A program made the translations under genes and the position numbers. From Glycomyces sp. YM15 (GTDB lineage Bacteria > Actinomycetota > Actinomycetes > Mycobacteriales > Micromonosporaceae), in the NCBI RefSeq assembly GCF_016918015.1, contig NZ_JAERMK010000006.1, forward strand, positions 4,199 to 68,198: a DNA stretch of 64,000 bases. Reading direction: 5' to 3'. Positions 1 through 64,000 of this stretch are shown here, one piece after another; the stretch's first letter is position 1, and each line of letters begins with the position of its first letter. Under the pieces are notes generated by a model. The model did not search any database, had not been told where the DNA came from, and saw only the letters and a list, made by a program, of their open reading frames with translations.

Positions 1-70
1 TGTGTTTTTGTTTGGGGGGGGGGGGGGGTGGGGGGGGGGTGGGGGGGGGGGGGGGGGCCCCCCCCCCCCC
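1..70. repeat. Homopolymer G/C run at the window edge
   Basis: After a short T-rich start, positions 14-57 are almost pure G (two interrupting T) and 58-70 pure C. Nothing is encoded here. A G run that turns straight into a C run at a sequence end is most easily explained as a sequencing or assembly artefact, not biology. The mannosidase stop codon at 82-84 lies just inside, so the true downstream flank of that gene is not visible. Confidence 0.8.
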
Positions 71-81
71 GCCGGACTGCT

Positions 82-2499
82 TCAGTCGTTGATCGTCCGC
101 AGGACCGGTTTCGCGGTCAGTGCCCGCTGGAGTTCGGGCGAGGCGGCGATGGCCTCGCTCTGGACGGTGAAGGTGACCTGCTCGCCGGGGACGAGCGTGA
201 TGAGGGCCTTGTCCACCACCGCATCCGGGTCGAGACGGTCGGCGAACAGGCAGAGGTCGCGGAGCACGCTCTCGGCGTGGACGGTGACCGTGACGCCGCC
301 GTCGATGGCGGCGACGTCGGTCGTGAACCGGGCCTTCGGCCAGTTCATGTCCTTGTCCTCCTTGGTGAACCAGGTCGCGCGGGGGAAGTCCTCGCGGCCG
401 GTCAGCAGGAATTCGCCGTCCTTCGGGATCGCGCCGGGCTCGAGTTCGAGCACGGCGGTGTCGCGCGGGTCGATCTCCATCTGGACGAGCGCCCGGCCGA
501 TGATGCGGCCCTCGGCGTTGCACTTCCAGAAGCCGATCACGCCGGTCCAGGCCTCGGCGGCGTCGTTGACCACCACCATGTTCAGGCCGTCGCCTTCGGG
601 CTGGAAGGTCACGAGGCGTTCGGCGAAGACGTCGCGCAGCGCGTACCAGAGCGGCTTGAGGCGCTCCTCGCCGTCGATCGCGGCCCACGAGGTGACGGGC
701 CAGCAGTCGTTGAGCTGCCACACGATCGCGCCCGAGCAGTAGGGCTGGAGCGAGCGGAAGTACTCGATGCCGAGGCGGATCGCGCGGGCCTGGTTGACCT
801 GTGTGTAGTACAGCCAGTCGTCGAAGTCGCGGACGGGCGGCAGGTGGGCGTCGAGGCCGCGCTGGAGCTTCTCCTGGCCGTTCGCGGCCTTCTGGTGCCA
901 CAGCATCGACGGGCTCGCGGCTTCGAGCGGTTCGTCGGTGACCATGCGCCGCACCGTGGCCCAGGCGGGCGGGGCCTGGTAGCCGAATTCGGCGACGAAG
1001 CGCGGCTTCCAGTCGCGGTAGTGGGTGTAGTCGAGGTCGTTCCAGACGTCCCAGATGTGGGCGGAGGCGTGCGCCTGCTCGTTCGGGTGCAGGTCGCGCG
1101 CACCGGAGTAGGGACTGCCGGGCCAGTACGGGCGGGTGCCGTCCACTTCGGCCGCGAGTTTGGGGAGGAGGTCGTGGTAGTAGCCCGCGCCCCAGGTTCG
1201 TTCGCCGAGGTCGCCCTGCCAGTCCCAGTCGTGCCAGCCCCAGAGGTTCTCGTTGTTGCCGGTCCAGGTGACCAGGCTCGGGTGGGGCGCGAGGCGGGCG
1301 AGGTTGTCGCGCGCTTCGGCCTCCACTTCGGACCAGAACGGTTCCTCTTCGGGGTAGGCGGCGCAGGCGAACAGGAAGTCCTGTCCCACGAGGAGGCCGA
1401 GTTCGTCGCAGAGCCGGTAGAAGTCCTCGGACTCGTAGACCCCGCCGCCCCAGACGCGGATGTAGTTGATCCCGGCGGCGATCGCCTGCCGGAGGCGGCG
1501 TTCGAGGCGCGCGGGGTCGATGCGGCTGAACAGGGCCTCGTCGGGGATCCAGTTGACGCCCTTGACCCAGATCGGCTCGCCGTTGACCTTGAGGTTGTAG
1601 GGGCGGCCGTCGTCGTCGGGCTCGGTGTCGAGTTCGACGGTGCGGAAACCGATGCGGTGCTCCCAGGTGTCGAGGCCGCCGTCGAGGGTCACCTTGGCGT
1701 CGTAAAGCCTGCGCTCGCCTCGGTCGTGCGGGCGCCACAGCTCGGGGTCGGGGACCTCTACGCGCACGTTCGCGGTCGCCACCCCGGCCGCGAGGCGGAT
1801 CGCGGAACGCCGCCCTGCGACCTCGCAGACCAGTTCGGCGTCGGTGTCGGCGGCCTTCGCGAGGCTCACCGAGAAGTCGACGGCCCCTTGGCCGTCCTCA
1901 AGGGAGACTCGCGGGACGACCTCGTCGATGCGCGCGGTCTTCCAGCACTCCAGGCGCACCGGCCGCCAGATCCCGGCGCCGGCGAGGTTCGGCCCCCAGT
2001 CCCAGCCGAAGTTGCAGGCGGCCTTGCGGATGAAGTTGCCGGGCTCGGGGTAGGCGTTCGGCCGGTCGCCGAGGCGGTCGCGCTGGGCCTCGGCGTAGGT
2101 GTACGGCGCGGTGAAGTGCACCTCGAGTTCGTTGTCGCCCTCGAGGATCTGGTCGCGCACGTCGAAGCGGTAGCGGCGGTGCATGTTCGCGGTCTCGCCG
2201 ATGACGGTGCCGTTGAGGCTGACCCGGGCGACCGTGTCGAGCCCGTCGAAGACCAGGTCGATCCCGTCCCAGTCGCCCGCCTCATGGGTGAAGGCGGTCC
2301 GGTAGGTCCAGTCGTGGCGGCCGACCCAGGCCAGGTCGCGCTCGGCCTCGTCCACGTACGGGTCGCCGATGAGGCCGGCGGTCAGCAGGTCGGCGACCAC
2401 ATCGCCTGGCACGGAGGCCGGGATCGCGTCGACGGCCACCGGTGCCCCGGGGTCGCCGGTGACGGTCCAGCCTTCGTGCAGGGTTCGCTTGGCGGTCAA
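82..2499 (-). CDS. GH2 beta-mannosidase
   Basis: An 805-residue family GH2 beta-mannosidase that should release mannose from the non-reducing end of manno-oligosaccharides. There is no signal peptide, so it acts in the cytoplasm. The N-terminal sugar-binding jelly roll starts with HEGWTVTGDPGAPV and includes WTYRTAFTHEAG; the (beta/alpha)8 barrel carries the acid/base Glu in TWTGNNENLWGW (about residue 416) and the nucleophile Glu in RFVAEFGYQAPP (about residue 504). Length fits the family. It is the last gene of the minus-strand transporter cluster, about 230 bp after the permease, and completes the mannan pathway begun by the GH5 mannanase at 7465. A GH2 enzyme of another specificity is possible, but the overall sequence pattern is that of beta-mannosidases. 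Confidence 0.93.
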   Translation of the reverse strand: MTAKRTLHEGWTVTGDPGAPVAVDAIPASVPGDVVADLLTAGLIGDPYVDEAERDLAWVGRHDWTYRTAFTHEAGDWDGIDLVFDGLDTVARVSLNGTVIGETANMHRRYRFDVRDQILEGDNELEVHFTAPYTYAEAQRDRLGDRPNAYPEPGNFIRKAACNFGWDWGPNLAGAGIWRPVRLECWKTARIDEVVPRVSLEDGQGAVDFSVSLAKAADTDAELVCEVAGRRSAIRLAAGVATANVRVEVPDPELWRPHDRGERRLYDAKVTLDGGLDTWEHRIGFRTVELDTEPDDDGRPYNLKVNGEPIWVKGVNWIPDEALFSRIDPARLERRLRQAIAAGINYIRVWGGGVYESEDFYRLCDELGLLVGQDFLFACAAYPEEEPFWSEVEAEARDNLARLAPHPSLVTWTGNNENLWGWHDWDWQGDLGERTWGAGYYHDLLPKLAAEVDGTRPYWPGSPYSGARDLHPNEQAHASAHIWDVWNDLDYTHYRDWKPRFVAEFGYQAPPAWATVRRMVTDEPLEAASPSMLWHQKAANGQEKLQRGLDAHLPPVRDFDDWLYYTQVNQARAIRLGIEYFRSLQPYCSGAIVWQLNDCWPVTSWAAIDGEERLKPLWYALRDVFAERLVTFQPEGDGLNMVVVNDAAEAWTGVIGFWKCNAEGRIIGRALVQMEIDPRDTAVLELEPGAIPKDGEFLLTGREDFPRATWFTKEDKDMNWPKARFTTDVAAIDGGVTVTVHAESVLRDLCLFADRLDPDAVVDKALITLVPGEQVTFTVQSEAIAASPELQRALTAKPVLRTIND

Positions 2500-2594
2500 A
2501 GAGACTCCTATGCCTTGGTTAGCGAGCGGTGGGCACGGCGCGGGACGCTCGCCCTCGAGCGTCCCGGTCCGAACGTTCTCATGCCTTGGTACCC

Positions 2595-2742
2595 GACAGG
2601 GCGATGCCCTTGATGCTGCACTGCCGCTTCATCAAGAGCATCGCGAGGTACCTCACGCTTTGATACCGGACAGGGCGATGCCCATGATGCTGTGCCTCCG
2701 CTTCATCAAGAGCATCGCGAGGTACCTCACGCTTTGATTCCG
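2595..2742. repeat. 74-bp tandem repeat derived from the permease 3' end
   Basis: Two 74-bp units (2595-2668 and 2669-2742) are followed by a partial third that begins inside the permease gene (2743 onward, GACAGGGCGATGCCC). The units are identical across CGCTTCATCAAGAGCATCGC and the next 20 or so bases and differ at only a few bases elsewhere. Read on the minus strand, each unit repeats the permease C-terminal codons (GIALSGIKA) plus its stop codon. The array therefore looks like a tandem duplication of the end of that gene, lying between it and the mannosidase. Confidence 0.85.
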
Positions 2743-3665
2743 GACAGGGCGATGCCCTTGATGAAGTGCTTCTGGAACAGGAAGAAGAACACCACCGTCG
2801 GCAGCGTAGCCAGCAGCGAGGCGGCCATCGCCACGCCCATCGACCCCGGGCTGGAGACGATCGAGTTGTTCAGGCTCGACAGCGCCATCGGAAGGTTGAA
2901 CAGCTCGTCGGTGCGGATGATGATGAGCGGCCACAGGAAGTTGTTCCACTCCCCCAGCGCCACGAAGATCGCCATGGCCGCCAGGGCGGGCCGCAGCAGC
3001 GGCAGGATGATCTGCCACCAGATCCGCCATTCGCTCGCGCCGTCGACCCGGGCGGCGTGCACGAGGTCGTCCGGGATCGACCGCAGGTACTGCACCAGGA
3101 AGAACACCACGAAGGCCTTCGCGAGGCCCGGGATGATGTAGCCGAGGTAGGAGTCGGTCATGCCGAGGTCCGAGGTCAGCAGGTAGTTCGGGATGAGGCT
3201 GACCTGCCACGGGATCATCATCGAGGAGATGATCGTGACGAACACGATGCGGCGGCCGGGCGCCGCGGTCTTGGTGAGCATGTACGCCGCGAGCGAGGCG
3301 ATGAGCAGGCTGATCACGGTCACCGTGACGGTGATCCAGAAGCTGTTGAACGCGAAGCGGAGGAACCCTCCCGCGACCTCGTCCCAGCGCTGGAAGACGC
3401 CCTCCACGCTGTCCTTGTTCCCGAGGGTCGGGTCGTAGAACGAGTCGAGCGAGGGGTCCTGCGGGAAGAACGTGGGCGGGTTCTTCATCAGCTCGGGCAC
3501 GGTCTTGAAGGCGGCGATGATCATCCACCAGAACGGGATGAGCACGACGAGGGCCCAGAGGTAGAGCGGAAGGCGGGCGAGTTCGGCGGCCCAGTTCACG
3601 CGCCGCTTGAACGGCGTCGGCCGCTTCGTGGCGGTGCCCGCCGAGGCGAGGGTCTTGACGCTCAT
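2727..3665 (-). CDS. Sugar ABC transporter permease (MalG-like)
   Basis: A 312-residue inner-membrane permease of the carbohydrate-uptake ABC family (MalG/CUT1 type). It has about six membrane segments, the first at residues 33-53 (LYLWALVVLIPFWWMIIAAF), and the EAA loop that docks to the ATPase (VDGASEWRIWWQIILPLLRP, with the usual D-G-A-S and L-P). The ATG at 3665 overlaps the upstream permease stop by four bases (ATGA), so the two are translationally coupled. No ATP-binding subunit is encoded nearby; in actinomycetes such transporters commonly share a general ATPase (MsiK), which I infer here. Neighbouring mannanase and mannosidase genes suggest manno-oligosaccharides as substrate. The last codons are reused in the tandem repeat downstream. 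Confidence 0.93.
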   Translation of the reverse strand: MSVKTLASAGTATKRPTPFKRRVNWAAELARLPLYLWALVVLIPFWWMIIAAFKTVPELMKNPPTFFPQDPSLDSFYDPTLGNKDSVEGVFQRWDEVAGGFLRFAFNSFWITVTVTVISLLIASLAAYMLTKTAAPGRRIVFVTIISSMMIPWQVSLIPNYLLTSDLGMTDSYLGYIIPGLAKAFVVFFLVQYLRSIPDDLVHAARVDGASEWRIWWQIILPLLRPALAAMAIFVALGEWNNFLWPLIIIRTDELFNLPMALSSLNNSIVSSPGSMGVAMAASLLATLPTVVFFFLFQKHFIKGIALSGIKA

Positions 3666-4639
3666 CGGTCGAACTCCTTGAAGGTCTTCGTGACGCGCAG
3701 CTGGACGAGGGTCACCAGGAAGATGATGAGGAACAGCACCCAGGCGATCGCGGAGGCGTAGCCGAGCTGGAAGCGGTTGAAGCCCATGTCGTACAGGTAC
3801 GGGACGATCGTGAGCGCGCTGTCGAGCGGTCCGCCCACAATGGAGGCCGAGCGGCGCCAGAGCAGGTAGACCGGTTCGAAGATCTGGAACGCGCCGATCG
3901 TGGAGGTGATGACGACGAAGACGAGCACGGGCCGCAGCAGCGGCAGCGTGATGTGCCAGAACTGCCGGGCCTTGGAGGCGCCGTCGATGGAGGCCTGTTC
4001 GTACAGCTCGTCGGGGATGGCGTTGATCCCGGCGACGAAGAGGACCATCGCGTAGCCCGCGCCGCCCCAGACGGCCATGGTCGTGAGGATCGGGATGCTC
4101 ACTCCGGGCTCGGCGAGCCAGGCGCGGTTCTCGCCGCCGAAGAAGCGCACGACGGTGTTGCCGAGGCCCCAGGAGTCGACCATGAAGATCCAGCGCCACA
4201 CCAGGATCACGCCCACCCCGGCCGAGACGGAGGGAAGGAAGAAGATCGTGCGCAGGACGCGGTCCCGCAGCGAGGTGGTCTTGAAGGCGATGGCGAGGAC
4301 GAGACCGAGCGCGATGGTGAGGATCACCGAGCCGAGCACGTACTTGACGGTGTTCCAGATGGCCTTGTGGAAGCGGTCGTCGTTGACGATGAGCTCGCTG
4401 AAGTTCTGGAAGCCGACGAACTCGGGGGCCTTGATGCCGTTGAAATCGGTGAGCGAGTAGTAGAAGGAGCGGCCGAGCGGGAAGATCAGGAAGACGATGA
4501 ACAGCAGCGCGAACGGCAGCAGCATGGCGTAAGCGGGGCCGTACCGCTGGAGGCGGTGGGACGGTCGGCCGCGGCGCGGCGCGGGCGCGGGGCCGGGCGC
4601 TGCGGCCCGCTCGGGGTCGGCGGTCTGCTTGAGGGTCAA
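3662..4639 (-). CDS. Sugar ABC transporter permease (MalF-like)
   Basis: The partner membrane permease of a CUT1 sugar importer, about 325 residues. After a proline/arginine-rich cytoplasmic start comes the first membrane helix (AYAMLLPFALLFIVFLIFPL) and then the periplasmic and multi-helix region; the EAA loop reads IDGASKARQFWHITLPLLRP near residue 230. I chose the TTG at 4639 because GGAG lies seven bases upstream and the product then has normal family length; the same frame is open further upstream to an ATG at 4792, but that would overlap the end of the binding-protein gene. Its stop overlaps the next permease start by four bases. Confidence 0.9.
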   Translation of the reverse strand: MTLKQTADPERAAAPGPAPAPRRGRPSHRLQRYGPAYAMLLPFALLFIVFLIFPLGRSFYYSLTDFNGIKAPEFVGFQNFSELIVNDDRFHKAIWNTVKYVLGSVILTIALGLVLAIAFKTTSLRDRVLRTIFFLPSVSAGVGVILVWRWIFMVDSWGLGNTVVRFFGGENRAWLAEPGVSIPILTTMAVWGGAGYAMVLFVAGINAIPDELYEQASIDGASKARQFWHITLPLLRPVLVFVVITSTIGAFQIFEPVYLLWRRSASIVGGPLDSALTIVPYLYDMGFNRFQLGYASAIAWVLFLIIFLVTLVQLRVTKTFKEFDR

Positions 4640-4721
4640 GGGAGTGCTCCGGGACGGTGAAGGCGGGCGGGGCGCGGCGGTGCCGCTCGAGGGCACCGGG
4701 CCGCGCCCGCCCGGGCGACTG

Positions 4722-5990
4722 CTACTGGTTGGCTTCCATGGCGGTCTTGGCGTTCGCGAGGGCCTCCTCGACCGGCACGCCTTCGAGCACAATGGACTGG
4801 AGGGCGAGCTGCACGTCAGGGGACGAGGGCTCCCAGCCGGTGCAGTTGGGCGGTCCTACGGAGGTCTCGAAGATCGTGGTGAGGGCCTGCTTGTTGGCGT
4901 CGTCGAGGTGGGTGTCCGCGACCTTGTCCGTGCGCGGGGGCAGCCACAGGACGTTGTTCTCGGCGGCGGTGGTGAGCATGGCGTCGACGCCCGCGTCGGA
5001 GTAGACCATGTCGATGAAGGCCGCGGAGGTGCCCGGCGCCTCGGACTGGGCCATCACGCCCATGACGTTGCCGCCGATGAAGGAACCGGCGTTGGCGGGC
5101 CCGGCCGGGAGGGGCGCGGAGCTCCACTTGCCCGCGAGCTCGGGGAAGCCGACGGTGAGCGTGTCGTAGTTCCAGGAGCCGCCGGTGGCGAACACGTACT
5201 CGCCCGCGGAGAACCCGGCGCCCAGGTCGGGCTGGTCGGTGGGCACGTTCTGCTCGCTGAAGCGCTTGGCCCAGTACTCGGTGCCCAGGGCGACCTCAGG
5301 GGAGTCGATGGTGACCTCGGAGCAGTCCTCGCTGTAGAGGGTGCCGCCGGCCTGGTGCATGTAGTTGAACCAGTCGAGCCAGCCGATGGGTTCCCAGGTG
5401 GCGGCGAACGGGGTCGCGTAGCCCGCGCCCTGGAGCTCGGTGATGGCCGCGTCCATCTCCTCCCAGGTGGCGGGGACGGCGATGCCCTCGGCCTCGAGGA
5501 TGTCGGAGCGGTAGTACATCGAGTACGTGGTCATGTTGAGCGGCACGCCGTAGAGCTCGCCGCCGGGCGACTCGATCGACTGCCACAGGCCATCGATCAC
5601 ATTGGACTCGAGATTCTCGGTCTCATACTGGCGCAAGTCGACCAGGCCGCCGAGCTCGCCGAACTCGATGCCCCAGGAGAGGCCGCCGGTGAAGATGTCG
5701 GGGCCGTCCTGGCTCTGGATGGCGGTGAGGATCTTGGCGTGGGCGTCGGCCCAGTCGATGGCCTCGACCTCGACCTTGACGCCGTGCTCCTCCTCGAAGA
5801 GCTTGCCGACGGCCTCGATCATCGGCAGCTGGGTGGCGTCGCCGGTGTGCCAGACGGTGATCGAGTCGACGTTCTCTTCTTCCATGCTGGTGGCGTCCTG
5901 GCCACCGCCGCCGTCGGAGCAGGCGGCTGCGGTGAGCGCGATCGCGGCCGCGGCGGCGGCCGCGCCGAAGCGCTTGGTTCTCGAGATCAC
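4722..5990 (-). CDS. Sugar-binding lipoprotein of ABC transporter
   Basis: A 422-residue extracellular solute-binding protein (family 1), the receptor that captures the oligosaccharide and hands it to the two permeases. The start shows basic residues, an alanine-rich hydrophobic stretch and a lipobox (LTAAAC), so the mature protein is lipid-anchored at its Cys. The mature part starts with a flexible SDGGGGQDATS stretch followed by the typical ITVWHTGD beginning of the first lobe. Start choice: the GTG at 5990 has GGAG upstream; other in-frame starts lie at 6002 (GTG) and 6047. The gene opens the minus-strand transporter operon and has its own promoter and candidate operator upstream (6070-6118). 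Confidence 0.92.
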   Translation of the reverse strand: MISRTKRFGAAAAAAAIALTAAACSDGGGGQDATSMEEENVDSITVWHTGDATQLPMIEAVGKLFEEEHGVKVEVEAIDWADAHAKILTAIQSQDGPDIFTGGLSWGIEFGELGGLVDLRQYETENLESNVIDGLWQSIESPGGELYGVPLNMTTYSMYYRSDILEAEGIAVPATWEEMDAAITELQGAGYATPFAATWEPIGWLDWFNYMHQAGGTLYSEDCSEVTIDSPEVALGTEYWAKRFSEQNVPTDQPDLGAGFSAGEYVFATGGSWNYDTLTVGFPELAGKWSSAPLPAGPANAGSFIGGNVMGVMAQSEAPGTSAAFIDMVYSDAGVDAMLTTAAENNVLWLPPRTDKVADTHLDDANKQALTTIFETSVGPPNCTGWEPSSPDVQLALQSIVLEGVPVEEALANAKTAMEANQ

Positions 5991-6069
5991 GGTGACGTTC
6001 ACTCCGTTCAGGGGAAGGGGTCCACCGGCGGGCACAGCGCGGCTCACGGGACTCGTGGGACCACAGCGC

Positions 6070-6118
6070 TTAACCGGATAAGTGACCCGAACTTATATCC
6101 CGGATCACACTCAGTCAA
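6070..6118 (-). promoter_or_regulatory. Promoter and LacI-type operator of the mannan transporter operon
   Basis: On the minus strand, -35 TTGACT (6118-6113) and -10 TAAGTT (6095-6090) are separated by 17 bases. Just downstream of the predicted start lies TTAACCGGATAA (6070-6081), a near-palindrome with a central CG typical of LacI-family operators and similar to sites in front of the regulator and the mannanase. A repressor bound there would block transcription of the transporter genes. Confidence 0.55.
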
Positions 6119-6174
6119 TGCCTTGACCGCACCGTGACCGAATTGAAATCATGGTTGTCGATGTATCGAAAAAC

Positions 6175-6204
6175 TATGCTGAACCGGTTCGTCGAACCGG
6201 TGCG
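6175..6204 (+). promoter_or_regulatory. Two LacI-type operators over the regulator promoter
   Basis: TGAACCGGTTCG (6180-6191) contains a perfect 10-bp palindrome, GAACCGGTTC, and CGAACCGGTGCG (6193-6204) is a second copy 13 bp further. The first overlaps a possible -10 box TATGCT (6175-6180; the -35 is weak). This arrangement suggests that the LacI-type protein represses its own gene and perhaps the divergent transporter operon. Confidence 0.55.
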
Positions 6205-6269
6205 CTAGAGTCTGGAAACCGGCGGCGCTCAGTGCGCGACCGTGCCGAAGCCACCTGAGAGGACCACCG

Positions 6270-7319
6270 ATGACCAGGCGAGTCACCATCGCCGACATCG
6301 CCGCTGCGGCGGGAGTGTCGAAGGGCGCGGTCTCCTACGCCCTCAACGGGAGGCCCGGCGTCTCAGAGACCACGCGGGCCAAGATCCTCGCCATCGCCGC
6401 CGAAATGGGCTTCGTCCCCAACCGGGCCGCCCGATCCCTCTCGGTCTCCTCGGCGCAGGCCGTGGGCATCGCACTGCGCCGCTCCGCGCGGACCATCGGC
6501 ATCGAGCCCTACTTCATGGAGCTCATCAGCGGCATCGAGGCCACCCTCTCGGCCGGGTCCTACGGCCTGACGCTCCAGATCGTGGGCACCGTCGAGGAGG
6601 AACTGGAGGTCTACCGGCGCTGGTGGGCCGAACGGCGCGTCGACGGCGTGCTGCTGTGCGACATCGGCACCAGCGACCGCCGCCTCGACTTCATCGCCGA
6701 CCTGGGACTTCCCGCCGTGGCAGTGGGCGGCCCGGTCGAAGGCGCACGGTTCCCGGCGGTATGGCACGACGACGTCGAACCGTGCCGCGCCATCCTCGAG
6801 TACCTGTACACGCTGGGTCACCGACGCGTCGCCCGCGTCGCGGGCATCCCCGGCCTACTGCACACCGCGATCCGCGACCAGGCGTACGCCGACATGGCGG
6901 CCGAACTCGACTTCGCCTCCGTCACGACCGTCCACAGCGACTACACCGGCGAACAGGGAGCCCAGATCACCAGACGACTGCTGTCCTCTTCCAAGCGCCC
7001 CACCGCGATCGTCTACGACAACGACGTGATGGCCGTGGCCGGCCTCGGCGTCGCGCACGAACTCGGGCTCGAGATCCCCGAGCAGCTCTCCGTCGTGGCC
7101 TGGGACGACTCGCCGCTGTGCCGCCTCACCCACCCGGCGCTCACCTCGCTGACCCGGGACATCCCGGCGTACGGCTCCAACTGCGCCGAAGTCCTCCTGA
7201 CGCTCATCGGCGCCAACAGGGAGAGCGGGCCGCCGAGCGCCGAGTCGCGAACTTTCTCGGTTCAGTGCAGGCCCGCGCAGCTCTCGCCGCGCGGCTCCAC
7301 GGGACCGGTCCAGTCCTGA
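6270..7319 (+). CDS. LacI-family transcriptional regulator of the mannan locus
   Basis: A 349-residue LacI/GalR repressor. Residues 5-24 form the DNA-binding helix-turn-helix (TIADIAAAAGVSKGAVSYAL), followed by the hinge helix (PNRAARSLS) and a periplasmic-binding-protein-like effector domain of full length. The start ATG is preceded by GAGAGGACCACC. The gene lies between the divergent transporter operon and the mannanase, and related CCGG-centred palindromes occur at all three promoters. I therefore infer local repression relieved by a mannan-derived oligosaccharide; the actual ligand cannot be read from sequence. Confidence 0.92.
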   Translation: MTRRVTIADIAAAAGVSKGAVSYALNGRPGVSETTRAKILAIAAEMGFVPNRAARSLSVSSAQAVGIALRRSARTIGIEPYFMELISGIEATLSAGSYGLTLQIVGTVEEELEVYRRWWAERRVDGVLLCDIGTSDRRLDFIADLGLPAVAVGGPVEGARFPAVWHDDVEPCRAILEYLYTLGHRRVARVAGIPGLLHTAIRDQAYADMAAELDFASVTTVHSDYTGEQGAQITRRLLSSSKRPTAIVYDNDVMAVAGLGVAHELGLEIPEQLSVVAWDDSPLCRLTHPALTSLTRDIPAYGSNCAEVLLTLIGANRESGPPSAESRTFSVQCRPAQLSPRGSTGPVQS

Positions 7320-7405
7320 ACCGCCCGAAGCGGTCCCCGCAGTACCGGCGCGGCCACGGCCAATCTCACGGCACGTCTTGAACCCCATCAATATTTATGG
7401 TTCTC

Positions 7406-7433
7406 TATGTTGAAGTGGTGATTAACCGATTCA
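7406..7433 (+). promoter_or_regulatory. Candidate promoter and operator of the mannanase gene
   Basis: In an AT-rich stretch, a possible -10 box TATGTT (7406-7411) is followed by TTAACCGATTCA (7422-7433), an imperfect relative of the transporter operator TTAACCGGATAA. The match keeps the AACCG core and the central CG. No convincing -35 is visible. If real, it would put the secreted mannanase under the same repressor as the transporter. Confidence 0.4.
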
Positions 7434-7464
7434 CCTCCCACCCGGATCTACAGATGGGATCGAC

Positions 7465-8874
7465 ATGGAAACCGGCTCACCCGACGCCGCCCCGGCACGG
7501 CGTCGAATGACGCGCCGCCGCCGCATGCGCAAGTGGCTCATGGCAACCGCCGCCGCACTGGCCGTCGTCTTCGCGGGCGTATGGCAGCTGGTCCCTGCGG
7601 GCGCGCAGCAGACCGGCGGGTTCTCGATCGAGGGCACGCAGCTCGTCGACGCCAACGGCAACCCGTTCATCATGCGCGGCTCCACCCACCCCGACGTCTG
7701 GTACCAGGGCGAGTTCGAGAGCTTCGGCGAGATCAGCGACCTCGGCGCCAACACCGTCCGCGTCGTCCTCGGCTCCGGCCATCGCGACTGGGGCACCACC
7801 AGCGCCGCGCGCGTGCAGCAGATCGTGGACGAATGCAAGGCCCAGCGCCTCATCTGCGTCCTCGAAGTCCACGACACCACCGGCTACGGCGAAGAGGCCA
7901 GCGCGGCGAGCCTCGACCAGGCCGTGACCTACTGGGAGGGCCTGTACTCCGTCCTGGAGGGGGAAGAGGCCTACGTGCTCATCAACATCGGCAACGAGCC
8001 GATCGGCAACACCGACCCGGGCCAGTGGACCCAGGCCACGGTGGACGCCGTCGACCGCATGCGCGACATCGGCTTCGAGCACACCCTGGTCGTGGACGCG
8101 CCGAACTGGGGCCAGGACTGGACCAACACCATGCGGGACGACGCCCCCACGGTGGCGGCGGCCGACCCGCTCGGCAACACGCTGTTCTCGGTGCACATGT
8201 ACCAGGTCTACAGCTCCCCGCAGACCGTCATCGACTACTTCGACGCGTTCGAGGCGATGGGGCTGCCGCTCATCGTCGGCGAGTACGCCGACACCCACCA
8301 GGGCTCCACGGTCGCCTGGGAGACCATCCAGTCCGAGGCGCACGCGCGCGGCATCGGCTGGATCGGCTGGTCCTACTCGGGCAACAGCGACCCGATCCTC
8401 GACCAGGTGCTCAACTTCGACCCGAACCAGATGACCACCTACGGCGAGCGGATCTTCAACTCCACTTATGGCATCGGGAACACCGCCGAGCGCGCCACGG
8501 TCTACGGCGACGACCCGGACCCGACCACGCCGACCACCAGCCCCACCGAAGAGCCGACCACCGGCGGCCCGACCGAGGGCGACTGCACCGCGAACATCAC
8601 CGCGGTCAGCTCCTGGGGCGGCGGCTGGCAGGGGAACGTCAGCGTCACCGCCGACCAGGGCGCCGTCGACGGCTGGCGGCTCACCTGGACGTGGGCCGGG
8701 GCCGCCCGGATCACGAGCAGCTGGAACGCCGACCTGACGGCCTCGGGCGCGAACGTGACCGCGGAGGACGTGGGCTGGAACGCCGCCGTCGCCAGCGGCC
8801 AGAGCCGCGAGGTCTTCGGCTTCATCGCGTCCGGCGCCACCGAGACGCCGGTCGTGACCTGCGAGGCGATCTGA
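7465..8874 (+). CDS. Secreted GH5 endo-beta-mannanase with CBM2
   Basis: A 469-residue secreted enzyme expected to hydrolyse internal beta-1,4-mannosidic bonds. Basic residues followed by a hydrophobic segment (WLMATAAALAVVFAGVWQLV) and AGAQQ look like a signal peptide. The catalytic module starts at GFSIEGTQLVDANGNPF and has the acid/base Glu in INIGNEPIGN (about residue 178) and the nucleophile Glu in LIVGEYAD (about 273); the pattern resembles actinobacterial GH5_8 mannanases. A Pro/Thr linker (about 350-370) leads to a C-terminal CBM2-like module with conserved Trp (SSWGGGWQGNVSV) and Cys near both ends. It is the extracellular step of the locus. A cellulase activity is a less likely alternative. 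Confidence 0.9.
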   Translation: METGSPDAAPARRRMTRRRRMRKWLMATAAALAVVFAGVWQLVPAGAQQTGGFSIEGTQLVDANGNPFIMRGSTHPDVWYQGEFESFGEISDLGANTVRVVLGSGHRDWGTTSAARVQQIVDECKAQRLICVLEVHDTTGYGEEASAASLDQAVTYWEGLYSVLEGEEAYVLINIGNEPIGNTDPGQWTQATVDAVDRMRDIGFEHTLVVDAPNWGQDWTNTMRDDAPTVAAADPLGNTLFSVHMYQVYSSPQTVIDYFDAFEAMGLPLIVGEYADTHQGSTVAWETIQSEAHARGIGWIGWSYSGNSDPILDQVLNFDPNQMTTYGERIFNSTYGIGNTAERATVYGDDPDPTTPTTSPTEEPTTGGPTEGDCTANITAVSSWGGGWQGNVSVTADQGAVDGWRLTWTWAGAARITSSWNADLTASGANVTAEDVGWNAAVASGQSREVFGFIASGATETPVVTCEAI

Positions 8875-8888
8875 TCAGGGCATGAACG

Positions 8889-8918
8889 CGGGCGGCGGGC
8901 CTTTCGGTCCGCCGCCCG
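8889..8918. terminator. Hairpin terminator after the mannanase gene
   Basis: A 13-bp stem (CGGGCGGCGGGCC with GGTCCGCCGCCCG, one G-T pair) closes a TTTC loop and is followed by TTTCG. It lies between two converging genes and can serve both strands. Confidence 0.75.
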
Positions 8919-8946
8919 TTTCGCTCATGTACCGGTCGTTCCGGCC

Positions 8947-9156
8947 TCAGCCGTTCTTGGTCGGGAGCTGGAACTTGCCGGGCCCGCCCTTCGGCATCTG
9001 GGAGCGGACGCCGCCCTTCTTGTTGCCGATGGGCTGGTGGCCGGTCTTCTCGGCCTTCTTGCCGCGGGCGAGCGCACGGCGCTGCTCGCGGTTGAGCGGC
9101 TCCTCGACGGGAGCTGCTTCTGCGGCCTCTTCGGGCTTGGGAGCTTCGGCGGTCAT
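8947..9156 (-). CDS. Small conserved actinobacterial protein, unknown function
   Basis: A 69-residue soluble, charged protein. The first 20 residues are rich in Glu, Pro and Ala; the middle carries a basic NREQRRALARGKKAEK motif that I recognise from short actinobacterial proteins of unknown function; the tail is Gly/Lys-rich. There is no membrane segment or catalytic motif. The ATG has GGGGA seven bases upstream. It stands alone between the convergent mannanase gene and the divergent transglutaminase-like gene. The basic stretch would suit RNA or ribosome binding, but this is a guess. Confidence 0.7.
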   Translation of the reverse strand: MTAEAPKPEEAAEAAPVEEPLNREQRRALARGKKAEKTGHQPIGNKKGGVRSQMPKGGPGKFQLPTKNG

Positions 9157-9336
9157 ACGGATCCCCTTTTCGGGTAGAGCGTGAAGAGACGTGAGCGCGA
9201 AACGGAGTCAATACTCGACGTCTCAAGAACTTGGCACTCAGTCGTATTGGCGGCCCCATCGTAGGGGGCGGCCGAATCTCTTCTAAAGGATCATGCCGCC
9301 CACTCTAGCGGCTGCGCGTGCGCGGCACAACAACGT

Positions 9337-9366
9337 TTGCGAGTGGCGGGCGGGTGACTCTACCCT
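9337..9366 (+). promoter_or_regulatory. Promoter of a leaderless transcript
   Basis: TTGCGA (9337-9342), an 18-base spacer and TACCCT (9361-9366) form a SigA-type promoter. The -10 box ends seven bases before the ATG at 9374 and no ribosome-binding site is present, the usual layout of a leaderless actinobacterial mRNA. Confidence 0.55.
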
Positions 9367-9373
9367 CATACGC

Positions 9374-10636
9374 ATGACTCAGTCCAGCCGCCGAGGTTCG
9401 ACGGCCGCCCCCGCGCACAGCCCGGCGAAGCTCGCGCGCGTGCGCACGGTCGCCCAGGACGCCATGCGCGGCGCCCGCTGGTGGACCCTCCTCGACCTGG
9501 AGCGGGTCCTCCGCGCCGACACCGAGTTCTGGCGCGACCTGTGGGCCCCGTCCCTCGCCATCGCCGCGCACAAGGTCGGGTTGAGGAACGCGCGGTCGCG
9601 GTTCGACGAGGCCATCGAAGCCGGATTCCACCAGATCGACCTGTTCGAGCCCGAGCTCTCGGCGGCGTTCGGAGCGGACCCGGACTGGCCGCTGGTCATG
9701 GAGCGCGCCCGCGCGAACGTCCCGGTGCCCGCACTGCGGCTCACCGCCTGGCCCGAGCCGGGACCGGCCGCGCCGTTGCGCCTCGACCGCGCTGAGGCCC
9801 ACCGCGAGCCGCAGCTGGTGCCACGCCTCCCCCGGCCCGGCGCGGGCGCCTGGGAGAGCGCCAAGGCGCTCCTGGGGTGGACGTCCGGGTTGTGGCGGCA
9901 CGCCAACGCTCGCATCAACGCGGGCGACGCCCTGGACGTGCTCGAGCAGGTCGCGAACGGCGCGCGCTACTCGTGCGTCGAGTACTCGATCGTGCTCGCC
10001 CAGGGGCTCAACGCGCTCCGCGTCCCGGCCCGCCGGGTCTGGCTGCGGCGCGGGGACTACCACGACGGCGTCGGCCAGGGCCATGCCGTGGCCGAGGCCT
10101 GGATCGACGACCTGGACCAGTGGGTGCTGCTGGACGGCCAGCACGGGGCGTACTGGGCGGACGAGAACGGCAAACCGCTGAGCCTGCCCGAACTGCAGGC
10201 GCGCGAACGACCCGCGCGGCCGGTGCACGTCGGCGCGCGCGAGCTCATGAAGGACCCGGCGCTGTGGGCGGCGTACTTCGCGCACGCCTCGGTCACCGGG
10301 ATCGCCTGGGAGCCGACGGGTTTCGTGCCGGTCTTCCAGGACGGGCAGGTCCTCGCCACCGAACGCCTGGTACGCGACAGCGCGGACGCCTATCCGCGGC
10401 TCTCCGACCTCGGGATCGGCGTGACCGCGCTCGGCGGGGCGCCGGCGGTGGAACTGAAGCCGGTGCACCCCTATGCGATCGGCGGGTCCTGGAACGGCGA
10501 GACCATCACCGGGCAGGGTCGGCAGCGGTTCGCCCGGGTGCTCGACCGCGAACCGGGCGAGCACCGGGCGGCGCTGGCCGCGGTGACCCCGTTCGGGCCG
10601 TTGGCATCTCGCGAGCTGCGCTGGACCGCGAGCTGA
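9374..10636 (+). CDS. Transglutaminase-like domain protein
   Basis: About 420 residues. The centre has the layout of a transglutaminase/cysteine-protease core: Cys in YSCVEYSIVLAQGL, His in GQGHAVAEAWIDD and Asp in QWVLLDGQHGAYW, in the right order and spacing for a Cys-His-Asp triad. No signal peptide or membrane helix is seen, so it probably works inside the cell; the substrate is unknown. I chose the ATG at 9374 because a promoter sits exactly where a leaderless start needs it; an upstream in-frame ATG at 9293 would add 27 unlikely residues. The gene is monocistronic. It may instead be a peptidase or deamidase of the same fold. Confidence 0.75.
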   Translation: MTQSSRRGSTAAPAHSPAKLARVRTVAQDAMRGARWWTLLDLERVLRADTEFWRDLWAPSLAIAAHKVGLRNARSRFDEAIEAGFHQIDLFEPELSAAFGADPDWPLVMERARANVPVPALRLTAWPEPGPAAPLRLDRAEAHREPQLVPRLPRPGAGAWESAKALLGWTSGLWRHANARINAGDALDVLEQVANGARYSCVEYSIVLAQGLNALRVPARRVWLRRGDYHDGVGQGHAVAEAWIDDLDQWVLLDGQHGAYWADENGKPLSLPELQARERPARPVHVGARELMKDPALWAAYFAHASVTGIAWEPTGFVPVFQDGQVLATERLVRDSADAYPRLSDLGIGVTALGGAPAVELKPVHPYAIGGSWNGETITGQGRQRFARVLDREPGEHRAALAAVTPFGPLASRELRWTAS

Positions 10637-10657
10637 ACCGATACCGATCAGCAGATA

Positions 10658-10704
10658 TTGACATTTGCCTATCTATTGACAGGCAAGCGCTCGCACGATA
10701 GATT
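10658..10704 (+). promoter_or_regulatory. Strong promoter overlapped by an inverted repeat
   Basis: TTGACA (10676-10681), a 17-base spacer and TAGATT (10699-10704) make a near-consensus promoter in an AT-rich patch; a second TTGACA lies at 10658-10663. An inverted repeat, TTGCCT (10665-10670) and AGGCAA (10681-10686), spans the -35 box and could be an operator. No convincing reading frame follows on this strand. Confidence 0.55.
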
Positions 10705-10914
10705 TGCTGCACTTCCCTCGAAAACCATCAAGAAGCCGCACCGGCGGCGCTCCGGCACAGTGAACGACAGCCCACCGCCGTTCATCGTTGGGAGCGCTCC
10801 ATCGATGCGGACCGCCTGGCCTCGGGCCCTGCGGTTTCGGCGAAGGCCCCCGGCTCCCGGCTCGTCGGGAGTCTTCGTCGCAGAGGGCCGCCCGCGTCGG
10901 ACAGCGCGGGCGGC
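10705..10914 (+). ncRNA. Candidate small RNA ending in a strong hairpin
   Basis: The strong promoter just upstream faces about 200 bases with no credible start codon or ribosome-binding site. The stretch contains a CTCCCG/CGGGAG stem-loop near 10855 and ends in a perfect 10-bp hairpin (GCCGCCCGCG, 10887-10896, with CGCGGGCGGC, 10905-10914). The hairpin may equally terminate the minus-strand kinase gene, whose stop is at 10917. I do not recognise a known RNA family, and the transcript is inferred only. Confidence 0.3.
10887..10914. terminator. Perfect 10-bp hairpin downstream of the APH-fold kinase
   Basis: The arms GCCGCCCGCG and CGCGGGCGGC pair fully around an 8-base loop. It sits two bases past the stop codon of the minus-strand kinase gene and at the end of the possible plus-strand transcript, so it could work in both directions. 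Confidence 0.65.
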
Positions 10915-10916
10915 GT

Positions 10917-11705
10917 TCAGCGCAGCGCCTCGTCCAGGATGTAGCGCTCGGCGTCCAGCAGCCGCAGGTCCCGCGCCGGGCGGCGCAGATGCCCCTTCTC
11001 GACGATCCGCTCGAACGCGGGATCGCCCGCCTGGGCCATCCGCCGGATGCCCTCGATGTGGTCCACGATCCGCTTCCGGATCACCTTGATGAAGCGCTGC
11101 CGGTCGCGGTCGGAGAGCCCGTACGCGTCCGCGAACATCCGCAGCCGCCGGGCCCGGTCGGGCTTCTTCCAGCCCAACGTGATCGAATCCCGGTCGGTGA
11201 AGATCGGCACCCAGGTCCAGGCCGCGTACGCGACGTCGTAGATCCGCGCGCCGGGGCTCGCCAGGTCGAAGTCGATGAGCGAGAGCGTCCCGTCCGGCCG
11301 CCACACCACGTTGTGCGGCGCGGCGTCGTGGTGGCAGATGACCTCGGTGTCCGGCGGCGGCGGCCCGAAGGACCGCCAGGTCGCCCCCTGCGGCGGCCGG
11401 AAGCCGTACTGCGCGTCGTGGAACATCCGCAGCATCTTCGCGACCGCGCTCATGGTCTCGTCCGTGGTCCAATGCGGCGCCAGCGGGTACTTGCCCGGCT
11501 CGCCCTCGACGAACGAGAGCACCTCCCGGGCGTGCTCGTCGATGCCCAGCACCCGCGGCGCGCCCGTGAAACCGGCGCCGTCCAGGTGCCGCAGCAGCGC
11601 GTGGACGGCGGGCGTCCAGGGTCCCGTGTTCCGGCGGACCGTGTCGCCCAGCCGGACGACCGTGCTCGTATTACCGCCGATCAGCGGAATCTCGTCTTGG
11701 CTCAC
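10917..11705 (-). CDS. Aminoglycoside phosphotransferase-family kinase
   Basis: A 262-residue protein of the APH/choline-kinase fold. It has the catalytic loop HHDAAPHNVVW (H-x-D with Asn five residues on) and the metal-binding IDFDLASPG, so it should transfer phosphate from ATP to a small hydroxylated molecule; the substrate is unknown. The GTG at 11705 has GGGGA five bases upstream and gives a start (SQDEIPLIGGNTS) like other actinobacterial members; an ATG at 11777 would overlap the end of ftsY. It lies 40 bp after ftsY in the same direction. An antibiotic-resistance role is possible but not indicated; most such chromosomal proteins are uncharacterised. Confidence 0.85.
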   Translation of the reverse strand: MSQDEIPLIGGNTSTVVRLGDTVRRNTGPWTPAVHALLRHLDGAGFTGAPRVLGIDEHAREVLSFVEGEPGKYPLAPHWTTDETMSAVAKMLRMFHDAQYGFRPPQGATWRSFGPPPPDTEVICHHDAAPHNVVWRPDGTLSLIDFDLASPGARIYDVAYAAWTWVPIFTDRDSITLGWKKPDRARRLRMFADAYGLSDRDRQRFIKVIRKRIVDHIEGIRRMAQAGDPAFERIVEKGHLRRPARDLRLLDAERYILDEALR

Positions 11706-11745
11706 CGGTCCCCGCAGTGCCTGCCGTCTTCGTTGATAGGGGGTG

Positions 11746-12903
11746 TCAGGACTCGTCGCCGTCGCCGGCGCTTCCATCGACGATCGCGTCGACGAACGCC
11801 CCGACTTCGAACGGGGCCAGGTCGTCCGGCCCCTCTCCGAGTCCGACCAGCTTAACCGGTACCCCCAACTGCCGCTGAACCGCGATCACGATCCCGCCCT
11901 TGGCACTGCCGTCGAGTTTGGTGAGCACGATGCCGGTGACGTCGCAGACCTCGCCGAAGACCTTGGCCTGCTGCAGCCCGTTCTGGCCGGTCGTGGCGTC
12001 GAGCACCAGCAGCGTCTCGGCCACCGGGCCCTGCTTCTCGACGACCCGTTTGACCTTCCCGAGCTCGTCCATCAGCCCGGCCTTGTTCTGGAGCCGGCCC
12101 GCCGTGTCGATCAGGACGACGTCGGCGCCCTCCGCGGCCCCGGCCTTCACCGCGTCGAACGCGACCGATGCGGGGTCGGCGCCCGCGTCGCGGCGCACCA
12201 CCTTCGCGCCCACGCGCGAACCCCAGGTCTCCAACTGCTCGGCGGCCGCGGCGCGGAACGTGTCCGCCGCGCCCATGAGCACGGTCTTGTCCTCGGCGAT
12301 GAGCACGCGGGCCACGCGGCCGCACGTCGTGGTCTTGCCGGAGCCGTTGACGCCGACCATCAAGATCACGGCCGGGCCCTCCCCCGACGGCGCGACGGTC
12401 GCGATCGAGCGGTCGAGCTCCGGTTCCAGGACGGCGGTGAGCTCGGCCTTCAACAGGCGGCGCAGCTCCTCGGGGTCGCGGGTGCCGAGGACCTTCACGC
12501 GCTCGCGCAGGCTTTCGACAACCGCGGTCGTGTCCGCGATGCCCACGTCGGCGGTCAGCAGGGTCTCCTCGACCTCGTCCCACACGTCGTCGTCGAGCTT
12601 GTCGCTCGCCAGCAGCGCCAGCAGGCCCTTCCCCAGCGCGTTGTTCGAACGGGCCAGCCGCGAACGCAGCCGCACCAGGCGACCCTCGACGGGCTCGGGC
12701 GTCTCGACGGCCGGAGCCCGCGGCTCCTCCACCTTCGGCCCGGCCTGCTTCGGGGCCTCGACCTGCGGTTCCTCGGGCGCCTCGACGGGCCCCGACTGCG
12801 CCGCTTCAGACCGCGACCGGGACGAGCGAACACCGAACGCGACGCCGACCACCGCGGCGATCACGACGACGGCCGCGACCAGCCAGATCCACAGGTTGTC
12901 CAC
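11746..12903 (-). CDS. ftsY: Signal recognition particle receptor FtsY
   Basis: A 385-residue SRP receptor GTPase that receives ribosome-SRP complexes at the membrane. An N-terminal membrane helix (LWIWLVAAVVVIAAVVGVAF) is followed by an acidic/proline-rich linker of about 70 residues and the NG domain: GVNGSGKTTTCGRVA (P-loop), DTFRAAAAEQLETW, DTAGRLQNKAGLMDEL and TKLDGSAKGG. The membrane helix is the actinobacterial form. The GTG at 12903 is preceded by GGAGGA with seven bases of spacing; a GTG at 12918 is in frame but has no such site. It follows smc in the order usual for this phylum. Confidence 0.96.
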   Translation of the reverse strand: MDNLWIWLVAAVVVIAAVVGVAFGVRSSRSRSEAAQSGPVEAPEEPQVEAPKQAGPKVEEPRAPAVETPEPVEGRLVRLRSRLARSNNALGKGLLALLASDKLDDDVWDEVEETLLTADVGIADTTAVVESLRERVKVLGTRDPEELRRLLKAELTAVLEPELDRSIATVAPSGEGPAVILMVGVNGSGKTTTCGRVARVLIAEDKTVLMGAADTFRAAAAEQLETWGSRVGAKVVRRDAGADPASVAFDAVKAGAAEGADVVLIDTAGRLQNKAGLMDELGKVKRVVEKQGPVAETLLVLDATTGQNGLQQAKVFGEVCDVTGIVLTKLDGSAKGGIVIAVQRQLGVPVKLVGLGEGPDDLAPFEVGAFVDAIVDGSAGDGDES

Positions 12904-12983
12904 AGGTAAGTCCTCCACCAGAGCTTCGATCGCACCCGCGCGACCGCGAGTCGCGCACGTGCGACCACTCTACTGGCAGGGGC

Positions 12984-15900
12984 TCAGTCCTCTTCGCGGG
13001 AGAACTTCTGGCTGATGACCTGCGTGACACCCGCGCGCATCGTCACGCCGTACAGCGCGTCGCCGATCTCCATCGTGCGCTTCTGGTGGGTGATGATGAG
13101 CAGCTGCGAGTTCTCCTGCAGCCGCCGCAGCAGATCCAGCAGGCGGCCGAGGTTCACGTCGTCGAGCGCCGCCTCCACCTCGTCCATCAGGTAGAACGGG
13201 CTGGGGCGGGCGCGGAAGATCGCGACCAGCAGCGCCAGCGCGGTCAGGGACCGCTCGCCGCCGGAGAGCAGCGAGAGCCGCTTGACCTTCTTGCCGGGCG
13301 GGCGCGCCTCGACCTCGACGCCGGTGCGCAGCAGGTCGTCCGGGTCGGTGAGCAGGATGCGGCCCTCGCCGCCGGGGAAGACGGTCTGGAAGACGTTCTC
13401 GAACTCGCGGGCGGTGTCCGCGAAGGCCTCGGCGAAGACCTGCTGGATGCGGTCGTCGACCTCCTTCACGACGGTGGTGAGGTCGGCGCGGGTCTTCTTG
13501 ACGTCCTCGAGCTGCTCGTTGAGGAACTTGTAGCGCTCCTCGAGGGCGGCGAACTCCTCGAGCGCGAGCGGGTTGACCTTGCCGAGGAGTTTGAGTTCGC
13601 GCTCGCCGCGGGCGGCGCGCTTCTCCATCGTGGCGCGGTCGAACTCGTAAGGCCCGGGTTCCGGCCTGCCCTTCTCCAGCGCGGCGTTGACCTCCTCGGT
13701 GCTGGGCGGCACGAGCTGGTCGGGTCCGTACTCGGCCAGGAGGGTCTCGATGTCGACGCCGAACTCGGCTCCGGCCTTCTCCTCGAGCTGCTCGATGCGC
13801 AGGCGCTGCTCGGCGCGGGCGACCTCGTCGCGGTGGGCGGCGGAGGTGATGCGTTCGAGTTCGGCGGCCGTGGCTCCGGCGCGGTTGCGGAGGTCGGCGA
13901 GGGCGGCTTCGCGGCGGGTCTGCTCGGCGGCGACCTGGTCGCGTTCGATCGCCGCGGCCTCGAGGGAGTCGGTGAGCGCGACGCCGGCGTTCTCGGCCGC
14001 CTCGGCGACGAGCGCGGCGACCTTCGCGCCGCGGGCGCGGGCGGCGCGGCGGGCCTCGGCGCGGGCGCGCGCGGCGCGCTCGGACTGGGCCTGACGGGCG
14101 AGGGCGTCGGCCCGGCCGGCGAGCGCGGAGGCGCGCTCTTCGGCGGTGCGGACGGAGAGGCGGGTCTCCATCTCGTTCTGGCGGGCGGCGTCGAGTGCGC
14201 GGGAGAGGACGTCGCGCTCGTCGGTGGAGGGCTCCTCGATCGCGGGGAGCGATTCGAGTTCCTCGAGGCGCGCTTCGAGGTCGGTGAGCCCGGCGGCGTC
14301 GGTCTCGCGGGCGGCCTGGGCGCGGTCCTTGGCCTGCTGGAGGCGGGCGACCTCGGCTTCGGCGCTGCGGGCGGCGGCGCCGAGTTCGGCGAGGCGGCGG
14401 GCGAGGACACTGTGCGCGGCCTCGGCCTGGCGCTGCGCGGTGCGCACCGCTTCGGCGGCGGCCTCGGCTTCGGCGTGGGCTTCGCGGGCGGCCTCGTACT
14501 GCTCGCGCAGCTGGGCGGCGAGGGACTCGGAGCCGAGCTTGCGGTCGCGGGCCTCGTCGACGGCGGCCTGGATCTCGATGTAGGACTGGGCTTTCGCGGA
14601 GCCGCCGAAGGCGGTCGCCGCGCCGAGGACGTCGCCCGCGCGGGTGACGGCGGTGAGCTGCGGGTGGGCGTCCACGATGGCGCGGGCGGCGTCGAGGTCG
14701 TCGGCGACGCACATCCCGGCGAGCACGGCGCGGACGGTGGAGGCGAGTTCGGCCGGTGCCGAGACCATGTCGGCGACGGCCTTGCAGCCGCTCGGCAGGT
14801 CCACATGCGTCGTTGCACCTGCTGCCAGGCCGCGCTCGATCAAGAACGCGGCTTGTCCGCCGTCCTCGTCGCGGAGGAACCGCAGCGCCTCTGCGGCGCT
14901 GGCGGGATCGGCGACGGCGATGGCGTCGGCGAGGCGGCCGAGCGCGGCGGCGAGCACGGACTCGTAGCCGGGTTCGACGGTGAGGAGCGCGGCGACGGAG
15001 CCGAGGACGCCGGGCATGGCCTCATCGCGGGCGAGGAGCGCGGCGGCGCCGTCCTTGCGGCGCAGGCCGACGGCGAGGGCTTCCTCGCGGGCGGCCCACT
15101 GCGAGGCTTCACGGTCGGCCTCGCGCTCGGCGGCCTGGAGGCGGTCCGCCGCAGCCTTGGCGGCCGCGACACGGGCCTTGGCTTCGGCGACGGCTTCGTC
15201 GAACTCGGTGTTCGATTCGACCGCTTCGTTCTCGGCCTCGGCTTCGGCGTAGGCCTCGGCGGCGGCTTCGGCGCGTTCGCGGGCCTCGGCGAGCGCGATG
15301 TTGGCGCGTTCGAGTTCTTCGGCGGCGGCGGCGGTGCGGGTCTGCAGGGAGTCGACGCGGCCGCGCAGGGTGGCGAGGGCTTCGCGGCGCTCGGCGGCGG
15401 CCTTCACGGCGGTGACGATGCGCTGCTCGGCCTCTGCGAGCGCTGCTTCGGTCTCCTCACGGGCCTCCACGGCGGAGGAGAGCCGTTCGGAGTCCTCCGC
15501 GATGGACTCGCGCAGTTCGACCTCCTGCTCGCGGATGCGCTCGGCTTCGGTCTCGAGGACGTCGGGGTCGCGCCCGGCGCGGTCGTCGACGGCGTCCTCG
15601 GAGAGGTAGCGGCGGCGCTCGGCGGCGAGCTGGGCGGTCGAGCGCAGGCGTTCGGCCACGGCCTGGAGGCGGTACCAGGTCTCCTGGAGCCGGGCGAGGC
15701 GCGGCTTGTCCGCGGCGTGAGCGGCCTCGACCTCACCCACCTGGGCGTTGAGGCGCTCGTGCTCGTCGGCGAGGACTTCCTTGCGCTCCTTCAGGGCCTC
15801 TTCGTCGGCGAGGTCCTTGGCGATGTTGCCGCGCAGCGACGTGAGGTCGTCGGCGAGGAGGCGCAGGCGGGCCTCGCGCAGGTCCATCTGGATGGTCTGG

Positions 15901-16544
15901 GCGCGGCGGGCGAGCTCGGCCTGGCGGCCGAGGGGCTTGAGCTGGCGGCGCAGTTCGCCGGTGAGGTCGGCGAGGCGGTCGAGGTTGCCCTGCATGCCCT
16001 CGAGCTTGCGGAGGGCCTTCTCCTTGCGCTTGCGGTGCTTGAGGACGCCCGCGGCCTCTTCGATGAACGCGCGGCGGTCCTCAGGGCGGGCGTGCAGGTA
16101 GGAGTCGAGCTTGCCCTGGCCGACGAGGACGTGCATCTCGCGGCCGATACCGGCGTCGGAGAGCAGGTCCTGCACGTCGAGGAGGCGGCAGCGGTCACCG
16201 TTGATCTCGTATTCGCCCTCGCCGGAGCGGAACATGCGGCGGGTGATCGAGACTTCGGAGTAGTCGATGGGGATGGCGCCGTCGGAGTTGTCGATGGTCA
16301 AGGTGACCTCGGCGCGGCCGAGCGCGGGGCGGCCGGTGGTGCCGGCGAAGATGACGTCCTCCATCTTGCCGCCGCGCAGGGACTTCGCGCCCTGCTCGCC
16401 GAGGACCCAGGCGATGGCGTCGACGACATTGGACTTCCCGGAGCCGTTCGGGCCCACGACGCAGGTGATCCCCGGTTCGAAACGCAGGGTCGTGGCCGAG
16501 GCGAAGGACTTGAAGCCCTTCAGCGTGAGGCTCTTCAGGTACAA
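12984..16544 (-). CDS. smc: Chromosome segregation ATPase SMC
   Basis: The 1186-residue SMC protein, which with ScpA/ScpB forms the bacterial condensin that loads at parS and aligns chromosome arms. The N-terminal head has GPNGSGKSNVVDAI; two long coiled coils, very rich in Ala, Glu and Arg, flank a hinge around residues 500-650; the C-terminal head has the ABC signature LLSGGERSLTALALL and the Walker B PFYLMDEVEAALDD. Length is normal. It starts with TTG (YLKSLTLKGFKSFA). The partners ScpA/B are not in this window. Confidence 0.97.
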   Translation of the reverse strand: MYLKSLTLKGFKSFASATTLRFEPGITCVVGPNGSGKSNVVDAIAWVLGEQGAKSLRGGKMEDVIFAGTTGRPALGRAEVTLTIDNSDGAIPIDYSEVSITRRMFRSGEGEYEINGDRCRLLDVQDLLSDAGIGREMHVLVGQGKLDSYLHARPEDRRAFIEEAAGVLKHRKRKEKALRKLEGMQGNLDRLADLTGELRRQLKPLGRQAELARRAQTIQMDLREARLRLLADDLTSLRGNIAKDLADEEALKERKEVLADEHERLNAQVGEVEAAHAADKPRLARLQETWYRLQAVAERLRSTAQLAAERRRYLSEDAVDDRAGRDPDVLETEAERIREQEVELRESIAEDSERLSSAVEAREETEAALAEAEQRIVTAVKAAAERREALATLRGRVDSLQTRTAAAAEELERANIALAEARERAEAAAEAYAEAEAENEAVESNTEFDEAVAEAKARVAAAKAAADRLQAAEREADREASQWAAREEALAVGLRRKDGAAALLARDEAMPGVLGSVAALLTVEPGYESVLAAALGRLADAIAVADPASAAEALRFLRDEDGGQAAFLIERGLAAGATTHVDLPSGCKAVADMVSAPAELASTVRAVLAGMCVADDLDAARAIVDAHPQLTAVTRAGDVLGAATAFGGSAKAQSYIEIQAAVDEARDRKLGSESLAAQLREQYEAAREAHAEAEAAAEAVRTAQRQAEAAHSVLARRLAELGAAARSAEAEVARLQQAKDRAQAARETDAAGLTDLEARLEELESLPAIEEPSTDERDVLSRALDAARQNEMETRLSVRTAEERASALAGRADALARQAQSERAARARAEARRAARARGAKVAALVAEAAENAGVALTDSLEAAAIERDQVAAEQTRREAALADLRNRAGATAAELERITSAAHRDEVARAEQRLRIEQLEEKAGAEFGVDIETLLAEYGPDQLVPPSTEEVNAALEKGRPEPGPYEFDRATMEKRAARGERELKLLGKVNPLALEEFAALEERYKFLNEQLEDVKKTRADLTTVVKEVDDRIQQVFAEAFADTAREFENVFQTVFPGGEGRILLTDPDDLLRTGVEVEARPPGKKVKRLSLLSGGERSLTALALLVAIFRARPSPFYLMDEVEAALDDVNLGRLLDLLRRLQENSQLLIITHQKRTMEIGDALYGVTMRAGVTQVISQKFSREED

Positions 16545-16768
16545 CGGTCGCTCCGGGCTGGTGTGCGTCGGTTCGGGTGCGGGACCGCCCCAGCCTACAA
16601 GGCCGCCGTCACGGAGCGTGGTATATCAAAGGCCCCAAAGGGGACGAACCGGGGAGGGATCGGCGGGGATATCGGCGGGCGCGGCGGGCCCGACGGCCCC
16701 TGAACATGACAATGCGCGCCGGCTGTCCCGCAGCAGGCGCGCTGGTGTTCCGTTGTCGCGAGACGAAA
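16545..16768. other. Non-coding spacer between smc and a small gene
   Basis: This stretch has no reading frame with a plausible start and no clear hairpin terminator. It contains a short AT-rich patch (GTGGTATATCAAAG, about 16619) that could hold the smc promoter, but no spaced -35/-10 pair is convincing. Confidence 0.5.
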
Positions 16769-16957
16769 CTAGGTCAACGCGGGCTCTTGCAGCCGCATCA
16801 ACTCCTCGACATGATCGTGCTCGATCTCGTCTTCTCGGGCCCGCAGCTCGGCAAGCTCGGACTCGAGGTTACGTACTCGCGCGCGTAGCTGGACCACTTC
16901 TTCGAGCAGGCGCTTGTTGGGAGCCTGGCCGATGTGGCCGTAGAGGGCTTTCGCCAT
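16769..16957 (-). CDS. Small coiled-coil protein conserved in actinomycetes
   Basis: A 62-residue protein starting MAKALYGHIGQAPN, a start that recurs in short actinobacterial proteins of unknown role. Residues 16-50 have a heptad-like pattern (LLEEVVQLRARVRNLESEL) and predict a coiled coil; there is no membrane segment. The start is well defined: GGAG lies five bases before the ATG. It stands alone between smc and a non-coding stretch. Protein-protein contact through the coil is the only role I can suggest. Confidence 0.8.
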   Translation of the reverse strand: MAKALYGHIGQAPNKRLLEEVVQLRARVRNLESELAELRAREDEIEHDHVEELMRLQEPALT

Positions 16958-17307
16958 GGTTTCTCCTTGCGATCACGTCGACTGGTGGCGTTGGCGTACG
17001 CACCATGAAAACGTCGCATTTTGCTGAGTGAATTTTTTTAGCCGCTGGGGCCGATTGCCCCTAGCCGGACCAGTGGAGCACGGCTCGTGAACACTGGCCG
17101 TCTCCTGACATCATCCGCCTGATCGACGGTTCTCGTCAAGCTTTGCACATGCTTTGCCCACTGGATTCGACGGGGGTCACACCTGAGGGGGGTGCCTCGC
17201 GGCCGATCGCGGCCGAACTGGTCCGTGCACGGGCCGCCAGAACCTGGTAAGGTCCCGGAAAATCCGAACGATCTACACGTAACGCCACGTGACGAGGCCG
17301 TACCCTC
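16958..17307. other. 350-bp spacer between divergent genes
   Basis: This intergenic stretch separates the small coiled-coil gene (minus) from the CAP-domain gene (plus). It has a run of seven T near 17033-17039 that reads as an A-rich, UP-element-like tract on the minus strand, and a short stem GGGGC-CGATT-GCCCC at 17047-17061. I see no convincing promoter pair, and nothing that resembles the c-di-AMP riboswitch that precedes some cell-wall genes. Confidence 0.5.
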
Positions 17308-18048
17308 ATGCGAAGACTCCAGGGCGGACGCCACCGCGACCGCGCCGAGCAGCGCCGCCGGATGCTCATGATCATCCCGGCGGTCTTCGGCCTCACGGCC
17401 GGCGCGACCTCACTGTGGGCGCTCGGATCGCCACTCGACGGCCTCGCCGTCTCAGGCGACGCCCCCACCACCGCAGTCGTCGAGACCACCCCCGCGGAAG
17501 ACCCCTCGTCCCCTGAGGCCCCGGGGCAGGCCGCGCCCGGCGAAGCGGGCATGCGCACGCAGGAGGCCGAGGAAGTCCCCACCACCGAGACGCCCGAGGA
17601 GACCACCGAGGCGCCTACCGAAGCCGACGACGGCGGATCGGGCGACGGCGAGGGCGGGGCCGAATCCAGCCCCCACGCCGACGTCGAGGCCGCCGTGGCC
17701 GACCTCGTGAACGATGAGCGCGCCGAAGCCGGTTGCGGCGCCTTGGAACGCGACCCCCGCCTCGACGCGGCCGCCCGCCTCCACGCGGAGGACATGGCGG
17801 TCAACGACTACTTCGACCACACCTCGCAGGACGGCCGCGGCCCGACCGAACGGGCCGCCGAGCAGGGCTACGAAGGCGGCGTCGGCGAGAACATCGCCGC
17901 GGGATACCCGGACGCCGAGGCCGTGATGGAGGGCTGGATGCACTCCGACGGGCACCGAGCCAACATCCTCAACTGCGGTTACAGCGTGATCGGCATCGGC
18001 GTCGCCGACCGCGACGGCACCCTCTACTGGGTCCAGAACTTCGGGTAG
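17308..18048 (+). CDS. Secreted CAP-domain (SCP/PR-1-like) protein
   Basis: A 246-residue exported protein. A basic start and a hydrophobic segment (MLMIIPAVFGLTAGATSLWAL) form a signal peptide or anchor; about 80 residues rich in Pro, Thr and Glu follow as a low-complexity stalk; residues 125-246 are a CAP domain, with VNDERAEAGCGALERD, HAEDMAVNDYFDHTSQDG, VGENIAAGYPDAEAVMEGW, HSDGHRANILN and the terminal YWVQNFG. Two Cys could form a disulfide. Bacterial CAP proteins are secreted; their activity is mostly unknown. GAGG lies ten bases before the ATG. It starts a plus-strand group with the LuxR regulator and mutM. Confidence 0.93.
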   Translation: MRRLQGGRHRDRAEQRRRMLMIIPAVFGLTAGATSLWALGSPLDGLAVSGDAPTTAVVETTPAEDPSSPEAPGQAAPGEAGMRTQEAEEVPTTETPEETTEAPTEADDGGSGDGEGGAESSPHADVEAAVADLVNDERAEAGCGALERDPRLDAAARLHAEDMAVNDYFDHTSQDGRGPTERAAEQGYEGGVGENIAAGYPDAEAVMEGWMHSDGHRANILNCGYSVIGIGVADRDGTLYWVQNFG

Positions 18049-18202
18049 CGAGCCTGCATTATCGCAGGTGAAGACCGCTGGAACCTCTTACTGTCGTCCA
18101 TCCGACTCAACGCTGGACTGAATGATTACCAACAGTCATGCTGGGATGGCCGCCCGCTGAGGCGCGCATCTGGGGAGGCGACCAAAAAACCTGAAGGACG
18201 AG

Positions 18203-18844
18203 GTGCCAACCGTGCGTGTCATGCTGTACGACCCGAATCAGGTCTTCTCCGCCAGCATTCGACCCCTGCTCCACCGACGCGGTGACATCCCAGTGGAGGC
18301 CAGGACCGCGAAAGCGCTCGTGGCGGCGGATGCGCAGATCGACTGCTGCCTGGTCGCACTCGAGGCGGTCTCCCGGAACCGGGTCCTGACCGACTGCAAG
18401 CGGCCGCTCTTCCTCATCACCGACCGCGAGGACGGCTCGGTCCTCCGCAAAGCCGTCTCGGTCTCCGCCGCCGGGATAGCCAACACCCACATCATGCCCG
18501 GCGACCTGCTGGAAGCCATCGACCGCGGGCTCCTCAGTCCGCCCTACTACGATCCGCAGCTCCTGCGCGCGGCCCTTCAGCCGGCCCCACTCCTCGGCGA
18601 GCACGACGCACTCGAACTCGCGCACCATCTGACACCGAGAGAGGACGACGTGCTGCGCCGCATCGTCCGCGGCGAGCCCACGGCGCAGATGGCCACGCAG
18701 ATGGGCGTCTCGGTGTCCACCGTCCGCTCGCACGTCCAGAACGTGCTCGGCAAACTCGGCGTCAACTCGCGGCTCGCGGCCATCGCCTTCGCCATCAACT
18801 ACGGCATCGACACGGTCAGGGAGCAGCACCCGCAGCTCAGCTGA
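18203..18844 (+). CDS. Orphan LuxR-family regulator with degenerate receiver
   Basis: A 213-residue DNA-binding regulator. The C-terminal 65 residues are a clear LuxR-type HTH (LTPREDDVLRRIVRGEPTAQ, then MATQMGVSVSTVRSHVQNVL). The N-terminal 130 residues have the length and beta/alpha rhythm of a response-regulator receiver (VRVMLYDPNQVFSASIRPLL), but the acidic pocket is reduced, the phospho-acceptor Asp position reads Ala (DCCLVALEAV), and the conserved Lys is missing (GIANTHIMPGDLLEAI). It is therefore unlikely to be switched by phosphorylation. No sensor kinase is nearby. The GTG start has GAAGGACGAG in front. Confidence 0.88.
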   Translation: MPTVRVMLYDPNQVFSASIRPLLHRRGDIPVEARTAKALVAADAQIDCCLVALEAVSRNRVLTDCKRPLFLITDREDGSVLRKAVSVSAAGIANTHIMPGDLLEAIDRGLLSPPYYDPQLLRAALQPAPLLGEHDALELAHHLTPREDDVLRRIVRGEPTAQMATQMGVSVSTVRSHVQNVLGKLGVNSRLAAIAFAINYGIDTVREQHPQLS

Positions 18845-18885
18845 GCCGCGGGAGCGGCGCGCTCCCGAAGGCCCATACTTGAGCG

Positions 18886-19716
18886 GTGCCAGAACTTCCC
18901 GAAGTAGAGACCGTCCGCCGCGGGGTCGATCAGGCCTTCCGCGGCGGACGCATTCACAGCGTCGAGGTCTACAACCCGCGGACCGTGCGCCGCCACGCCC
19001 CCGGCGTCGACGATTTCTGCAGGCACGTGCAAGGGCTCACGATCACCGGCAGCGGGCGCCGCGGCAAGTTCATGTGGCTCGAACTCGATGACCGCCGGGC
19101 CCTCGTGTGCCACCTCGGCATGAGCGGCCAGTTCCTGGTGATCACCCACGAGCGCGAGGCGCACAAGCACCTGCGGGTCCGGCTGCGTTTCACCGACGGA
19201 CGCGAACTGTGGTTCGTCGATCAGCGCACGTTCGGGTTCCTGGAACTGGCCGAGATGGACGGGCCGGTGCCGGCGACCTTGGCGCACATCGCCCCTGACG
19301 TGTTCGAGGACGAGTTCGACGCGGACGCCTGCGTCGCGAAGCTCCTGCGTCGCCGCATCGAGGTCAAGAAGGCCCTGCTCGACCAGCGCTGGATCAGCGG
19401 CGTCGGGAACATCTACGCCGACGAGGCGCTGTGGCGCGCCCGACTGCGCGGCAGGAGAAGCGGCGACTCGATCTCGAAGCGCAAGGCCATGGAGCTGATC
19501 GGCCACGTCAAGGACGTGCTCGCCGAGGCGCTCGACGCGGGAGGGACCTCGTTCGACAGGCTGTACGTCGACGCCAACGGCGAGAACGGGTACTTCGCCC
19601 GCGAACTCGCGGTCTACGGCCGTGCGGGACAGCCGTGCAAACGCTGCGGCACGCCGATCAGACGGGAGGTCATCGGCGACCGATCGGCCCACTACTGCCC
19701 GAAATGCCAGCGTTGA
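18886..19716 (+). CDS. mutM: Formamidopyrimidine-DNA glycosylase
   Basis: A 276-residue Fpg/MutM that removes 8-oxoguanine and formamidopyrimidines from DNA and cleaves the strand. The start PELPEVETVRRGV provides the catalytic Pro and Glu; the conserved Lys lies in GRRGKFMWLEL; a helix-two-turns-helix part includes WISGVGNIYADEALW; the C-terminal zinc finger has CKRCGTPI and CPKC. GTG start. In many actinomycetes mutM follows rnc in the same direction upstream of smc; here it sits between them but on the opposite strand with the CAP and LuxR genes. Confidence 0.96.
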   Translation: MPELPEVETVRRGVDQAFRGGRIHSVEVYNPRTVRRHAPGVDDFCRHVQGLTITGSGRRGKFMWLELDDRRALVCHLGMSGQFLVITHEREAHKHLRVRLRFTDGRELWFVDQRTFGFLELAEMDGPVPATLAHIAPDVFEDEFDADACVAKLLRRRIEVKKALLDQRWISGVGNIYADEALWRARLRGRRSGDSISKRKAMELIGHVKDVLAEALDAGGTSFDRLYVDANGENGYFARELAVYGRAGQPCKRCGTPIRREVIGDRSAHYCPKCQR

Positions 19717-19851
19717 GCCACGCTTTCGGGTGACACGAGCGCCACCGGGCCACCGTTTCGTCGGACCCCCGCGCCACGCTGGAGGCTACATTCCCCTCTC
19801 GTGGTGGGTGGGGGTTGGTGGACGGGGGTTTCGGCCGCGGCGCAAACGCGA

Positions 19852-19879
19852 GGGGCGGAACCGAAACCGGTTCCGCCCC
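19852..19879. terminator. Terminator hairpin between mutM and rnc
   Basis: A perfect 11-bp stem, GGGGCGGAACC with GGTTCCGCCCC, closes a GAAACC loop. It lies between the converging mutM and rnc genes and can serve both. Confidence 0.75.
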
Positions 19880-19883
19880 CTCT

Positions 19884-19918
19884 TCGCGAAGCCTGCAAGT
19901 CATGAAGCCGCTTCGCGA
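19884..19918. terminator. Second hairpin downstream of rnc
   Basis: A 9-bp perfect inverted repeat, TCGCGAAGC (19884-19892) and GCTTCGCGA (19910-19918), lies directly after the rnc stop on its strand. It may be a second part of the convergent termination region. Confidence 0.5.
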
Positions 19919-19929
19919 CTATGTCGTGA

Positions 19930-20646
19930 TCACCGCTGTTTCACGCCCAGGCGTTCTGACAGGACCTGCCAGGCCAGCTGGGCGGCGATCTGCTCGGCGT
20001 CCTTCTTGGAACCGCCGGAGCCCTCGCCGAACTCCTCGCCGGCCACGACCGCCCAGGCCGTGAACTGCTTGGCGTGGTCGGGTCCGGACTCGCTGATCCG
20101 GTACTCGGGCACGCCGAGTCCGGAGTCGGCCGTCAACTCCTGAAGGCTGGTCTTCCAGTCCAGGGCCGCGCCCTGACCGGCCGCGGCCTCCATGAGCGGG
20201 TCGAAGAACCGGTGCACCACGGTCTTGGCCGTTTCCACGCCGTACTGCAGGTAGACGGCGCCGAGCAGCGCCTCCACCGCATCGGCGAGGATCGAGTTCT
20301 TGCCGCGACCGCCCGAGGTCTCCTCGCCCTTGCCGAGCAGGAGATGCGGGCCGATCCCGCCGGCGCCCATGCGACGCGCCACCCCGGCCAGCGCCTTCAT
20401 GTTCACCACGGACGCGCGCAGGCGCGCGAGCTGCCCTTCGGGCAGGTCGGGGTGATCCTGGTAGAGCGCGGTGGTGACCACCAGGCTGAGCACGGAGTCC
20501 CCGAGGAACTCCAGGCGCTCATTGGTGGGCAGTCCGCCGTGCTCGTAGGCGTAGGAGCGGTGTGTCAGGGCGAGACGCAGCAGTTCGGGGTCGATATCGC
20601 TGACCCCGAACACCGCTTCGAAATGTTGTACTGCCTTGTCGCCCAT
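19930..20646 (-). CDS. rnc: Ribonuclease III
   Basis: A 238-residue double-strand-specific endoribonuclease that processes rRNA precursors and structured mRNAs. The catalytic domain shows the family signature [17 protein letters not shown] and the second acidic site [15 protein letters not shown]; the C-terminal ~70 residues are a double-stranded-RNA-binding domain ([14 protein letters not shown] to [16 protein letters not shown]). Length is normal. It follows rpmF by 13 bases, the conserved rpmF-rnc pair. Confidence 0.96.
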
Positions 20647-20659
20647 GTGCGGGAGGACT

Positions 20660-20833
20660 TTAGGCCTCGAGGACCTGACGGCCCCTGTAGGTGCCGCAGG
20701 TCTCGCAGACCTGGTGGCCGCGCTTCTTGGCGTGGCACTGCGGGCACTCGATCAACTGGATCGGGGCAGCTTTCCACTGCGACCGACGGTGTCGGGTGTT
20801 GCTGCGCGACATACGACGCTTCGGAACAGCCAC
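20660..20833 (-). CDS. rpmF: Ribosomal protein L32
   Basis: A 57-residue large-subunit ribosomal protein, read directly from the minus strand. It starts [20 protein letters not shown] from a GTG and has a zinc ribbon with CPQC and CETC. The zinc-binding Cys are intact, so this is the zinc-containing form. It lies between the DUF177 gene and rnc, the usual bacterial order yceD-rpmF. Confidence 0.95.
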
Positions 20834-20866
20834 TTCAGAACTCCATACCTATACGCTTACGCTGTG

Positions 20867-21436
20867 CTATTTCGATTCGCCGTCATTGTCGGCGAGTCGA
20901 AGCTTCTCCAAGCCCGCCCAACGGGGGTCCACGGTCTCGTGAACGTGGTCGTCGGGCAGTTCGTCCCAGGGAACGCCGCATTCGGCGCACAATCCCGGGC
21001 AGTCAGGTCGGCACAGCGGGGTGACTGGCATCGCCAGCACCAGCGCGTCCCGGACCGCGGGCTCCAGATCGAGCAGATCCCCCTCGAGCCGCAAGATCTC
21101 GTCGGCTTCTGTGGTCGCTTCGGTGACGGAGCCTTCATAAGCGTACAGCTCCTGCACCTGGACGCTGAGAGCGTCCTGCACCGGTGCGAGGCACCTCGCA
21201 CACTCGCCTTCGGCGACCGCCTCGACCTGGCCGGTGGCGAGCACGCCTTCGCTGACGCCGGTGAGGTGGACGTCGAGGTCGAGGACCGCGCCCTGGGGGA
21301 CCGCGTACACCGCTTCGAGGCCGTAGGCCTCGGGTGCGGGGATCTCGCGCGCGACGTGCATCGTCGTGCCCGCGCCACGCAGCTCCGCGGTGTCGAACAC
21401 CAGCGGCGCGGCGGGATCCAGAGCGGTCGTCGTCAT
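20867..21436 (-). CDS. DUF177 (YceD-like) protein
   Basis: A 189-residue protein of the DUF177/YceD family, usually encoded beside rpmF and linked to 23S rRNA or ribosome assembly in other organisms. The family's Cys pairs are present (GECARCLAP in the middle; CRPDCPGLCAECG towards the end), followed by DPRWAGLEKLRL near the C-terminus. No membrane segment. It is 33 bases upstream of rpmF in the same direction. Its exact function in actinomycetes is not established. Confidence 0.92.
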   Translation of the reverse strand: MTTTALDPAAPLVFDTAELRGAGTTMHVAREIPAPEAYGLEAVYAVPQGAVLDLDVHLTGVSEGVLATGQVEAVAEGECARCLAPVQDALSVQVQELYAYEGSVTEATTEADEILRLEGDLLDLEPAVRDALVLAMPVTPLCRPDCPGLCAECGVPWDELPDDHVHETVDPRWAGLEKLRLADNDGESK

Positions 21437-21605
21437 GGGTGTACTGCGGTCCTTCGATAGGGAGGTGCGCCTCGATCGAGGCCGACCGGTAATGCTACAT
21501 CAGCGGCGGCAGCGGCCCCAACCCAGGTGGCGGGCACCGTGACGCGACTCCTGCCCCTGGACGCGGGCGCGCGGGAGCACCGGCCGTCGCCGGTCGGCGC
21601 ACTCC

Positions 21606-22145
21606 CTAGAATTGCGGCAGCGGCTTCTCTTCTTCGACGGGTTCCTGCGGCGAGGGCGCGAAGGTGCCGATCTCCCGGAGGGTGTGCATCTTGTCGCGGC
21701 CGCGCTCCACGCCCGAGAGGGCGCGGTGCAGGAACTGCTCGAAGTTGGCGAGCGTCGTGTCGACGTACTCGTCCACCTCGTCGCGCAGCCGCTGCGCCTC
21801 GCCGCGGGCCTCCGCGATGATGCGGTTGCCCTCGTGCTCGGCGGAGACGGTGATCTCGTGGCGGGAGACGAGCCGCGCGTGCTCGGTCTCGCCCTCGGTG
21901 ATGATCCGCTCGGCTTCGCGTTCGCCGGCGTCGATGATCTTGTCGCGCTCTTGGAGCATGGCCTCGGCGCGACGCAGGTCGCCGGGGAGTTCGTTCTGGA
22001 GCTCTTCGAGCATGGCGATCATCTCGGCCCGGTCCACTTTGCAGGCCCGGGACATGGGCACGGCCTTGGCCTGCTCCACGTAGGCGATGATCTCTTCGAT
22101 CCGGTCGAGCGCACCCACCGATTTGCTCCCGTCGATGTCAGTCAT
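21606..22145 (-). CDS. sepIVA: DivIVA-like septation protein (SepIVA)
   Basis: A 179-residue, mostly helical cytoplasmic protein. Residues 12-50 (RIEEIIAYVEQAKAVPMSRA) resemble the N-terminus of the mycobacterial septation factor SepIVA (Rv2927c family); residues 50-150 form a long charged coiled coil (LQERDKIIDAGEREAERIIT) like DivIVA proteins; the tail is Pro/Glu-rich. The location between the DUF177-rnc group and coaD matches the mycobacterial order. The expected role is at the division septum or growing cell wall; this is inferred from family and context. Confidence 0.85.
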   Translation of the reverse strand: MTDIDGSKSVGALDRIEEIIAYVEQAKAVPMSRACKVDRAEMIAMLEELQNELPGDLRRAEAMLQERDKIIDAGEREAERIITEGETEHARLVSRHEITVSAEHEGNRIIAEARGEAQRLRDEVDEYVDTTLANFEQFLHRALSGVERGRDKMHTLREIGTFAPSPQEPVEEEKPLPQF

Positions 22146-22180
22146 GGGGACATTGTCCCGGATGAGGGTGTGAAACGTGG

Positions 22181-22672
22181 CTAATCCTGCCCCAAACGCT
22201 CGATCAGTCGCGATTGGACGATTTCAGGCGCGTAGGGCGAGATGTCGCCGCCCCATTTCGCCACGTCCTTGACCATCGAGGACGACAGGAAGGAGTACAG
22301 GGGGTTGGTCGGAATGAAGACCGTCTCGATGCCTCGCAACCCGTAGTTCATTTGGGCCATCTGCAGTTCGTAGTCGAAGTCCGAGACCGCGCGGACGCCT
22401 TTGACGAGTACACCGGCGCCGTGCTTCTGGCAGAAGTCGACGACGAGCCCCCGGAAGGACGCCACTCGTATGTTGGGAATGTCCGTGGTGGTCTCGCGGA
22501 GGAGTTCCACCCGCTCCTCGACGCTGAACAGCGCGTTCTTGGAGGCGTTGTGGAAGACCGCGACCCAGACCTCATCGTACAGCTGGGCGGCGCGTCCGAA
22601 GATGTCGAGATGACCGTAGGTCACCGGATCGAATGAACCGGGGCACACGGCGATGCGAGCTTCAGGTTTCAC
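22181..22672 (-). CDS. coaD: Phosphopantetheine adenylyltransferase
   Basis: A 163-residue enzyme of coenzyme A synthesis that joins 4'-phosphopantetheine and ATP to dephospho-CoA. The nucleotidyltransferase signature is CPGSFDPVTYGHLDIF, and the second ATP loop reads SFLSSSMVKDVA. Start choice: the GTG at 22672 overlaps the rsmD stop by four bases (GTGA) and gives the normal length; an upstream in-frame ATG at 22744 would lie inside rsmD. It is coupled to rsmD as in many bacteria. Confidence 0.96.
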   Translation of the reverse strand: MKPEARIAVCPGSFDPVTYGHLDIFGRAAQLYDEVWVAVFHNASKNALFSVEERVELLRETTTDIPNIRVASFRGLVVDFCQKHGAGVLVKGVRAVSDFDYELQMAQMNYGLRGIETVFIPTNPLYSFLSSSMVKDVAKWGGDISPYAPEIVQSRLIERLGQD

Positions 22673-23226
22673 AGGGCGTGACCGTAGCAAAGGGCCGTGG
22701 TGCCGTAGCGCCGGACGCGGTCTTCTGCGATCTTGTCCGGCCACGGGACGGAGGCGTCCTTGCCGCCGCGTTCGACCACCACGTCGGCGTCCTCGGCGAG
22801 CCAGCCGTTCGCGACCAGCGCAACCAGCACATCGGCGATGGCGGTGTCGGTGACCGCGTAGGGCGGGTCGGCGAAGACGATGTCGAACGGCTCGACCGGT
22901 CCGTTCTGGAGGGCCTTCTCGACAGGGGCGCAGATCACTTCCGCGCCGGTGACGCCGAGGTCGGCGATGTTGCGGCGCAAGAGCTTCGCGGTGAGCACGT
23001 GCGACTCGACGAAGAGCGCCGACGCGGCACCGCGCGAGAGCGCCTCGAGGCCGACCGCGCCGGACCCGGCGTAGAGGTCGGCGAAGCGCAGTCCGTCGAG
23101 GTCGCCGCCGGGGGCGAGCGAGTTGAACAGCGCTTCGCGGACGCGGTCGGAGGTGGGCCGGGTGCGGTCCCCCGGGGGCGTGGCGAGGCGGCGGCCCTTG
23201 AGGCTGCCGGCGATGATCCTAGTCAT
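22669..23226 (-). CDS. rsmD: 16S rRNA (guanine-966 N2)-methyltransferase
   Basis: A 185-residue SAM-dependent methyltransferase that modifies G966 (E. coli numbering) of 16S rRNA in the small subunit. The start MTRIIAGSLKGRRLATP is characteristic. The SAM-binding motif is FADLYAGSGAVGLEALSRGA and the catalytic motif DPPYAV. Its stop overlaps the coaD start. About 200 bases without a gene separate it from recG. Confidence 0.94.
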   Translation of the reverse strand: MTRIIAGSLKGRRLATPPGDRTRPTSDRVREALFNSLAPGGDLDGLRFADLYAGSGAVGLEALSRGAASALFVESHVLTAKLLRRNIADLGVTGAEVICAPVEKALQNGPVEPFDIVFADPPYAVTDTAIADVLVALVANGWLAEDADVVVERGGKDASVPWPDKIAEDRVRRYGTTALCYGHAL

Positions 23227-23431
23227 TTGCCCCCAACAATAATGCGGCGCGGCGCGAGCCGTCAGTCGTGCCGCGGTGCGATGCGGGCGACCCGTCGCGC
23301 GGCGAGCGCCGCCGGTTCGCCGCGATGCGGCTCGCGGGTGTCCCTTCGGTGTTCACGGCGGTCGTCCGAGCACGGTGCACGCAGGACCGGGTCGTGGCCC
23401 CGAGCCTTCCAGCCTTCCCGATTCGCTCGGG

Positions 23432-25714
23432 TCAGCCCTTCTCCAGGAACTCGCCGCGGTCGGCGGCGAGGTCGTCGACGAGCGCGGCCAGGCCCGGCTC
23501 GGCCTTGAGCTTTGGATCAGCCCGGATGAGCTCGGTCGCCGCGGCGCGGGCCGCCTCGATGATGTCGGCGTCCTTCAACAGCGACAGGAGCTTCACGTGC
23601 GATTTCATGCCCGACTGGGCCGCGCCGAGGACGTCGCCCTCGCGGCGCTGCTCCAGGTCGAGTTCGGCCAGCGCGAAACCGTCGGTGGTCGAGGCGACCG
23701 CGTCGAGGCGCTCGCGGGAGGAGGAGCCTTCGGCGGCTTCGCTCACGAGCAGGCACAGGCCGGGATGGGCGCCGCGGCCGACGCGGCCGCGGAGCTGGTG
23801 GAGCTGGGAGATGCCGAAGCGCTCGGCGTCGAGCACGACCATGGCTGTGGCGTTGGGCACGTTGACGCCCACTTCGATGACGGTGGTCGCCACGAGCACG
23901 TCGATCTCGCCCGCGGCGTAGGCGCGCATGACGCGGTCCTTCTCGTCGGCGTCGAGTCGCCCGTGCAGGAGGCCGAGCCGCAGGCCGCTGAGGGCGCCGG
24001 CGCGGAGCTGCTCGATCACGTCGACGACGGCCAGCGGCGGGCGCTTGTCGCCGTCGGTTTCGACGAAGGCTTCGGGCTCGTCGCCGTTGGCGGTCTTCTG
24101 GTCGGAGTCGCCGACGCGCGGGCATACGACGTAGGCCTGGCGTCCGGCGGCGACCTCCTCGCGCACGCGGTTCCAGGTGCGCGCCATCCAGCGCTGGTCG
24201 GTGTAGGGCACGACGTGGGTGGCGATGGGGGTGCGCCCGGCCGGGAGCTCGGTGAGGCGGCTGGTCTCCAGGTCGCCGTAGACGGTCATGGCGACGGTGC
24301 GCGGGATCGGGGTGGCGGTCATGACGAGCGTGTGCGGTGTCCGGCTCGCTTTGGCGCGCAAGGCGTCGCGCTGCTCGACGCCGAAGCGGTGCTGCTCGTC
24401 GACGACGACGAAGCCGAGCTCGGCGAAGTCGACGCCGTCGTAGAGGAGGGCGTGCGTGCCGATGACGATCCCGGCGGTGTTGGTCTTGACCTCGTCGAGG
24501 ACGGTGCGGCGCTGCGCGGCCGTGGCCGAGCCGGTGAGGAGCGCGACGCGGGTGGCTTCGGGCGGTGCGCCGCGCCCGGAGGAGTTCTCGAGTTCGGCAA
24601 TGAGGTCGGCGCCGCCGCGGGCGAGGTCGCCGAGCATTTCGACGATGGACCGGTGGTGCTGGGCCGCCAGGACCTCGGTGGGCGCGAGGAGCGCCGCCTG
24701 GCCGCCGTGGGCCACGACTTGGAGCATCGCTCGCAGCGCGACGAGGGTCTTGCCGGAGCCGACGTCGCCTTGGAGGAGGCGGTGCATCGGGTGCTCCCCC
24801 GCGAGTTCGGCGGCGATCTCGTCGCCGACCTGGCGCTGGCCCTCGGTGAGCGCGAACGGGAGGCGGGCGTCGAAGGCCTCGAGGAGCGCGCCGCCGCGGG
24901 CGTAGGCGGTGGCGGCCTCACCGGCGGCCTCGGCCTTGCGGCGTACGAGGACGGCCTGGAGGACCAGGGCCTCCTGCCATTTGAGGCGCTTCTTGGCCGC
25001 GCCGAGGGCTTCGTGGGAGTCGGGTCGGTGGATCTGGCGCAGCGCGGTGCCGTAGTCGAGGAGGTTCAGGCTTTCGCGCAGCGAGCGCGGGAGCGGATCA
25101 GGCGGGTTCGGGACCATGTCGAGGACCGTGTGGATGGCCTTGGCGATGTTCCAGGTCGGGATCTCGGCGGTGGCCGGGTAGACGGGGATGAGCGTCCCGG
25201 CGAACTCCTCGATCGCGCTCACCGCGGTGTCGGCGGGCCCGGCGACGGCGTCCTCGGCGAGGAGCCGGTACTGCGGCGAGTTGAGTTGGAGGCGGCCGCG
25301 GAACTGGGCGACCTTGCCCGCGAACAGGCCCCAGCGTCCGGCGACGAGTTCCTTCGCCCGCCAGGGCTGGTTGAAGAACGTGAGGGTGAGCGAGCGCCCG
25401 GCCTCGTCGGCCACGATCACTTCGAGGAGGTCGCGGGGTTTGCCGCCCGGCCGCCCTCCGCGGCCGCCTCTGTCATGGGCGGAGGCTTTGGGGACGAACG
25501 ACTTGGGTATGGCGGCGCGCACCTGCGCGGCGACCGTGACGTCCTCTCCGATCTGGAGTGCGCCGAGGTCGGTGCGCTCGCCTCGTTGGGCGTAGCGGAA
25601 CGGATAGTGTCCGAGAAGGTCGCCCACGGTGTCGAGGCCCAGTCCCTCGCTGAGGGCCTCCACCGTCTTCTTGCCCAGGACCTCTCGCAGCCGGGTCTCC
25701 AGCCCAATGGTCAT
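23432..25714 (-). CDS. recG: ATP-dependent DNA helicase RecG
   Basis: A 760-residue helicase that remodels stalled replication forks and Holliday junctions. The N-terminal wedge domain (residues 1-240) contains a short Gly/Arg-rich insertion around residue 75; the motor has the P-loop GDVGSGKTLVALRAM, the DEAH-box variant VVDEQHRFG, MTATPIPRTVAM and motif VI QLRGRVGRG. I chose the ATG at 25714 (MTIGLETRLREVLGKK), which overlaps the DAK2 gene stop by four bases. The DAK2-recG pair is conserved in Gram-positive bacteria. Confidence 0.96.
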   Translation of the reverse strand: MTIGLETRLREVLGKKTVEALSEGLGLDTVGDLLGHYPFRYAQRGERTDLGALQIGEDVTVAAQVRAAIPKSFVPKASAHDRGGRGGRPGGKPRDLLEVIVADEAGRSLTLTFFNQPWRAKELVAGRWGLFAGKVAQFRGRLQLNSPQYRLLAEDAVAGPADTAVSAIEEFAGTLIPVYPATAEIPTWNIAKAIHTVLDMVPNPPDPLPRSLRESLNLLDYGTALRQIHRPDSHEALGAAKKRLKWQEALVLQAVLVRRKAEAAGEAATAYARGGALLEAFDARLPFALTEGQRQVGDEIAAELAGEHPMHRLLQGDVGSGKTLVALRAMLQVVAHGGQAALLAPTEVLAAQHHRSIVEMLGDLARGGADLIAELENSSGRGAPPEATRVALLTGSATAAQRRTVLDEVKTNTAGIVIGTHALLYDGVDFAELGFVVVDEQHRFGVEQRDALRAKASRTPHTLVMTATPIPRTVAMTVYGDLETSRLTELPAGRTPIATHVVPYTDQRWMARTWNRVREEVAAGRQAYVVCPRVGDSDQKTANGDEPEAFVETDGDKRPPLAVVDVIEQLRAGALSGLRLGLLHGRLDADEKDRVMRAYAAGEIDVLVATTVIEVGVNVPNATAMVVLDAERFGISQLHQLRGRVGRGAHPGLCLLVSEAAEGSSSRERLDAVASTTDGFALAELDLEQRREGDVLGAAQSGMKSHVKLLSLLKDADIIEAARAAATELIRADPKLKAEPGLAALVDDLAADRGEFLEKG

Positions 25715-27336
25715 TCGGCTCCTAGCAGCAACAGTGGTTCGTCGTCTCCGGCGGGCAGCTGCTGGATCTCCACGAGCGGCCACGCCTCATGCACATGATC
25801 GCTCAAGGCTGTGACAATCCCGGCGTTCGAACCGGCACCGGGCAGGACCGTGAGGAGTTCGGCGCCGTTCGAGCAGAGCCGGTCGGCGAGATCGCGGGCC
25901 GCTTCCTCCACCGTGTCGAGCACGCCGAAGTCCGCTTCGCCGACGACGACCGCGATGCCCTCGGCCTCGGCACGGAGCTCGCCGGTGCGGCAGGAACTGA
26001 TCGCCTCGGCCATGGCGGCGACGTCGTCGTCGAACTGCCGCTCGGGGTCGTGGACGGCGACGGCCGCGACGGCCTGCACGAGGGTGCCGGTGGCGAGGAC
26101 GGTCGCCCGGTGTCCCTCGCTCCGGACGGATTCTGCGGCGCGGTGCGCGGCGCGCTCGGCGTCGAGGCTGTCGGTGAGCACGACCGCGTTGCCCACGCCG
26201 TCGGCGAGGGCCGCGGCGAGTTCGGTGCCGACGGTGGCGGCGGTCGCGGTGCGGCAGCCTTCGCCGGCGAGGAATTCGCGCATCCCCGCGGCGTCGGTGA
26301 CGACGACGAGGGCCCGCGTCGGCGCCTCGGTCTCCTGGACCGGTCGGCGCGCGGGCGCGGCGTGCATGCGGGCGCTCGCGTGGCCCCCGAGGGTGTCGTC
26401 GAAGCGGGTCACGGAGATGCGGTGCACGCGGCCGCGTTCGATCCCGGCCTCGATGGCCGCGCCGATGTCGTTGACGTGCACGTGGACGTTGAACGTGGTG
26501 ACGGCCTCGGCGGCGCGCGAGCCGATGATGACCACTGAGTCGCCGAGCGCGGTGAGGTCGTGCCGCAGGTCGGCGGCGGCCGCCGCGTTCGCTTCGAGGA
26601 GGTACTGGACCTCGTAGCCGAAGACCTCGGAACCGGTCTCGCGCGGCACCTCCTCGACCTCGGACACGGTCCGCACGCGATGGCGTTCGAGGAGGTCGAG
26701 CGCCCCCGTCGAAACCGAGCCGGTGAGGGTCTCGACGAGCGCCTCGAGGATCACGGTGAGCGCGAGGCCCCCGGCGTCCACCACCCCGGCGCGGGCGAGC
26801 GCGGGCAGCTGGCCGGGGGTGGCCGCGACGGCCTCGGCCGCGGCCTCAGCGGCGGCGCGGGCGGCCGAGACGAGCCCGAACGGGGCGGCCTTCCCGGCCG
26901 CTGAGGCGGCGGCTTCGGCGACGGTGAGGATGGTGCCGGCCGTCGGGACGGCGACGGCGGCGGTGGCGGCGTCGGTCGCGGAGCGCAGTCCGGCGGCGAA
27001 GCCCTTCGCGTCGATCTCGTCGCTGTTCCAGACGTCCGCGAGCCCGCGGAGCATCTGCGCGAGGATCACGCCGGAGTTGCCGCGGGCCGAGAGCAGCGCG
27101 CGCCCGGAGGCCTCGTCGAGCAGCGCTTCGAGTCGGAGCCTGGGCGTGGCGCCTTGGAAGGCGGCCTGGAGGGTCGCGACCATGTTCGTCGCCGTGTCCG
27201 AATCGGCCACGGGGAACACGTTGAGCTCGTCGACGCCGCGGCGGTGGCGGGTCAACGTGTCGATGCCGCGCGCGGCCCACTCACGCATGATGTCGGCGTC
27301 GAGGACCTGGCGTCCGGTTTCAGGGATTTCGGCCAC
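25711..27336 (-). CDS. DAK2-domain (FakA/YloV-like) kinase
   Basis: About 541 residues. The N-terminal DAK2 domain binds ATP; the middle and C-terminal parts match the YloV/FakA family, whose studied members phosphorylate fatty acids bound to a FakB carrier. The active-site loop is VFPVADSDTATNM, in which the family's Pro and two Gly (VPDGDTGTNM) are replaced by Ala, Ser and Ala while both Asp remain. No FakB gene is in the window. The GTG at 27336 is the most reasonable start, although no good ribosome-binding site is visible. It is coupled to recG downstream. Confidence 0.85.
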   Translation of the reverse strand: MAEIPETGRQVLDADIMREWAARGIDTLTRHRRGVDELNVFPVADSDTATNMVATLQAAFQGATPRLRLEALLDEASGRALLSARGNSGVILAQMLRGLADVWNSDEIDAKGFAAGLRSATDAATAAVAVPTAGTILTVAEAAASAAGKAAPFGLVSAARAAAEAAAEAVAATPGQLPALARAGVVDAGGLALTVILEALVETLTGSVSTGALDLLERHRVRTVSEVEEVPRETGSEVFGYEVQYLLEANAAAAADLRHDLTALGDSVVIIGSRAAEAVTTFNVHVHVNDIGAAIEAGIERGRVHRISVTRFDDTLGGHASARMHAAPARRPVQETEAPTRALVVVTDAAGMREFLAGEGCRTATAATVGTELAAALADGVGNAVVLTDSLDAERAAHRAAESVRSEGHRATVLATGTLVQAVAAVAVHDPERQFDDDVAAMAEAISSCRTGELRAEAEGIAVVVGEADFGVLDTVEEAARDLADRLCSNGAELLTVLPGAGSNAGIVTALSDHVHEAWPLVEIQQLPAGDDEPLLLLGAE

Positions 27337-27451
27337 GGGCCATGAGGATACGCCCCTGCGGCGTCCGGCGGAAGCGCAAGTGGCCGAGCCGGGCGGGGAC
27401 GAAACGGCCCGCACGTTCGCACGTGCGGGCCGGTCGATGCCTATGCGCTGG

Positions 27452-28630
27452 TCACGAGCCGAAGCTGAGGCTGTTGCGGGCCGCTTCGAGCGCTTCGACC
27501 TGGTCGGCGGTGGCCGAGCCGACGAAGCCCACGTAGCCGTCGCCGTTGATGATGACCGCGGTCATCACGGTCAGATCGCCGACGGTGAAGGTGTCGAACA
27601 CTGCCTCCCGGGCGTCGACCCGGTACGGCGCCGCGGTGGCGCCCTCAGCGGTGCCGCCCGCCCAGGTCGCGGCCAGGCCTTGCAGCGTCAGGCTGAGGTC
27701 GTTGGAGGTCACGCCCTCACCGGCGCCGATCACTGCGGGGTCGAGGGCGCCGAAGAACACCGTCGGTCCGCCGTCTCCCAGAATGAGTCCGGTCGCTTCC
27801 GTGAAGACGGCGGGCGGGTTCTCCGCCGCGGCCGAGTTCTCCGGGGCCAGGATGCTCAGCCCGGAAGCATCGGCGGCCACTTCGGGTTTCACCGTCTCGG
27901 CGGCTCCGGTCTCGATCGTGCCGGTCGGGTCACCGCCGTCGCCGTCGCCATCGCCGTCCAGCGGGTTGAAGAGGATGAAACCGCCGACGCCGAGAGCCAG
28001 CGCGACGACGACGATGCCGGCGACGATGAGCCACATCGGGCCCTTGCCGCCCTTCTTCTTGTTCTTGCGCTGGATCGTGTCGGGAGCACCCCACGGCTGG
28101 GCGCCGCCGCCCGAGACCGGGACTAGCTGACCGCCCTGGGGTCCGAACTGACCGCCGCCGAACGGCGGCTGGCCGACCGGGGACGAGACGGGCATGCCGG
28201 AGACCGGCATTCCCGAAGCGGGGATCGAGGAGACGGGCGGCATCCCGGAGACCGGCATACCCGAGACGGGCATGCCGCCGGCGGGGCCGAACGGATCCGA
28301 GGCCGCCTGAGGCGGCGGAGACGCCTGGAAGGGCTGCTGCGGTTGTGCGGGCATGCCCTGGAAGTTCTGCTGCATCGGCGCGTCGAACGGAGAGACGGGG
28401 ACACCCGGAGGCGGACCGAACTGCTGTGGTGAGGGCTGGCCGGGTCCGCCGACGTACTTGACGGTCCCGTCCTCTTCGACCGGGCCCTGCCGGCCCGACT
28501 GCGCCATGCGCTGGCTTTCCGGCGACCACGGCGCCTCCTCCTGAGGAGGCTGCTCGTTCGGGCGGTACACCGGGGGCTGTTGCTGCGGCGGCTGCCAGCC
28601 GTCGGCAGGCTGCTGCGGGGTGTGGCTCAT
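27452..28630 (-). CDS. Proline-rich single-pass membrane protein
   Basis: A 392-residue protein of unknown function. The first ~190 residues are disordered and rich in Pro, Gln and Gly, with four copies of GMPVS and related GMP/SIP repeats around 118-150; a basic patch (QRKNKKKGGKG) precedes one membrane helix (GPMWLIVAGIVVVALALGVG, about 200-225). The remaining ~165 residues, starting after an acidic DGDGDGDGGD stretch, are predicted to be outside the cell and contain a small beta-rich domain with no family I recognise. The orientation suggests a cytoplasmic, repeat-rich tail. Similar membrane proteins are common in actinomycetes, but nothing here fixes the role. Confidence 0.8.
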   Translation of the reverse strand: MSHTPQQPADGWQPPQQQPPVYRPNEQPPQEEAPWSPESQRMAQSGRQGPVEEDGTVKYVGGPGQPSPQQFGPPPGVPVSPFDAPMQQNFQGMPAQPQQPFQASPPPQAASDPFGPAGGMPVSGMPVSGMPPVSSIPASGMPVSGMPVSSPVGQPPFGGGQFGPQGGQLVPVSGGGAQPWGAPDTIQRKNKKKGGKGPMWLIVAGIVVVALALGVGGFILFNPLDGDGDGDGGDPTGTIETGAAETVKPEVAADASGLSILAPENSAAAENPPAVFTEATGLILGDGGPTVFFGALDPAVIGAGEGVTSNDLSLTLQGLAATWAGGTAEGATAAPYRVDAREAVFDTFTVGDLTVMTAVIINGDGYVGFVGSATADQVEALEAARNSLSFGS

Positions 28631-29006
28631 GTTCGACTCACCAAAGAAGATATGGGCATCGGCACATCGTGTGTATGCGGCCAGCCTACGGGATCTGAAC
28701 CCATCCTAGAGTCACCAACGGTAGCCGACCGCGGCAGCCGCCACAGCGCAGTGCCGCCGCGGAGCGTCCTGGGAGGACCGACGAAACGGCGCGATACGGG
28801 CCTGGGTCCGATTGCGGCGCAGGTGTTCCGCCCGGGTGGGACCGGACCCGTCCGCGGTCGGCCCGGCTGCCGGGACCTGAGCTCCCGGCGGTTGTGGCGC
28901 AGGTCCCGCCACCTGGATGGCCGGCGGTCTGCCGGGTCCGTTAGAATTACCGGGTTGCCCACCGTCGGGGTGGGCCGAATGAACGTCAATGCAGGAGTTT
29001 TGGATT
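28631..29006. other. 376-bp spacer with the rpmB leader
   Basis: This spacer separates the minus-strand membrane protein from rpmB. Near rpmB it holds a possible -10 box TAGAAT (28942-28947) and, at 28992-28997, CAGGAG, the rpmB ribosome-binding site. No -35 is convincing. Around 28680-28715 the minus strand resembles a tRNA T-arm, but no tRNA can be folded (see rejected). Confidence 0.5.
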
Positions 29007-29198
29007 ATGTCGAGCGTGTGTGAAGTCTGCGCCAAGCGCCCGGGCTTCGGCAACAACGTCCCGTGGTCCCACAAGAAGACCCGTCGTCGTTGGAACCCGA
29101 ACCTGCAGACCATCCGCATCGCGACTGGCTCCGGTGACAACAAGCGCCGCGCCAAGGTCTGCACTTCGTGCATCAAGGCCGGCAAGGTCACCCGCTAA
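29007..29198 (+). CDS. rpmB: Ribosomal protein L28
   Basis: A 63-residue large-subunit protein. It starts at an ATG (MSSVCEVCAKRPGFGNNVPW) with CAGGAG eight bases upstream, and carries two Cys pairs (CEVC and CTSC) of a zinc ribbon, so it is the zinc-containing form. A strong terminator follows within 25 bases, so rpmB is expressed alone. It is divergent from the recG/DAK2 block, as in other actinomycetes. Confidence 0.96.
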   Translation: MSSVCEVCAKRPGFGNNVPWSHKKTRRRWNPNLQTIRIATGSGDNKRRAKVCTSCIKAGKVTR

Positions 29199-29220
29199 GG
29201 GCTGACGCCGCGAAGTCTTA

Positions 29221-29247
29221 CGCCGCCGGGGCTGTGCCCCGGCGGCG
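29221..29247 (+). terminator. Terminator of rpmB
   Basis: A perfect 12-bp stem, CGCCGCCGGGGC with GCCCCGGCGGCG, closes a TGT loop and is followed by CTTTG. It starts 22 bases after the rpmB stop. Confidence 0.85.
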
Positions 29248-29433
29248 CTTTGTCGTATCCGAAGCAGTGCCGAGTCTGGATCGCCGTGCGGCCATCCGGG
29301 CTCGGCGCTTGTCGTGAGTGCGCCGACACCGACGGCGAAACCGCCGCCGTCTTGTCGGACCCGGGTGGGAGGCCGACCGACCCGCCCAGGGCGGGCAGGC
29401 AGGCGCGGCCGACCGCGCCGCGCGCCTACGTGC

Positions 29434-29497
29434 TCCAGCCCCAGCCCCAGCCCCAGCCCCAGCCCCAGCCCCAGCCCCAGCCCCAGCCCCAGCCCCA
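29434..29497. repeat. CCCCAG hexanucleotide tandem repeat
   Basis: About ten and a half uninterrupted copies of a 6-base unit (CCCCAG on the plus strand, CTGGGG on the minus) lie in the 373-bp gap between the convergent rpmB and thiL genes. In each frame the repeat would read as Pro-Gln, Ala-Pro, Gly-Ala or Gly-Leu chains, but no start codon or ribosome-binding site supports a gene. The rest of the gap holds only the rpmB terminator. The length invites replication slippage. Confidence 0.85.
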
Positions 29498-29571
29498 AAT
29501 GGTCGAGCCGCCTGCCGGCGCGCGGCGGGTCGCACCGGCTCCGCGGGCGTCTGCAGTGCCGCGCCTGATCG

Positions 29572-30522
29572 TCATGCTCTCGCGAAGTGGTCCCAGCCGG
29601 TCGGGCCGGTCCAGCGGTGGCCGTCGACCGTGACGCCGGCGCCTTCGCTGACGGCGCCGATGCGGCGCCAGCTTTCGGGGAGGAGCACGTCGGGCGGGAA
29701 GACCGCGGCCAGCGCGTGGTCCTCGCCGCCGGTGAGGAGCCAGCCTCGGGCGTCGGCGCCGAGGGCTTCGGCGGCGTTGCGCATCGGTTCGGGGACGGGA
29801 AGGGCCGCGGTGTCGACGTCGATGGCGACGCCGGAGTCGTCGGCGATGTGGCCGACGTCGGCGAGGAGGCCGTCGGAGACGTCGATCATGGCGCGCGCGC
29901 CCATGAGGGCGGCGTCACGCCCGGCCGGGTACGGCGGTTGCGGCCTGCGGTAGGCGCCCACGAGCGCGCCCGGGGATCGGAAGCCGCGGGAGAGGACGTT
30001 GAGTCCTCCGGCGGCCCAACCGATCCGGCCGGCGAGCGCGAGCACGTCGCCGGGTTTCGCACCGGAGCGAAGGACCGGATCGCGGCCTTCGAGATCGCCG
30101 AGAGCGGTCACGGTGACGGTGAGGAGTTCGCCCCGGGTGGTGTCGCCGCCGATGACGGCCGCGCCGACCGCTGCGGCTTCGGCGGCGAGGCCGGAGGCGA
30201 GGCCTTCGAGCCATTCGGCGGGGAGGTCCTGCGGCGCGGCGACGGCGGCCAGGAGCGCGGTGGGCCGGGCGCCCATGGCGGCGATGTCGGCGAGGTTGGC
30301 GGCGGCGGCCTTGTGGCCGACGTCGGCGGCGGAGCACCAATCGCGGCGGAAGTGGTTGCCTTCGACGAGCATGTCGGTGCAGGCGACCACGCGACCGTCG
30401 GGGGCGGTGACGACCGCGGCGTCGTCACCGGGGCCGAGCACGACGGCGGGTGTGGTCGCGAAATGGCGCGTGAAGCGCTCGATGAGGCGGAACTCGCCGA
30501 CCTCGGCGACGGTCTCACTCAC
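29572..30522 (-). CDS. thiL: Thiamine-monophosphate kinase
   Basis: A 316-residue kinase that makes the active cofactor thiamine diphosphate from the monophosphate. It has the family's metal- and substrate-binding motifs in order: GPGDDAAVV (about residue 30), DMLVEGNHFRRDW, ANLADIAAMGARPTALL and DVSDGLLADVGHIA. Length is normal. It is monocistronic and divergent from the RAM-domain gene; the same neighbourhood (thiL beside a DUF3515 protein) is seen in mycobacteria. Confidence 0.95.
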   Translation of the reverse strand: MSETVAEVGEFRLIERFTRHFATTPAVVLGPGDDAAVVTAPDGRVVACTDMLVEGNHFRRDWCSAADVGHKAAAANLADIAAMGARPTALLAAVAAPQDLPAEWLEGLASGLAAEAAAVGAAVIGGDTTRGELLTVTVTALGDLEGRDPVLRSGAKPGDVLALAGRIGWAAGGLNVLSRGFRSPGALVGAYRRPQPPYPAGRDAALMGARAMIDVSDGLLADVGHIADDSGVAIDVDTAALPVPEPMRNAAEALGADARGWLLTGGEDHALAAVFPPDVLLPESWRRIGAVSEGAGVTVDGHRWTGPTGWDHFARA

Positions 30523-30667
30523 GTGGGGATCATTTCTCGGGCGTTTGTTGGTCGGTGAAGCACTGGGTAATCTTCGCTCAACGGCGATCGCGATGCGGTC
30601 AGGCCCGCCCGTGTCGGGTTAGGCCCCACGATCCCTTTCTGCCCGTTCTCCTGAGGAGGCCTGTCGC

Positions 30668-30901
30668 ATGGTGCAGGCGTACATCTTGGTCCAGACCGAG
30701 GTCGGCATGGCCGAGCAGGTGGCCGAGGGCGTGACGGCGATCGAGGGCGTGGTCCGGGTCGACATCGTGACCGGTCCCTATGACGTGGTGGTGCTCACCG
30801 AGGCCGCCTCCGGAGACCATCTCAGGACGCTGGTGGTGAGTAAAGTCCAGCGTGTGCCGGGCATTACCCGCACGTTGACCTGTTCGATTCTCAACGCCTG
30901 A
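30668..30901 (+). CDS. Stand-alone Lrp/AsnC ligand-binding (RAM) domain
   Basis: A 77-residue protein consisting of only the C-terminal effector domain of Lrp/AsnC regulators (VQAYILVQTEVGMAEQVAEG, GVVRVDIVTGPYDVVV), without the DNA-binding part. Such proteins form oligomers that may bind an amino acid. The ATG has GAGGAGG at good distance. It is followed within 15 bases by a membrane-anchored DUF3515 protein and probably shares its mRNA. The ligand and target are unknown. Confidence 0.88.
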   Translation: MVQAYILVQTEVGMAEQVAEGVTAIEGVVRVDIVTGPYDVVVLTEAASGDHLRTLVVSKVQRVPGITRTLTCSILNA

Positions 30902-30915
30902 GGAGTGCGGTCCTG

Positions 30916-31467
30916 GTGGGTTCCGAGAAGAAATCGCGCCTTCCGGCGATCGTGGCGACCGCGGTGGCCGTGCCGGTCGCGGTGGTCTCGGGTGTGCTGG
31001 TGTTCAACGCGATCGCTCCCGAGGCCGAGGAGCACGCGCGGCAGGACCTGTCGGCGGTGTCGGTCGAGGTGCCCGTGTTGAGCGACGAGGACGCGGTGAT
31101 CTGCCTCGCGCTGACGGCGACCGCGCCGGAGACGGCGGGCGGCCTGCGGGCGCGCCCGGTTTCGGGCGGCGAGGGCGACGCGAGCGCGGCGGAGGCCGTT
31201 CTGGCGTACGGCGATCCGGCGGTGGTGGCGTCCTGCGGGGTCGAGCCGGTCGCGGTGGAGGACACGGCGCTGGTCTACAAGCTCAACGGGGTCTGCTGGT
31301 ACTCGGACGAGGCGGGCGTGGAGTGGACGACGCTCGACCGGCAGGTGCCGGTGGGCGTGAACGTGCCGGATGCCGACGAGCAGCCGGTGGACGTGCTGAA
31401 CGACCTGTCGACGGTGATCGCGGCCAAGGTTCCGGCCGCCGCGGAAGCACCGACCGGGTGCGCGTGA
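30916..31467 (+). CDS. DUF3515 membrane-anchored protein
   Basis: A 183-residue protein with an N-terminal membrane segment (LPAIVATAVAVPVAVVSGVL) and an extracytoplasmic domain that matches the actinobacterial DUF3515 family, including the VVASCGVEPVAVE and GVCWYSDEAGVEWTTLDR motifs and a C-terminal Cys. It starts at a GTG with AGGAG ten bases upstream. It lies between the RAM-domain gene and the DNA glycosylase, whose start overlaps its stop by four bases. Function is unknown for the whole family. Confidence 0.88.
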   Translation: MGSEKKSRLPAIVATAVAVPVAVVSGVLVFNAIAPEAEEHARQDLSAVSVEVPVLSDEDAVICLALTATAPETAGGLRARPVSGGEGDASAAEAVLAYGDPAVVASCGVEPVAVEDTALVYKLNGVCWYSDEAGVEWTTLDRQVPVGVNVPDADEQPVDVLNDLSTVIAAKVPAAAEAPTGCA

Positions 31468-32087
31468 CCGAAGGAGGCCGTCGCTCCGCCCCGGCGCCGC
31501 GCGCCGGGGAGTTCGACCGTTCGTTCTTCGAGCGCGATTCGGTGCAGGTGGCCCCGGAACTGCTGGGCTGCACCGTGACCGCGAACGGCGTCACGGTGCG
31601 GCTGACGGAGGTCGAGGCGTACCGCGAGGACGATCCGGCCTCGCATTCCTTTCGTGGGCAGACGAAGCGGACGGCCGTCATGTTCGGCCCGCCCGGGTTC
31701 CTGTACGTCTATTTCACGTACGGGATGCATTACTGCGCGAACCTGGTGTGCGGCCCGGACGGGTCGGGGGCGGCGGTGCTGCTGCGAGCCGGGGAGGTCG
31801 TCGACGGCCTCGATGCGGCGCGCGAGCGGCGCGGCGCAAAAGTCCCGGACCGGGATCTGGCGCGCGGCCCGGCGCGGCTGGCGCAGGCGCTGGGCTGGGA
31901 CCGCGAGGACGACGGCAGCGACATGATCGGCGCGGTGCGGCAGGGTGGCGGCGCGGCGGCGGTGGCCGCCGGGCCGAGGACCGGCATCACGAAGGCGGCC
32001 GACACCGCCTGGCGTTTCTGGATTCCGGGCGACCGGTTCGTGTCCCCGTACAAGCGCCACCCGAAGGCGCCGCAGGCAGCGGGCTGA
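31464..32087 (+). CDS. 3-methyladenine DNA glycosylase (AAG/MPG family)
   Basis: A 207-residue alkyladenine glycosylase that excises alkylated purines in base-excision repair. It shows the family's core: FFERDSVQVAPELLGC, RLTEVEAYREDDPASHSF with the catalytic Glu, FGPPGFLYVYFTYGMHYCAN, and the terminal WRFWIPGDRFVSPYKR. The GTG at 31464 overlaps the preceding stop (GTGA); a GTG two codons earlier is also possible. It ends the plus-strand thiL-side group and converges with the GH26-like gene. Confidence 0.93.
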   Translation: MTEGGRRSAPAPRAGEFDRSFFERDSVQVAPELLGCTVTANGVTVRLTEVEAYREDDPASHSFRGQTKRTAVMFGPPGFLYVYFTYGMHYCANLVCGPDGSGAAVLLRAGEVVDGLDAARERRGAKVPDRDLARGPARLAQALGWDREDDGSDMIGAVRQGGGAAAVAAGPRTGITKAADTAWRFWIPGDRFVSPYKRHPKAPQAAG

Positions 32088-32192
32088 TCTTCCGCTCAGG
32101 ACGGGTGCCGCGACCCACCGCCCCGAGCATCCCGCCCCGGTCCCCGGTGCCGGGCGGGCGATCGTCCCTACCGTCACGCCACCGCCGTTCCG

Positions 32193-33998
32193 CTACCTCG
32201 GCGGGTTTTCGGGATCCAGATCGAGTCTCACGTTCAGATACGGCGATCGCATCAACGCCCTGAAGGATTCCAGCGCCTCCGGATCCTGGTCCACTTCGGA
32301 GTTGCGACCTTCGGCGTTCGGGGACGAGAAGTACACGATCGCCTTCAGCCGCGGATAGTGCGCCATCTGGTCCATCGCGGCCTCGAACACCGTCTGCTGG
32401 CGGCCTGGATGCTTGTCGTCGGTGAAGACGCCCCACTCGGCGAGCATCATCGGCTTCCGCGGATGGTGTTGGGCGACCCAGTGGTAGTAACCGGGCCAGC
32501 CGAATTCGGGGTGGGTCGTGTCCAGAAGCTCCCCGAAGTCGAACCGGCCGTCGTCCTTGAGGGACTGGCCGTAGCCCGACAGGCCGATCCAGTCGACCAC
32601 GTCGTCGCCGGGGTACAGCTCGTCGTGCCACGGCACCTCGACCCATTTGAGATAGCCCATGTAGTTCATGACCGACACCAGGTTGTCCACGCCGTTCCCG
32701 CGCAGGCGTTCGATGACGTAGCGGTACATGGCCGGATAGTCACGGGCCTCCATGCCCGAGCCCGGCCGCTGGACGACGTCGTTCTCGGGTTCATGGTGGA
32801 CGGTGAAGAAGAACGGCTTGTCGAAGTTCGCCTTGATGTGCGCGGCGAGCCGGTCGAGGTAGGCGTCCACCTCCGGGTCGCCTTCGGCGATCTCGGCCCA
32901 TTTCGCCATCTGCGGCTTCCAGTTGATGAACAGGGTCCGCGGGCGCTCCGGATCCTCGGTCAGCGCGATCTGGTCCCTGGTCGGGAACAGCCGGTTGTCG
33001 GCCCGCTCATATGCGTGGTAGATCTGCTGCGTGCGATCTACTGTGGCCTCGAAATCGAGGAAGGCGTCTTCCTTGTCCAGTGAGGTCTTCCCTCCGGCCG
33101 CGGCGCCGACCAGGGCCCCGCAGGCGGGCACGAGCTTCTCGTCCGTGGCGCATTCGGTCAGCGTGTCCGCGGCCTGACCGGACTCGGGCTGCAGCGGCGG
33201 GCCGGAGGAGGGCGGGGTCGGCGACTGGTGGGAGCTGGGAGCCGACGGCAGCGTCGGGTCGGACGGCACCGGGGCGGTCGGCGCGTCGGTCGGCTCGACC
33301 GGCGAGGGCGGCTCCATGGTCGGATACGGGCTCGGCGACACCGGACTCACCGGTGGCACCGGTGAGATGGCGCGCAGGCTCGGCCCCTCGCCGTATGCGG
33401 TGCCCGCGAGTTCGAGGTACGCATCGCGGTCCGGAGAGGTCACCGCGAATCCGTAGCGGCCGGGCGCGTCGATCGCGCCCGTCACGTCGAAGACGACCTC
33501 CGTCGTGCCGGCGTCGACCTCCACCGCGTCCCATACGGCCCCGTACGGCGGAGCGGTCGCGGCCGTCAGCGCACAGAGGCAGCTCACCGGGTGCACGGAG
33601 GCGACCTCCAACGTCATCCCTTCGCCGCCGGGCGGGACCGCGACGGGCAGGCGCAGCTCGGCCGTGTGTTCGGGCCGGACCGTGGACTCGTCGAGGAAGA
33701 ACTGGAGGTGCGTGACGGTGACGCCGAGGTCCGCGGAGAAGCCGACGGGCAGCACGGCGGGCGACTGGGGAGCCGGATTCTCGAACTCGGTGGCCGTGAA
33801 GGAGGCCGCGAGCGGCTCGTGATCGTAGGTGCCGTTCCCGTCCTGCCAGGCTTCGCCGACGGTGTCGCCCAGACGGTCCCCGCCCACGCCGACTCCGTAG
33901 CCGACCACGAAGCCCGCCAACACGAGCGGGAGCACCGCCAGGGCGGTCACGATGCCGCGACCCGCCCGCAGGCGCTGGCGTGTGTCAGTGTCGCGCAT
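32193..33998 (-). CDS. Secreted GH26-like glycoside hydrolase
   Basis: A 601-residue exported protein. A basic start and hydrophobic segment (IVTALAVLPLVLAGFVVGYG) give a signal peptide or anchor; residues about 60-215 look like a beta-sandwich accessory domain; a Pro/Ser/Thr linker covers about 220-285; the last ~280 residues resemble the GH26 barrel with the acid/base Glu in FFTVHHEPENDV (about residue 403) and the nucleophile Glu in PMMLAEWGVF (about 520). GH26 enzymes cut mannans or mixed-linkage glucans. It is divergent from the Wzz-like gene, so it may trim or release the polymer made by this locus instead of feeding on outside mannan. Confidence 0.8.
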   Translation of the reverse strand: MRDTDTRQRLRAGRGIVTALAVLPLVLAGFVVGYGVGVGGDRLGDTVGEAWQDGNGTYDHEPLAASFTATEFENPAPQSPAVLPVGFSADLGVTVTHLQFFLDESTVRPEHTAELRLPVAVPPGGEGMTLEVASVHPVSCLCALTAATAPPYGAVWDAVEVDAGTTEVVFDVTGAIDAPGRYGFAVTSPDRDAYLELAGTAYGEGPSLRAISPVPPVSPVSPSPYPTMEPPSPVEPTDAPTAPVPSDPTLPSAPSSHQSPTPPSSGPPLQPESGQAADTLTECATDEKLVPACGALVGAAAGGKTSLDKEDAFLDFEATVDRTQQIYHAYERADNRLFPTRDQIALTEDPERPRTLFINWKPQMAKWAEIAEGDPEVDAYLDRLAAHIKANFDKPFFFTVHHEPENDVVQRPGSGMEARDYPAMYRYVIERLRGNGVDNLVSVMNYMGYLKWVEVPWHDELYPGDDVVDWIGLSGYGQSLKDDGRFDFGELLDTTHPEFGWPGYYHWVAQHHPRKPMMLAEWGVFTDDKHPGRQQTVFEAAMDQMAHYPRLKAIVYFSSPNAEGRNSEVDQDPEALESFRALMRSPYLNVRLDLDPENPPR

Positions 33999-34193
33999 CT
34001 TTCACCTTCTTCCGTCCAATGTGATCTTCGACCAATTGCCGCAATCCTCCATATTATCGACCATAATGGTTTTTACTCGCTTCTTCTCGCAAACGCAACC
34101 TCACCCCGACGCGGGCGTGTGGCACGCCCGTCACCTCAAGGTCGCATCGCTCGTTACTCAACCGAGATACCGAGAACGAGAAAGGCCTTCGCG
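33999..34193. promoter_or_regulatory. AT-rich divergent promoter region of the polysaccharide locus
   Basis: About 195 bases lie between the GH26-like gene and the Wzz-like gene. The stretch 34020-34100 is markedly AT-rich for this genome and contains ATTAT-CGACC-ATAAT (34053-34067), a small inverted repeat. This is the probable control region for both directions, but no well-spaced promoter boxes stand out. AAAGG (34181-34185) is the ribosome-binding site of the Wzz-like gene. Confidence 0.4.
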
Positions 34194-35864
34194 TTGAGGA
34201 CCCCTGCCGCCCGCACGCTCGCCGATTACGGCGTCATCGTCCGCCGTTCCTGGTGGCTCATCATCGGAACGGTGGCCGCGGCTCTGGCCGCCGGGTTCGC
34301 CCACACCTCGCTGAGCGAGGAGGTCTACGAGTCCACATCCTCGATCCTGGTGCTGCCCACCGCGAGCGACACCGCCGTCGCGGGCGCCCGCACCGCCGGA
34401 CAGGTCAACCTCGACACCGAGGCCCAGCTCGTCAAATCCACCGAGGTCGCCCTGGCAGCCGCCGAAGCGCTCGGCACCAAGGATCCCGACGACCTCGTCC
34501 CGCGCGTGTCGGTCACCGTGCCGCCCAACACCGCCGTGCTCGAGATCACCTTCCGCGCGGGGGACCCTGAGGCCGCCCAGTCCGGGGCCGTCGCGTTCAG
34601 CGAGGCCTACCTCGAGCACCGCCGCTCCGGCGCCACGGCCTCCATCGACCGCGCGATCGCCGCCGCCGCCGTCGCACTCGACGGGGTCAAGGCCGACGTC
34701 GCCGCCGCCGAAGACGAACTGTCCCGGATGGACTCCGGCGACGACGACCGGTCCGGTCTCGAATCCGAACTCGACGCGCTGCGGCAGGAGGCCGAGGAGT
34801 TCGAAGCCGAGATCGCCGAACTCGGCGCTCAGCAGGACGCGGTCTCGCCCGGCCGGGTCATCAACCAGGCCTCCGTGCCCCGGGCGCCGGTGAGTCCGAA
34901 GGCGATGTTCAACCTCGCCGCCGCACTCGGCCTCGGCCTGCCACTCGGCCTCATCCTCGCGTGGGCCCGGCACCGCCTGGCCCGCAAGGTCGGCTACCCG
35001 ACCGACCTGGTCGAACGGTGCGAACTCGACGTGCTCGCCTCCGTGCCCCCGGCCGTGAAGTTCCAGCGCCGCGAGGTCTTCGGGGCCTACAGTCCCGGCG
35101 GCAGGGTCTTCTCCCAACTCCGCAACGTGGTCGCCTCCCAGCTGACGCACGACCAGCGCGTCATCGTCGTCGCCGGCGTGGCCCCCGGGCCCGCCGCGAG
35201 CGTCGTCGCCGCGAACCTCGCCACCGCGATGGCCCGCGCGGGCGACCGCGCCACCGCCGTCGCCGCCAACCCGAGCACCACCGTCGGCCTGCCGGAGCTC
35301 TTCGGCACGGACTCGGTGCCGGGCCTCGCGGACGTCTGGTCCGGCCGCGTCGACCTCGCCGAGGCCGCGCATGCCGCGCCCAGGCAGCCCAGCCTCAGCG
35401 TGATCGGCCCCGGCGCAGCGGCCCGGGCCGCCGGCCCCACCAGCGAGGCCGCCGCCGAGACCTTCTCGAAGCTCGCCGAAGCCGGACGCTTCGTGGTCGT
35501 CGACGCCCCGCCGCTGTCGTGCAGCGCGGACGCGCAGCTGCTCGCCGGGCACGCCGACGCGGTGATCCTCGCCGTCCAGTCCGGGCGCGACGCGATCGCC
35601 GAGACCGCCGCCGCCGCGCTGGCGATGCGTCAGATCGACACGCCGCTGCTCGGGGCGGTCCTGCTGCCGAGCGCGCTCGGTCCGATGAACACGGTCCCGC
35701 TGCCGAGCGCGCGCCGGGAGAACCCGTCGCCGCGCAAGGTCTCCCAGGACGAGACGCCCACGGACTCGCTCGAGCCCGTCGAGGGCGAGGCGGAGGAGCG
35801 GGCCGCGACGACCCAGGTGATACCGGTCGTGCCCGCCGCAGTCCCTTCGGCTGAGTCGCGATGA
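34194..35864 (+). CDS. Wzz/BY-kinase-like fusion with degenerate P-loop
   Basis: A 556-residue polysaccharide co-polymerase. The Wzz part has two membrane helices (SWWLIIGTVAAALAAGFA near residue 20 and FNLAAALGLGLPLGLILAW near 240-258) enclosing an extracytoplasmic region with a short coiled coil. The C-terminal part follows the bacterial tyrosine-kinase fold (RVFSQLRNVVASQLT; VVVDAPPLSCSADAQLL), but the Walker A site reads GVAPGPAASVVAANL (about 328), without the Gly-Lys-Ser/Thr needed to hold ATP. The tail, rich in Pro and Glu, has no Tyr cluster. It probably controls chain length without kinase activity. TTG start with AAAGG upstream; its stop overlaps the next gene (ATGA). Confidence 0.85.
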   Translation: MRTPAARTLADYGVIVRRSWWLIIGTVAAALAAGFAHTSLSEEVYESTSSILVLPTASDTAVAGARTAGQVNLDTEAQLVKSTEVALAAAEALGTKDPDDLVPRVSVTVPPNTAVLEITFRAGDPEAAQSGAVAFSEAYLEHRRSGATASIDRAIAAAAVALDGVKADVAAAEDELSRMDSGDDDRSGLESELDALRQEAEEFEAEIAELGAQQDAVSPGRVINQASVPRAPVSPKAMFNLAAALGLGLPLGLILAWARHRLARKVGYPTDLVERCELDVLASVPPAVKFQRREVFGAYSPGGRVFSQLRNVVASQLTHDQRVIVVAGVAPGPAASVVAANLATAMARAGDRATAVAANPSTTVGLPELFGTDSVPGLADVWSGRVDLAEAAHAAPRQPSLSVIGPGAAARAAGPTSEAAAETFSKLAEAGRFVVVDAPPLSCSADAQLLAGHADAVILAVQSGRDAIAETAAAALAMRQIDTPLLGAVLLPSALGPMNTVPLPSARRENPSPRKVSQDETPTDSLEPVEGEAEERAATTQVIPVVPAAVPSAESR

Positions 35865-37249
35865 CGCTCCTCGCGGCCGCCCGCGCCGCCGGGCGCGGCC
35901 GAATCGGCCCGGAGGCGCGCGGCGCGGGCGAAGGCGCCTCGCTCACTTGGCTGCTCGCGGGTTTCCCGCTGTGGTGGGCACTGGGCATGGGAGTCCTCGT
36001 GATCCCGTTCGTGGCCGCCGTCGCGGCGGTGAAGCTGGTGCGCCGCAGGTCGATCAGTGTGCCGCCCGCGTTCGGGTGGTGGCTGCTGTTCCTGCTCGCG
36101 GTCACGCTGAGCCTCGCGAACCTCGGCGTGGACCCGCCGGGCACCGTGCGCGAGACGTGGTTCTCGAGCCTGCCCGGCGCGACCTTCCGGCTCGGGTTCT
36201 ACTGCTGCTGCACGCTCATCGCGCTGTGGGCGCACAACCTCCTGGCGGAGGGGAAGCTCGAGCGGGACAGGCTGATCCGGCTGCTGGGGTGGCTGTTCGT
36301 CGTCACGGTGGCGGGCGGGTTCCTGGGGACCTTCCTCGGCTCCTTCGAGTACACGTCGCCCGTGGAGGCGCTGCTGCCGAAAGCCGTGGCGAAGGACGGG
36401 TTCGTCCAGTCGCTCGTGCACCCGGCGGCCGCGCAGACGATGGACTTCCTCGGCTACGAGACGCCTCGCCCGGCCGCGCCCTGGGGCTACACCAACACGT
36501 GGGGCAACAACTTCGCGATCACCGCGGTCTGGTTCGTCGTCGCGGCGTTCTGCACCCCGCTGCGGACGAAGTGGCGGGTCGCGGCGGTCGTGCTGCTCGT
36601 GGCCTCGCTCGTGCCCGCGGTGTACTCGATGAACCGCGGCCTGTGGCTCGGCCTCGCCGCGATCGCGGTGTTCGCGGCGCTCCGGCTGCTCGTCTCCGGG
36701 CGCCCTGGCGGGATGCTCGCACTCGGCGGCGCCGGGTGCGCGGCCGTGCTGCTCGTGGTGCTCACACCATTGGGGACGGTGGTGCAGACGCGGCTCGACA
36801 ACGGGCATTCCGATGACGGCCGCGCGTTCTCCTCGGAGCGCGCCACGGAGCTCGTGATCGAGCACTCCCCCGTGATCGGCTTCGGATCGACGCGGAAGAC
36901 CCTCGGCTCGGGCGAGTCGATCGCCGTCGGGCCGACCCCCGAATGCCCGCGCTGCGGCGGACGCACGCTCGGCGGGAACGGCCAGCTCTGGCAGGTCATG
37001 TTCGCCCACGGCATCCTCGGGACCGTCACGTACCTCGGGTTCGCGCTCGCGGTCCTGTGGCGGTTCCGCCACGACCACACCGCGGTCGGCATCGCGGGGA
37101 GCGCCGTCGTCGGCTTCTCGCTGATCACGATGTTCTACTACAACGCCCTCGTCACGCCCCTCCTGTTCACCCTGCTCAGTTACGTCCTCCTCGCCGCGGG
37201 CCGCCCGCCCGGGGTGTCACACCACGGCCCAGATACGGAGAACCGATGA
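35861..37249 (+). CDS. Wzy-like polysaccharide polymerase / O-antigen ligase family
   Basis: A 462-residue membrane protein with about ten hydrophobic helices, two large loops, and a C-terminal region with EHSPVIGFGSTRK and GNGQLWQVMFAHGILGT, the pattern of O-antigen ligase/polymerase (Wzy/WaaL) proteins. It should join lipid-linked repeat units outside the membrane. It starts inside the stop of the Wzz-like gene (ATGA) and its own stop overlaps the next start, so the three are coupled. Polymerase versus ligase cannot be told apart from the sequence. Confidence 0.82.
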   Translation: MTLLAAARAAGRGRIGPEARGAGEGASLTWLLAGFPLWWALGMGVLVIPFVAAVAAVKLVRRRSISVPPAFGWWLLFLLAVTLSLANLGVDPPGTVRETWFSSLPGATFRLGFYCCCTLIALWAHNLLAEGKLERDRLIRLLGWLFVVTVAGGFLGTFLGSFEYTSPVEALLPKAVAKDGFVQSLVHPAAAQTMDFLGYETPRPAAPWGYTNTWGNNFAITAVWFVVAAFCTPLRTKWRVAAVVLLVASLVPAVYSMNRGLWLGLAAIAVFAALRLLVSGRPGGMLALGGAGCAAVLLVVLTPLGTVVQTRLDNGHSDDGRAFSSERATELVIEHSPVIGFGSTRKTLGSGESIAVGPTPECPRCGGRTLGGNGQLWQVMFAHGILGTVTYLGFALAVLWRFRHDHTAVGIAGSAVVGFSLITMFYYNALVTPLLFTLLSYVLLAAGRPPGVSHHGPDTENR

Positions 37250-38481
37250 GCCGAGCCCTGAAGACCACTGACGACCTGCGCCGGCGCGCGACCTACCTCG
37301 CGGAGGTGCTCGACCAGTTGTATCCCGGCGCGGCGCAGGACGACGCACCGCGGCCGTACATCGTGGTGCCCGGCCGGCGCAAGCCGCGCGTGCTCATCCC
37401 GGCCGCCGACCGCAAGGTCGCCGCGGCCGCGCTGCACCGCTACGCCCGGCCCGCCGCGCGCGGCGCGCGCCTCAAGCGCGACGCCGCCGTGTGGGCCCTG
37501 CGCCTCGGCCTGGACCGGATGCTGCTGCCGCACCGGATCAAGGTCGGCGGCGCCGAAGGCATCGACGACCACCTCGCGTCCGTGCTCGGCCACGAGGTGC
37601 ATTTGAGCATCCACATCGGACCGGCGCGGGCGAACCGCAAACCGGTGCTGCAGATCCTCGACGGGGACGCGGCGACCGTGGCGTTCGCCAAGCTCGGCGT
37701 CAACCCGCTCACCCGCGAGCTCGTGGAGGCCGAGACGAACGCCACCAGGCGACTCAACGAGTTCTGCGACCTCAAGCTGCTGCAGGTGCCGCGGCTCCTG
37801 CACGCCGGGAACTGGAACGGCCACAACCTGATGGTGACCTCGGCGCTCCCGTCCTGGGACGCCCCGGCCGACACCGGGCCCGCCCGCCGCGTCGCCGCCA
37901 TGCGCGAGCTCGCCGACGCCTGCGGCACCGGCCGCTTCCCGCTCGGCGAATCCGACTACGCGACGCGGCTGCGATCGCGCCTCAAGGACCTCACCGCCCG
38001 CGGCGAGACCGACGCCGACACGCTCCAGACCGCGGGTGAGACCCTGCTCGACCGGTACGCGGGCACGGAACTGACCTTCGGCGCGTGGCACGGCGACTGG
38101 GCCCCGTGGAACACCCGCGAGACCGAGACGCTGGTGTACCTGTGGGACCTCGAGCGCTTCGAGACCGGCGTCCCCTACGGGTTCGACGCCGTGCACTACC
38201 AGTTGCAGGACCACATCGTCACCCGCGGGGCCGATCCGACGACGGCCGTGCTCGGCCTCGTCGCCGACGCACCGGCCGTACTGGCGCCCATGGGGATCGC
38301 GCCCGGCGAGGCCGAGCCGACCGCGCTGCTGTACCTCGTGGACCTCGCCGCCCGCTACATGGGCGACCAGGCCGAACGCGCGGGCGCGGCGCTCGGCGCG
38401 CTCGGCCGGTGGCTCCTGCCGACGCTGCTGCGCCACATCGCCCGCCAGCGCACCGCCTCCGAGGCGGGGGGACAGTCATGA
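37246..38481 (+). CDS. Kinase-like (APH-fold) protein of the polysaccharide locus
   Basis: A 411-residue soluble protein without a known name. Near residue 281 it has HGDWAPWNT followed about 17 residues later by LWDLERFETG; this matches the catalytic loop (HxDxxxxN) and metal-binding Asp of aminoglycoside-phosphotransferase-like kinases. The N-terminal 200 residues show weak similarity only (KPVLQILDGDAATVAFAKLG could be the lobe that binds ATP). It is fused by ATGA overlaps to the polymerase upstream and a sulfotransferase downstream, so it likely phosphorylates a sugar or lipid intermediate of the same pathway. Substrate unknown. Confidence 0.72.
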   Translation: MSRALKTTDDLRRRATYLAEVLDQLYPGAAQDDAPRPYIVVPGRRKPRVLIPAADRKVAAAALHRYARPAARGARLKRDAAVWALRLGLDRMLLPHRIKVGGAEGIDDHLASVLGHEVHLSIHIGPARANRKPVLQILDGDAATVAFAKLGVNPLTRELVEAETNATRRLNEFCDLKLLQVPRLLHAGNWNGHNLMVTSALPSWDAPADTGPARRVAAMRELADACGTGRFPLGESDYATRLRSRLKDLTARGETDADTLQTAGETLLDRYAGTELTFGAWHGDWAPWNTRETETLVYLWDLERFETGVPYGFDAVHYQLQDHIVTRGADPTTAVLGLVADAPAVLAPMGIAPGEAEPTALLYLVDLAARYMGDQAERAGAALGALGRWLLPTLLRHIARQRTASEAGGQS

Positions 38482-39356
38482 GCCAGATCAGGGACCGCAT
38501 CCCGAGCCAGTTGAAAGCCGTCGTCGGGCACTCCACCCGCACGTTCGGGCGACTGACGGCCTCGTCCCGGATCCTGCCGGGCCTGCTGATCTGCGGCGGC
38601 CAGCGCTGCGGCACCACGTCCCTGTACCGGGCCCTGGCCCAGCATCCGGCGGTCCTCAAGCCGGTGTTCCACAAGGGCGTGCACTACTTCGACACGGGCT
38701 ACGACAAGGGCATGTCCTGGTACCGGGGGCATTTCCCGACGCAGGCGGCCGCGCGGCGGATCGCCGACCACACCGGGCTCGCCCCGATCGCGTTCGAGTC
38801 GAGCCCGTACTACCTCTACCATCCGCTGGCGGCGGCGCGCTTCGCGCGGGACCTGCCCGGGGTCAAGGTGATCGTGCTGGTGCGCGACCCGGTGGAGCGG
38901 GCGTGGTCGCACCACGCGCACGAGGTGGCGCGCGGGTTCGAGCCGATCGCGGACTTCGAGGAGGCCGTGGCGGCCGAGGAGACGCGGCTCCACGGTGTGG
39001 AGGAGCGGCTGCGGGCCGATCCTTCACTGTACGACTTCGACCACCAGCACCACGCGTACACGGAGCGGGGACGGTACACGGACTTCCTCGAGCCCCTCGC
39101 GGAGCAGGTGGGCCGGGACCGGGTGCTGGTGCTCGACTCCGGGGAGTTCTTCTCCAGGCCGGAGGACGCGTTCGAGCGCGTGCTGCGGTTCCTGGGCCTG
39201 CCGTGGCTCGGGGAGTTCGCCTTCGCGCGGCACAACGCGCGCGGGCGTCCCTCCCCGATGTCCGCGTCGTTGCGCGAGCAGTTGACGGAGCTGTACGGGC
39301 CCTATGACGAACGGCTCGCGGATTGGCTCGGGAGCGTGCCGAGTTGGCGGCGCTGA
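38478..39356 (+). CDS. PAPS-dependent sulfotransferase (first copy)
   Basis: A 292-residue sulfotransferase. The 5'-phosphosulfate loop is GGQRCGTTSLYRAL (residues 39-52) and the 3'-phosphate site VRDPVERAWSHH (about 135-146), the pattern of heparan-sulfate-type enzymes that sulfate sugars using PAPS. No membrane segment. It overlaps the kinase-like gene by four bases and the flippase gene by 13. It should sulfate the polymer repeat unit or its lipid-linked precursor in the cytoplasm. Confidence 0.88.
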   Translation: MSQIRDRIPSQLKAVVGHSTRTFGRLTASSRILPGLLICGGQRCGTTSLYRALAQHPAVLKPVFHKGVHYFDTGYDKGMSWYRGHFPTQAAARRIADHTGLAPIAFESSPYYLYHPLAAARFARDLPGVKVIVLVRDPVERAWSHHAHEVARGFEPIADFEEAVAAEETRLHGVEERLRADPSLYDFDHQHHAYTERGRYTDFLEPLAEQVGRDRVLVLDSGEFFSRPEDAFERVLRFLGLPWLGEFAFARHNARGRPSPMSASLREQLTELYGPYDERLADWLGSVPSWRR

Positions 39357-40807
39357 CTTCCACCGCGACCGCGGAGGAAGCCGGGCGTGAGGAGCTGCGC
39401 GGCACGGCCCGCGGCGGGCTGGTCAACCTCGTGGGAGCGGCGGTCTCCGGGTTCGGAGGCCTGGCGGTCACCTGGCTGGCGGCCGTGGCGCTCTCGCCCG
39501 CCGAGGCCGGCGCGTTCTTCGCGGCGACCTCGGTGTTCCTGCTGGCGGGCGCGATCGCGCGGCTGGGCACGCCCACGGGGCTCGTGTACTGGGTGGCGCG
39601 GCTGCACCGGAACGGACGGGACGGCGCGGTCGGCTCGGTCCTGAAGCTCGGCCTGTGGCCCGCGGCGATCGTGTCGATGGCGGCGGCGTTCGGCCTGCTG
39701 CTGGCGGCGCCGATGTTCCAGAGCCCGGATCTGGTGCGGCTCATCGCGGTGTTCCTGCCCGCGTCGGTCGCGATGGAGGCGCTGCTCGCCGCCACGCGCG
39801 GGTACCGGCTGATGGGGCCTTCGGTCCTCATCGACAAGTTCGGGCGCACGGTGGCGCAGCTGGTCGGTTTGGGCGCGATCGCGTTGGCGGGCACGGCGTC
39901 GCCGTTCACGATCACGTTCGCGTGGGTGCTGCCGTACCTGCCCGCGGCGCTGGCGGCGGCCTGGTATCTGGCGCGGCGCCACCGGAGGTCGCGGACGGAT
40001 CAGGGGTTCCCGGACCGGGTCTCGGCCCGGGCGTTCTGGGGGTTCACGGCACCGCGCGCCGCGGCGGGCGTGGCGCAGCTGGGGTTGCAGCGGCTCGACA
40101 TCATCATGGTGGCGGCGCTGGCCGGGCTGGGCCCGGCGGCGGTGTACACGGTGGCGACGCGGTTCGTGATCGTCGGGCAGATGGCCTCCGGGGCGGTCGG
40201 GCAGTCGGTGCAGCCGCGCGCGGCCGCGGCGATGGCGGCCGGGAAGCCCGCTTCGGCCCGGTCGCTGTACCAGGAGTCGACGGCGTGGATCGTGGCGCTC
40301 ACGTGGCCGGTGTACCTCGGGGTGGGTCTGCTCGCGGACTGGTACCTGCGTCTGTTCGGCGGCGAGTACGTGGGCGGGGACGCGCGGCTGGTGGTGTGGA
40401 TCCTGGTGCCCGCCATGATGATCAGCTCGGCGTGCGGGGTGGTCGACTCGATGCTGGCGATGGCCGGGAAGACCTCGTGGCAGCTGATCGACGTCTCGAT
40501 TTCACTCGTCGTCAACGTGGGGTTGAACTTGGCGTTGATCCCTTCCATGGGGGTCGTCGGCGCGGCGATCGCGTGGTCGGCGGCCGTTCTGGTCAATAAT
40601 TTGATTCCACTCGTGCAACTGTGGCGCACGTTCGGCTTGCACCCGTTCGGGGCGTTGACGAGGCGGGCGCTGTCGGCGGCCGGTCTCGGATTCGGGGTCC
40701 TGCCGCTGGCGGTCGCACCGCTCGGCCCGCTGTGGACGACGGCCGCGCTCGCGGCCGCGGGCCTCGCGTGGGCGGTGGCGCTGCTGCGCTACCGGACCAG
40801 GATTTGA
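39344..40807 (+). CDS. Wzx-like polysaccharide flippase
   Basis: About 487 residues with 12-14 predicted membrane helices, a member of the polysaccharide-transport/MOP superfamily that flips lipid-linked repeat units across the membrane. Landmarks are the N-terminal GGLVNLVGAAVSGFGGLAVT, LGLQRLDIIMVAALAGLGPA in the middle, and PSMGVVGAAIAWSAAVLVNN before the last helices. I prefer the TTG at 39344, nine bases after GGGAG; a TTG at 39323 is also open. It works with the Wzz-like and Wzy-like proteins upstream, so the locus uses the Wzx/Wzy route. Confidence 0.87.
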   Translation: MAALTSTATAEEAGREELRGTARGGLVNLVGAAVSGFGGLAVTWLAAVALSPAEAGAFFAATSVFLLAGAIARLGTPTGLVYWVARLHRNGRDGAVGSVLKLGLWPAAIVSMAAAFGLLLAAPMFQSPDLVRLIAVFLPASVAMEALLAATRGYRLMGPSVLIDKFGRTVAQLVGLGAIALAGTASPFTITFAWVLPYLPAALAAAWYLARRHRRSRTDQGFPDRVSARAFWGFTAPRAAAGVAQLGLQRLDIIMVAALAGLGPAAVYTVATRFVIVGQMASGAVGQSVQPRAAAAMAAGKPASARSLYQESTAWIVALTWPVYLGVGLLADWYLRLFGGEYVGGDARLVVWILVPAMMISSACGVVDSMLAMAGKTSWQLIDVSISLVVNVGLNLALIPSMGVVGAAIAWSAAVLVNNLIPLVQLWRTFGLHPFGALTRRALSAAGLGFGVLPLAVAPLGPLWTTAALAAAGLAWAVALLRYRTRI

Positions 40808-40823
40808 AATCGAAAGGGACTTC

Positions 40824-41555
40824 GTGGCCAGCAATTACACCGAGGTGTTCCAGGACCCGACCGCGGTAGAGAAATACGCCGAGCGGACGTACGCTCCGGG
40901 GACGTTCTCATCGATCGTCTCCAACCGCCAGGCCGGATGGCTGCGCGGGTTCGTCCCGAACGCGTTCGGGACCAAGCCGACCCACCACGACTTCGCGTGC
41001 GGCACCGGCCGCGTGTCGCGGATGCTCGCGGGGATGGTCGCGGTCTCGCACGGCTACGACACCTCGGAGGCGATGCTCCAGAAGGGCCGCGAGCTCGGCA
41101 CGCCCGGGTACGCGCACCTGGTGCAGCCGGGCCTGGCCGCGCCCGAGGTCGACCCGGGACGGCCGGCGCTGGTGACGGCGTTCCGGTTCGTGCTCAATGT
41201 GGACCTGCATCTGCGGGACCAGATGATGGACTTCGCCGCGGCGGCGCTGCCGGACGCGGACGCGGGGCTGCTGCTGGTGGAGAACCACGGCAACGCCTCA
41301 TCGCTGCGGCACCTGCGCAAGACCTTCGGGCGGCTGGACGCGAGCACCTGGTTCCAGGAGCTCTCGCACCTGGAGATGCGGGACCTGTTCGCGCGCCACG
41401 GCTTCGAGCTGGTCGGCATGCAGGGCTTCACGCTGTTCACGCAGGGCTGCTACCGCGCCCCGTGGGGCTGGGCCTCCAGGGCCGCCGACGCGGCGCTGGC
41501 GTCGCCGCTCTCGAAGTGGGCCACGGACGTGGTCTACATCGCGCGGCGGCGCTGA
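40824..41555 (+). CDS. SAM-dependent methyltransferase
   Basis: A 243-residue class I methyltransferase. The SAM-binding motif is HHDFACGTGRVSRMLAGM, followed by YDTSEAMLQKGREL; the C-terminal part (GLLLVENHGNASSLRHLRKT) is typical of sugar or small-molecule methylases. GTG start with AAAGGGA upstream. It lies 16 bases after the flippase gene and so probably methylates a sugar of the same glycan. It converges with the toxin gene with only four bases between the stops. Confidence 0.82.
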   Translation: MASNYTEVFQDPTAVEKYAERTYAPGTFSSIVSNRQAGWLRGFVPNAFGTKPTHHDFACGTGRVSRMLAGMVAVSHGYDTSEAMLQKGRELGTPGYAHLVQPGLAAPEVDPGRPALVTAFRFVLNVDLHLRDQMMDFAAAALPDADAGLLLVENHGNASSLRHLRKTFGRLDASTWFQELSHLEMRDLFARHGFELVGMQGFTLFTQGCYRAPWGWASRAADAALASPLSKWATDVVYIARRR

Positions 41556-41559
41556 TCGC

Positions 41560-41880
41560 TCAGGACAGGCCGAGGATTCGGCGCAGGACCAGCTCGATCT
41601 TCATCATTTGAAGGCTGTCGACTGCGCCGACTCGCTTGACGAACCGCTGGGTCGAGACCGTTCGCAGATGCTCGCACTGGGCATAGCTCGGGACCGGGAG
41701 GACCTCCTCCAGTTCCACGTGCGTCGGGTACTCCTTCCGCGTGCGCGAGATCGGCACGACGACCGGTATGCCGAAGCGGGCCATGTCGTCGCGGGACACG
41801 ATGACGGCCGGACGCTGGTGGCCCTGCTCGTGGCCGATCGGGTCGCCGAAGTCGCACAGGTAGATGTCGCCTCGGTTCAC
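41560..41880 (-). CDS. MazF/PemK-type toxin
   Basis: A 106-residue protein of the MazF/PemK family of sequence-specific mRNA endoribonucleases. The start NRGDIYLCDFGDPIGHEQGH leads into QRPAVIVSRDD with the conserved Arg-Pro; PTHVELEEVL and QCEHLRTVSTQRF follow in family order. GTG start overlapping the antitoxin stop by four bases (GTGA). It is the second gene of a two-gene module inserted in the polysaccharide locus. Its RNA target cannot be predicted. Confidence 0.9.
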   Translation of the reverse strand: MNRGDIYLCDFGDPIGHEQGHQRPAVIVSRDDMARFGIPVVVPISRTRKEYPTHVELEEVLPVPSYAQCEHLRTVSTQRFVKRVGAVDSLQMMKIELVLRRILGLS

Positions 41881-42134
41881 AGGATGTCGCTCCAGTCCTC
41901 GGCTTCGAGCTCATCGCCCAATGAAGGCGCGAGTCGCTCGCTCTCCCGCTGAAGGCCGACCCTGGCCTCGACGGTGCCCATCACGGCCCTCGCGCGAGCC
42001 CAGAATTCCTCTTCCTCGGCGACGTCGATAGCGCGCTCGACCGCGCCGGCCATGGACAAGTGTCGCTCTTCCGCGAGTCTTGCGATACGGTCGCGCAGCT
42101 CAACCGGGACCTTGATGGTAGTCATCGCGCTCAT
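41877..42134 (-). CDS. Ribbon-helix-helix antitoxin
   Basis: An 85-residue partner of the MazF-type toxin. Residues 4-45 are a ribbon-helix-helix DNA-binding domain (TTIKVPVELRDRIARLAEER, HLSMAGAVERAIDVAEEEEF); the acidic C-terminus (GDELEAEDWSDIL) would wrap the toxin. The ATG at 42134 lies six bases after a -10 box, so the mRNA may be leaderless; an ATG three codons in is the alternative start. Self-repression through the palindrome just upstream is likely. Confidence 0.87.
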   Translation of the reverse strand: MSAMTTIKVPVELRDRIARLAEERHLSMAGAVERAIDVAEEEEFWARARAVMGTVEARVGLQRESERLAPSLGDELEAEDWSDIL

Positions 42135-42140
42135 ACCGAA

Positions 42141-42165
42141 AGTATACCGTCATGAATACCGGTAT
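42141..42165 (-). promoter_or_regulatory. Antitoxin promoter with palindromic operator
   Basis: On the minus strand, TATACT (42146-42141) is a good -10 box six bases before the antitoxin ATG. The perfect 10-bp palindrome ATACCGGTAT (42156-42165) lies in the spacer, and CGGTAT recurs three times between it and the start codon. This is the layout of an autorepressed toxin-antitoxin operon. No clear -35 is visible. Confidence 0.55.
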
Positions 42166-42169
42166 GACG

Positions 42170-43006
42170 TCATCGGCGCCGGCGGTAGGCCTCCGCGAGG
42201 AGGCGCAAGGCTTCGGGGACGTCGTCCTTGAGGTAGCGGCGGACGAGGCGGCGGGGTTCGGAGAGCATCCGGAAGAGCCATTCGGTGCCGGTGCGCTGCA
42301 TCCATTTGGGGGCGCGGCGGCGGTAGCCGGCGATGAAGTCGATGCTCGCGCCGCAGCCGAGGAACCAGGCTCCCGGGGCGACCGCGCGGAGGCGCACCAT
42401 CACGTGCTCCTGCTTGGGGAAGCCGAGGCCGACGTAGACGAGGTCGGGGTCGGCGGCCACGACGCGTTCGACGAGGGCGCGCCACTGCGAGTCGTCCCGG
42501 TCGAAGCCCATGGGCGGGCACCAGGCGCCCACGACCTTGAGGCCCGGGTAGCGCGCCTCGAGCAGATCCGCGGCGCGTTCGGTGGGGCGCGCGGCGCCGT
42601 CCGGAGTGCCGCCCAGGAGGGCGATGCGGAGGCCGCGTGTGGCGGCGGCCTCGGAAAGGGACCAGACGAGGTCCGAGCCCGCGACGCGGGCGGGCAGCGG
42701 CGTCCCGGCCACTCGGGAGGCCCAGACGAGGGGGGCGCCGTCGGCGACCACGAGGTCGGACGCGGCGATGATCGCCCGCAGTTCGCGGCTCCTGCGCGCG
42801 GCGGCGACGATGTCGACGTTCGGCGTGACGATCTGGCCGCCGCGCCCGGCTTCGATGGCGTCGATGACGCGCGCCACCGCCTCCGCTTCGGTGACCGGGT
42901 CGATCGCGATGCCGCCCAACGCCACCCGCTTCACGGGTCCCGAGTCCGACCGAGGGGAAGCCGCGCCGCTGCCGCGGTCCGCGCGCGAAGGGCCCAAACG
43001 CTCCAT
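42170..43006 (-). CDS. WecG/TagA/CpsF-type glycosyltransferase
   Basis: A 278-residue glycosyltransferase of family GT26 (WecG/TagA), which adds a ManNAc-type sugar to a lipid-linked acceptor. Typical motifs are IVTPNVDIVAAARRS, LVVADGAPLVWASR and YVGLGFPKQEHVMVRL. The ATG at 43006 lies eight bases after a possible -10 box TAACGT with no ribosome-binding site, so it may be leaderless. It is on the minus strand, divergent from the second sulfotransferase and upstream of the antitoxin, with only 35 bases between. It supplies one sugar-transfer step of the polysaccharide locus. Confidence 0.87.
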   Translation of the reverse strand: MERLGPSRADRGSGAASPRSDSGPVKRVALGGIAIDPVTEAEAVARVIDAIEAGRGGQIVTPNVDIVAAARRSRELRAIIAASDLVVADGAPLVWASRVAGTPLPARVAGSDLVWSLSEAAATRGLRIALLGGTPDGAARPTERAADLLEARYPGLKVVGAWCPPMGFDRDDSQWRALVERVVAADPDLVYVGLGFPKQEHVMVRLRAVAPGAWFLGCGASIDFIAGYRRRAPKWMQRTGTEWLFRMLSEPRRLVRRYLKDDVPEALRLLAEAYRRRR

Positions 43007-43165
43007 GCGATCAGACGTTAGAGGTCCGCGTGCGATTTTCCGGGAATTTTGGCCCCAGGGCGTGTCCCCCACCCCACCCCGAGTCGTTATAGGAATCATC
43101 AAGGGGCGTCTGCGGGTTTCCGAGCCCGGCTCGGATCGCGGCCCCGAAAGCAGTGGAGCACCAGG

Positions 43166-44200
43166 GTGAGCGAGGGATCAGTGAGTGTGAAGATCGCCGA
43201 CACGGCCGAGCAGTCCGAGAACCGCGTCAAAGTGGTCTTCATCGGAGGACTCGGGCGCAGCGGCACGACGCTCCTCGAACGCCTGCTCGGCCAACTGCCC
43301 GGGGTGGTCCCACTCGGCGAGATCACCCACCTGTGGGAACGGGACCTGGTCGGCAACGAGATGTGCGCGTGCGGCGCCACGTTCTCGCACTGCGAGTTCT
43401 GGCAGCGGATCGGGCAGCGCGCCTTCGGTTCCTGGGACCGGGTCGACATCGAGCGGCTCAACGCCCTCAAGGCCACGGTGGACCGCACCCGGCACATCCC
43501 GGCGCTCGCGGCGAAGCGGCTCGCCCCCGCGCAGCACCAGCTCGTCACCGAGTACGCCGAGTACTTCGAGAAGATCTACACCGCCGCCGCCAAGGACACC
43601 CGCGCCCGGGTCGTGGTCGACTCCTCCAAGCACGCGTCCCTCGCGTACTGCCTGCGCTGGTCGCCGAAGATCGACCTGCGGGTGCTGCACGTCGTGCGCG
43701 ACTCGCGGGGCGTCGCGTACTCGTGGACGAAGAAGGTGGCCCGCCCCGAGTCCCCCACGGGCGACCAGATGACCCGCTACTCCCCCGCGAAGGCCGCCAT
43801 GCTGTGGAACGCGCAGAACGCCGCGTTCAGCCTCCTCGCCCGGCGCGGCGTGCCGGTGCGGCGGGTCCGGTACGAGCGGGTGATCCAGCGCCCCAGGAAG
43901 GTGATCGCCTCACTCGGCCGGTTCTGCGGGCTCGACCTTGCGGAGTCGGACTACAACTTCATCGGGGACGGTTGGGCCGATCTGGGCCCGAGCCACTCGG
44001 CGGCCGGCAACCCGATGCGGTTCACCGTGGGGCGCATCCCGATCTACCCCGACGAGGCCTGGACCGCCGACCTGCCCGACGGCACGCGGCGGATGGTCTC
44101 CACCCTGACCCGGCCCCTCCTGGGCCGCTACGGCTACCTCGACGACGAGGAGGCCCCTGTGGACGAACCCGCTCTGGAAGAGGTGACCGCCCGTGACTGA
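43166..44200 (+). CDS. PAPS-dependent sulfotransferase (second copy)
   Basis: A 344-residue sulfotransferase distinct from the one at 38478. The 5'-phosphosulfate loop is GGLGRSGTTLLERLL (about residue 27) and the 3'-phosphate site VVRDSRGVAYSW (about 175-186). Cys-rich MCACGATFSHCEFW near residue 70 resembles insertions of bacterial sugar sulfotransferases. GTG start with GGAG seven bases upstream. Its end overlaps the GT2 gene by eight bases. Two different sulfotransferases suggest sulfation at two positions. Confidence 0.86.
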   Translation: MSEGSVSVKIADTAEQSENRVKVVFIGGLGRSGTTLLERLLGQLPGVVPLGEITHLWERDLVGNEMCACGATFSHCEFWQRIGQRAFGSWDRVDIERLNALKATVDRTRHIPALAAKRLAPAQHQLVTEYAEYFEKIYTAAAKDTRARVVVDSSKHASLAYCLRWSPKIDLRVLHVVRDSRGVAYSWTKKVARPESPTGDQMTRYSPAKAAMLWNAQNAAFSLLARRGVPVRRVRYERVIQRPRKVIASLGRFCGLDLAESDYNFIGDGWADLGPSHSAAGNPMRFTVGRIPIYPDEAWTADLPDGTRRMVSTLTRPLLGRYGYLDDEEAPVDEPALEEVTARD

Positions 44201-45098
44201 CTGGCCTTCGGTGGGCGTCGTGATCCCCACGCACGACCGCCCCCAGCAGGTGCGCGCCGCGCTGCGATCGGTGCTGACCCAGTTCTACCCCGGTGAGCTC
44301 GAAGTGGTCGTGGTCTTCGATCGCGCCAAAGTGGACGAAACGCTCGCCGCCGACGGCGAGCGGCTCGTGCGGGTGGTCAAGAACGACCGCACACCCGGTC
44401 TCGCGGGCGCCCGGAACACCGGGATCACCGCGCTGGACACCGACCTCGTGGCGTTCCTCGACGACGACGACGAATGGCTGCCCGGGAAACTCGCGGCGCA
44501 GGTCACCGCACTCGGCACCGAAGCCGAGCTGTGCACCACCGCGATCGAGGTCGACTACCGGGGCCGCCGGAACCCGCGCCTGGCGCAGAAGACCATGGTG
44601 CGCCATGTCGACCTGCTCCGCTCGCGCATGATGATGCTGCACTCCTCGACGTTCCTGTTCCGCCGGTCCGCGCTGCTCGGCGGGCTCGGCCTGGTCGCGG
44701 AGGACGCGCCGGGCAGTCAGAACGAGGACTGGGACATGCTGCTGCGCGCCTCGCGGCGGCGGCCGATCGCGCACGTGGACGTGCCGTACGCGCTCGTCAA
44801 CTGGGCCGGTTCGCACTTCGAGACCCGTTGGGACACCAAGATCTCCTCGCTGCGGTGGATCCTCGACCGGCACCCGGAGATCCACGGCAGCCCCGAGGGC
44901 GCCGCGCGCGTCTACGGCCAGATCGCCTGCTGGCACGCCGCCACGGGCGACCGCAAGGAGGCCCTGCGCTGGGCGATCAGGGCGACGAAGGCGAACCCGG
45001 GCGAGCCGCGGGCGGCGGTCGCGGCCGCCGCGGCGGCGGGCATCGTCGGCGTCCCCGCGGTGATGGCCGCGCTGCACCGGCGCGGCCGCGGCATCTAG
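44193..45098 (+). CDS. Family 2 glycosyltransferase
   Basis: A 301-residue GT-A-fold transferase. It starts at a GTG (TDWPSVGVVIPTHDRPQQVR) and has the nucleotide-sugar DXD-type motif AFLDDDDEWLPG (residues 88-95) and the acceptor-side NEDWDMLLRAS with the conserved E-D. The C-terminal 60 residues are Ala-rich helices (EALRWAIRATKANPGEPRAA) like a TPR-type addition. It overlaps the sulfotransferase gene and ends at a strong terminator that also bounds the ATP synthase operon. Confidence 0.88.
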   Translation: MTDWPSVGVVIPTHDRPQQVRAALRSVLTQFYPGELEVVVVFDRAKVDETLAADGERLVRVVKNDRTPGLAGARNTGITALDTDLVAFLDDDDEWLPGKLAAQVTALGTEAELCTTAIEVDYRGRRNPRLAQKTMVRHVDLLRSRMMMLHSSTFLFRRSALLGGLGLVAEDAPGSQNEDWDMLLRASRRRPIAHVDVPYALVNWAGSHFETRWDTKISSLRWILDRHPEIHGSPEGAARVYGQIACWHAATGDRKEALRWAIRATKANPGEPRAAVAAAAAAGIVGVPAVMAALHRRGRGI

Positions 45099-45108
45099 AC
45101 GAAGCGAA

Positions 45109-45140
45109 GCGGCCCCGGAACCGTGAGGTTCCGGGGCCGC
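45109..45140. terminator. Perfect 14-bp bidirectional terminator
   Basis: GCGGCCCCGGAACC and GGTTCCGGGGCCGC pair fully around a GTGA loop. It lies between the converging GT2 and atpD genes and ends both transcripts. It is placed where atpC would be expected. Confidence 0.85.
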
Positions 45141-45165
45141 TCTCGTTCAAGCACTGCAGGGAGGG

Positions 45166-47534
<2,369 letters not shown>

Positions 47535-47536
47535 GG

Positions 47537-49171
47537 CTAACCCTTCTTGACGCGCTTGACGGTCTCGACGTCGACGTCGCCCTCGAGGGCGTCTTCGGCG
47601 GCGTCGGTCACGTGCAGGTCGTCGGCGTTGGCCTTGAACATCTGCTTGAACTTGGCGATGGCGCGCTTGAGGGTGTCCTCGATGTCGCCGGCCACCTTGT
47701 CCTTGCCCGCGTTCAGCTGGGCGACGACGTCCTTGTGGTTGGCGCGCATGTAGGTGAGGAACTCGTCCTCGAAGCGGCGGACCTCGCCGACCGGGATGTC
47801 GTCGAGCGAACCCGAGACGCCGGCCCAGATCGAGATGGTCTCCTCGCCCATCGGGAGCGGCGCGGCCACACCCTGCTTGAGCAGCTCGACCATGCGAAGA
47901 CCGCGCTCCAGCTGCGCCTTCGACGCGGCGTCCAGGTCGGACGCGAAGGCCGCGAAGGCCTCCAGGTCGCGGTACTGGGCCAGGTCCAGACGAAGCGAAC
48001 CCGCGACCGAGCGCATGCCCTTGGTCTGCGCGGCGCCACCGACACGGGAGACGGACGTGCCGACGTTGATCGCCGGACGCACACCCGAGTTGAACAGGCC
48101 CTCTTCGAGGAAGACCTGGCCGTCGGTGATCGAGATGACGTTGGTCGGGATGAACTGCGAGATGTCGCCGGCCTTGGTCTCGATGATCGGCAGACCGGTC
48201 ATCGAACCGCCGCCCAGTTCGTCGGAGAGCTTCGCGCAGCGCTCCAGCAGACGGGAGTGCAGGTAGAAGACGTCGCCGGGGAAGGCCTCGCGGCCCGGCG
48301 GACGACGCAGCAGCAGCGACACGGTGCGGTACGCCTCGGCCTGCTTCGACAGGTCGTCGAAGATGATGAGGACGTGCTTGCCGCCGTACATCCAGTGCTG
48401 GCCGATGGCCGAACCGGTGTAGGGCGCCAGGTACTTCAGGCCCGCGGGCTCGTCGGCGTTCGCCGCGACGATGGTGGTGTACTCCATCGCGCCGTGCGCT
48501 TCGAGCATGCCCTTGATGCCGGCGACGGTGGAGCCCTTCTGGCCGACCGCGACGTAGATGCAGCGCAGCTGCTTGTCCGGGTCGCCGGACTCCCAGTTGG
48601 CGCGCTGGTTGATGATCGTGTCGATCGCGACCTGCGTCTTGCCGGTCTTGCGGTCGCCGATGATCAGCTGGCGCTGGCCGCGGCCGATGGGGGTCATCGA
48701 GTCGATGGCCTTGATACCGGTCTCGACCGGCTCGAACACCGACTGGCGGTTGATGACGTTCGGGGCCTGGGCTTCGAGCTCGCGCTCACCCTCGGCCTCG
48801 ATCTCGCCCAGGTCGTCGATGGGGTTGCCCAGGGCGTCGACGACGCGGCCCAGGAACTTGTCACCGACCGGCACGGAGAGGACCTTGCCGGTGCGCTTGA
48901 CGGTCTGGCCCTCGCCGACCTTGGTCGGGTCGCCCAGGAGGACGGCGCCGATCTCGCGGACGTCGAGGTTCAGGGCCAGGCCCATCACGCCGCCGGAGAA
49001 CTCCAGGAGCTCGTTGGCCATGACGGAGGGCAGGCCCTCGACGACGGCGATGCCGTCGCCGGCGGAGGTGACGACACCGACCTCTTCGCGGGTGATCTCC
49101 GGCCGGTAGGACGAGACGTAGTCGTCGAGCGCACTACGAATCTCGTCTGAGGAGATGGTCAATTCAGCCAT
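47537..49171 (-). CDS. atpA: ATP synthase F1 alpha subunit
   Basis: The 544-residue non-catalytic nucleotide-binding subunit of F1. The P-loop is [25 protein letters not shown] and the terminal region with [17 protein letters not shown] fit the family. The C-terminus extends about 30 residues beyond E. coli length, as in other actinomycetes. It lies two bases upstream of atpG and 34 downstream of atpH. Confidence 0.98.
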
Positions 49172-49205
49172 CTGAACGTTTCCCTTTCTGTTGATACCGG
49201 CTGGA

Positions 49206-50027
49206 TCAGCGTCCGGCCAAGGCTTGGCGGGCTTCGTCGAGGCGGCGCGAGACGGTACCGTCCCACAGTTCCGAGCCGACTTGCACCCGGATGCCCCCGA
49301 CGATCGCGGGGTCGACCGTGACCTTGAGCGCCACCGGGCGCCCGTAGACCAGGGTGAGCTTGGCCGCGAGCTGACGCTCCCCGGCCTCGTCGAGCGGCCT
49401 CGCCACGGTCACGTAGGCCACGGTCTCGTCGTGGGCCGCGGCGGCGGCCTCGACGAGGTGGGCCAACGAGGCGTGGAAGCTGCGGCCGCCGATGCCGAAG
49501 CACGCGGCGGAAGCGAGCGTCACCGTCACCGGCTCGGCCTTGCCCGCGAGCAGGCGCTCGACGAGCTCGGACCGGCCCTTCGGGTCGGAGCCCGAAGCGC
49601 CGAGGACCGAGGCCAGTTCGGCGTCGCCGTCGACGAGCTGTCCGAAGCGGAACAGCTCGTCCTCGACGTTCGCCAGGCTGCCTTCCTTGGTCGCGGCGAG
49701 CAGCAGCGCCTTGACGGCGAGCTGCTCGGTGCCGCCTACCAGTTCGGACGGGCTGCCCCAGCGGCCCCGCACGAGCGCGGCCACCACGTCAGCGGCGGTC
49801 CCGCCCACTTGGCCCGCGATGAGCCCGCGGATCAGGCCCTCCCGGTCGTCCGCCTCACGGGCGGGGTCGGACAGGGCGCGACGCAGCCGAGGCTGGTCGA
49901 CGAGGAAGCGCGTCACTCCCAGCAGCTGATCGCCGCACTCGGTGAGCTGCTCGGCCGACGCGCCGGAGGCGGCTGCCTCCAGCACGGCACGGCCGGCCTC
50001 GATGCTTTCGCGTCCAGTCGTCGACAT
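49206..50027 (-). CDS. atpH: ATP synthase delta subunit
   Basis: The 273-residue stator subunit that links F1 to the b subunits. The length is typical of actinobacterial delta, longer than the ~180 residues of E. coli. The C-terminal part with [20 protein letters not shown] and [20 protein letters not shown] is the conserved OSCP end. Unlike mycobacteria, it is not fused to a second b subunit. Its ATG shares one base with the atpF stop (TGATG). Confidence 0.95.
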
Positions 50028-50569
50028 CAGCGTGCTCCGCTCGTCTCGGCCGTGTCGTCGGCGATCTGGGCCAGGAACTGGTCCACGGTCGCCGTCGTGT
50101 CGGCGTCGCCGGCGAGGCGCTGGCCGATGATCTTCCCGGCCAGGTCAACGGCCAGGTTGCCGACCTCGCTGCGCAGCTCGCGGACGAGCTGCTGGCGAGA
50201 GGCCTCGATTTGCGCGTGACCGGCCGCGATGACGCGGTTGGCCTCTTCGCGGGCGGAGACGAGGATCTCCTCCTTGGCCGCCACAGCGTCGGCACGAGCC
50301 TCGTCGCGAATCGCGGCGGCCTCTTCCTGCGCGGTGGCGAGCTTGCGACGGTATTCCTCGAGCGTCTGATTGGCCTCTTCTTGAGCCCGCTCAGCCCGCT
50401 CGATGCCGCCTTCGATCGCGTCCACTCGTGCCTCGAAGGTCTTCTCCATCATGGGGAAGACGAACTTCATGAGCACGAAGCACAGCAGACCGAAGGCGAT
50501 GGCACCGACGAGGATCTCTTGCCAGATCGGGAAGAGAATCGCCGTGCCTCCTTCGGCGGCGTGAATCAT
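50027..50569 (-). CDS. atpF: ATP synthase F0 b subunit
   Basis: A 180-residue peripheral-stalk subunit. One N-terminal membrane helix (WQEILVGAIAFGLLCFVLMK) anchors a long charged helix (ERAQEEANQTLEEYRRKLAT) that dimerises and reaches F1. Coupled to atpH by a one-base overlap and 18 bases after atpE. No second b-type gene is present. Confidence 0.96.
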   Translation of the reverse strand: MIHAAEGGTAILFPIWQEILVGAIAFGLLCFVLMKFVFPMMEKTFEARVDAIEGGIERAERAQEEANQTLEEYRRKLATAQEEAAAIRDEARADAVAAKEEILVSAREEANRVIAAGHAQIEASRQQLVRELRSEVGNLAVDLAGKIIGQRLAGDADTTATVDQFLAQIADDTAETSGAR

Positions 50570-50587
50570 GTTCGCTCCGTGAGGTGG

Positions 50588-50791
50588 TTAGTTGATGAAC
50601 GCGAGGACGAGGCCGAACAGGGCCAGCACCTCGACGAGGGCGAAGCCCATGAAGAGCATCGGACGGGTGATACCGGCCGACTCGGGCTGACGCGCGGTGG
50701 CGGTGATCCACGCGGCGAAGATCAGGGCGACACCGATACCGGGGCCGATCGCAGCGAGGCCGTAACCGATGACGTTGAGGCTGCCATCCAT
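50588..50791 (-). CDS. atpE: ATP synthase F0 c subunit
   Basis: A 67-residue proteolipid that forms the proton-driven ring. It has two membrane helices, a polar loop (ATARQPE) and the essential carboxylate Glu in the second helix (GFALVEVLALFGLVLAF). The start has TAGGAG eight bases upstream. It is a proton-type ring; no Na+-binding pattern is seen. Confidence 0.96.
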   Translation of the reverse strand: MDGSLNVIGYGLAAIGPGIGVALIFAAWITATARQPESAGITRPMLFMGFALVEVLALFGLVLAFIN

Positions 50792-50883
50792 GGCGTTTTC
50801 TCCTAGGTGTCAGCGTGGCGTGTCCGTCACGCGCACGATGTTCTTCAATTGCGAAATCTGGGTCGGGGTGAATTCGGGGAGCG

Positions 50884-51705
50884 CTAGTGCTCGTCCGCGA
50901 GGGACCCCTGGATGTACATGCCCGTGAGCAGCGTGAACACATATGCCTGCAGCAGGATGACGATCAGTTCGAACATGGTCATGGCGATGCCCATGGCGAA
51001 CGAGAAGACCGACAGGCCCTGGATGAAGATGTTGCCCGCGTTGAGCATCTCGAATCCGCCGAGGATGAACACCAGCAGGATGAGGTGGCCGGCGAACATG
51101 TTCGCGAAGAGCCGCAGGGCGAGCGTCACGGGACGCAGGATCAGGTTCTGCAGGAACTCGATCGGGATGAGCAGCGGGTAGATGAACCACGGGGCGCCCG
51201 GCGGGACGCAGGTCATCTTGAGATACCCGAGGAAGCCGTGCTTCCTGATGCCCACCACGTTGTAGATGATCCACGAGAGCGCGCCGAGCATGGCCGGGAA
51301 CGCGATGTGGGAGTTCGGGGAGATCTGAATGCCGGGCACGATGGCCCACATGTTCATGATCAGGATGAAGAGGAACAGGGTCGCCAGGTACGGAGCGAAC
51401 TTGACGCCGTCCTTCTTCCCCATCAGGTCGATGGAGACGGTGTTCCGAATGAAGCCGTACGCCGATTCGGCGATCCATTGCCTCTTGGTGGGAACGATCT
51501 GGGGCTTGCGATAGGCCCACAGGAAGAAGACGATGAGAATCGCGACCGATGCCCACACCGCGAACGTGATCGTGGTGAACATGTGGACGAGAGCCGTGTC
51601 GCTGAGCCCGGTGAACCAGTCCCGGAAGTTGAAGCTGTCAGTACCGGGCGGGAAGTGGGAGTCCCCTTCGGCCAGCACGATGGCTGAGTCGGTCACGTGA
51701 GCCAC
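50884..51705 (-). CDS. atpB: ATP synthase F0 a subunit
   Basis: The 273-residue proton-channel subunit, with five to six membrane helices. The essential Arg lies in VTLALRLFANMFAGH, and the C-terminal helix MTMFELIVILLQAYVFTLLT is conserved. It is 92 bases upstream of atpE and 25 bases downstream of a small AtpZ-like gene. Confidence 0.96.
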   Translation of the reverse strand: MAHVTDSAIVLAEGDSHFPPGTDSFNFRDWFTGLSDTALVHMFTTITFAVWASVAILIVFFLWAYRKPQIVPTKRQWIAESAYGFIRNTVSIDLMGKKDGVKFAPYLATLFLFILIMNMWAIVPGIQISPNSHIAFPAMLGALSWIIYNVVGIRKHGFLGYLKMTCVPPGAPWFIYPLLIPIEFLQNLILRPVTLALRLFANMFAGHLILLVFILGGFEMLNAGNIFIQGLSVFSFAMGIAMTMFELIVILLQAYVFTLLTGMYIQGSLADEH

Positions 51706-51729
51706 GCCTCTCAGTCAGTGTCGGTCAAA

Positions 51730-51948
51730 TTACGGCGACATCTGCTTGATCAGCAGGTAGATCCCTGCTGCAGCACCGACAAGCATCCCTACCAGGAGCC
51801 CGACTTTGGGCAGTTCGAGCCAAAGGTCGACCAGATATCCAAGACCACCCCAGAAGATGATCCCGGACAGCAGATATCCCAGCGCGCGCCAGCCCATGTC
51901 CGAACCATCCGGCTGGGGCTTGCGATCGGGGGGTTCCATGTCGGCCAT
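51730..51948 (-). CDS. AtpZ/AtpI-family small membrane protein
   Basis: A 72-residue protein with a Pro-rich start (PPDRKPQPDGS) and two membrane helices (LGYLLSGIIFWGGLGYLVD and VGLLVGMLVGAAAGIYLLI). It matches the short AtpZ/AtpI proteins that precede atpB and are thought to help assemble the c ring or carry Mg2+. A possible -10 box TAGAGT (51964-51959) lies ten bases before the ATG, so a promoter for the core atp genes may lie here. Confidence 0.85.
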   Translation of the reverse strand: MADMEPPDRKPQPDGSDMGWRALGYLLSGIIFWGGLGYLVDLWLELPKVGLLVGMLVGAAAGIYLLIKQMSP

Positions 51949-52074
51949 GTCGAGCTGAACTCTAACAGCTACTACACAGGAACTGCCCAGCGGGTTCGCG
52001 GAGATGAGTGCCGTCGGTGCGGAGTTGTCAACCTACGGGAAACACCGTGTGTCGCGCTCGGCGTCAAGAATTCG

Positions 52075-52476
52075 TCAAGATCGCGGGTCGAGTTCGATGT
52101 AGGGGATCTTGGCCTTATATGCCCAGGCGACCTGGGTGGACAGCCAGGCGATGGCCCCGCCGATGACGCCGTAGGCGAAGGGCGGCAGCGCGTCGGGCGC
52201 GGCCGTCTTGACGATCGAGAGGATCGTCAGGACCAGCGCGAGCTTGATCGAGTACGTGATCAGAGCCATAGGCAAAGTGAGACGCAAGTCAAAGGTCTCG
52301 GCCAGTGCGACCGCCGCCGCAGAACCCGCGAAACCCAACGCGGCCAGGGCTACTCCCGCCGGAGCGGCCCACGCGCCGGTGCCACCGGCTGTGATGCCGC
52401 CGATGAACGCGGCGATGACCGCCGCGATCCCCGCGACGATGAGGCACGGCTTGAGAAAGCCCTTGATCTTGGTCAT
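52075..52476 (-). CDS. atpI: AtpI-like membrane protein at the head of the atp operon
   Basis: A 133-residue membrane protein with four helices (CLIVAGIAAVIAAFIGGITA; PAGVALAALGFAGSAAAVAL; LPMALITYSIKLALVLTILS; FAYGVIGGAIAWLSTQVAWA). Position and shape correspond to the poorly conserved atpI/Rv1303-type gene of actinomycetes. Its ATG overlaps the phosphatase stop by four bases, so the atp genes are read through from the prmC-sua5 group. The symbol rests mainly on position and topology. Confidence 0.7.
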   Translation of the reverse strand: MTKIKGFLKPCLIVAGIAAVIAAFIGGITAGGTGAWAAPAGVALAALGFAGSAAAVALAETFDLRLTLPMALITYSIKLALVLTILSIVKTAAPDALPPFAYGVIGGAIAWLSTQVAWAYKAKIPYIELDPRS

Positions 52477-53024
52477 GCGCGAGGCTCCAGGGCGCCCGCG
52501 ACGGGTTTCAGCGCCGCCTCGAGCTGGTCGGCGATCTGCGCGTAGACGGCCTGGCTCATCCCCCACGGGTCGGCGAGGTCGATCTCGTCGTAGTCGCCGC
52601 GCCGCGTGGAGGCGGCATCGACGAGGGCCTTGCCGCGGACGGCGGTGTCGCCGTCGGGCAGCGAGTCGGCGAGGTCGGCGGCCATCGGCCCGAACGAGCG
52701 GACGAGGAAGGTACGCCCGAAGGCTTCGGGGAAGCGCTCGGCGATGTACTCCAGGTGCCCGATCGTGGCCACGAGGATGAGGTCCGAGGCCTCGACGTGC
52801 TCGCGCAGGAGGTGGCGCGCCCGGTGGCCGTCGAAGTCGTAGCCGCGCGATTCGAGTTCGTCCATCGCGGGGTGCTGCATGTTCTCGCCTTCGTGGAAGG
52901 CCGAGATGCCCGCGCCGTGGTTGTACACGTCCTCGCCGGTGAGCCCGGCGAGGATGCGTTCGGACATGGGCGACCGGCAGATGTTGCCGGTGCACACGTG
53001 CAGCACGGTGAACGGCGAGGTCAC
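52473..53024 (-). CDS. Low-molecular-weight protein-tyrosine phosphatase
   Basis: A 183-residue cytoplasmic phosphatase. The P-loop CTGNICRS (Cys nucleophile and Arg) is at residues 11-18 and the general-acid Asp lies in DLADPWGMS. It is slightly longer than the ~160-residue family norm. The GTG start overlaps the sua5 stop (GTGA). Such enzymes may reverse BY-kinase or other tyrosine phosphorylation; the only kinase-like partner here, the Wzz fusion, looks inactive. Confidence 0.92.
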   Translation of the reverse strand: MTSPFTVLHVCTGNICRSPMSERILAGLTGEDVYNHGAGISAFHEGENMQHPAMDELESRGYDFDGHRARHLLREHVEASDLILVATIGHLEYIAERFPEAFGRTFLVRSFGPMAADLADSLPDGDTAVRGKALVDAASTRRGDYDEIDLADPWGMSQAVYAQIADQLEAALKPVAGALEPRA

Positions 53025-53764
53025 GCCGACTCCTCGTCGGCCTTCGGCTCGGCGGTCTCGTCGGCTTCGGCCTGGTTCGCCTCCGACTCGTCGTCCTCGG
53101 GGCCCTGACCGGGGCCGTAGCCGTCGCGGTCGAGGGTGTCGGGCACGATCTTGCGGATCTGGTCGAGGCTCAAGGCGCCCTCGCGGAGGAGCTGCGGCGG
53201 GTGCGCGACGCAGTCGATGATCGTCGACGGCAGGTTGTCCTCGCTCGGACCGGCCTCCAGGTACACGGAGACGTCGGAGCCGAGCTGGGCCTTCGCGTCG
53301 GCGGCGGTCTCGGCCGGGGGCTGCCCGGTCTTGTTCGCCGAGGAGACGGCCATCGGGCCGGTCTCCTTGAGCAGTTCGAGCGCGAGCGGGTGCAGCGGCA
53401 TGCGCACCGCGACCGTGCCGTCGGTGTCACCGAGGTCCCAGGTCAGGGACGGGGTGTAGGGCACGACGATGGTGAGGGGCCCGGGCCAGAACGCCTCGAT
53501 GAGCTCCTTGGCGGAGTCGGGGATGTCGGAGGCGATGCCGTCGAGCGCCCGTTTCGAGCCGATGAGGACCGGTGGCGCCATGTCGCGACCGCGCCCCTTC
53601 GCGGCGAGCAGGGCCTTGACGGCCGTGGGATTGAACGCGTCGCAACCGATGCCGTAGACGGTGTCGGTGGGGATGACGACGAGCCGACCGCCGGTCACGG
53701 CCCTGGTGGCCGACTTCAGCCCGGTCGCGCGGTCCTTGATCTTCCTGCAATTGAACAGCCTCAC
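53021..53764 (-). CDS. sua5: Threonylcarbamoyl-AMP synthase (Sua5/YrdC)
   Basis: A 247-residue enzyme that makes the activated threonylcarbamoyl group for the t6A modification of tRNA. The YrdC fold shows GGRLVVIPTDTVYGIGCDAF, KGRGRDMAPPVLIGS and PMAVSSANKTGQPP. After the core (to about residue 205) comes an acidic, disordered tail of about 40 residues (DDESEANQAEADETAEPKAD), much shorter than the Sua5 domain of long forms. The GTG at 53764 overlaps the prmC stop (GTGA). Confidence 0.93.
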   Translation of the reverse strand: MRLFNCRKIKDRATGLKSATRAVTGGRLVVIPTDTVYGIGCDAFNPTAVKALLAAKGRGRDMAPPVLIGSKRALDGIASDIPDSAKELIEAFWPGPLTIVVPYTPSLTWDLGDTDGTVAVRMPLHPLALELLKETGPMAVSSANKTGQPPAETAADAKAQLGSDVSVYLEAGPSEDNLPSTIIDCVAHPPQLLREGALSLDQIRKIVPDTLDRDGYGPGQGPEDDESEANQAEADETAEPKADEESA

Positions 53765-54615
53765 GGCGACAAGCCTAGCCTTCCCGTTGCGAACCTCGGG
53801 CGGCCCGCCAGGTCCTCGTGGTCCTCGGTCTCGGTGAAGCCGCTGACGTTCAGGATCTCCGGGGCGGCCTTCCCATGCGTGTCGTCGTGCTCGAAGCCGA
53901 ACCAGCCGCCCGGTTTGAGCCAGGACGCGGCGCGCACGGCCAGCGGCTGGATCACGGCGAGACCCGCCTCGGCGGCGTAGACCGCGCCGGACGGGTCGAA
54001 ATCGACCTCGGGCGCGACCTCGATCGCGAAGGGCACGTACGGCGGATTCGCGGTGACGAGGTCCACGGTGCCGTCGAGCTCGTTCAGGGTCGAGGCGGCG
54101 GTCGCGTCGGCCAGCACCGGGGTCGCCCCGGTGCCTTCGAGGTTCGATTCGAGCCATTCGAAGGCGTCGGGGTCGATCTCGACGGCCCACACGGTCGCGT
54201 CGGGCCGCTCGGTCGCGATGGCGTGCGCCACCGCGCCGGAGCCTGAGCATGCGTCGATGACCGTGCCGCCCTTGGGAAGGCGCGAGAGCGCCCAGTCCAC
54301 GAGCAACTCGGTCTCGGGCCGGGGGACGAAGACGCCGGGCCCGACCGCGAGCTCGCCGTAGCGGAACGCGGCCGAACCGGTCAGGTGCTGCAGCGGCTCA
54401 CGGGTGGTGCGGCGCGCGACGAGCGCGTCGAACACCGCGAGCTGCGCGGCGGTCGGCGCGTCCGCGATGAGCAGCTGCGCCCGCTTGAGCCCGGAGACGT
54501 GCGCGGCCAGCAGCTCGGCGTCGTTTCGCGGGGAATGGACGCCGGCCGCTTCGAGCCGCTTCGCGGCCTGGGCGATGACCCGGGGCCAGGTTGCTCGGGA
54601 TGCCGGAAGGTCCAT
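53761..54615 (-). CDS. prmC: Release-factor glutamine methyltransferase
   Basis: A 284-residue enzyme that methylates the Gln of the GGQ motif in release factors RF1 and RF2, improving termination. The SAM-binding motif is VIDACSGSGAVAHAIA and the catalytic NPPY lies in VTANPPYVPF. The ATG at 54615 shares one base with the stop of its substrate gene prfA (TGATG). Confidence 0.94.
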   Translation of the reverse strand: MDLPASRATWPRVIAQAAKRLEAAGVHSPRNDAELLAAHVSGLKRAQLLIADAPTAAQLAVFDALVARRTTREPLQHLTGSAAFRYGELAVGPGVFVPRPETELLVDWALSRLPKGGTVIDACSGSGAVAHAIATERPDATVWAVEIDPDAFEWLESNLEGTGATPVLADATAASTLNELDGTVDLVTANPPYVPFAIEVAPEVDFDPSGAVYAAEAGLAVIQPLAVRAASWLKPGGWFGFEHDDTHGKAAPEILNVSGFTETEDHEDLAGRPRFATGRLGLSP

Positions 54616-55703
54616 CAATCGTCGGTGCCGCGGGCCATGCGCTCGGCCCGGTCGGCGGTCGCGAGGGCGTCGAGGACCTCGTCGAGCGCACCGTCCATGA
54701 CCTGGTCGAGGTTGTAGGCGGTGAAGCCGATCCGGTGGTCGGTGAGCCGGTTCTGCGGGAAGTTGTAGGTGCGGATGCGCTCGGAGCGGTCGGCGGTGCG
54801 CACCTGCGAGAGGCGGGCGGCGCCGGCCGCGGCCGCGGCCTCCTCCTGCTGCTTGGCGAGCAGGCGGGCGCGGAGGACCTTGATCGCGGCCTCCTTGTTC
54901 TGCAGCTGGCTCTTCTCGTTCTGGCTGGTCACGACCACGCCCGTGGGCACGTGGGTGAGGCGCACGGCGGAGTCGGTGGTGTTGACCGACTGGCCGCCGG
55001 GACCGGAAGAGCGGTAGACGTCGACCCGCACGTCGTTCATGTTCAGCTCGAAGTCGACCTCTTCGGCTTCGGGCATCACGACGACCGCCGCGGCGGAGGT
55101 GTGCACGCGGCCCTGCGACTCGGTCACGGGCACGCGCTGCACGCGGTGCACGCCGCCCTCGAACTTCAGCCGCGACCAGACGCCGTTGCCGCCCTCGGGC
55201 GTGCCCTTGGTGCGCACGGCGATCGAAGAGTCCTTGATGCCGCCGAGGTCGGTCGGCACCATCTCCAGGGTCTCGACGGCCCAGCCCATGCGCTCGAAGT
55301 AGCGCAGGTACATGCGCATGAGGTCACCGGCGAACAGGCCGGACTCCTCACCGCCCGCGCCGGCCTTGATCTCGATGATCACGTCCTTCGCGTCGTCGGG
55401 GTCGCGCGGGACGAGCAGCTCGGCCAGCTTCGACTCGAGTTCGGGGATGCGCTTCTTGATCTGCTCGGCCTCGGCGGCGAAATCCGAGTCCTCCTTGGCG
55501 AGCTCCTCGGCGGTCTCGAGGTCGTCCTTCGCTGCCGCGATGTCCTCGGCGGTCTTCGCGATCGGGGACAGCTCGGCGTAGCGGCGCCCGACCCGCCGCG
55601 CCTGGGCCTGGTCGGCGTGCAGCGCCGGGTCGCCCATCTGGACTTCCAGGTCGCGGAACTCGGCGAGGAGGGAGTCCAGGCGGTTGTCGGCAGCGGTCGT
55701 CAT
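54615..55703 (-). CDS. prfA: Peptide chain release factor 1
   Basis: The 362-residue RF1, which recognises UAA and UAG. The codon-reading tripeptide region is [18 protein letters not shown] (PxT type, here PVT) and the peptidyl-release loop [20 protein letters not shown] has the GGQ. The ATG at 55703 has GAAGGA six bases upstream; an in-frame ATG at 55775 would run into the terminator hairpin upstream. First gene of the prfA-prmC-sua5-phosphatase group. Confidence 0.97.
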
Positions 55704-55745
55704 TGCAGATCCTTCGAAAGAGCCTTGCGAGCAATCATGTGATAC

Positions 55746-55785
55746 GAAAAACGCAGCGCCCGCGTCAATCGACACGAGCGCTGCG
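55746..55785 (-). terminator. Rho-independent terminator after rpmE
   Basis: On the minus strand an 8-bp perfect stem, CGCAGCGC with GCGCTGCG, is followed directly by TTTTT (55751-55747). It separates rpmE from the prfA operon and is one of few U-tailed terminators in this window. Confidence 0.8.
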
Positions 55786-55793
55786 CGGCAAAG

Positions 55794-56024
55794 CTACTTA
55801 CCGGCCTGAGCCTTCTCCTGCGTCTTGGCGTAGCGGGCCTTGAACTTGGCCACGCGACCGCCGGTGTCGAGGATGCGCTGCTTACCGGTGTAGAACGGGT
55901 GGCACTTGTTGCAGGTCGCAGCCTGGATCTTGCCACTGGCCACCGTCGACCGGGTGGTGAAGGCGTTCCCGCAGGAACAGGTCACCTCGGTGACGACGTA
56001 CTGAGGGTGGATCCCGTCTTTCAT
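55794..56024 (-). CDS. rpmE: Ribosomal protein L31
   Basis: A 76-residue large-subunit protein of the zinc-containing (C+) type: [16 protein letters not shown] start, [18 protein letters not shown]. The ATG at 56024 has GGGAAG upstream; the frame is open for 12 more codons, but L31 proteins start here. Downstream of rho, as is common in bacteria, and ended by a strong terminator. Confidence 0.96.
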
Positions 56025-56137
56025 GACTTCCCTTTCTCTGGGTCGCCGGGTCGGCTGCAAGCCGTGAACCGGAACCGCATCGTGCCCTGAAAAGGGCGCT
56101 TAGGGTGCGCGACCTGCGCACCAGCTCTCAATGATAA

Positions 56138-56174
56138 GGCGTGAGGCCGCTCTCAACGAGGGCGGCCTCACGCC
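56138..56174 (-). terminator. Terminator after rho
   Basis: A perfect 13-bp stem, GGCGTGAGGCCGC (56138-56150) with GCGGCCTCACGCC (56162-56174), closes an 11-base loop and, read on the minus strand, is followed by the AT-rich TTATCATT. It starts eight bases after the rho stop. Confidence 0.75.
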
Positions 56175-56182
56175 TCACACGC

Positions 56183-58156
56183 TTACTCGCCGGGCGTGTT
56201 CTTGACGATCTGCATCAGGAACTCGGCGTTCGTCTGCGTCTTCTTCAACCGGTCGATCAGCAGGTCGATCGCCTGCTGCGGGTCCAGCGAAGACAGGACC
56301 CGGCGGAGCTTCAGCATCACTGCCTGCTCCTCGGCGCTCATCATGAGCTCGTCCTTGCGGGTGCTCGACTGGTGCACGTCGATCGCCGGGTAGGTGCGCT
56401 TCTCGGCGATCTTGCGGTCGAGCTTGAGCTCGGCGTTGCCCGTGCCCTTGAACTCTTCGAAGATCACCGTGTCGCCCATGGAGCCGGTCTCGACCAGCGC
56501 CGTGCCGATGATGGTCAGCGACCCGCCGTGCTCGATGTTCCGCGCCGCGCCGAGGAAGCGCTTCGGCGGGTACAGCGCCGTCGAGTCGATACCGCCGGAG
56601 AGGATCCGGCCGGACGCGGGCGACGAGTTGTTGTACGCGCGGCCCAGTCGCGTGATCGAGTCGAGCAGCACGACCACGTCGTGGCCGAGTTCGACCAGGC
56701 GCTTGGCGCGCTCGATCGCGAGCTCGGCGACCGTGGTGTGGTCCGACGGCGGGCGGTCGAAGGTCGAGGCGATGACCTCGCCCTTGACCGAGCGCTGCAT
56801 GTCGGTGACCTCTTCGGGCCGCTCGTCCGCGAGGACCACCATGAGGTGGCACTCGGGGTTGTTCGTGGTGATCGCGTTGGCGATCGCCTGCAGCACCATC
56901 GTCTTACCGGCCTTCGGCGGGGAGACGATGAGGGCGCGCTGGCCCTTGCCGATCGGGGCCACGAGGTCTATGACCCTCGTGGTGATCGCGTTCGGCTCGG
57001 TCTCCAGACGCAGGCGCTCCTGCGGGTAGAGCGGCGTGAGCTTGTAGAACTCGTCGCGCTTCTTCGCGTCGTCGGGGCTCATCCCGTTGACGGTGTCGAG
57101 GCGCACCAGCGGGTTGTACTTCTCGCGGCGCTGCTGCTGCTTGCCGCCCTGGCCGTTCGACTCCTCGCCGCCACCGCGGCTGGGCTTGACGGCCCCGGTG
57201 ATGGCGTCGCCGCGGCGCAGCCGGTACTTGCGGACCTGCGACATCGAGACATAGACGTCGTCGGGGCCGGCGAGGTAGCCGGTGGTGCGGATGAACGCGT
57301 AGTTGTCGAGGATGTCGAGGATCCCCGCGACGGGCACGAGCTGCTCGTCGTTCTGGACGCCGCCGCCGGCGGTGCCGCGCTCGGGGGCCTCGTCGCGGCC
57401 GCCGCGCTGGCGGCGGTCGGAGCGGTCCCGGCGCTTGCGGCGGCGGTTGTCGCCGTCGCCGTCGCGCGGGCCGCGGTCGTCGTAACCGTCGTCCTCGCCC
57501 CGGCGCTCGCGGGTCTCGGTGCGGGCCTCGGACTGCTCGGAACGCTCGCCGCGCTCGGAACGCTCCGGGCGCTCGTCGCGGCGGCCGCTCTCACGGCCTC
57601 CCTCGCGACCGCCTTCGCGGTTCTCGCGCCCGTTCTCACGGGAGCGGCGGCGACGCTGCGGCCGGTCCTCATCGGACTCGATCACGGCGACCGTCGATTG
57701 GCCTTCGGGCGGGGCGGCTTCGGTCTGACGCGCTTCACGGCGGCGCGGCTGCGGAGGACCGGCCGGGCGGGTCGCCCGGCGGGCGGCGGTGCCGCCCTTG
57801 GCCTCTGCACTCTCGGAGCCGTTGTCGGCGGGAGCGGCGTCGACTGTGGTCGACGGGGCTTCGGCGGTGGGCGTTTGGTCAGAGTCAGGCACTGGCGGGG
57901 CCTCCTTTTCCGCGCTGGCACCGCCGGGCTGCGAGCCCGCATCCTGCCGTTCCTGGATGGCGGCGATCAGCTCGCTCTTGCGCATCCGGCCAACGCCGGT
58001 GATGCCGAGCGATTGCGCCATCTGCTGGAGCTCGGGCATCAGCATAGAGGCCAGACCGGTTCCTGCCCGACGGCGCTTCTTGGTCTCCGGAATCGCTTCC
58101 GAATCCGACGCCTCATCGATCATCCGGTCCGACGTCGTGCCGGTGGTGTCGCTCAA
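56183..58156 (-). CDS. rho: Transcription termination factor Rho
   Basis: The 657-residue ATP-dependent RNA translocase. A Rho N-terminal domain (MLMPELQQMAQSLGITGVGR, residues 37-70) is split from the RNA-binding domain by about 180 residues of disordered, charged sequence (Arg, Glu, Asp, Gly), the long actinobacterial insertion. The RNA-binding part has GYLAGPDDVYVSMSQVRKY; the motor has SPPKAGKTMVLQ and LLDSITRLGRAYN. TTG start with GGAAGGAA upstream. It is preceded by a 572-bp non-coding stretch that may hold a long leader. Confidence 0.97.
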   Translation of the reverse strand: MSDTTGTTSDRMIDEASDSEAIPETKKRRRAGTGLASMLMPELQQMAQSLGITGVGRMRKSELIAAIQERQDAGSQPGGASAEKEAPPVPDSDQTPTAEAPSTTVDAAPADNGSESAEAKGGTAARRATRPAGPPQPRRREARQTEAAPPEGQSTVAVIESDEDRPQRRRRSRENGRENREGGREGGRESGRRDERPERSERGERSEQSEARTETRERRGEDDGYDDRGPRDGDGDNRRRKRRDRSDRRQRGGRDEAPERGTAGGGVQNDEQLVPVAGILDILDNYAFIRTTGYLAGPDDVYVSMSQVRKYRLRRGDAITGAVKPSRGGGEESNGQGGKQQQRREKYNPLVRLDTVNGMSPDDAKKRDEFYKLTPLYPQERLRLETEPNAITTRVIDLVAPIGKGQRALIVSPPKAGKTMVLQAIANAITTNNPECHLMVVLADERPEEVTDMQRSVKGEVIASTFDRPPSDHTTVAELAIERAKRLVELGHDVVVLLDSITRLGRAYNNSSPASGRILSGGIDSTALYPPKRFLGAARNIEHGGSLTIIGTALVETGSMGDTVIFEEFKGTGNAELKLDRKIAEKRTYPAIDVHQSSTRKDELMMSAEEQAVMLKLRRVLSSLDPQQAIDLLIDRLKKTQTNAEFLMQIVKNTPGE

Positions 58157-58728
58157 TGGATTCCTTCCCTGGCGGAACTTCGAAGTGAATTCGAGGAGTT
58201 TCCGCGTCTTTCAAATAGCCGCAATGCCGATGTTCTGGTCTGCGTCCCGCCACCGCTTCGGCCGCTTTCGGTCACGGTGTGACCTCGGCGGTTGGAAGAC
58301 GACGGTTGACACTGGGTGCAACACCCCTGGGCTGTCCGCTGAGCAGACGGTCCTGATCGTGATGAGCAGCCTCTGGGCCTGCGACTGGACGGCTTGCGAT
58401 GAATGATCGTGCACGTTGAGACACGTGATTCCGATCTCCGCTGATTGCGATCCTCGCCTTTGCGATCCGATCCGGGCGGAGGCCCGGCGCCACAAGCGGA
58501 CAGCGACTGTTCCTTGGTCGAAACCGTGCCATGCCACGCTGGAGCTATGCAAAGTCACAAATCCATGGTTGAGGGTGATGACCCAAACAAGAGATCAGGC
58601 GTGCGCTGGATGCGCCGCAGCTGTTGTGACCACAAGCATAAGCAAGGCTTCGAGCAGTCACGACACCGGGTGGTCGTCTAACTGGAATGGTAGCGCACTC
58701 TTGCCATTCGCAACAACGGACCCGAGGA
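58157..58728. other. 572-bp gap between thrB and rho
   Basis: No reading frame here has a good start and ribosome-binding site, and no tRNA or known regulatory RNA is recognisable. It is less GC-rich than its neighbours near 58540-58680. Position suggests that it holds the rho promoter and a long untranslated leader; autoregulation of rho through its leader is known in other bacteria, but no specific signal is visible here. The thrB terminator would also lie here, but no strong hairpin was found. Confidence 0.5.
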
Positions 58729-59631
58729 TCACTCGTTCGGGGAGGTCGCGACCTGGACGGCACCGTCGGCGACGTCCAAGCGCATGGCCTCGAACTCTGC
58801 GGGGACTTCGGGGACGCGCGCGTCGTCCACCGTCAGGGCGAGCACGGTCGGACCCGCACCGGAGATCGCGGCGGCGATTCCGGCGGAGCGCAATGCTCGC
58901 AACAAATGGGTGCTCTCCGGCATGCCCTTCGCCCGGTACGACTGGTGGAGCCGGTCGTCGGTGGCCTCGAAGAGGCGCGAGGGGTGGTGCGTGATCGCGG
59001 CGGTGAGCAGCGCGGACCGGGAGAGGTTGAACACCGCGTCGGCGTGCGGGACCTTCTCGGGCAGGGCCGCGCGGGCGACCGCGGTCAGACCCTTCGACTG
59101 CGGCACGAACACCCACGGGTGGACGCGCGGCGACGGGTCGAGGCTGATCGCCTTCGCACCGTCCTCAGTGGTGTAGGCGATGGTGAAGCCGCCGAGGAGG
59201 CACGGGGCCACATTGTCCGGGTGGCCCTCGATCGCACTGGCCAGCGCCAGTTTCTGCGAGCGGGTCATGCCGGCGCCGGCGAGCGCGTCGGCGAGCATGA
59301 TGCCCGCGACGATCGCCGCCGACGAGGAGCCGAGCCCCCGCGCGTGCGGAATCCGATTGCGGCACTGGACCTTCATGCCCGGGGCCGCGAGGCCGAGGTG
59401 CTTGAAGGTGCGCAGCATCGTGGCGGCCACGAGGTGGCGCTCGTCGAGGGGCACGGTGCCCTCGCCTTCGCCCTGGACGGAGACTTGGACCGCCGTGCCG
59501 CTCGTGGCCTCGGCGGTGACCTCGTCGCAGAGGTCGAGGGCGAGGCCCAGCGAGTCGAAGCCGGGGCCGAGGTTGGCTGAGGTGGCCGGGACCCGCACGG
59601 TGGCGCGGGGGCCGGTCTGGAAGGCCTCCAA
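58729..59631 (-). CDS. thrB: Homoserine kinase
   Basis: A 300-residue GHMP-family kinase that makes O-phosphohomoserine for threonine synthesis. It starts with VRVPATSANLGPGFDSLG and carries the ATP-binding loop PHARGLGSSSAAIVAG, then SGAGPTVLAL near the C-terminus. TTG start directly behind the thrC stop (no gap). The order hom-thrC-thrB gives the whole branch from aspartate semialdehyde to threonine in one operon. Confidence 0.96.
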   Translation of the reverse strand: MEAFQTGPRATVRVPATSANLGPGFDSLGLALDLCDEVTAEATSGTAVQVSVQGEGEGTVPLDERHLVAATMLRTFKHLGLAAPGMKVQCRNRIPHARGLGSSSAAIVAGIMLADALAGAGMTRSQKLALASAIEGHPDNVAPCLLGGFTIAYTTEDGAKAISLDPSPRVHPWVFVPQSKGLTAVARAALPEKVPHADAVFNLSRSALLTAAITHHPSRLFEATDDRLHQSYRAKGMPESTHLLRALRSAGIAAAISGAGPTVLALTVDDARVPEVPAEFEAMRLDVADGAVQVATSPNE

Positions 59632-60735
59632 CTACAGTCCCAGTGCGGTCGCGGTCTCGACCACGTCGACCGAAACGGTGTGCGGCTGCGGCGCGGTGGA
59701 GACGGCCCAGTCGGGGTCCTTGAGGCCGTTGCCCGTGACGGTGCAGACGATCGTCTGTCCCTTCTCGACCCATCCGGCCGCGGACTGCTTGAGGAGCCCG
59801 GCGACCGAGGCGGCCGAGGCGAGCTCGACGAAGACGCCTTCAGAGCGAGCCAGCAGCATATAGGCGGCATGGATCTCGCGGTCGGTGGCGGCGATGATGT
59901 CCCCGTTCGACTCCTTCTTGGCGTCGAGCGCCTTGGTCCAGGAGGCGGGGTTGCCGATGCGGATCGCCGTGGCGATGGTCTGCGGGTGATCCACGACATG
60001 GCCGTCGACGATCGGGGCCGAGCCGGCGGCCTGGACGCCGAGCATCCGGGGAAGCTTCGTCGAGTTGCCCGCGGCGTGGTCCTCGTTGTAGCCCAGCCAG
60101 TAGGCGGTGATGTTGCCCGCGTTGCCGACCGGGAGGCAGTGGATGTCCGGGGCGTTGCCGAGGACCTGCACGACCTCGTACGCGGCGGTCTTCTGCCCGA
60201 GGATGCGGTTGTAGTTCAAGTGGTTGACGAGCGTGACCGGGTAGTCCTGGGCGAGCTTGTCGGCGATCATGAGGCAGTCGTCGAAGTTGCCGTCGACCTG
60301 GAGGACCTTGGCACCGTGGACGAGGGCCTGGGCGAGCTTGCCGAGGGCGATCTTCCCGGCCGGGATGAGCACGGCGCAGGTGATCCCCGCGCGGGCGGCG
60401 TAGGCCGCGGCCGAAGCCGAGGTGTTGCCGGTGGAGGCGCAGATGACGGCCTTCGAGCCCGCTTCCACCGCCTTCGAGACCGCGAGCGTCATGCCGCGGT
60501 CCTTGAAGGAGCCGGTCGGGTTGAGGCCTTCGACCTTGAGGAAGACGTCGCAGCCGGTCTTCGCGGAGAGGACCGGGGCGGGCAGCAGCGGCGTGCCGCC
60601 CTCTTGCAGGGTGACGACGGGGGTGGCGTCCGAGACCGGGAGCCGGTCCCGGAACTCTTCGATAAGACCACGCCACCCCGGGCGCCCGCTTGGCGAAGCT
60701 TGCGAGCCATAACTTGGCACGGCACTTTCGGACAT
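59632..60735 (-). CDS. thrC: Threonine synthase
   Basis: A 367-residue PLP enzyme that turns O-phosphohomoserine into threonine. The PLP lysine lies in [18 protein letters not shown]; the phosphate-binding loop of PLP is [14 protein letters not shown]. It belongs to the short threonine-synthase class found in actinomycetes. Six bases after hom; abuts thrB. Confidence 0.96.
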
Positions 60736-60741
60736 GGCGTC

Positions 60742-62019
60742 CTATTCTCCTTCGACGCGCATGACCGAGGCGACTTGGTGCACCGAGGTCAGTTGCGACA
60801 GTTCCTCTACGGTGTCCGACAACTGCTTGTCGGCGGCCGTGTGGGTCACGACCACGAGCCGGGCCTCATCGCCCTGGCCGGATTGATGGACGGTGGCGAG
60901 GCTGACGCCGTGGTGGGCGAAGGTGGCCGCCACGCGCGCGAGCACGCCGGGCTCGTCGACCACGTCGAGACTGACGTGGTACCTGGTGCGGGCCTCGCCG
61001 ATGGGTTTCACCGGGAGGTCCTGGTAGGCGGCCTCGGGCGGGAAGGCGGTGATCCCGCCGCGCTTGTTGCGCGCCACGGCCACGATATCGCCGAGCACCG
61101 CCGAAGCGGTCTCGGTGCCGCCCGCTCCCGCTCCGTAGAACATGAGCCGGCCGGCGGACTCGGCTTCGACGAACACCGCGTTGTAGGCGCCGTTGACGTT
61201 CGCGAGCGGGTGGGTCGCCGGGATCATCGCCGGGTGGACGCGCACGGACACGCCGTCGGCCTCACGGGTGGCGATGCAGAGCGGCTTCACGACGCGGCCC
61301 TGGGCGGCGGCCGACGCGATGTCCGCGGCGGAGACGTCCCGGATGCCCTCGCGGTAGACCTCGCCCAGGTCGATGTGGGTGTGGAACGCGAGTGAGGCGA
61401 TGAGCGCGGCCTTCGCGGCGGCGTCGTAGTTGTCGACGTCGGCGGTCGGGTCCGCTTCCGCGTAGCCGAGTTCGGTGGCCTCGCTGAGGGCCTCCTCGAA
61501 CGCGGCGCCCGTCTGCGACATCTGGCTGAGGATGTAGTTCGTGGTGCCGTTGACGATCCCGAGCACGCGGTTGATCGTGTCGCCGTGCAGCGACTCGCGC
61601 AGCGGGCGCATCAGCGGGATCGCGGCAGCGGCGGCGGCCTCGTAGTAGAGGTCCGCGCCGCCCGCCTTCGCGGCGGCCGACAGGGCCGGGCCGTCCTCGG
61701 CGAGCAGGGCCTTGTTCGCGGTCACGACCGACTTGCCCTCGGCCAGCGCGGTGGTGATCCAGGTGCGGGCGGGCTCGATGCCACCGGCGACCTCGACGAC
61801 GATGTCCACGTCCGGTCGCTTGACGAGACCGAGGGCGTCGGTCGTGAAGAGTTCCTTCTCCACGGGCAGGTGCGAGCGGTCGCGGTCGAGGCGGCGCACC
61901 GCGATCCCGACGATCTCGACCGGCTCCCCGACCCGGGACGCCAGCTCCTCCCCGCGCGTTCGCATGAGGCGCACGACTTCACTGCCGACGTTGCCGCATC
62001 CGAGTAGCGCGAGTTTCAT
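60742..62019 (-). CDS. hom: Homoserine dehydrogenase
   Basis: A 425-residue NAD(P)-dependent dehydrogenase that reduces aspartate semialdehyde to homoserine, the branch to threonine and methionine. The nucleotide-binding motif is KLALLGCGNVGSEVVRL; the catalytic domain has GIVNGTTNYILSQM and EADPTADVDNYDAAAKAAL; a C-terminal ACT domain (residues about 345-425) provides feedback control by threonine in relatives. The ATG at 62019 has AGAGGAA upstream. It follows lysA by 37 bases. Confidence 0.96.
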   Translation of the reverse strand: MKLALLGCGNVGSEVVRLMRTRGEELASRVGEPVEIVGIAVRRLDRDRSHLPVEKELFTTDALGLVKRPDVDIVVEVAGGIEPARTWITTALAEGKSVVTANKALLAEDGPALSAAAKAGGADLYYEAAAAAAIPLMRPLRESLHGDTINRVLGIVNGTTNYILSQMSQTGAAFEEALSEATELGYAEADPTADVDNYDAAAKAALIASLAFHTHIDLGEVYREGIRDVSAADIASAAAQGRVVKPLCIATREADGVSVRVHPAMIPATHPLANVNGAYNAVFVEAESAGRLMFYGAGAGGTETASAVLGDIVAVARNKRGGITAFPPEAAYQDLPVKPIGEARTRYHVSLDVVDEPGVLARVAATFAHHGVSLATVHQSGQGDEARLVVVTHTAADKQLSDTVEELSQLTSVHQVASVMRVEGE

Positions 62020-62056
62020 CGCTGGTGTTCCTCTTCCTTGTGGTTTGGAGCCGTGT

Positions 62057-63460
62057 CTAGCCGACGTCGAGCCGGAGCAGGTCGTCGACGGTCTCACGCG
62101 CCAGGATCACACGGGCCTCGCCGTTCCGGACGGCGACGACCGGCGGGCGGGGCACGTGGTTGTAGTTCGAGCCCATGGAGCGGCAGTAGGCGCCGGTTCC
62201 AGGGACCGCGATCAGGTCGCCCGGCACGACGTCGGCCGGGAGGAACTCATCTTTAACAACAATGTCGCCCGCTTCGCAATGCTTTCCCACTACTCGGGCC
62301 AGCGCGGGCGTGGCGCTGGACGAACGTGAGGCGAGCGTCGCCGAGTAGGTGGCGTCGTAGAGCGCGGTGCGGATGTTGTCGCTGATGCCGCCGTCGACCG
62401 AGACGTACAGTCGCGCGGCGTCCCCGGCGAGGGTGACGGGCTTGACGGTGCCGACCTCGTAGAGGGTGAACATCGCGGGCCCGATGAGGCTGCGCCCGGG
62501 TTCGATGGAGAGGCGCGGGACGTCGATGCCGGCGGCGGCGCACTCCTCGTCGACGATCTTGCGCAGGGACGCGGCGATGTCGGCGGGCGGCTGCGGGTCG
62601 TCCTGGCTGGTGTAGGCCATGCCGAAGCCGCCGCCGAGGTCCATCTCCGGGATCTGGACGCCGAAGTCGGTCTGGAGCTTCGCGTGGAGGCGGGCGACGC
62701 GGGCGGCGGAGATCTCGAACGCGGCGGTGTCGAAGATCTGGGAGCCGATGTGCGAGTGGAGGCCGAGGAGTTCGAGGTGCTCGGCGGCGATGACGCGGCG
62801 GGCGGCTTCGAAGGCGGCGCCTCCGGCGAGGGAGAAGCCGAACTTCTGGTCCTCGTGGGCGGTCGCGATGAACTCGTGCGTGTGGGCTTCGACGCCGACG
62901 TTGACGCGGATCATCACGTTCGGGCGCTTGCCGAGTTCGGCGGCGATGGCCTCGAGGCGTTCGATCTCGGTGAAGGAGTCGGCGACGATGCGGCCGACGC
63001 CGATCTCGACGGCCTGGCGCAGTTCGGCGAGCGACTTGTTGTTCCCATGGAGGCCCAGGCGAGCGGGCGCGAGCCCGGCGGCCAGCGCGATGGCGAGTTC
63101 GCCGGCGGTGCAGACGTCGACGAAGAGGCCTTCTTCGGAGGCGGCGCGGAGCACGGCTTTGGAGCAGAAGGCCTTGGAGGCGTAGAAGACGTCGGCGCCT
63201 TCGAAGGCCTCGGTCCAGGCGCGGCAGCGGGCGCGGAAGTCGTCCTCGTCGAAGACGTACGCGGGCGTGCCGAACTCGGCGGCGAGCTCCGCTACGGAGA
63301 TCCCGCCGATGTGGAGGACGCCGTCGTCGGCGCGTTCCACGTTCGAGGACCACAGCTGCGGGAGGAGCGTGTTGACGTCCCCCGGCACGCCGAGCCAGCC
63401 CGGGCGCAGCGCGGAGTAGTCGAAGTCGCCGTGCAGTGCGCCGGCTTCGTGGGTCCGCAT
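62057..63460 (-). CDS. lysA: Diaminopimelate decarboxylase
   Basis: A 467-residue PLP enzyme, last step of lysine synthesis. The PLP lysine lies in DVFYASKAFCSKAVL; other motifs are HSHIGSQIFD, MDLGGGFGMAY and, near the C-terminus, GAYCRSMGSNYN. The ATG at 63460 shares one base with the argS stop (TAATG), a common argS-lysA arrangement in actinomycetes. It opens the lysine/threonine group and shares the aspartate precursor with hom-thrC-thrB. Confidence 0.97.
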   Translation of the reverse strand: MRTHEAGALHGDFDYSALRPGWLGVPGDVNTLLPQLWSSNVERADDGVLHIGGISVAELAAEFGTPAYVFDEDDFRARCRAWTEAFEGADVFYASKAFCSKAVLRAASEEGLFVDVCTAGELAIALAAGLAPARLGLHGNNKSLAELRQAVEIGVGRIVADSFTEIERLEAIAAELGKRPNVMIRVNVGVEAHTHEFIATAHEDQKFGFSLAGGAAFEAARRVIAAEHLELLGLHSHIGSQIFDTAAFEISAARVARLHAKLQTDFGVQIPEMDLGGGFGMAYTSQDDPQPPADIAASLRKIVDEECAAAGIDVPRLSIEPGRSLIGPAMFTLYEVGTVKPVTLAGDAARLYVSVDGGISDNIRTALYDATYSATLASRSSSATPALARVVGKHCEAGDIVVKDEFLPADVVPGDLIAVPGTGAYCRSMGSNYNHVPRPPVVAVRNGEARVILARETVDDLLRLDVG

Positions 63461-64000
63461 TACATCCGCTCCGGGGCCGAGACGCCGAGCAGGCCGAGCG
63501 CGTTGGCGAGGACGACGCGGGTGGCGTCGACGGCCCAGAGGCGGGCCTGGTTGACCGGGGTGGTCTCCTCGTCGGGGAAGGGCAGGACGCGGCAGTCGTG
63601 CTGGAAGCGGTGGTAGGCGGCGGCGAGCTCTTCGGCGTACCGGGCGACCCGGTGGGGTTCGCGCAGCTCGGCGGCGGTGGCGACCACGGCCGGGAACTCG
63701 GCGAGGGCCTTGAGCAGGTCGGATTCGCGCGGGTGGGTCAGGAGCGAGGCGTCGTAGGACTCGCCCTTCTCGACGCCGCGCTCGGCGGCGTTGCGCAGCA
63801 CGCCGGAGGTCCGGGCGTGCGCGTACTGCACGTAGTAGACCGGGTTCTCGTTGCCGTGCTTGGTCCACAGGTCGATGTCGAGGTCGATCGTCGAGTCGGC
63901 CGAGTACCGGGTGAGCGCGTACCGGGCCGCGTCGACCCCGACGGCCTCGACCACGTCGTTCAGCGTGATCATGTTCCCGGCCCGCTTCGAGAGCCGGATC
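63460..64000 (-). CDS. argS: Arginyl-tRNA synthetase, C-terminal part (cut by window edge)
   Basis: Only the last ~180 residues are in the window; the gene continues past the right edge. The visible start carries the class I signature as [12 protein letters not shown] (KMSKS equivalent), followed by the [20 protein letters not shown] segment and the DALR anticodon-binding domain ([33 protein letters not shown]). It charges tRNA-Arg. Its stop overlaps the lysA start, so lysA is translated from the same mRNA. Confidence 0.95.

Follow-up and report, generated by a model that had tools for sequence, protein, structure and literature searches.

Co-polymerases of the PCP-2 type are thought to need cycles of phosphorylation for their function. 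The octamer of Wzc was reported to break when its Tyr tail is phosphorylated, and the K540M variant was described as a homogeneous unphosphorylated octamer (PMC8285477). PssP2 of Rhizobium leguminosarum was reported to lack Walker A, A' and B motifs as well as the Y-cluster; it affects the chain length of EPS, associates with itself and interacts with PssT (PMC4182512). A phosphorylation-independent subfamily has been proposed, and fused examples were named in proteobacteria (PMC12004946). In Actinoplanes missouriensis, sporangia formed normally only if every gene of the wps-1 cluster other than wpsD was present, and the number of released spores fell from 10^8 to 10^2-10^6 per plate when wpsK, or one of wpsA, C, F, G, H, I and J, was deleted (PMC13390465). 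The wpsK and wpsI mutants resembled the deletion of the cluster, which could not be complemented, and squashed sporangia were observed after deletion of wpsI as well as of wpsK and several other wps-1 genes; the authors expected a sulfated polysaccharide as the product, which is unproven (PMC13390465).

Here, we analyzed a stretch of 64,000 nucleotides (hereafter the window) from Glycomyces sp. YM15, whose genome comprises 5.67 Mb. The gene of interest is located on the forward strand (34194..35864) and encodes a protein of 556 amino acids, in which a Wzz/GNVR part is joined to a BY-kinase-like domain devoid of catalytic residues. Its TTG start, preceded by AGAAAGG, is found in all 20 loci from L035 to L054 (19 named Glycomyces and one MAG), and its stop codon, which ends at 35864, overlaps the ATG of the next gene. 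Pfam placed the Wzz region at residues 14-90 and the GNVR region at residues 217-260, the latter below the cut-off; among 19 orthologues, Wzz was detected in all and GNVR in 18 (E 0.01 or better). Two membrane helices were recognized by eye, the first at residues 20-40 (34251..34313), where the AlphaFold2 model also has a helix of moderate confidence, and the second at residues 241-262 (34914..34979), after a proline-rich segment of GNVR type. The protein thus has the PCP-2a layout, with Wzz and GNVR regions between two membrane helices and a fused BY-kinase-like domain, and is encoded alongside Wzx and Wzy. It scored 53.9 bits against the BY-kinase model TIGR01007, below the cut-off of 108.05. 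On the whole, the protein is a co-polymerase that probably helps to assemble a secreted sugar polymer.

The neighborhood resembles the wps-1 cluster. Downstream on the forward strand lie a WpsJ-like polymerase of Wzy type (35861..37249), assigned from synteny and from Pfam Wzy_C matches in 14 of 16 family members (counted at E 0.1 or better, YM15's own Wzy being without a match), a WpsI-like, APH-like kinase (37246..38481) with catalytic-type residues invariant in 17 sequences, a WpsH-like sulfotransferase (38478..39356; Pfam Sulfotransfer_3), a WpsG-like flippase of Wzx type (39323..40807, start provisional; Pfam MatE) and a WpsF-like methyltransferase (40824..41555; Pfam Methyltransf_23/25 just below cut-off). 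They are followed by a WpsC-like glycosyltransferase of the WecG/TagA/CpsF group on the reverse strand (42170..43102) and, on the forward strand, by a second, WpsB-like sulfotransferase (43175..44200, start provisional) and a WpsA-like GT2 glycosyltransferase (44193..45098). The order K-J-I-H-G-F and then C-B-A matches that of wps-1, whereas WpsE (GH26) is located between D and F in Actinoplanes and the GH26-like gene of YM15 (32193..33998, reverse strand; Pfam Glyco_hydro_26) lies at the opposite end and diverges from the operon (PMC13390465). The orthology with wpsK follows from gene order and gene families rather than from sequence comparison. On the basis of this gene order and the Actinoplanes genetics, YM15 probably possesses a Wzx/Wzy pathway of wps-1 type, with a sulfated polysaccharide as its likely product. 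Sporangia are not known from Glycomyces; since wps-1 acts in sporangia, the role of the pathway may therefore differ. Among the 87 operon loci defined below, 86 have a sulfotransferase, 80 have Wzx and 72 have a GH26-like ORF. In several loci of the family, a further GH26-like ORF with a weaker match lies on the far side of Wzx or of the methyltransferase. The polysaccharide cluster directly adjoins an atpD-like gene (45166-46593), and atpD is also found near the cluster in another genus (L080). Elsewhere in the window, positions 29435-29497 contain a perfect tandem array of 10.5 copies of the 6-base unit CCAGCC, through which the reading frames encode Pro-Ala or Gly-Leu runs.

The preliminary description had read the Walker A site as GVAPGPAASVV (residues 328-338), and the reading frame, the coordinates and the motif all proved correct. 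The former Walker A loop, GVAPGPAASVVAANLA (residues 328-343; 35175..35222), aligned on the P-loop with Ala in place of the catalytic Lys in comparisons using hhalign, MAFFT and solved Wzc chains, which themselves carry Met at that Lys; the hhalign comparison with BY-kinases of the same bacterial family reached E 2.5e-48. The former Walker A' segment, ATAVAANPSTTVG (residues 353-365; 35250..35288), has also lost its Asp, AVAANPS replacing the VDADLR of BY-kinases, and the EAxRxLRTN helix of most canonical relatives reads GRVFSQLRN. The Walker B-like strand FVVVDAPPLS (residues 433-442; 35490..35519) retains its Asp in YM15; in the corresponding VVVDAPP, this Asp is kept in Glycomyces, and Glu or other residues occur in many distant orthologues. 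The C-terminal tail (residues 496-556; 35679..35861) was correctly said to lack Tyr, none being present in the 60 residues after residue 496. YM15 thus lacks three features of an active BY-kinase, namely the Walker A Lys, the Walker A' Asp and the C-terminal Tyr cluster.

This loss of motifs is due neither to chance nor to a local error, because the gene was identified in all 22 Glycomyces genomes (split over fragments in three) and none of them has Lys in the loop. Within the genus the loop GxAPGPAAS is nearly invariant, and across lineages the replacement takes different forms (PGPAAS, SRGxAST and SAGTAAG). In the GTDB family of YM15, 93 of 101 genomes had some match, a count that also covers canonical BY-kinases. 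The family orthologues examined, a subset of these matches, were 31-51% identical to YM15 and all lacked the Lys.

We traced the operon through the order and the class, first via the co-polymerase and then via Wzy, so as to avoid a choice based on the kinase domain. To count as an operon locus, a stretch had to carry the APH-like gene together with the co-polymerase and a Wzy scoring 300 bits or more. The resulting 87 loci comprise 19 from Glycomyces, 27 from other members of its family, 21 from a second family (f31) and 20 from fourteen further families, family labels being assigned by hand from genome tables; 27 were fetched by Wzy, blind to the kinase, and the other 60 by the co-polymerase. 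Wzy matches (E 1e-10) were detected in 58 of 296 genomes, and 40 places were taken from these in addition to some obtained earlier, so that the sample covers part of the 58. EGK[ST] was found at the Walker A position in 0 of the 87 loci, which represent 16 families of the class; ten of them lack the domain altogether. Three co-polymerases scored below 120 bits (L247, L257 and L259), and one with a broken frame (L052) scored about 120. Where a locus had two co-polymerase-like ORFs, the better one was screened with the regular expression, and both loops were read. Loci that fell short of the three genes (L054, L183, L187, L194, L198, L262 and L267-L272) and those that had no recognizable co-polymerase (L236, L245, L256, L263, L265 and L266) were excluded from the 87. 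Within the former group, L272 was the only one with GK[ST], which lies within AFLGVRGKTAAD. Four of the latter group, which were anchored on Wzy (L236, L245, L256 and L263), had no co-polymerase in the stretch examined, two of them being at contig ends.

An intact P-loop at a shifted position, set beforehand as the refuting case, was sought in these proteins and not found. GK[ST] occurs elsewhere in five operon co-polymerases (L098, L101, L184, L193 and L237). In L237 it lies near the C-terminus and in L193 in the N-terminal half, and in L098, L101 and L184 the loop in the alignment has no GK[ST]. In L181 a Lys precedes the expected site by two positions (PGKAT), and GK[ST] is absent.

Outside the operon, EGK[ST] was present in 11 of 13 BY-kinases, and the two exceptions (L103 and L111) also lacked GK[ST]. 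These two carry DGRS and EERT in place of EGKS/T, possibly as independent losses or variants. At 12 of the non-operon loci (L103-L114), no operon gene was found within the stretches examined. In an unrooted FastTree analysis of 58 sequences, the 13 non-operon proteins were split with support of 0.999 from the other 45, which consist of 41 operon loci, the YM15 sequence and three incomplete loci (L183, L187 and L194). The loss of the catalytic residues is therefore old and apparently dates back to the operon's ancestor; the most parsimonious history, though not a proven one, has them lost once, at the root of the operon lineage. The word 'lost' in the preliminary description holds as far as the absence of the motifs is concerned, but not in its suggestion of a recent event.

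For 19 Glycomyces sequences (171 pairs, uncorrected), the median pN/pS was 0.21 for residues 266-495, 0.51 for residues 1-236, 0.59 for the tail and 0.23 for the second membrane helix. Because of possible partial saturation at synonymous sites, it is the ratios between regions rather than the values that count. In Glycomyces, purifying selection acts more strongly on the dead domain than on residues 1-236. The values of 0.14 at the former Walker A site (residues 320-348) and of 0.045 at the Walker B-like region indicate that the replacement sequence is held fast. Over the 87 loci, at least 70% of the kinase-like domain is kept in 75, a part in 2 and less than 30% in 10. The last group includes nine loci of f31 and one of another family (f23; L259, a short ORF), and the absence of the domain from them shows that a scaffold is not required in every lineage. 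The nine f31 loci (L195, L238, L239, L246, L248-L251 and L254) have a co-polymerase without the kinase-like domain and retain the APH-like gene.

The explanation that we favor, with a probability of roughly 0.78, is that the protein, like PssP2 and EcpK, is a phosphorylation-independent scaffold co-polymerase, in which a Wzz role similar to that of WpsK is combined with a BY pseudokinase domain. The cytoplasmic domain would keep its fold and provide a platform on which the oligomer assembles, and it may contact Wzy and cytoplasmic enzymes, with neither canonical ATP binding nor Tyr phosphorylation, the tail offering no Tyr to phosphorylate. If there is no canonical phosphorylation, the assembly would be permanent or would be controlled by means other than Tyr autophosphorylation. 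A protein that has neither the Lys nor the Tyr cannot use the phosphorylation cycle of Wzc, and the fact that PssP2, EcpK and HfsB appear to support polymer synthesis without kinase motifs speaks for a scaffold. A role as a structural co-polymerase had been suggested before, and it is well supported by the lack of a P-loop Lys in the 87 loci, the constraint on the domain and the precedent of PssP2. No BY-kinase above the TIGR01007 cut-off was detected in the YM15 genome, which lends the same role further support, and no co-polymerase besides that at 34194-35864 was found there. We also considered a second, active BY-kinase partner in this genome, but only four matches were found, all under the cut-off. 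Two of these carry a KGGVGKTT loop, and the other two did not match the P-loop pattern tried. We take the KGGVGKTT loop to be typical of ATPases of ParA/MinD type. Three of the 22 Glycomyces genomes have a BY-kinase above the cut-off, an additional canonical co-polymerase located elsewhere in the genome (L105 in G015, L106 in G006 and L107 in G018). To our knowledge, kinase-dead Wzc fails to replace active Wzc in E. coli; given that a dead kinase is insufficient there, the operon lineage must have adapted.

The scaffold role, like the fold and the oligomer, is inferred rather than observed. The profile of 19 orthologues matched Wzc (7ni2) at 1.3e-33, as well as CapAB, BceF, VpsO and Etk. The earlier view that the fold is otherwise preserved is thus borne out in terms of profile similarity to Wzc, but the fold itself is not confirmed, as AlphaFold2 gave low confidence in this part: for the whole protein (20 close sequences) the model was confident for most of residues 71-230 and below 50 from residue 236 on, and for the cytoplasmic part alone (19 sequences) the mean pLDDT was 33.9.

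It is possible, though unlikely, that the Tyr switch has been replaced by a Thr in the tail that would be phosphorylated by kinases of PknA/PknB type and perhaps read by an FHA domain. This would add to the scaffold role and does not exclude it. The pattern T.[VIL][VILMF] was found in 20 of 41 tails versus 2.7 expected (maximum of 8 in 2000 shuffles), and its acidic form (acid at -1 to -3, Met allowed at +2) in 20 of 41 versus 1.2, although the shuffles overstate significance because the tails partly share descent. Of the 11 centre residues tried, Thr gave 20, followed by Ser (4 versus 1.1) and Gln (4 versus 0.4). This analysis used 41 of 46 operon-type rows, five being dropped with tails of fewer than 20 residues. 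The tails are poorly conserved overall, and their consensus, often acid-acid-x-T-x-V-[LI]-x-R-[LV], resembles the mycobacterial XaaaaTX(X/V)phi(P/R)I quoted for M. tuberculosis Ser/Thr kinases (PMC5686395). PknA-dependent sites were reported to have acids before the Thr and Leu/Val at +3, but the PknA logo also favors Pro at +2, where the tail motif has Val, and no residue was significant for PknB (PMC7164672). In Staphylococcus aureus, PknB targets Thr8 of CapB1 and thereby reduces the phosphorylation of CapA1B1 (PMC6441080). With regard to a reader, FhaA binds phospho-T382 in the tail of CwlM, where residue 385 is Phe (PMC6180346), and GarA carries an ETTS motif (PMC5448819). The YM15 genome has 12 PASTA-domain matches, which may belong to such kinases.

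Several observations weaken this proposal, which derives from a sequence motif. The Thr motif is found mainly in YM15's own bacterial family (3 of 22 rows with a loose hit lie outside it) and in only 2 rows of the Wzy-anchored set. YM15's own copy, TQVIP (residues 540-544; 35811..35825), occurs in AATTQVIP with no acid within three residues, and of 19 Glycomyces tails 11 have the loose and 6 the acidic form. A related pattern, T..phi.[RK]phi, is present in 4 of 13 canonical tails and 14 of 41 operon tails and may thus have no connection with the loss of kinase activity. We consider it doubtful that the Tyr autokinase switch, after its loss in the operon ancestor, was replaced in YM15's family by a tail-Thr switch of PknA/PknB type, with a possible FHA reader. 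If this were true, a polysaccharide that is probably sulfated would be connected with the kinases governing growth of the cell wall, and if the Thr motif is a phosphosite, one kinase system would have replaced another on the same machine. Four Tyr-bearing canonical BY-kinases of the family (L108, L109, L110 and L114) end in a conserved Thr motif of their own, T-[QT]-E-[LF]-[ST]-R-[LI]-x-[RQ].

It had also been suggested that the co-polymerase gets its switch from the APH-like kinase two genes downstream, which would phosphorylate it. We regard this as improbable, even though the gene is present at all 26 family loci fetched by the co-polymerase and Lys149, Glu163, His282-Gly-Asp284, Asn289, Asp301 and Glu303 are invariant in 17 of 17 aligned members. 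These residues are presumably the catalytic positions of APH, and they are intact. APH-fold enzymes are mostly kinases of small molecules, and the similarity is distant: at E 0.1 or better, 6 of 17 members matched Pfam APH and 4 of 17 matched TCAD9, and solved structures gave only a chance-level profile match to fructosamine-3-kinase (E 0.2). WpsI has been called a protein kinase on the basis of an InterPro domain and its deletion phenotype is like that of wpsK; however, the flippase, polymerase and sulfotransferase mutants look alike too, so that this likeness says nothing about a direct link (PMC13390465). Moreover, the gene persists where the pseudokinase domain is absent (L248-L251), and a Wzy-anchored locus with a co-polymerase (L262) has no APH-like gene in the stretch examined. 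Its position among sugar-tailoring genes, beside a sulfotransferase and a methyltransferase, suggests sugar tailoring, and its product most likely works as an active kinase on sugars, either free or linked to lipid.

A similarly small probability attaches to the idea that other residues confer some residual or unorthodox kinase activity or nucleotide binding. The Walker B-like Asp kept in Glycomyces makes some nucleotide contact conceivable, the replacement loop is nearly constant in the genus, and some P-loop-like folds bind ligands despite a missing Lys. Nevertheless, both the Walker A Lys and the Walker A' Asp are gone, the replacement loops differ between lineages and the tail has no Tyr. 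Finally, a functionless domain decaying on its way to loss is highly improbable: the domain is missing from the ten loci mentioned and eroded in several relatives (L190, L193 and L194), but in Glycomyces it has the lowest pN/pS among the large regions of the protein.

In titles and the openings of abstracts, no actinobacterial co-polymerase with a degenerate kinase domain was found among the matches listed. Gram-negative Wzc resembles the YM15 protein in domain order and profile match but differs in being an active autokinase with a Tyr tail, for which phosphorylation cycling has been proposed, and YM15 lacks the very Lys that was mutated in Wzc K540M (PMC8285477). PssP2 is similar in that a single polypeptide carries the Wzz/GNVR part and the BY-kinase-like domain; however, it is proteobacterial and works alongside PssP, which keeps the Walker motifs (PMC4182512), whereas no second co-polymerase was found in YM15. 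In EcpK/EpsV of Myxococcus xanthus and HfsB/HfsA of Caulobacter, a BY pseudokinase has likewise been proposed as a phosphorylation-independent PCP-2 scaffold, but there the pseudokinase is a separate protein, and EcpK has no Walker motif at all, whereas YM15 retains the Walker B-like Asp (PMC12004946). In the text of PMC13390465 available to us, missing kinase motifs are not mentioned for WpsK. The operon-type co-polymerases form a large natural group, and the catalytic Lys is absent from every member read. They thus represent a natural experiment on non-catalytic roles of BY-kinases, with the contrast that the domain is strongly selected in one genus but has been dropped by certain other lineages, and wps-1 provides a case open to genetics. 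Our results would extend the idea of phosphorylation-independent PCP-2 proteins, which the literature available to us describes for proteobacteria and myxobacteria, to the actinobacteria.
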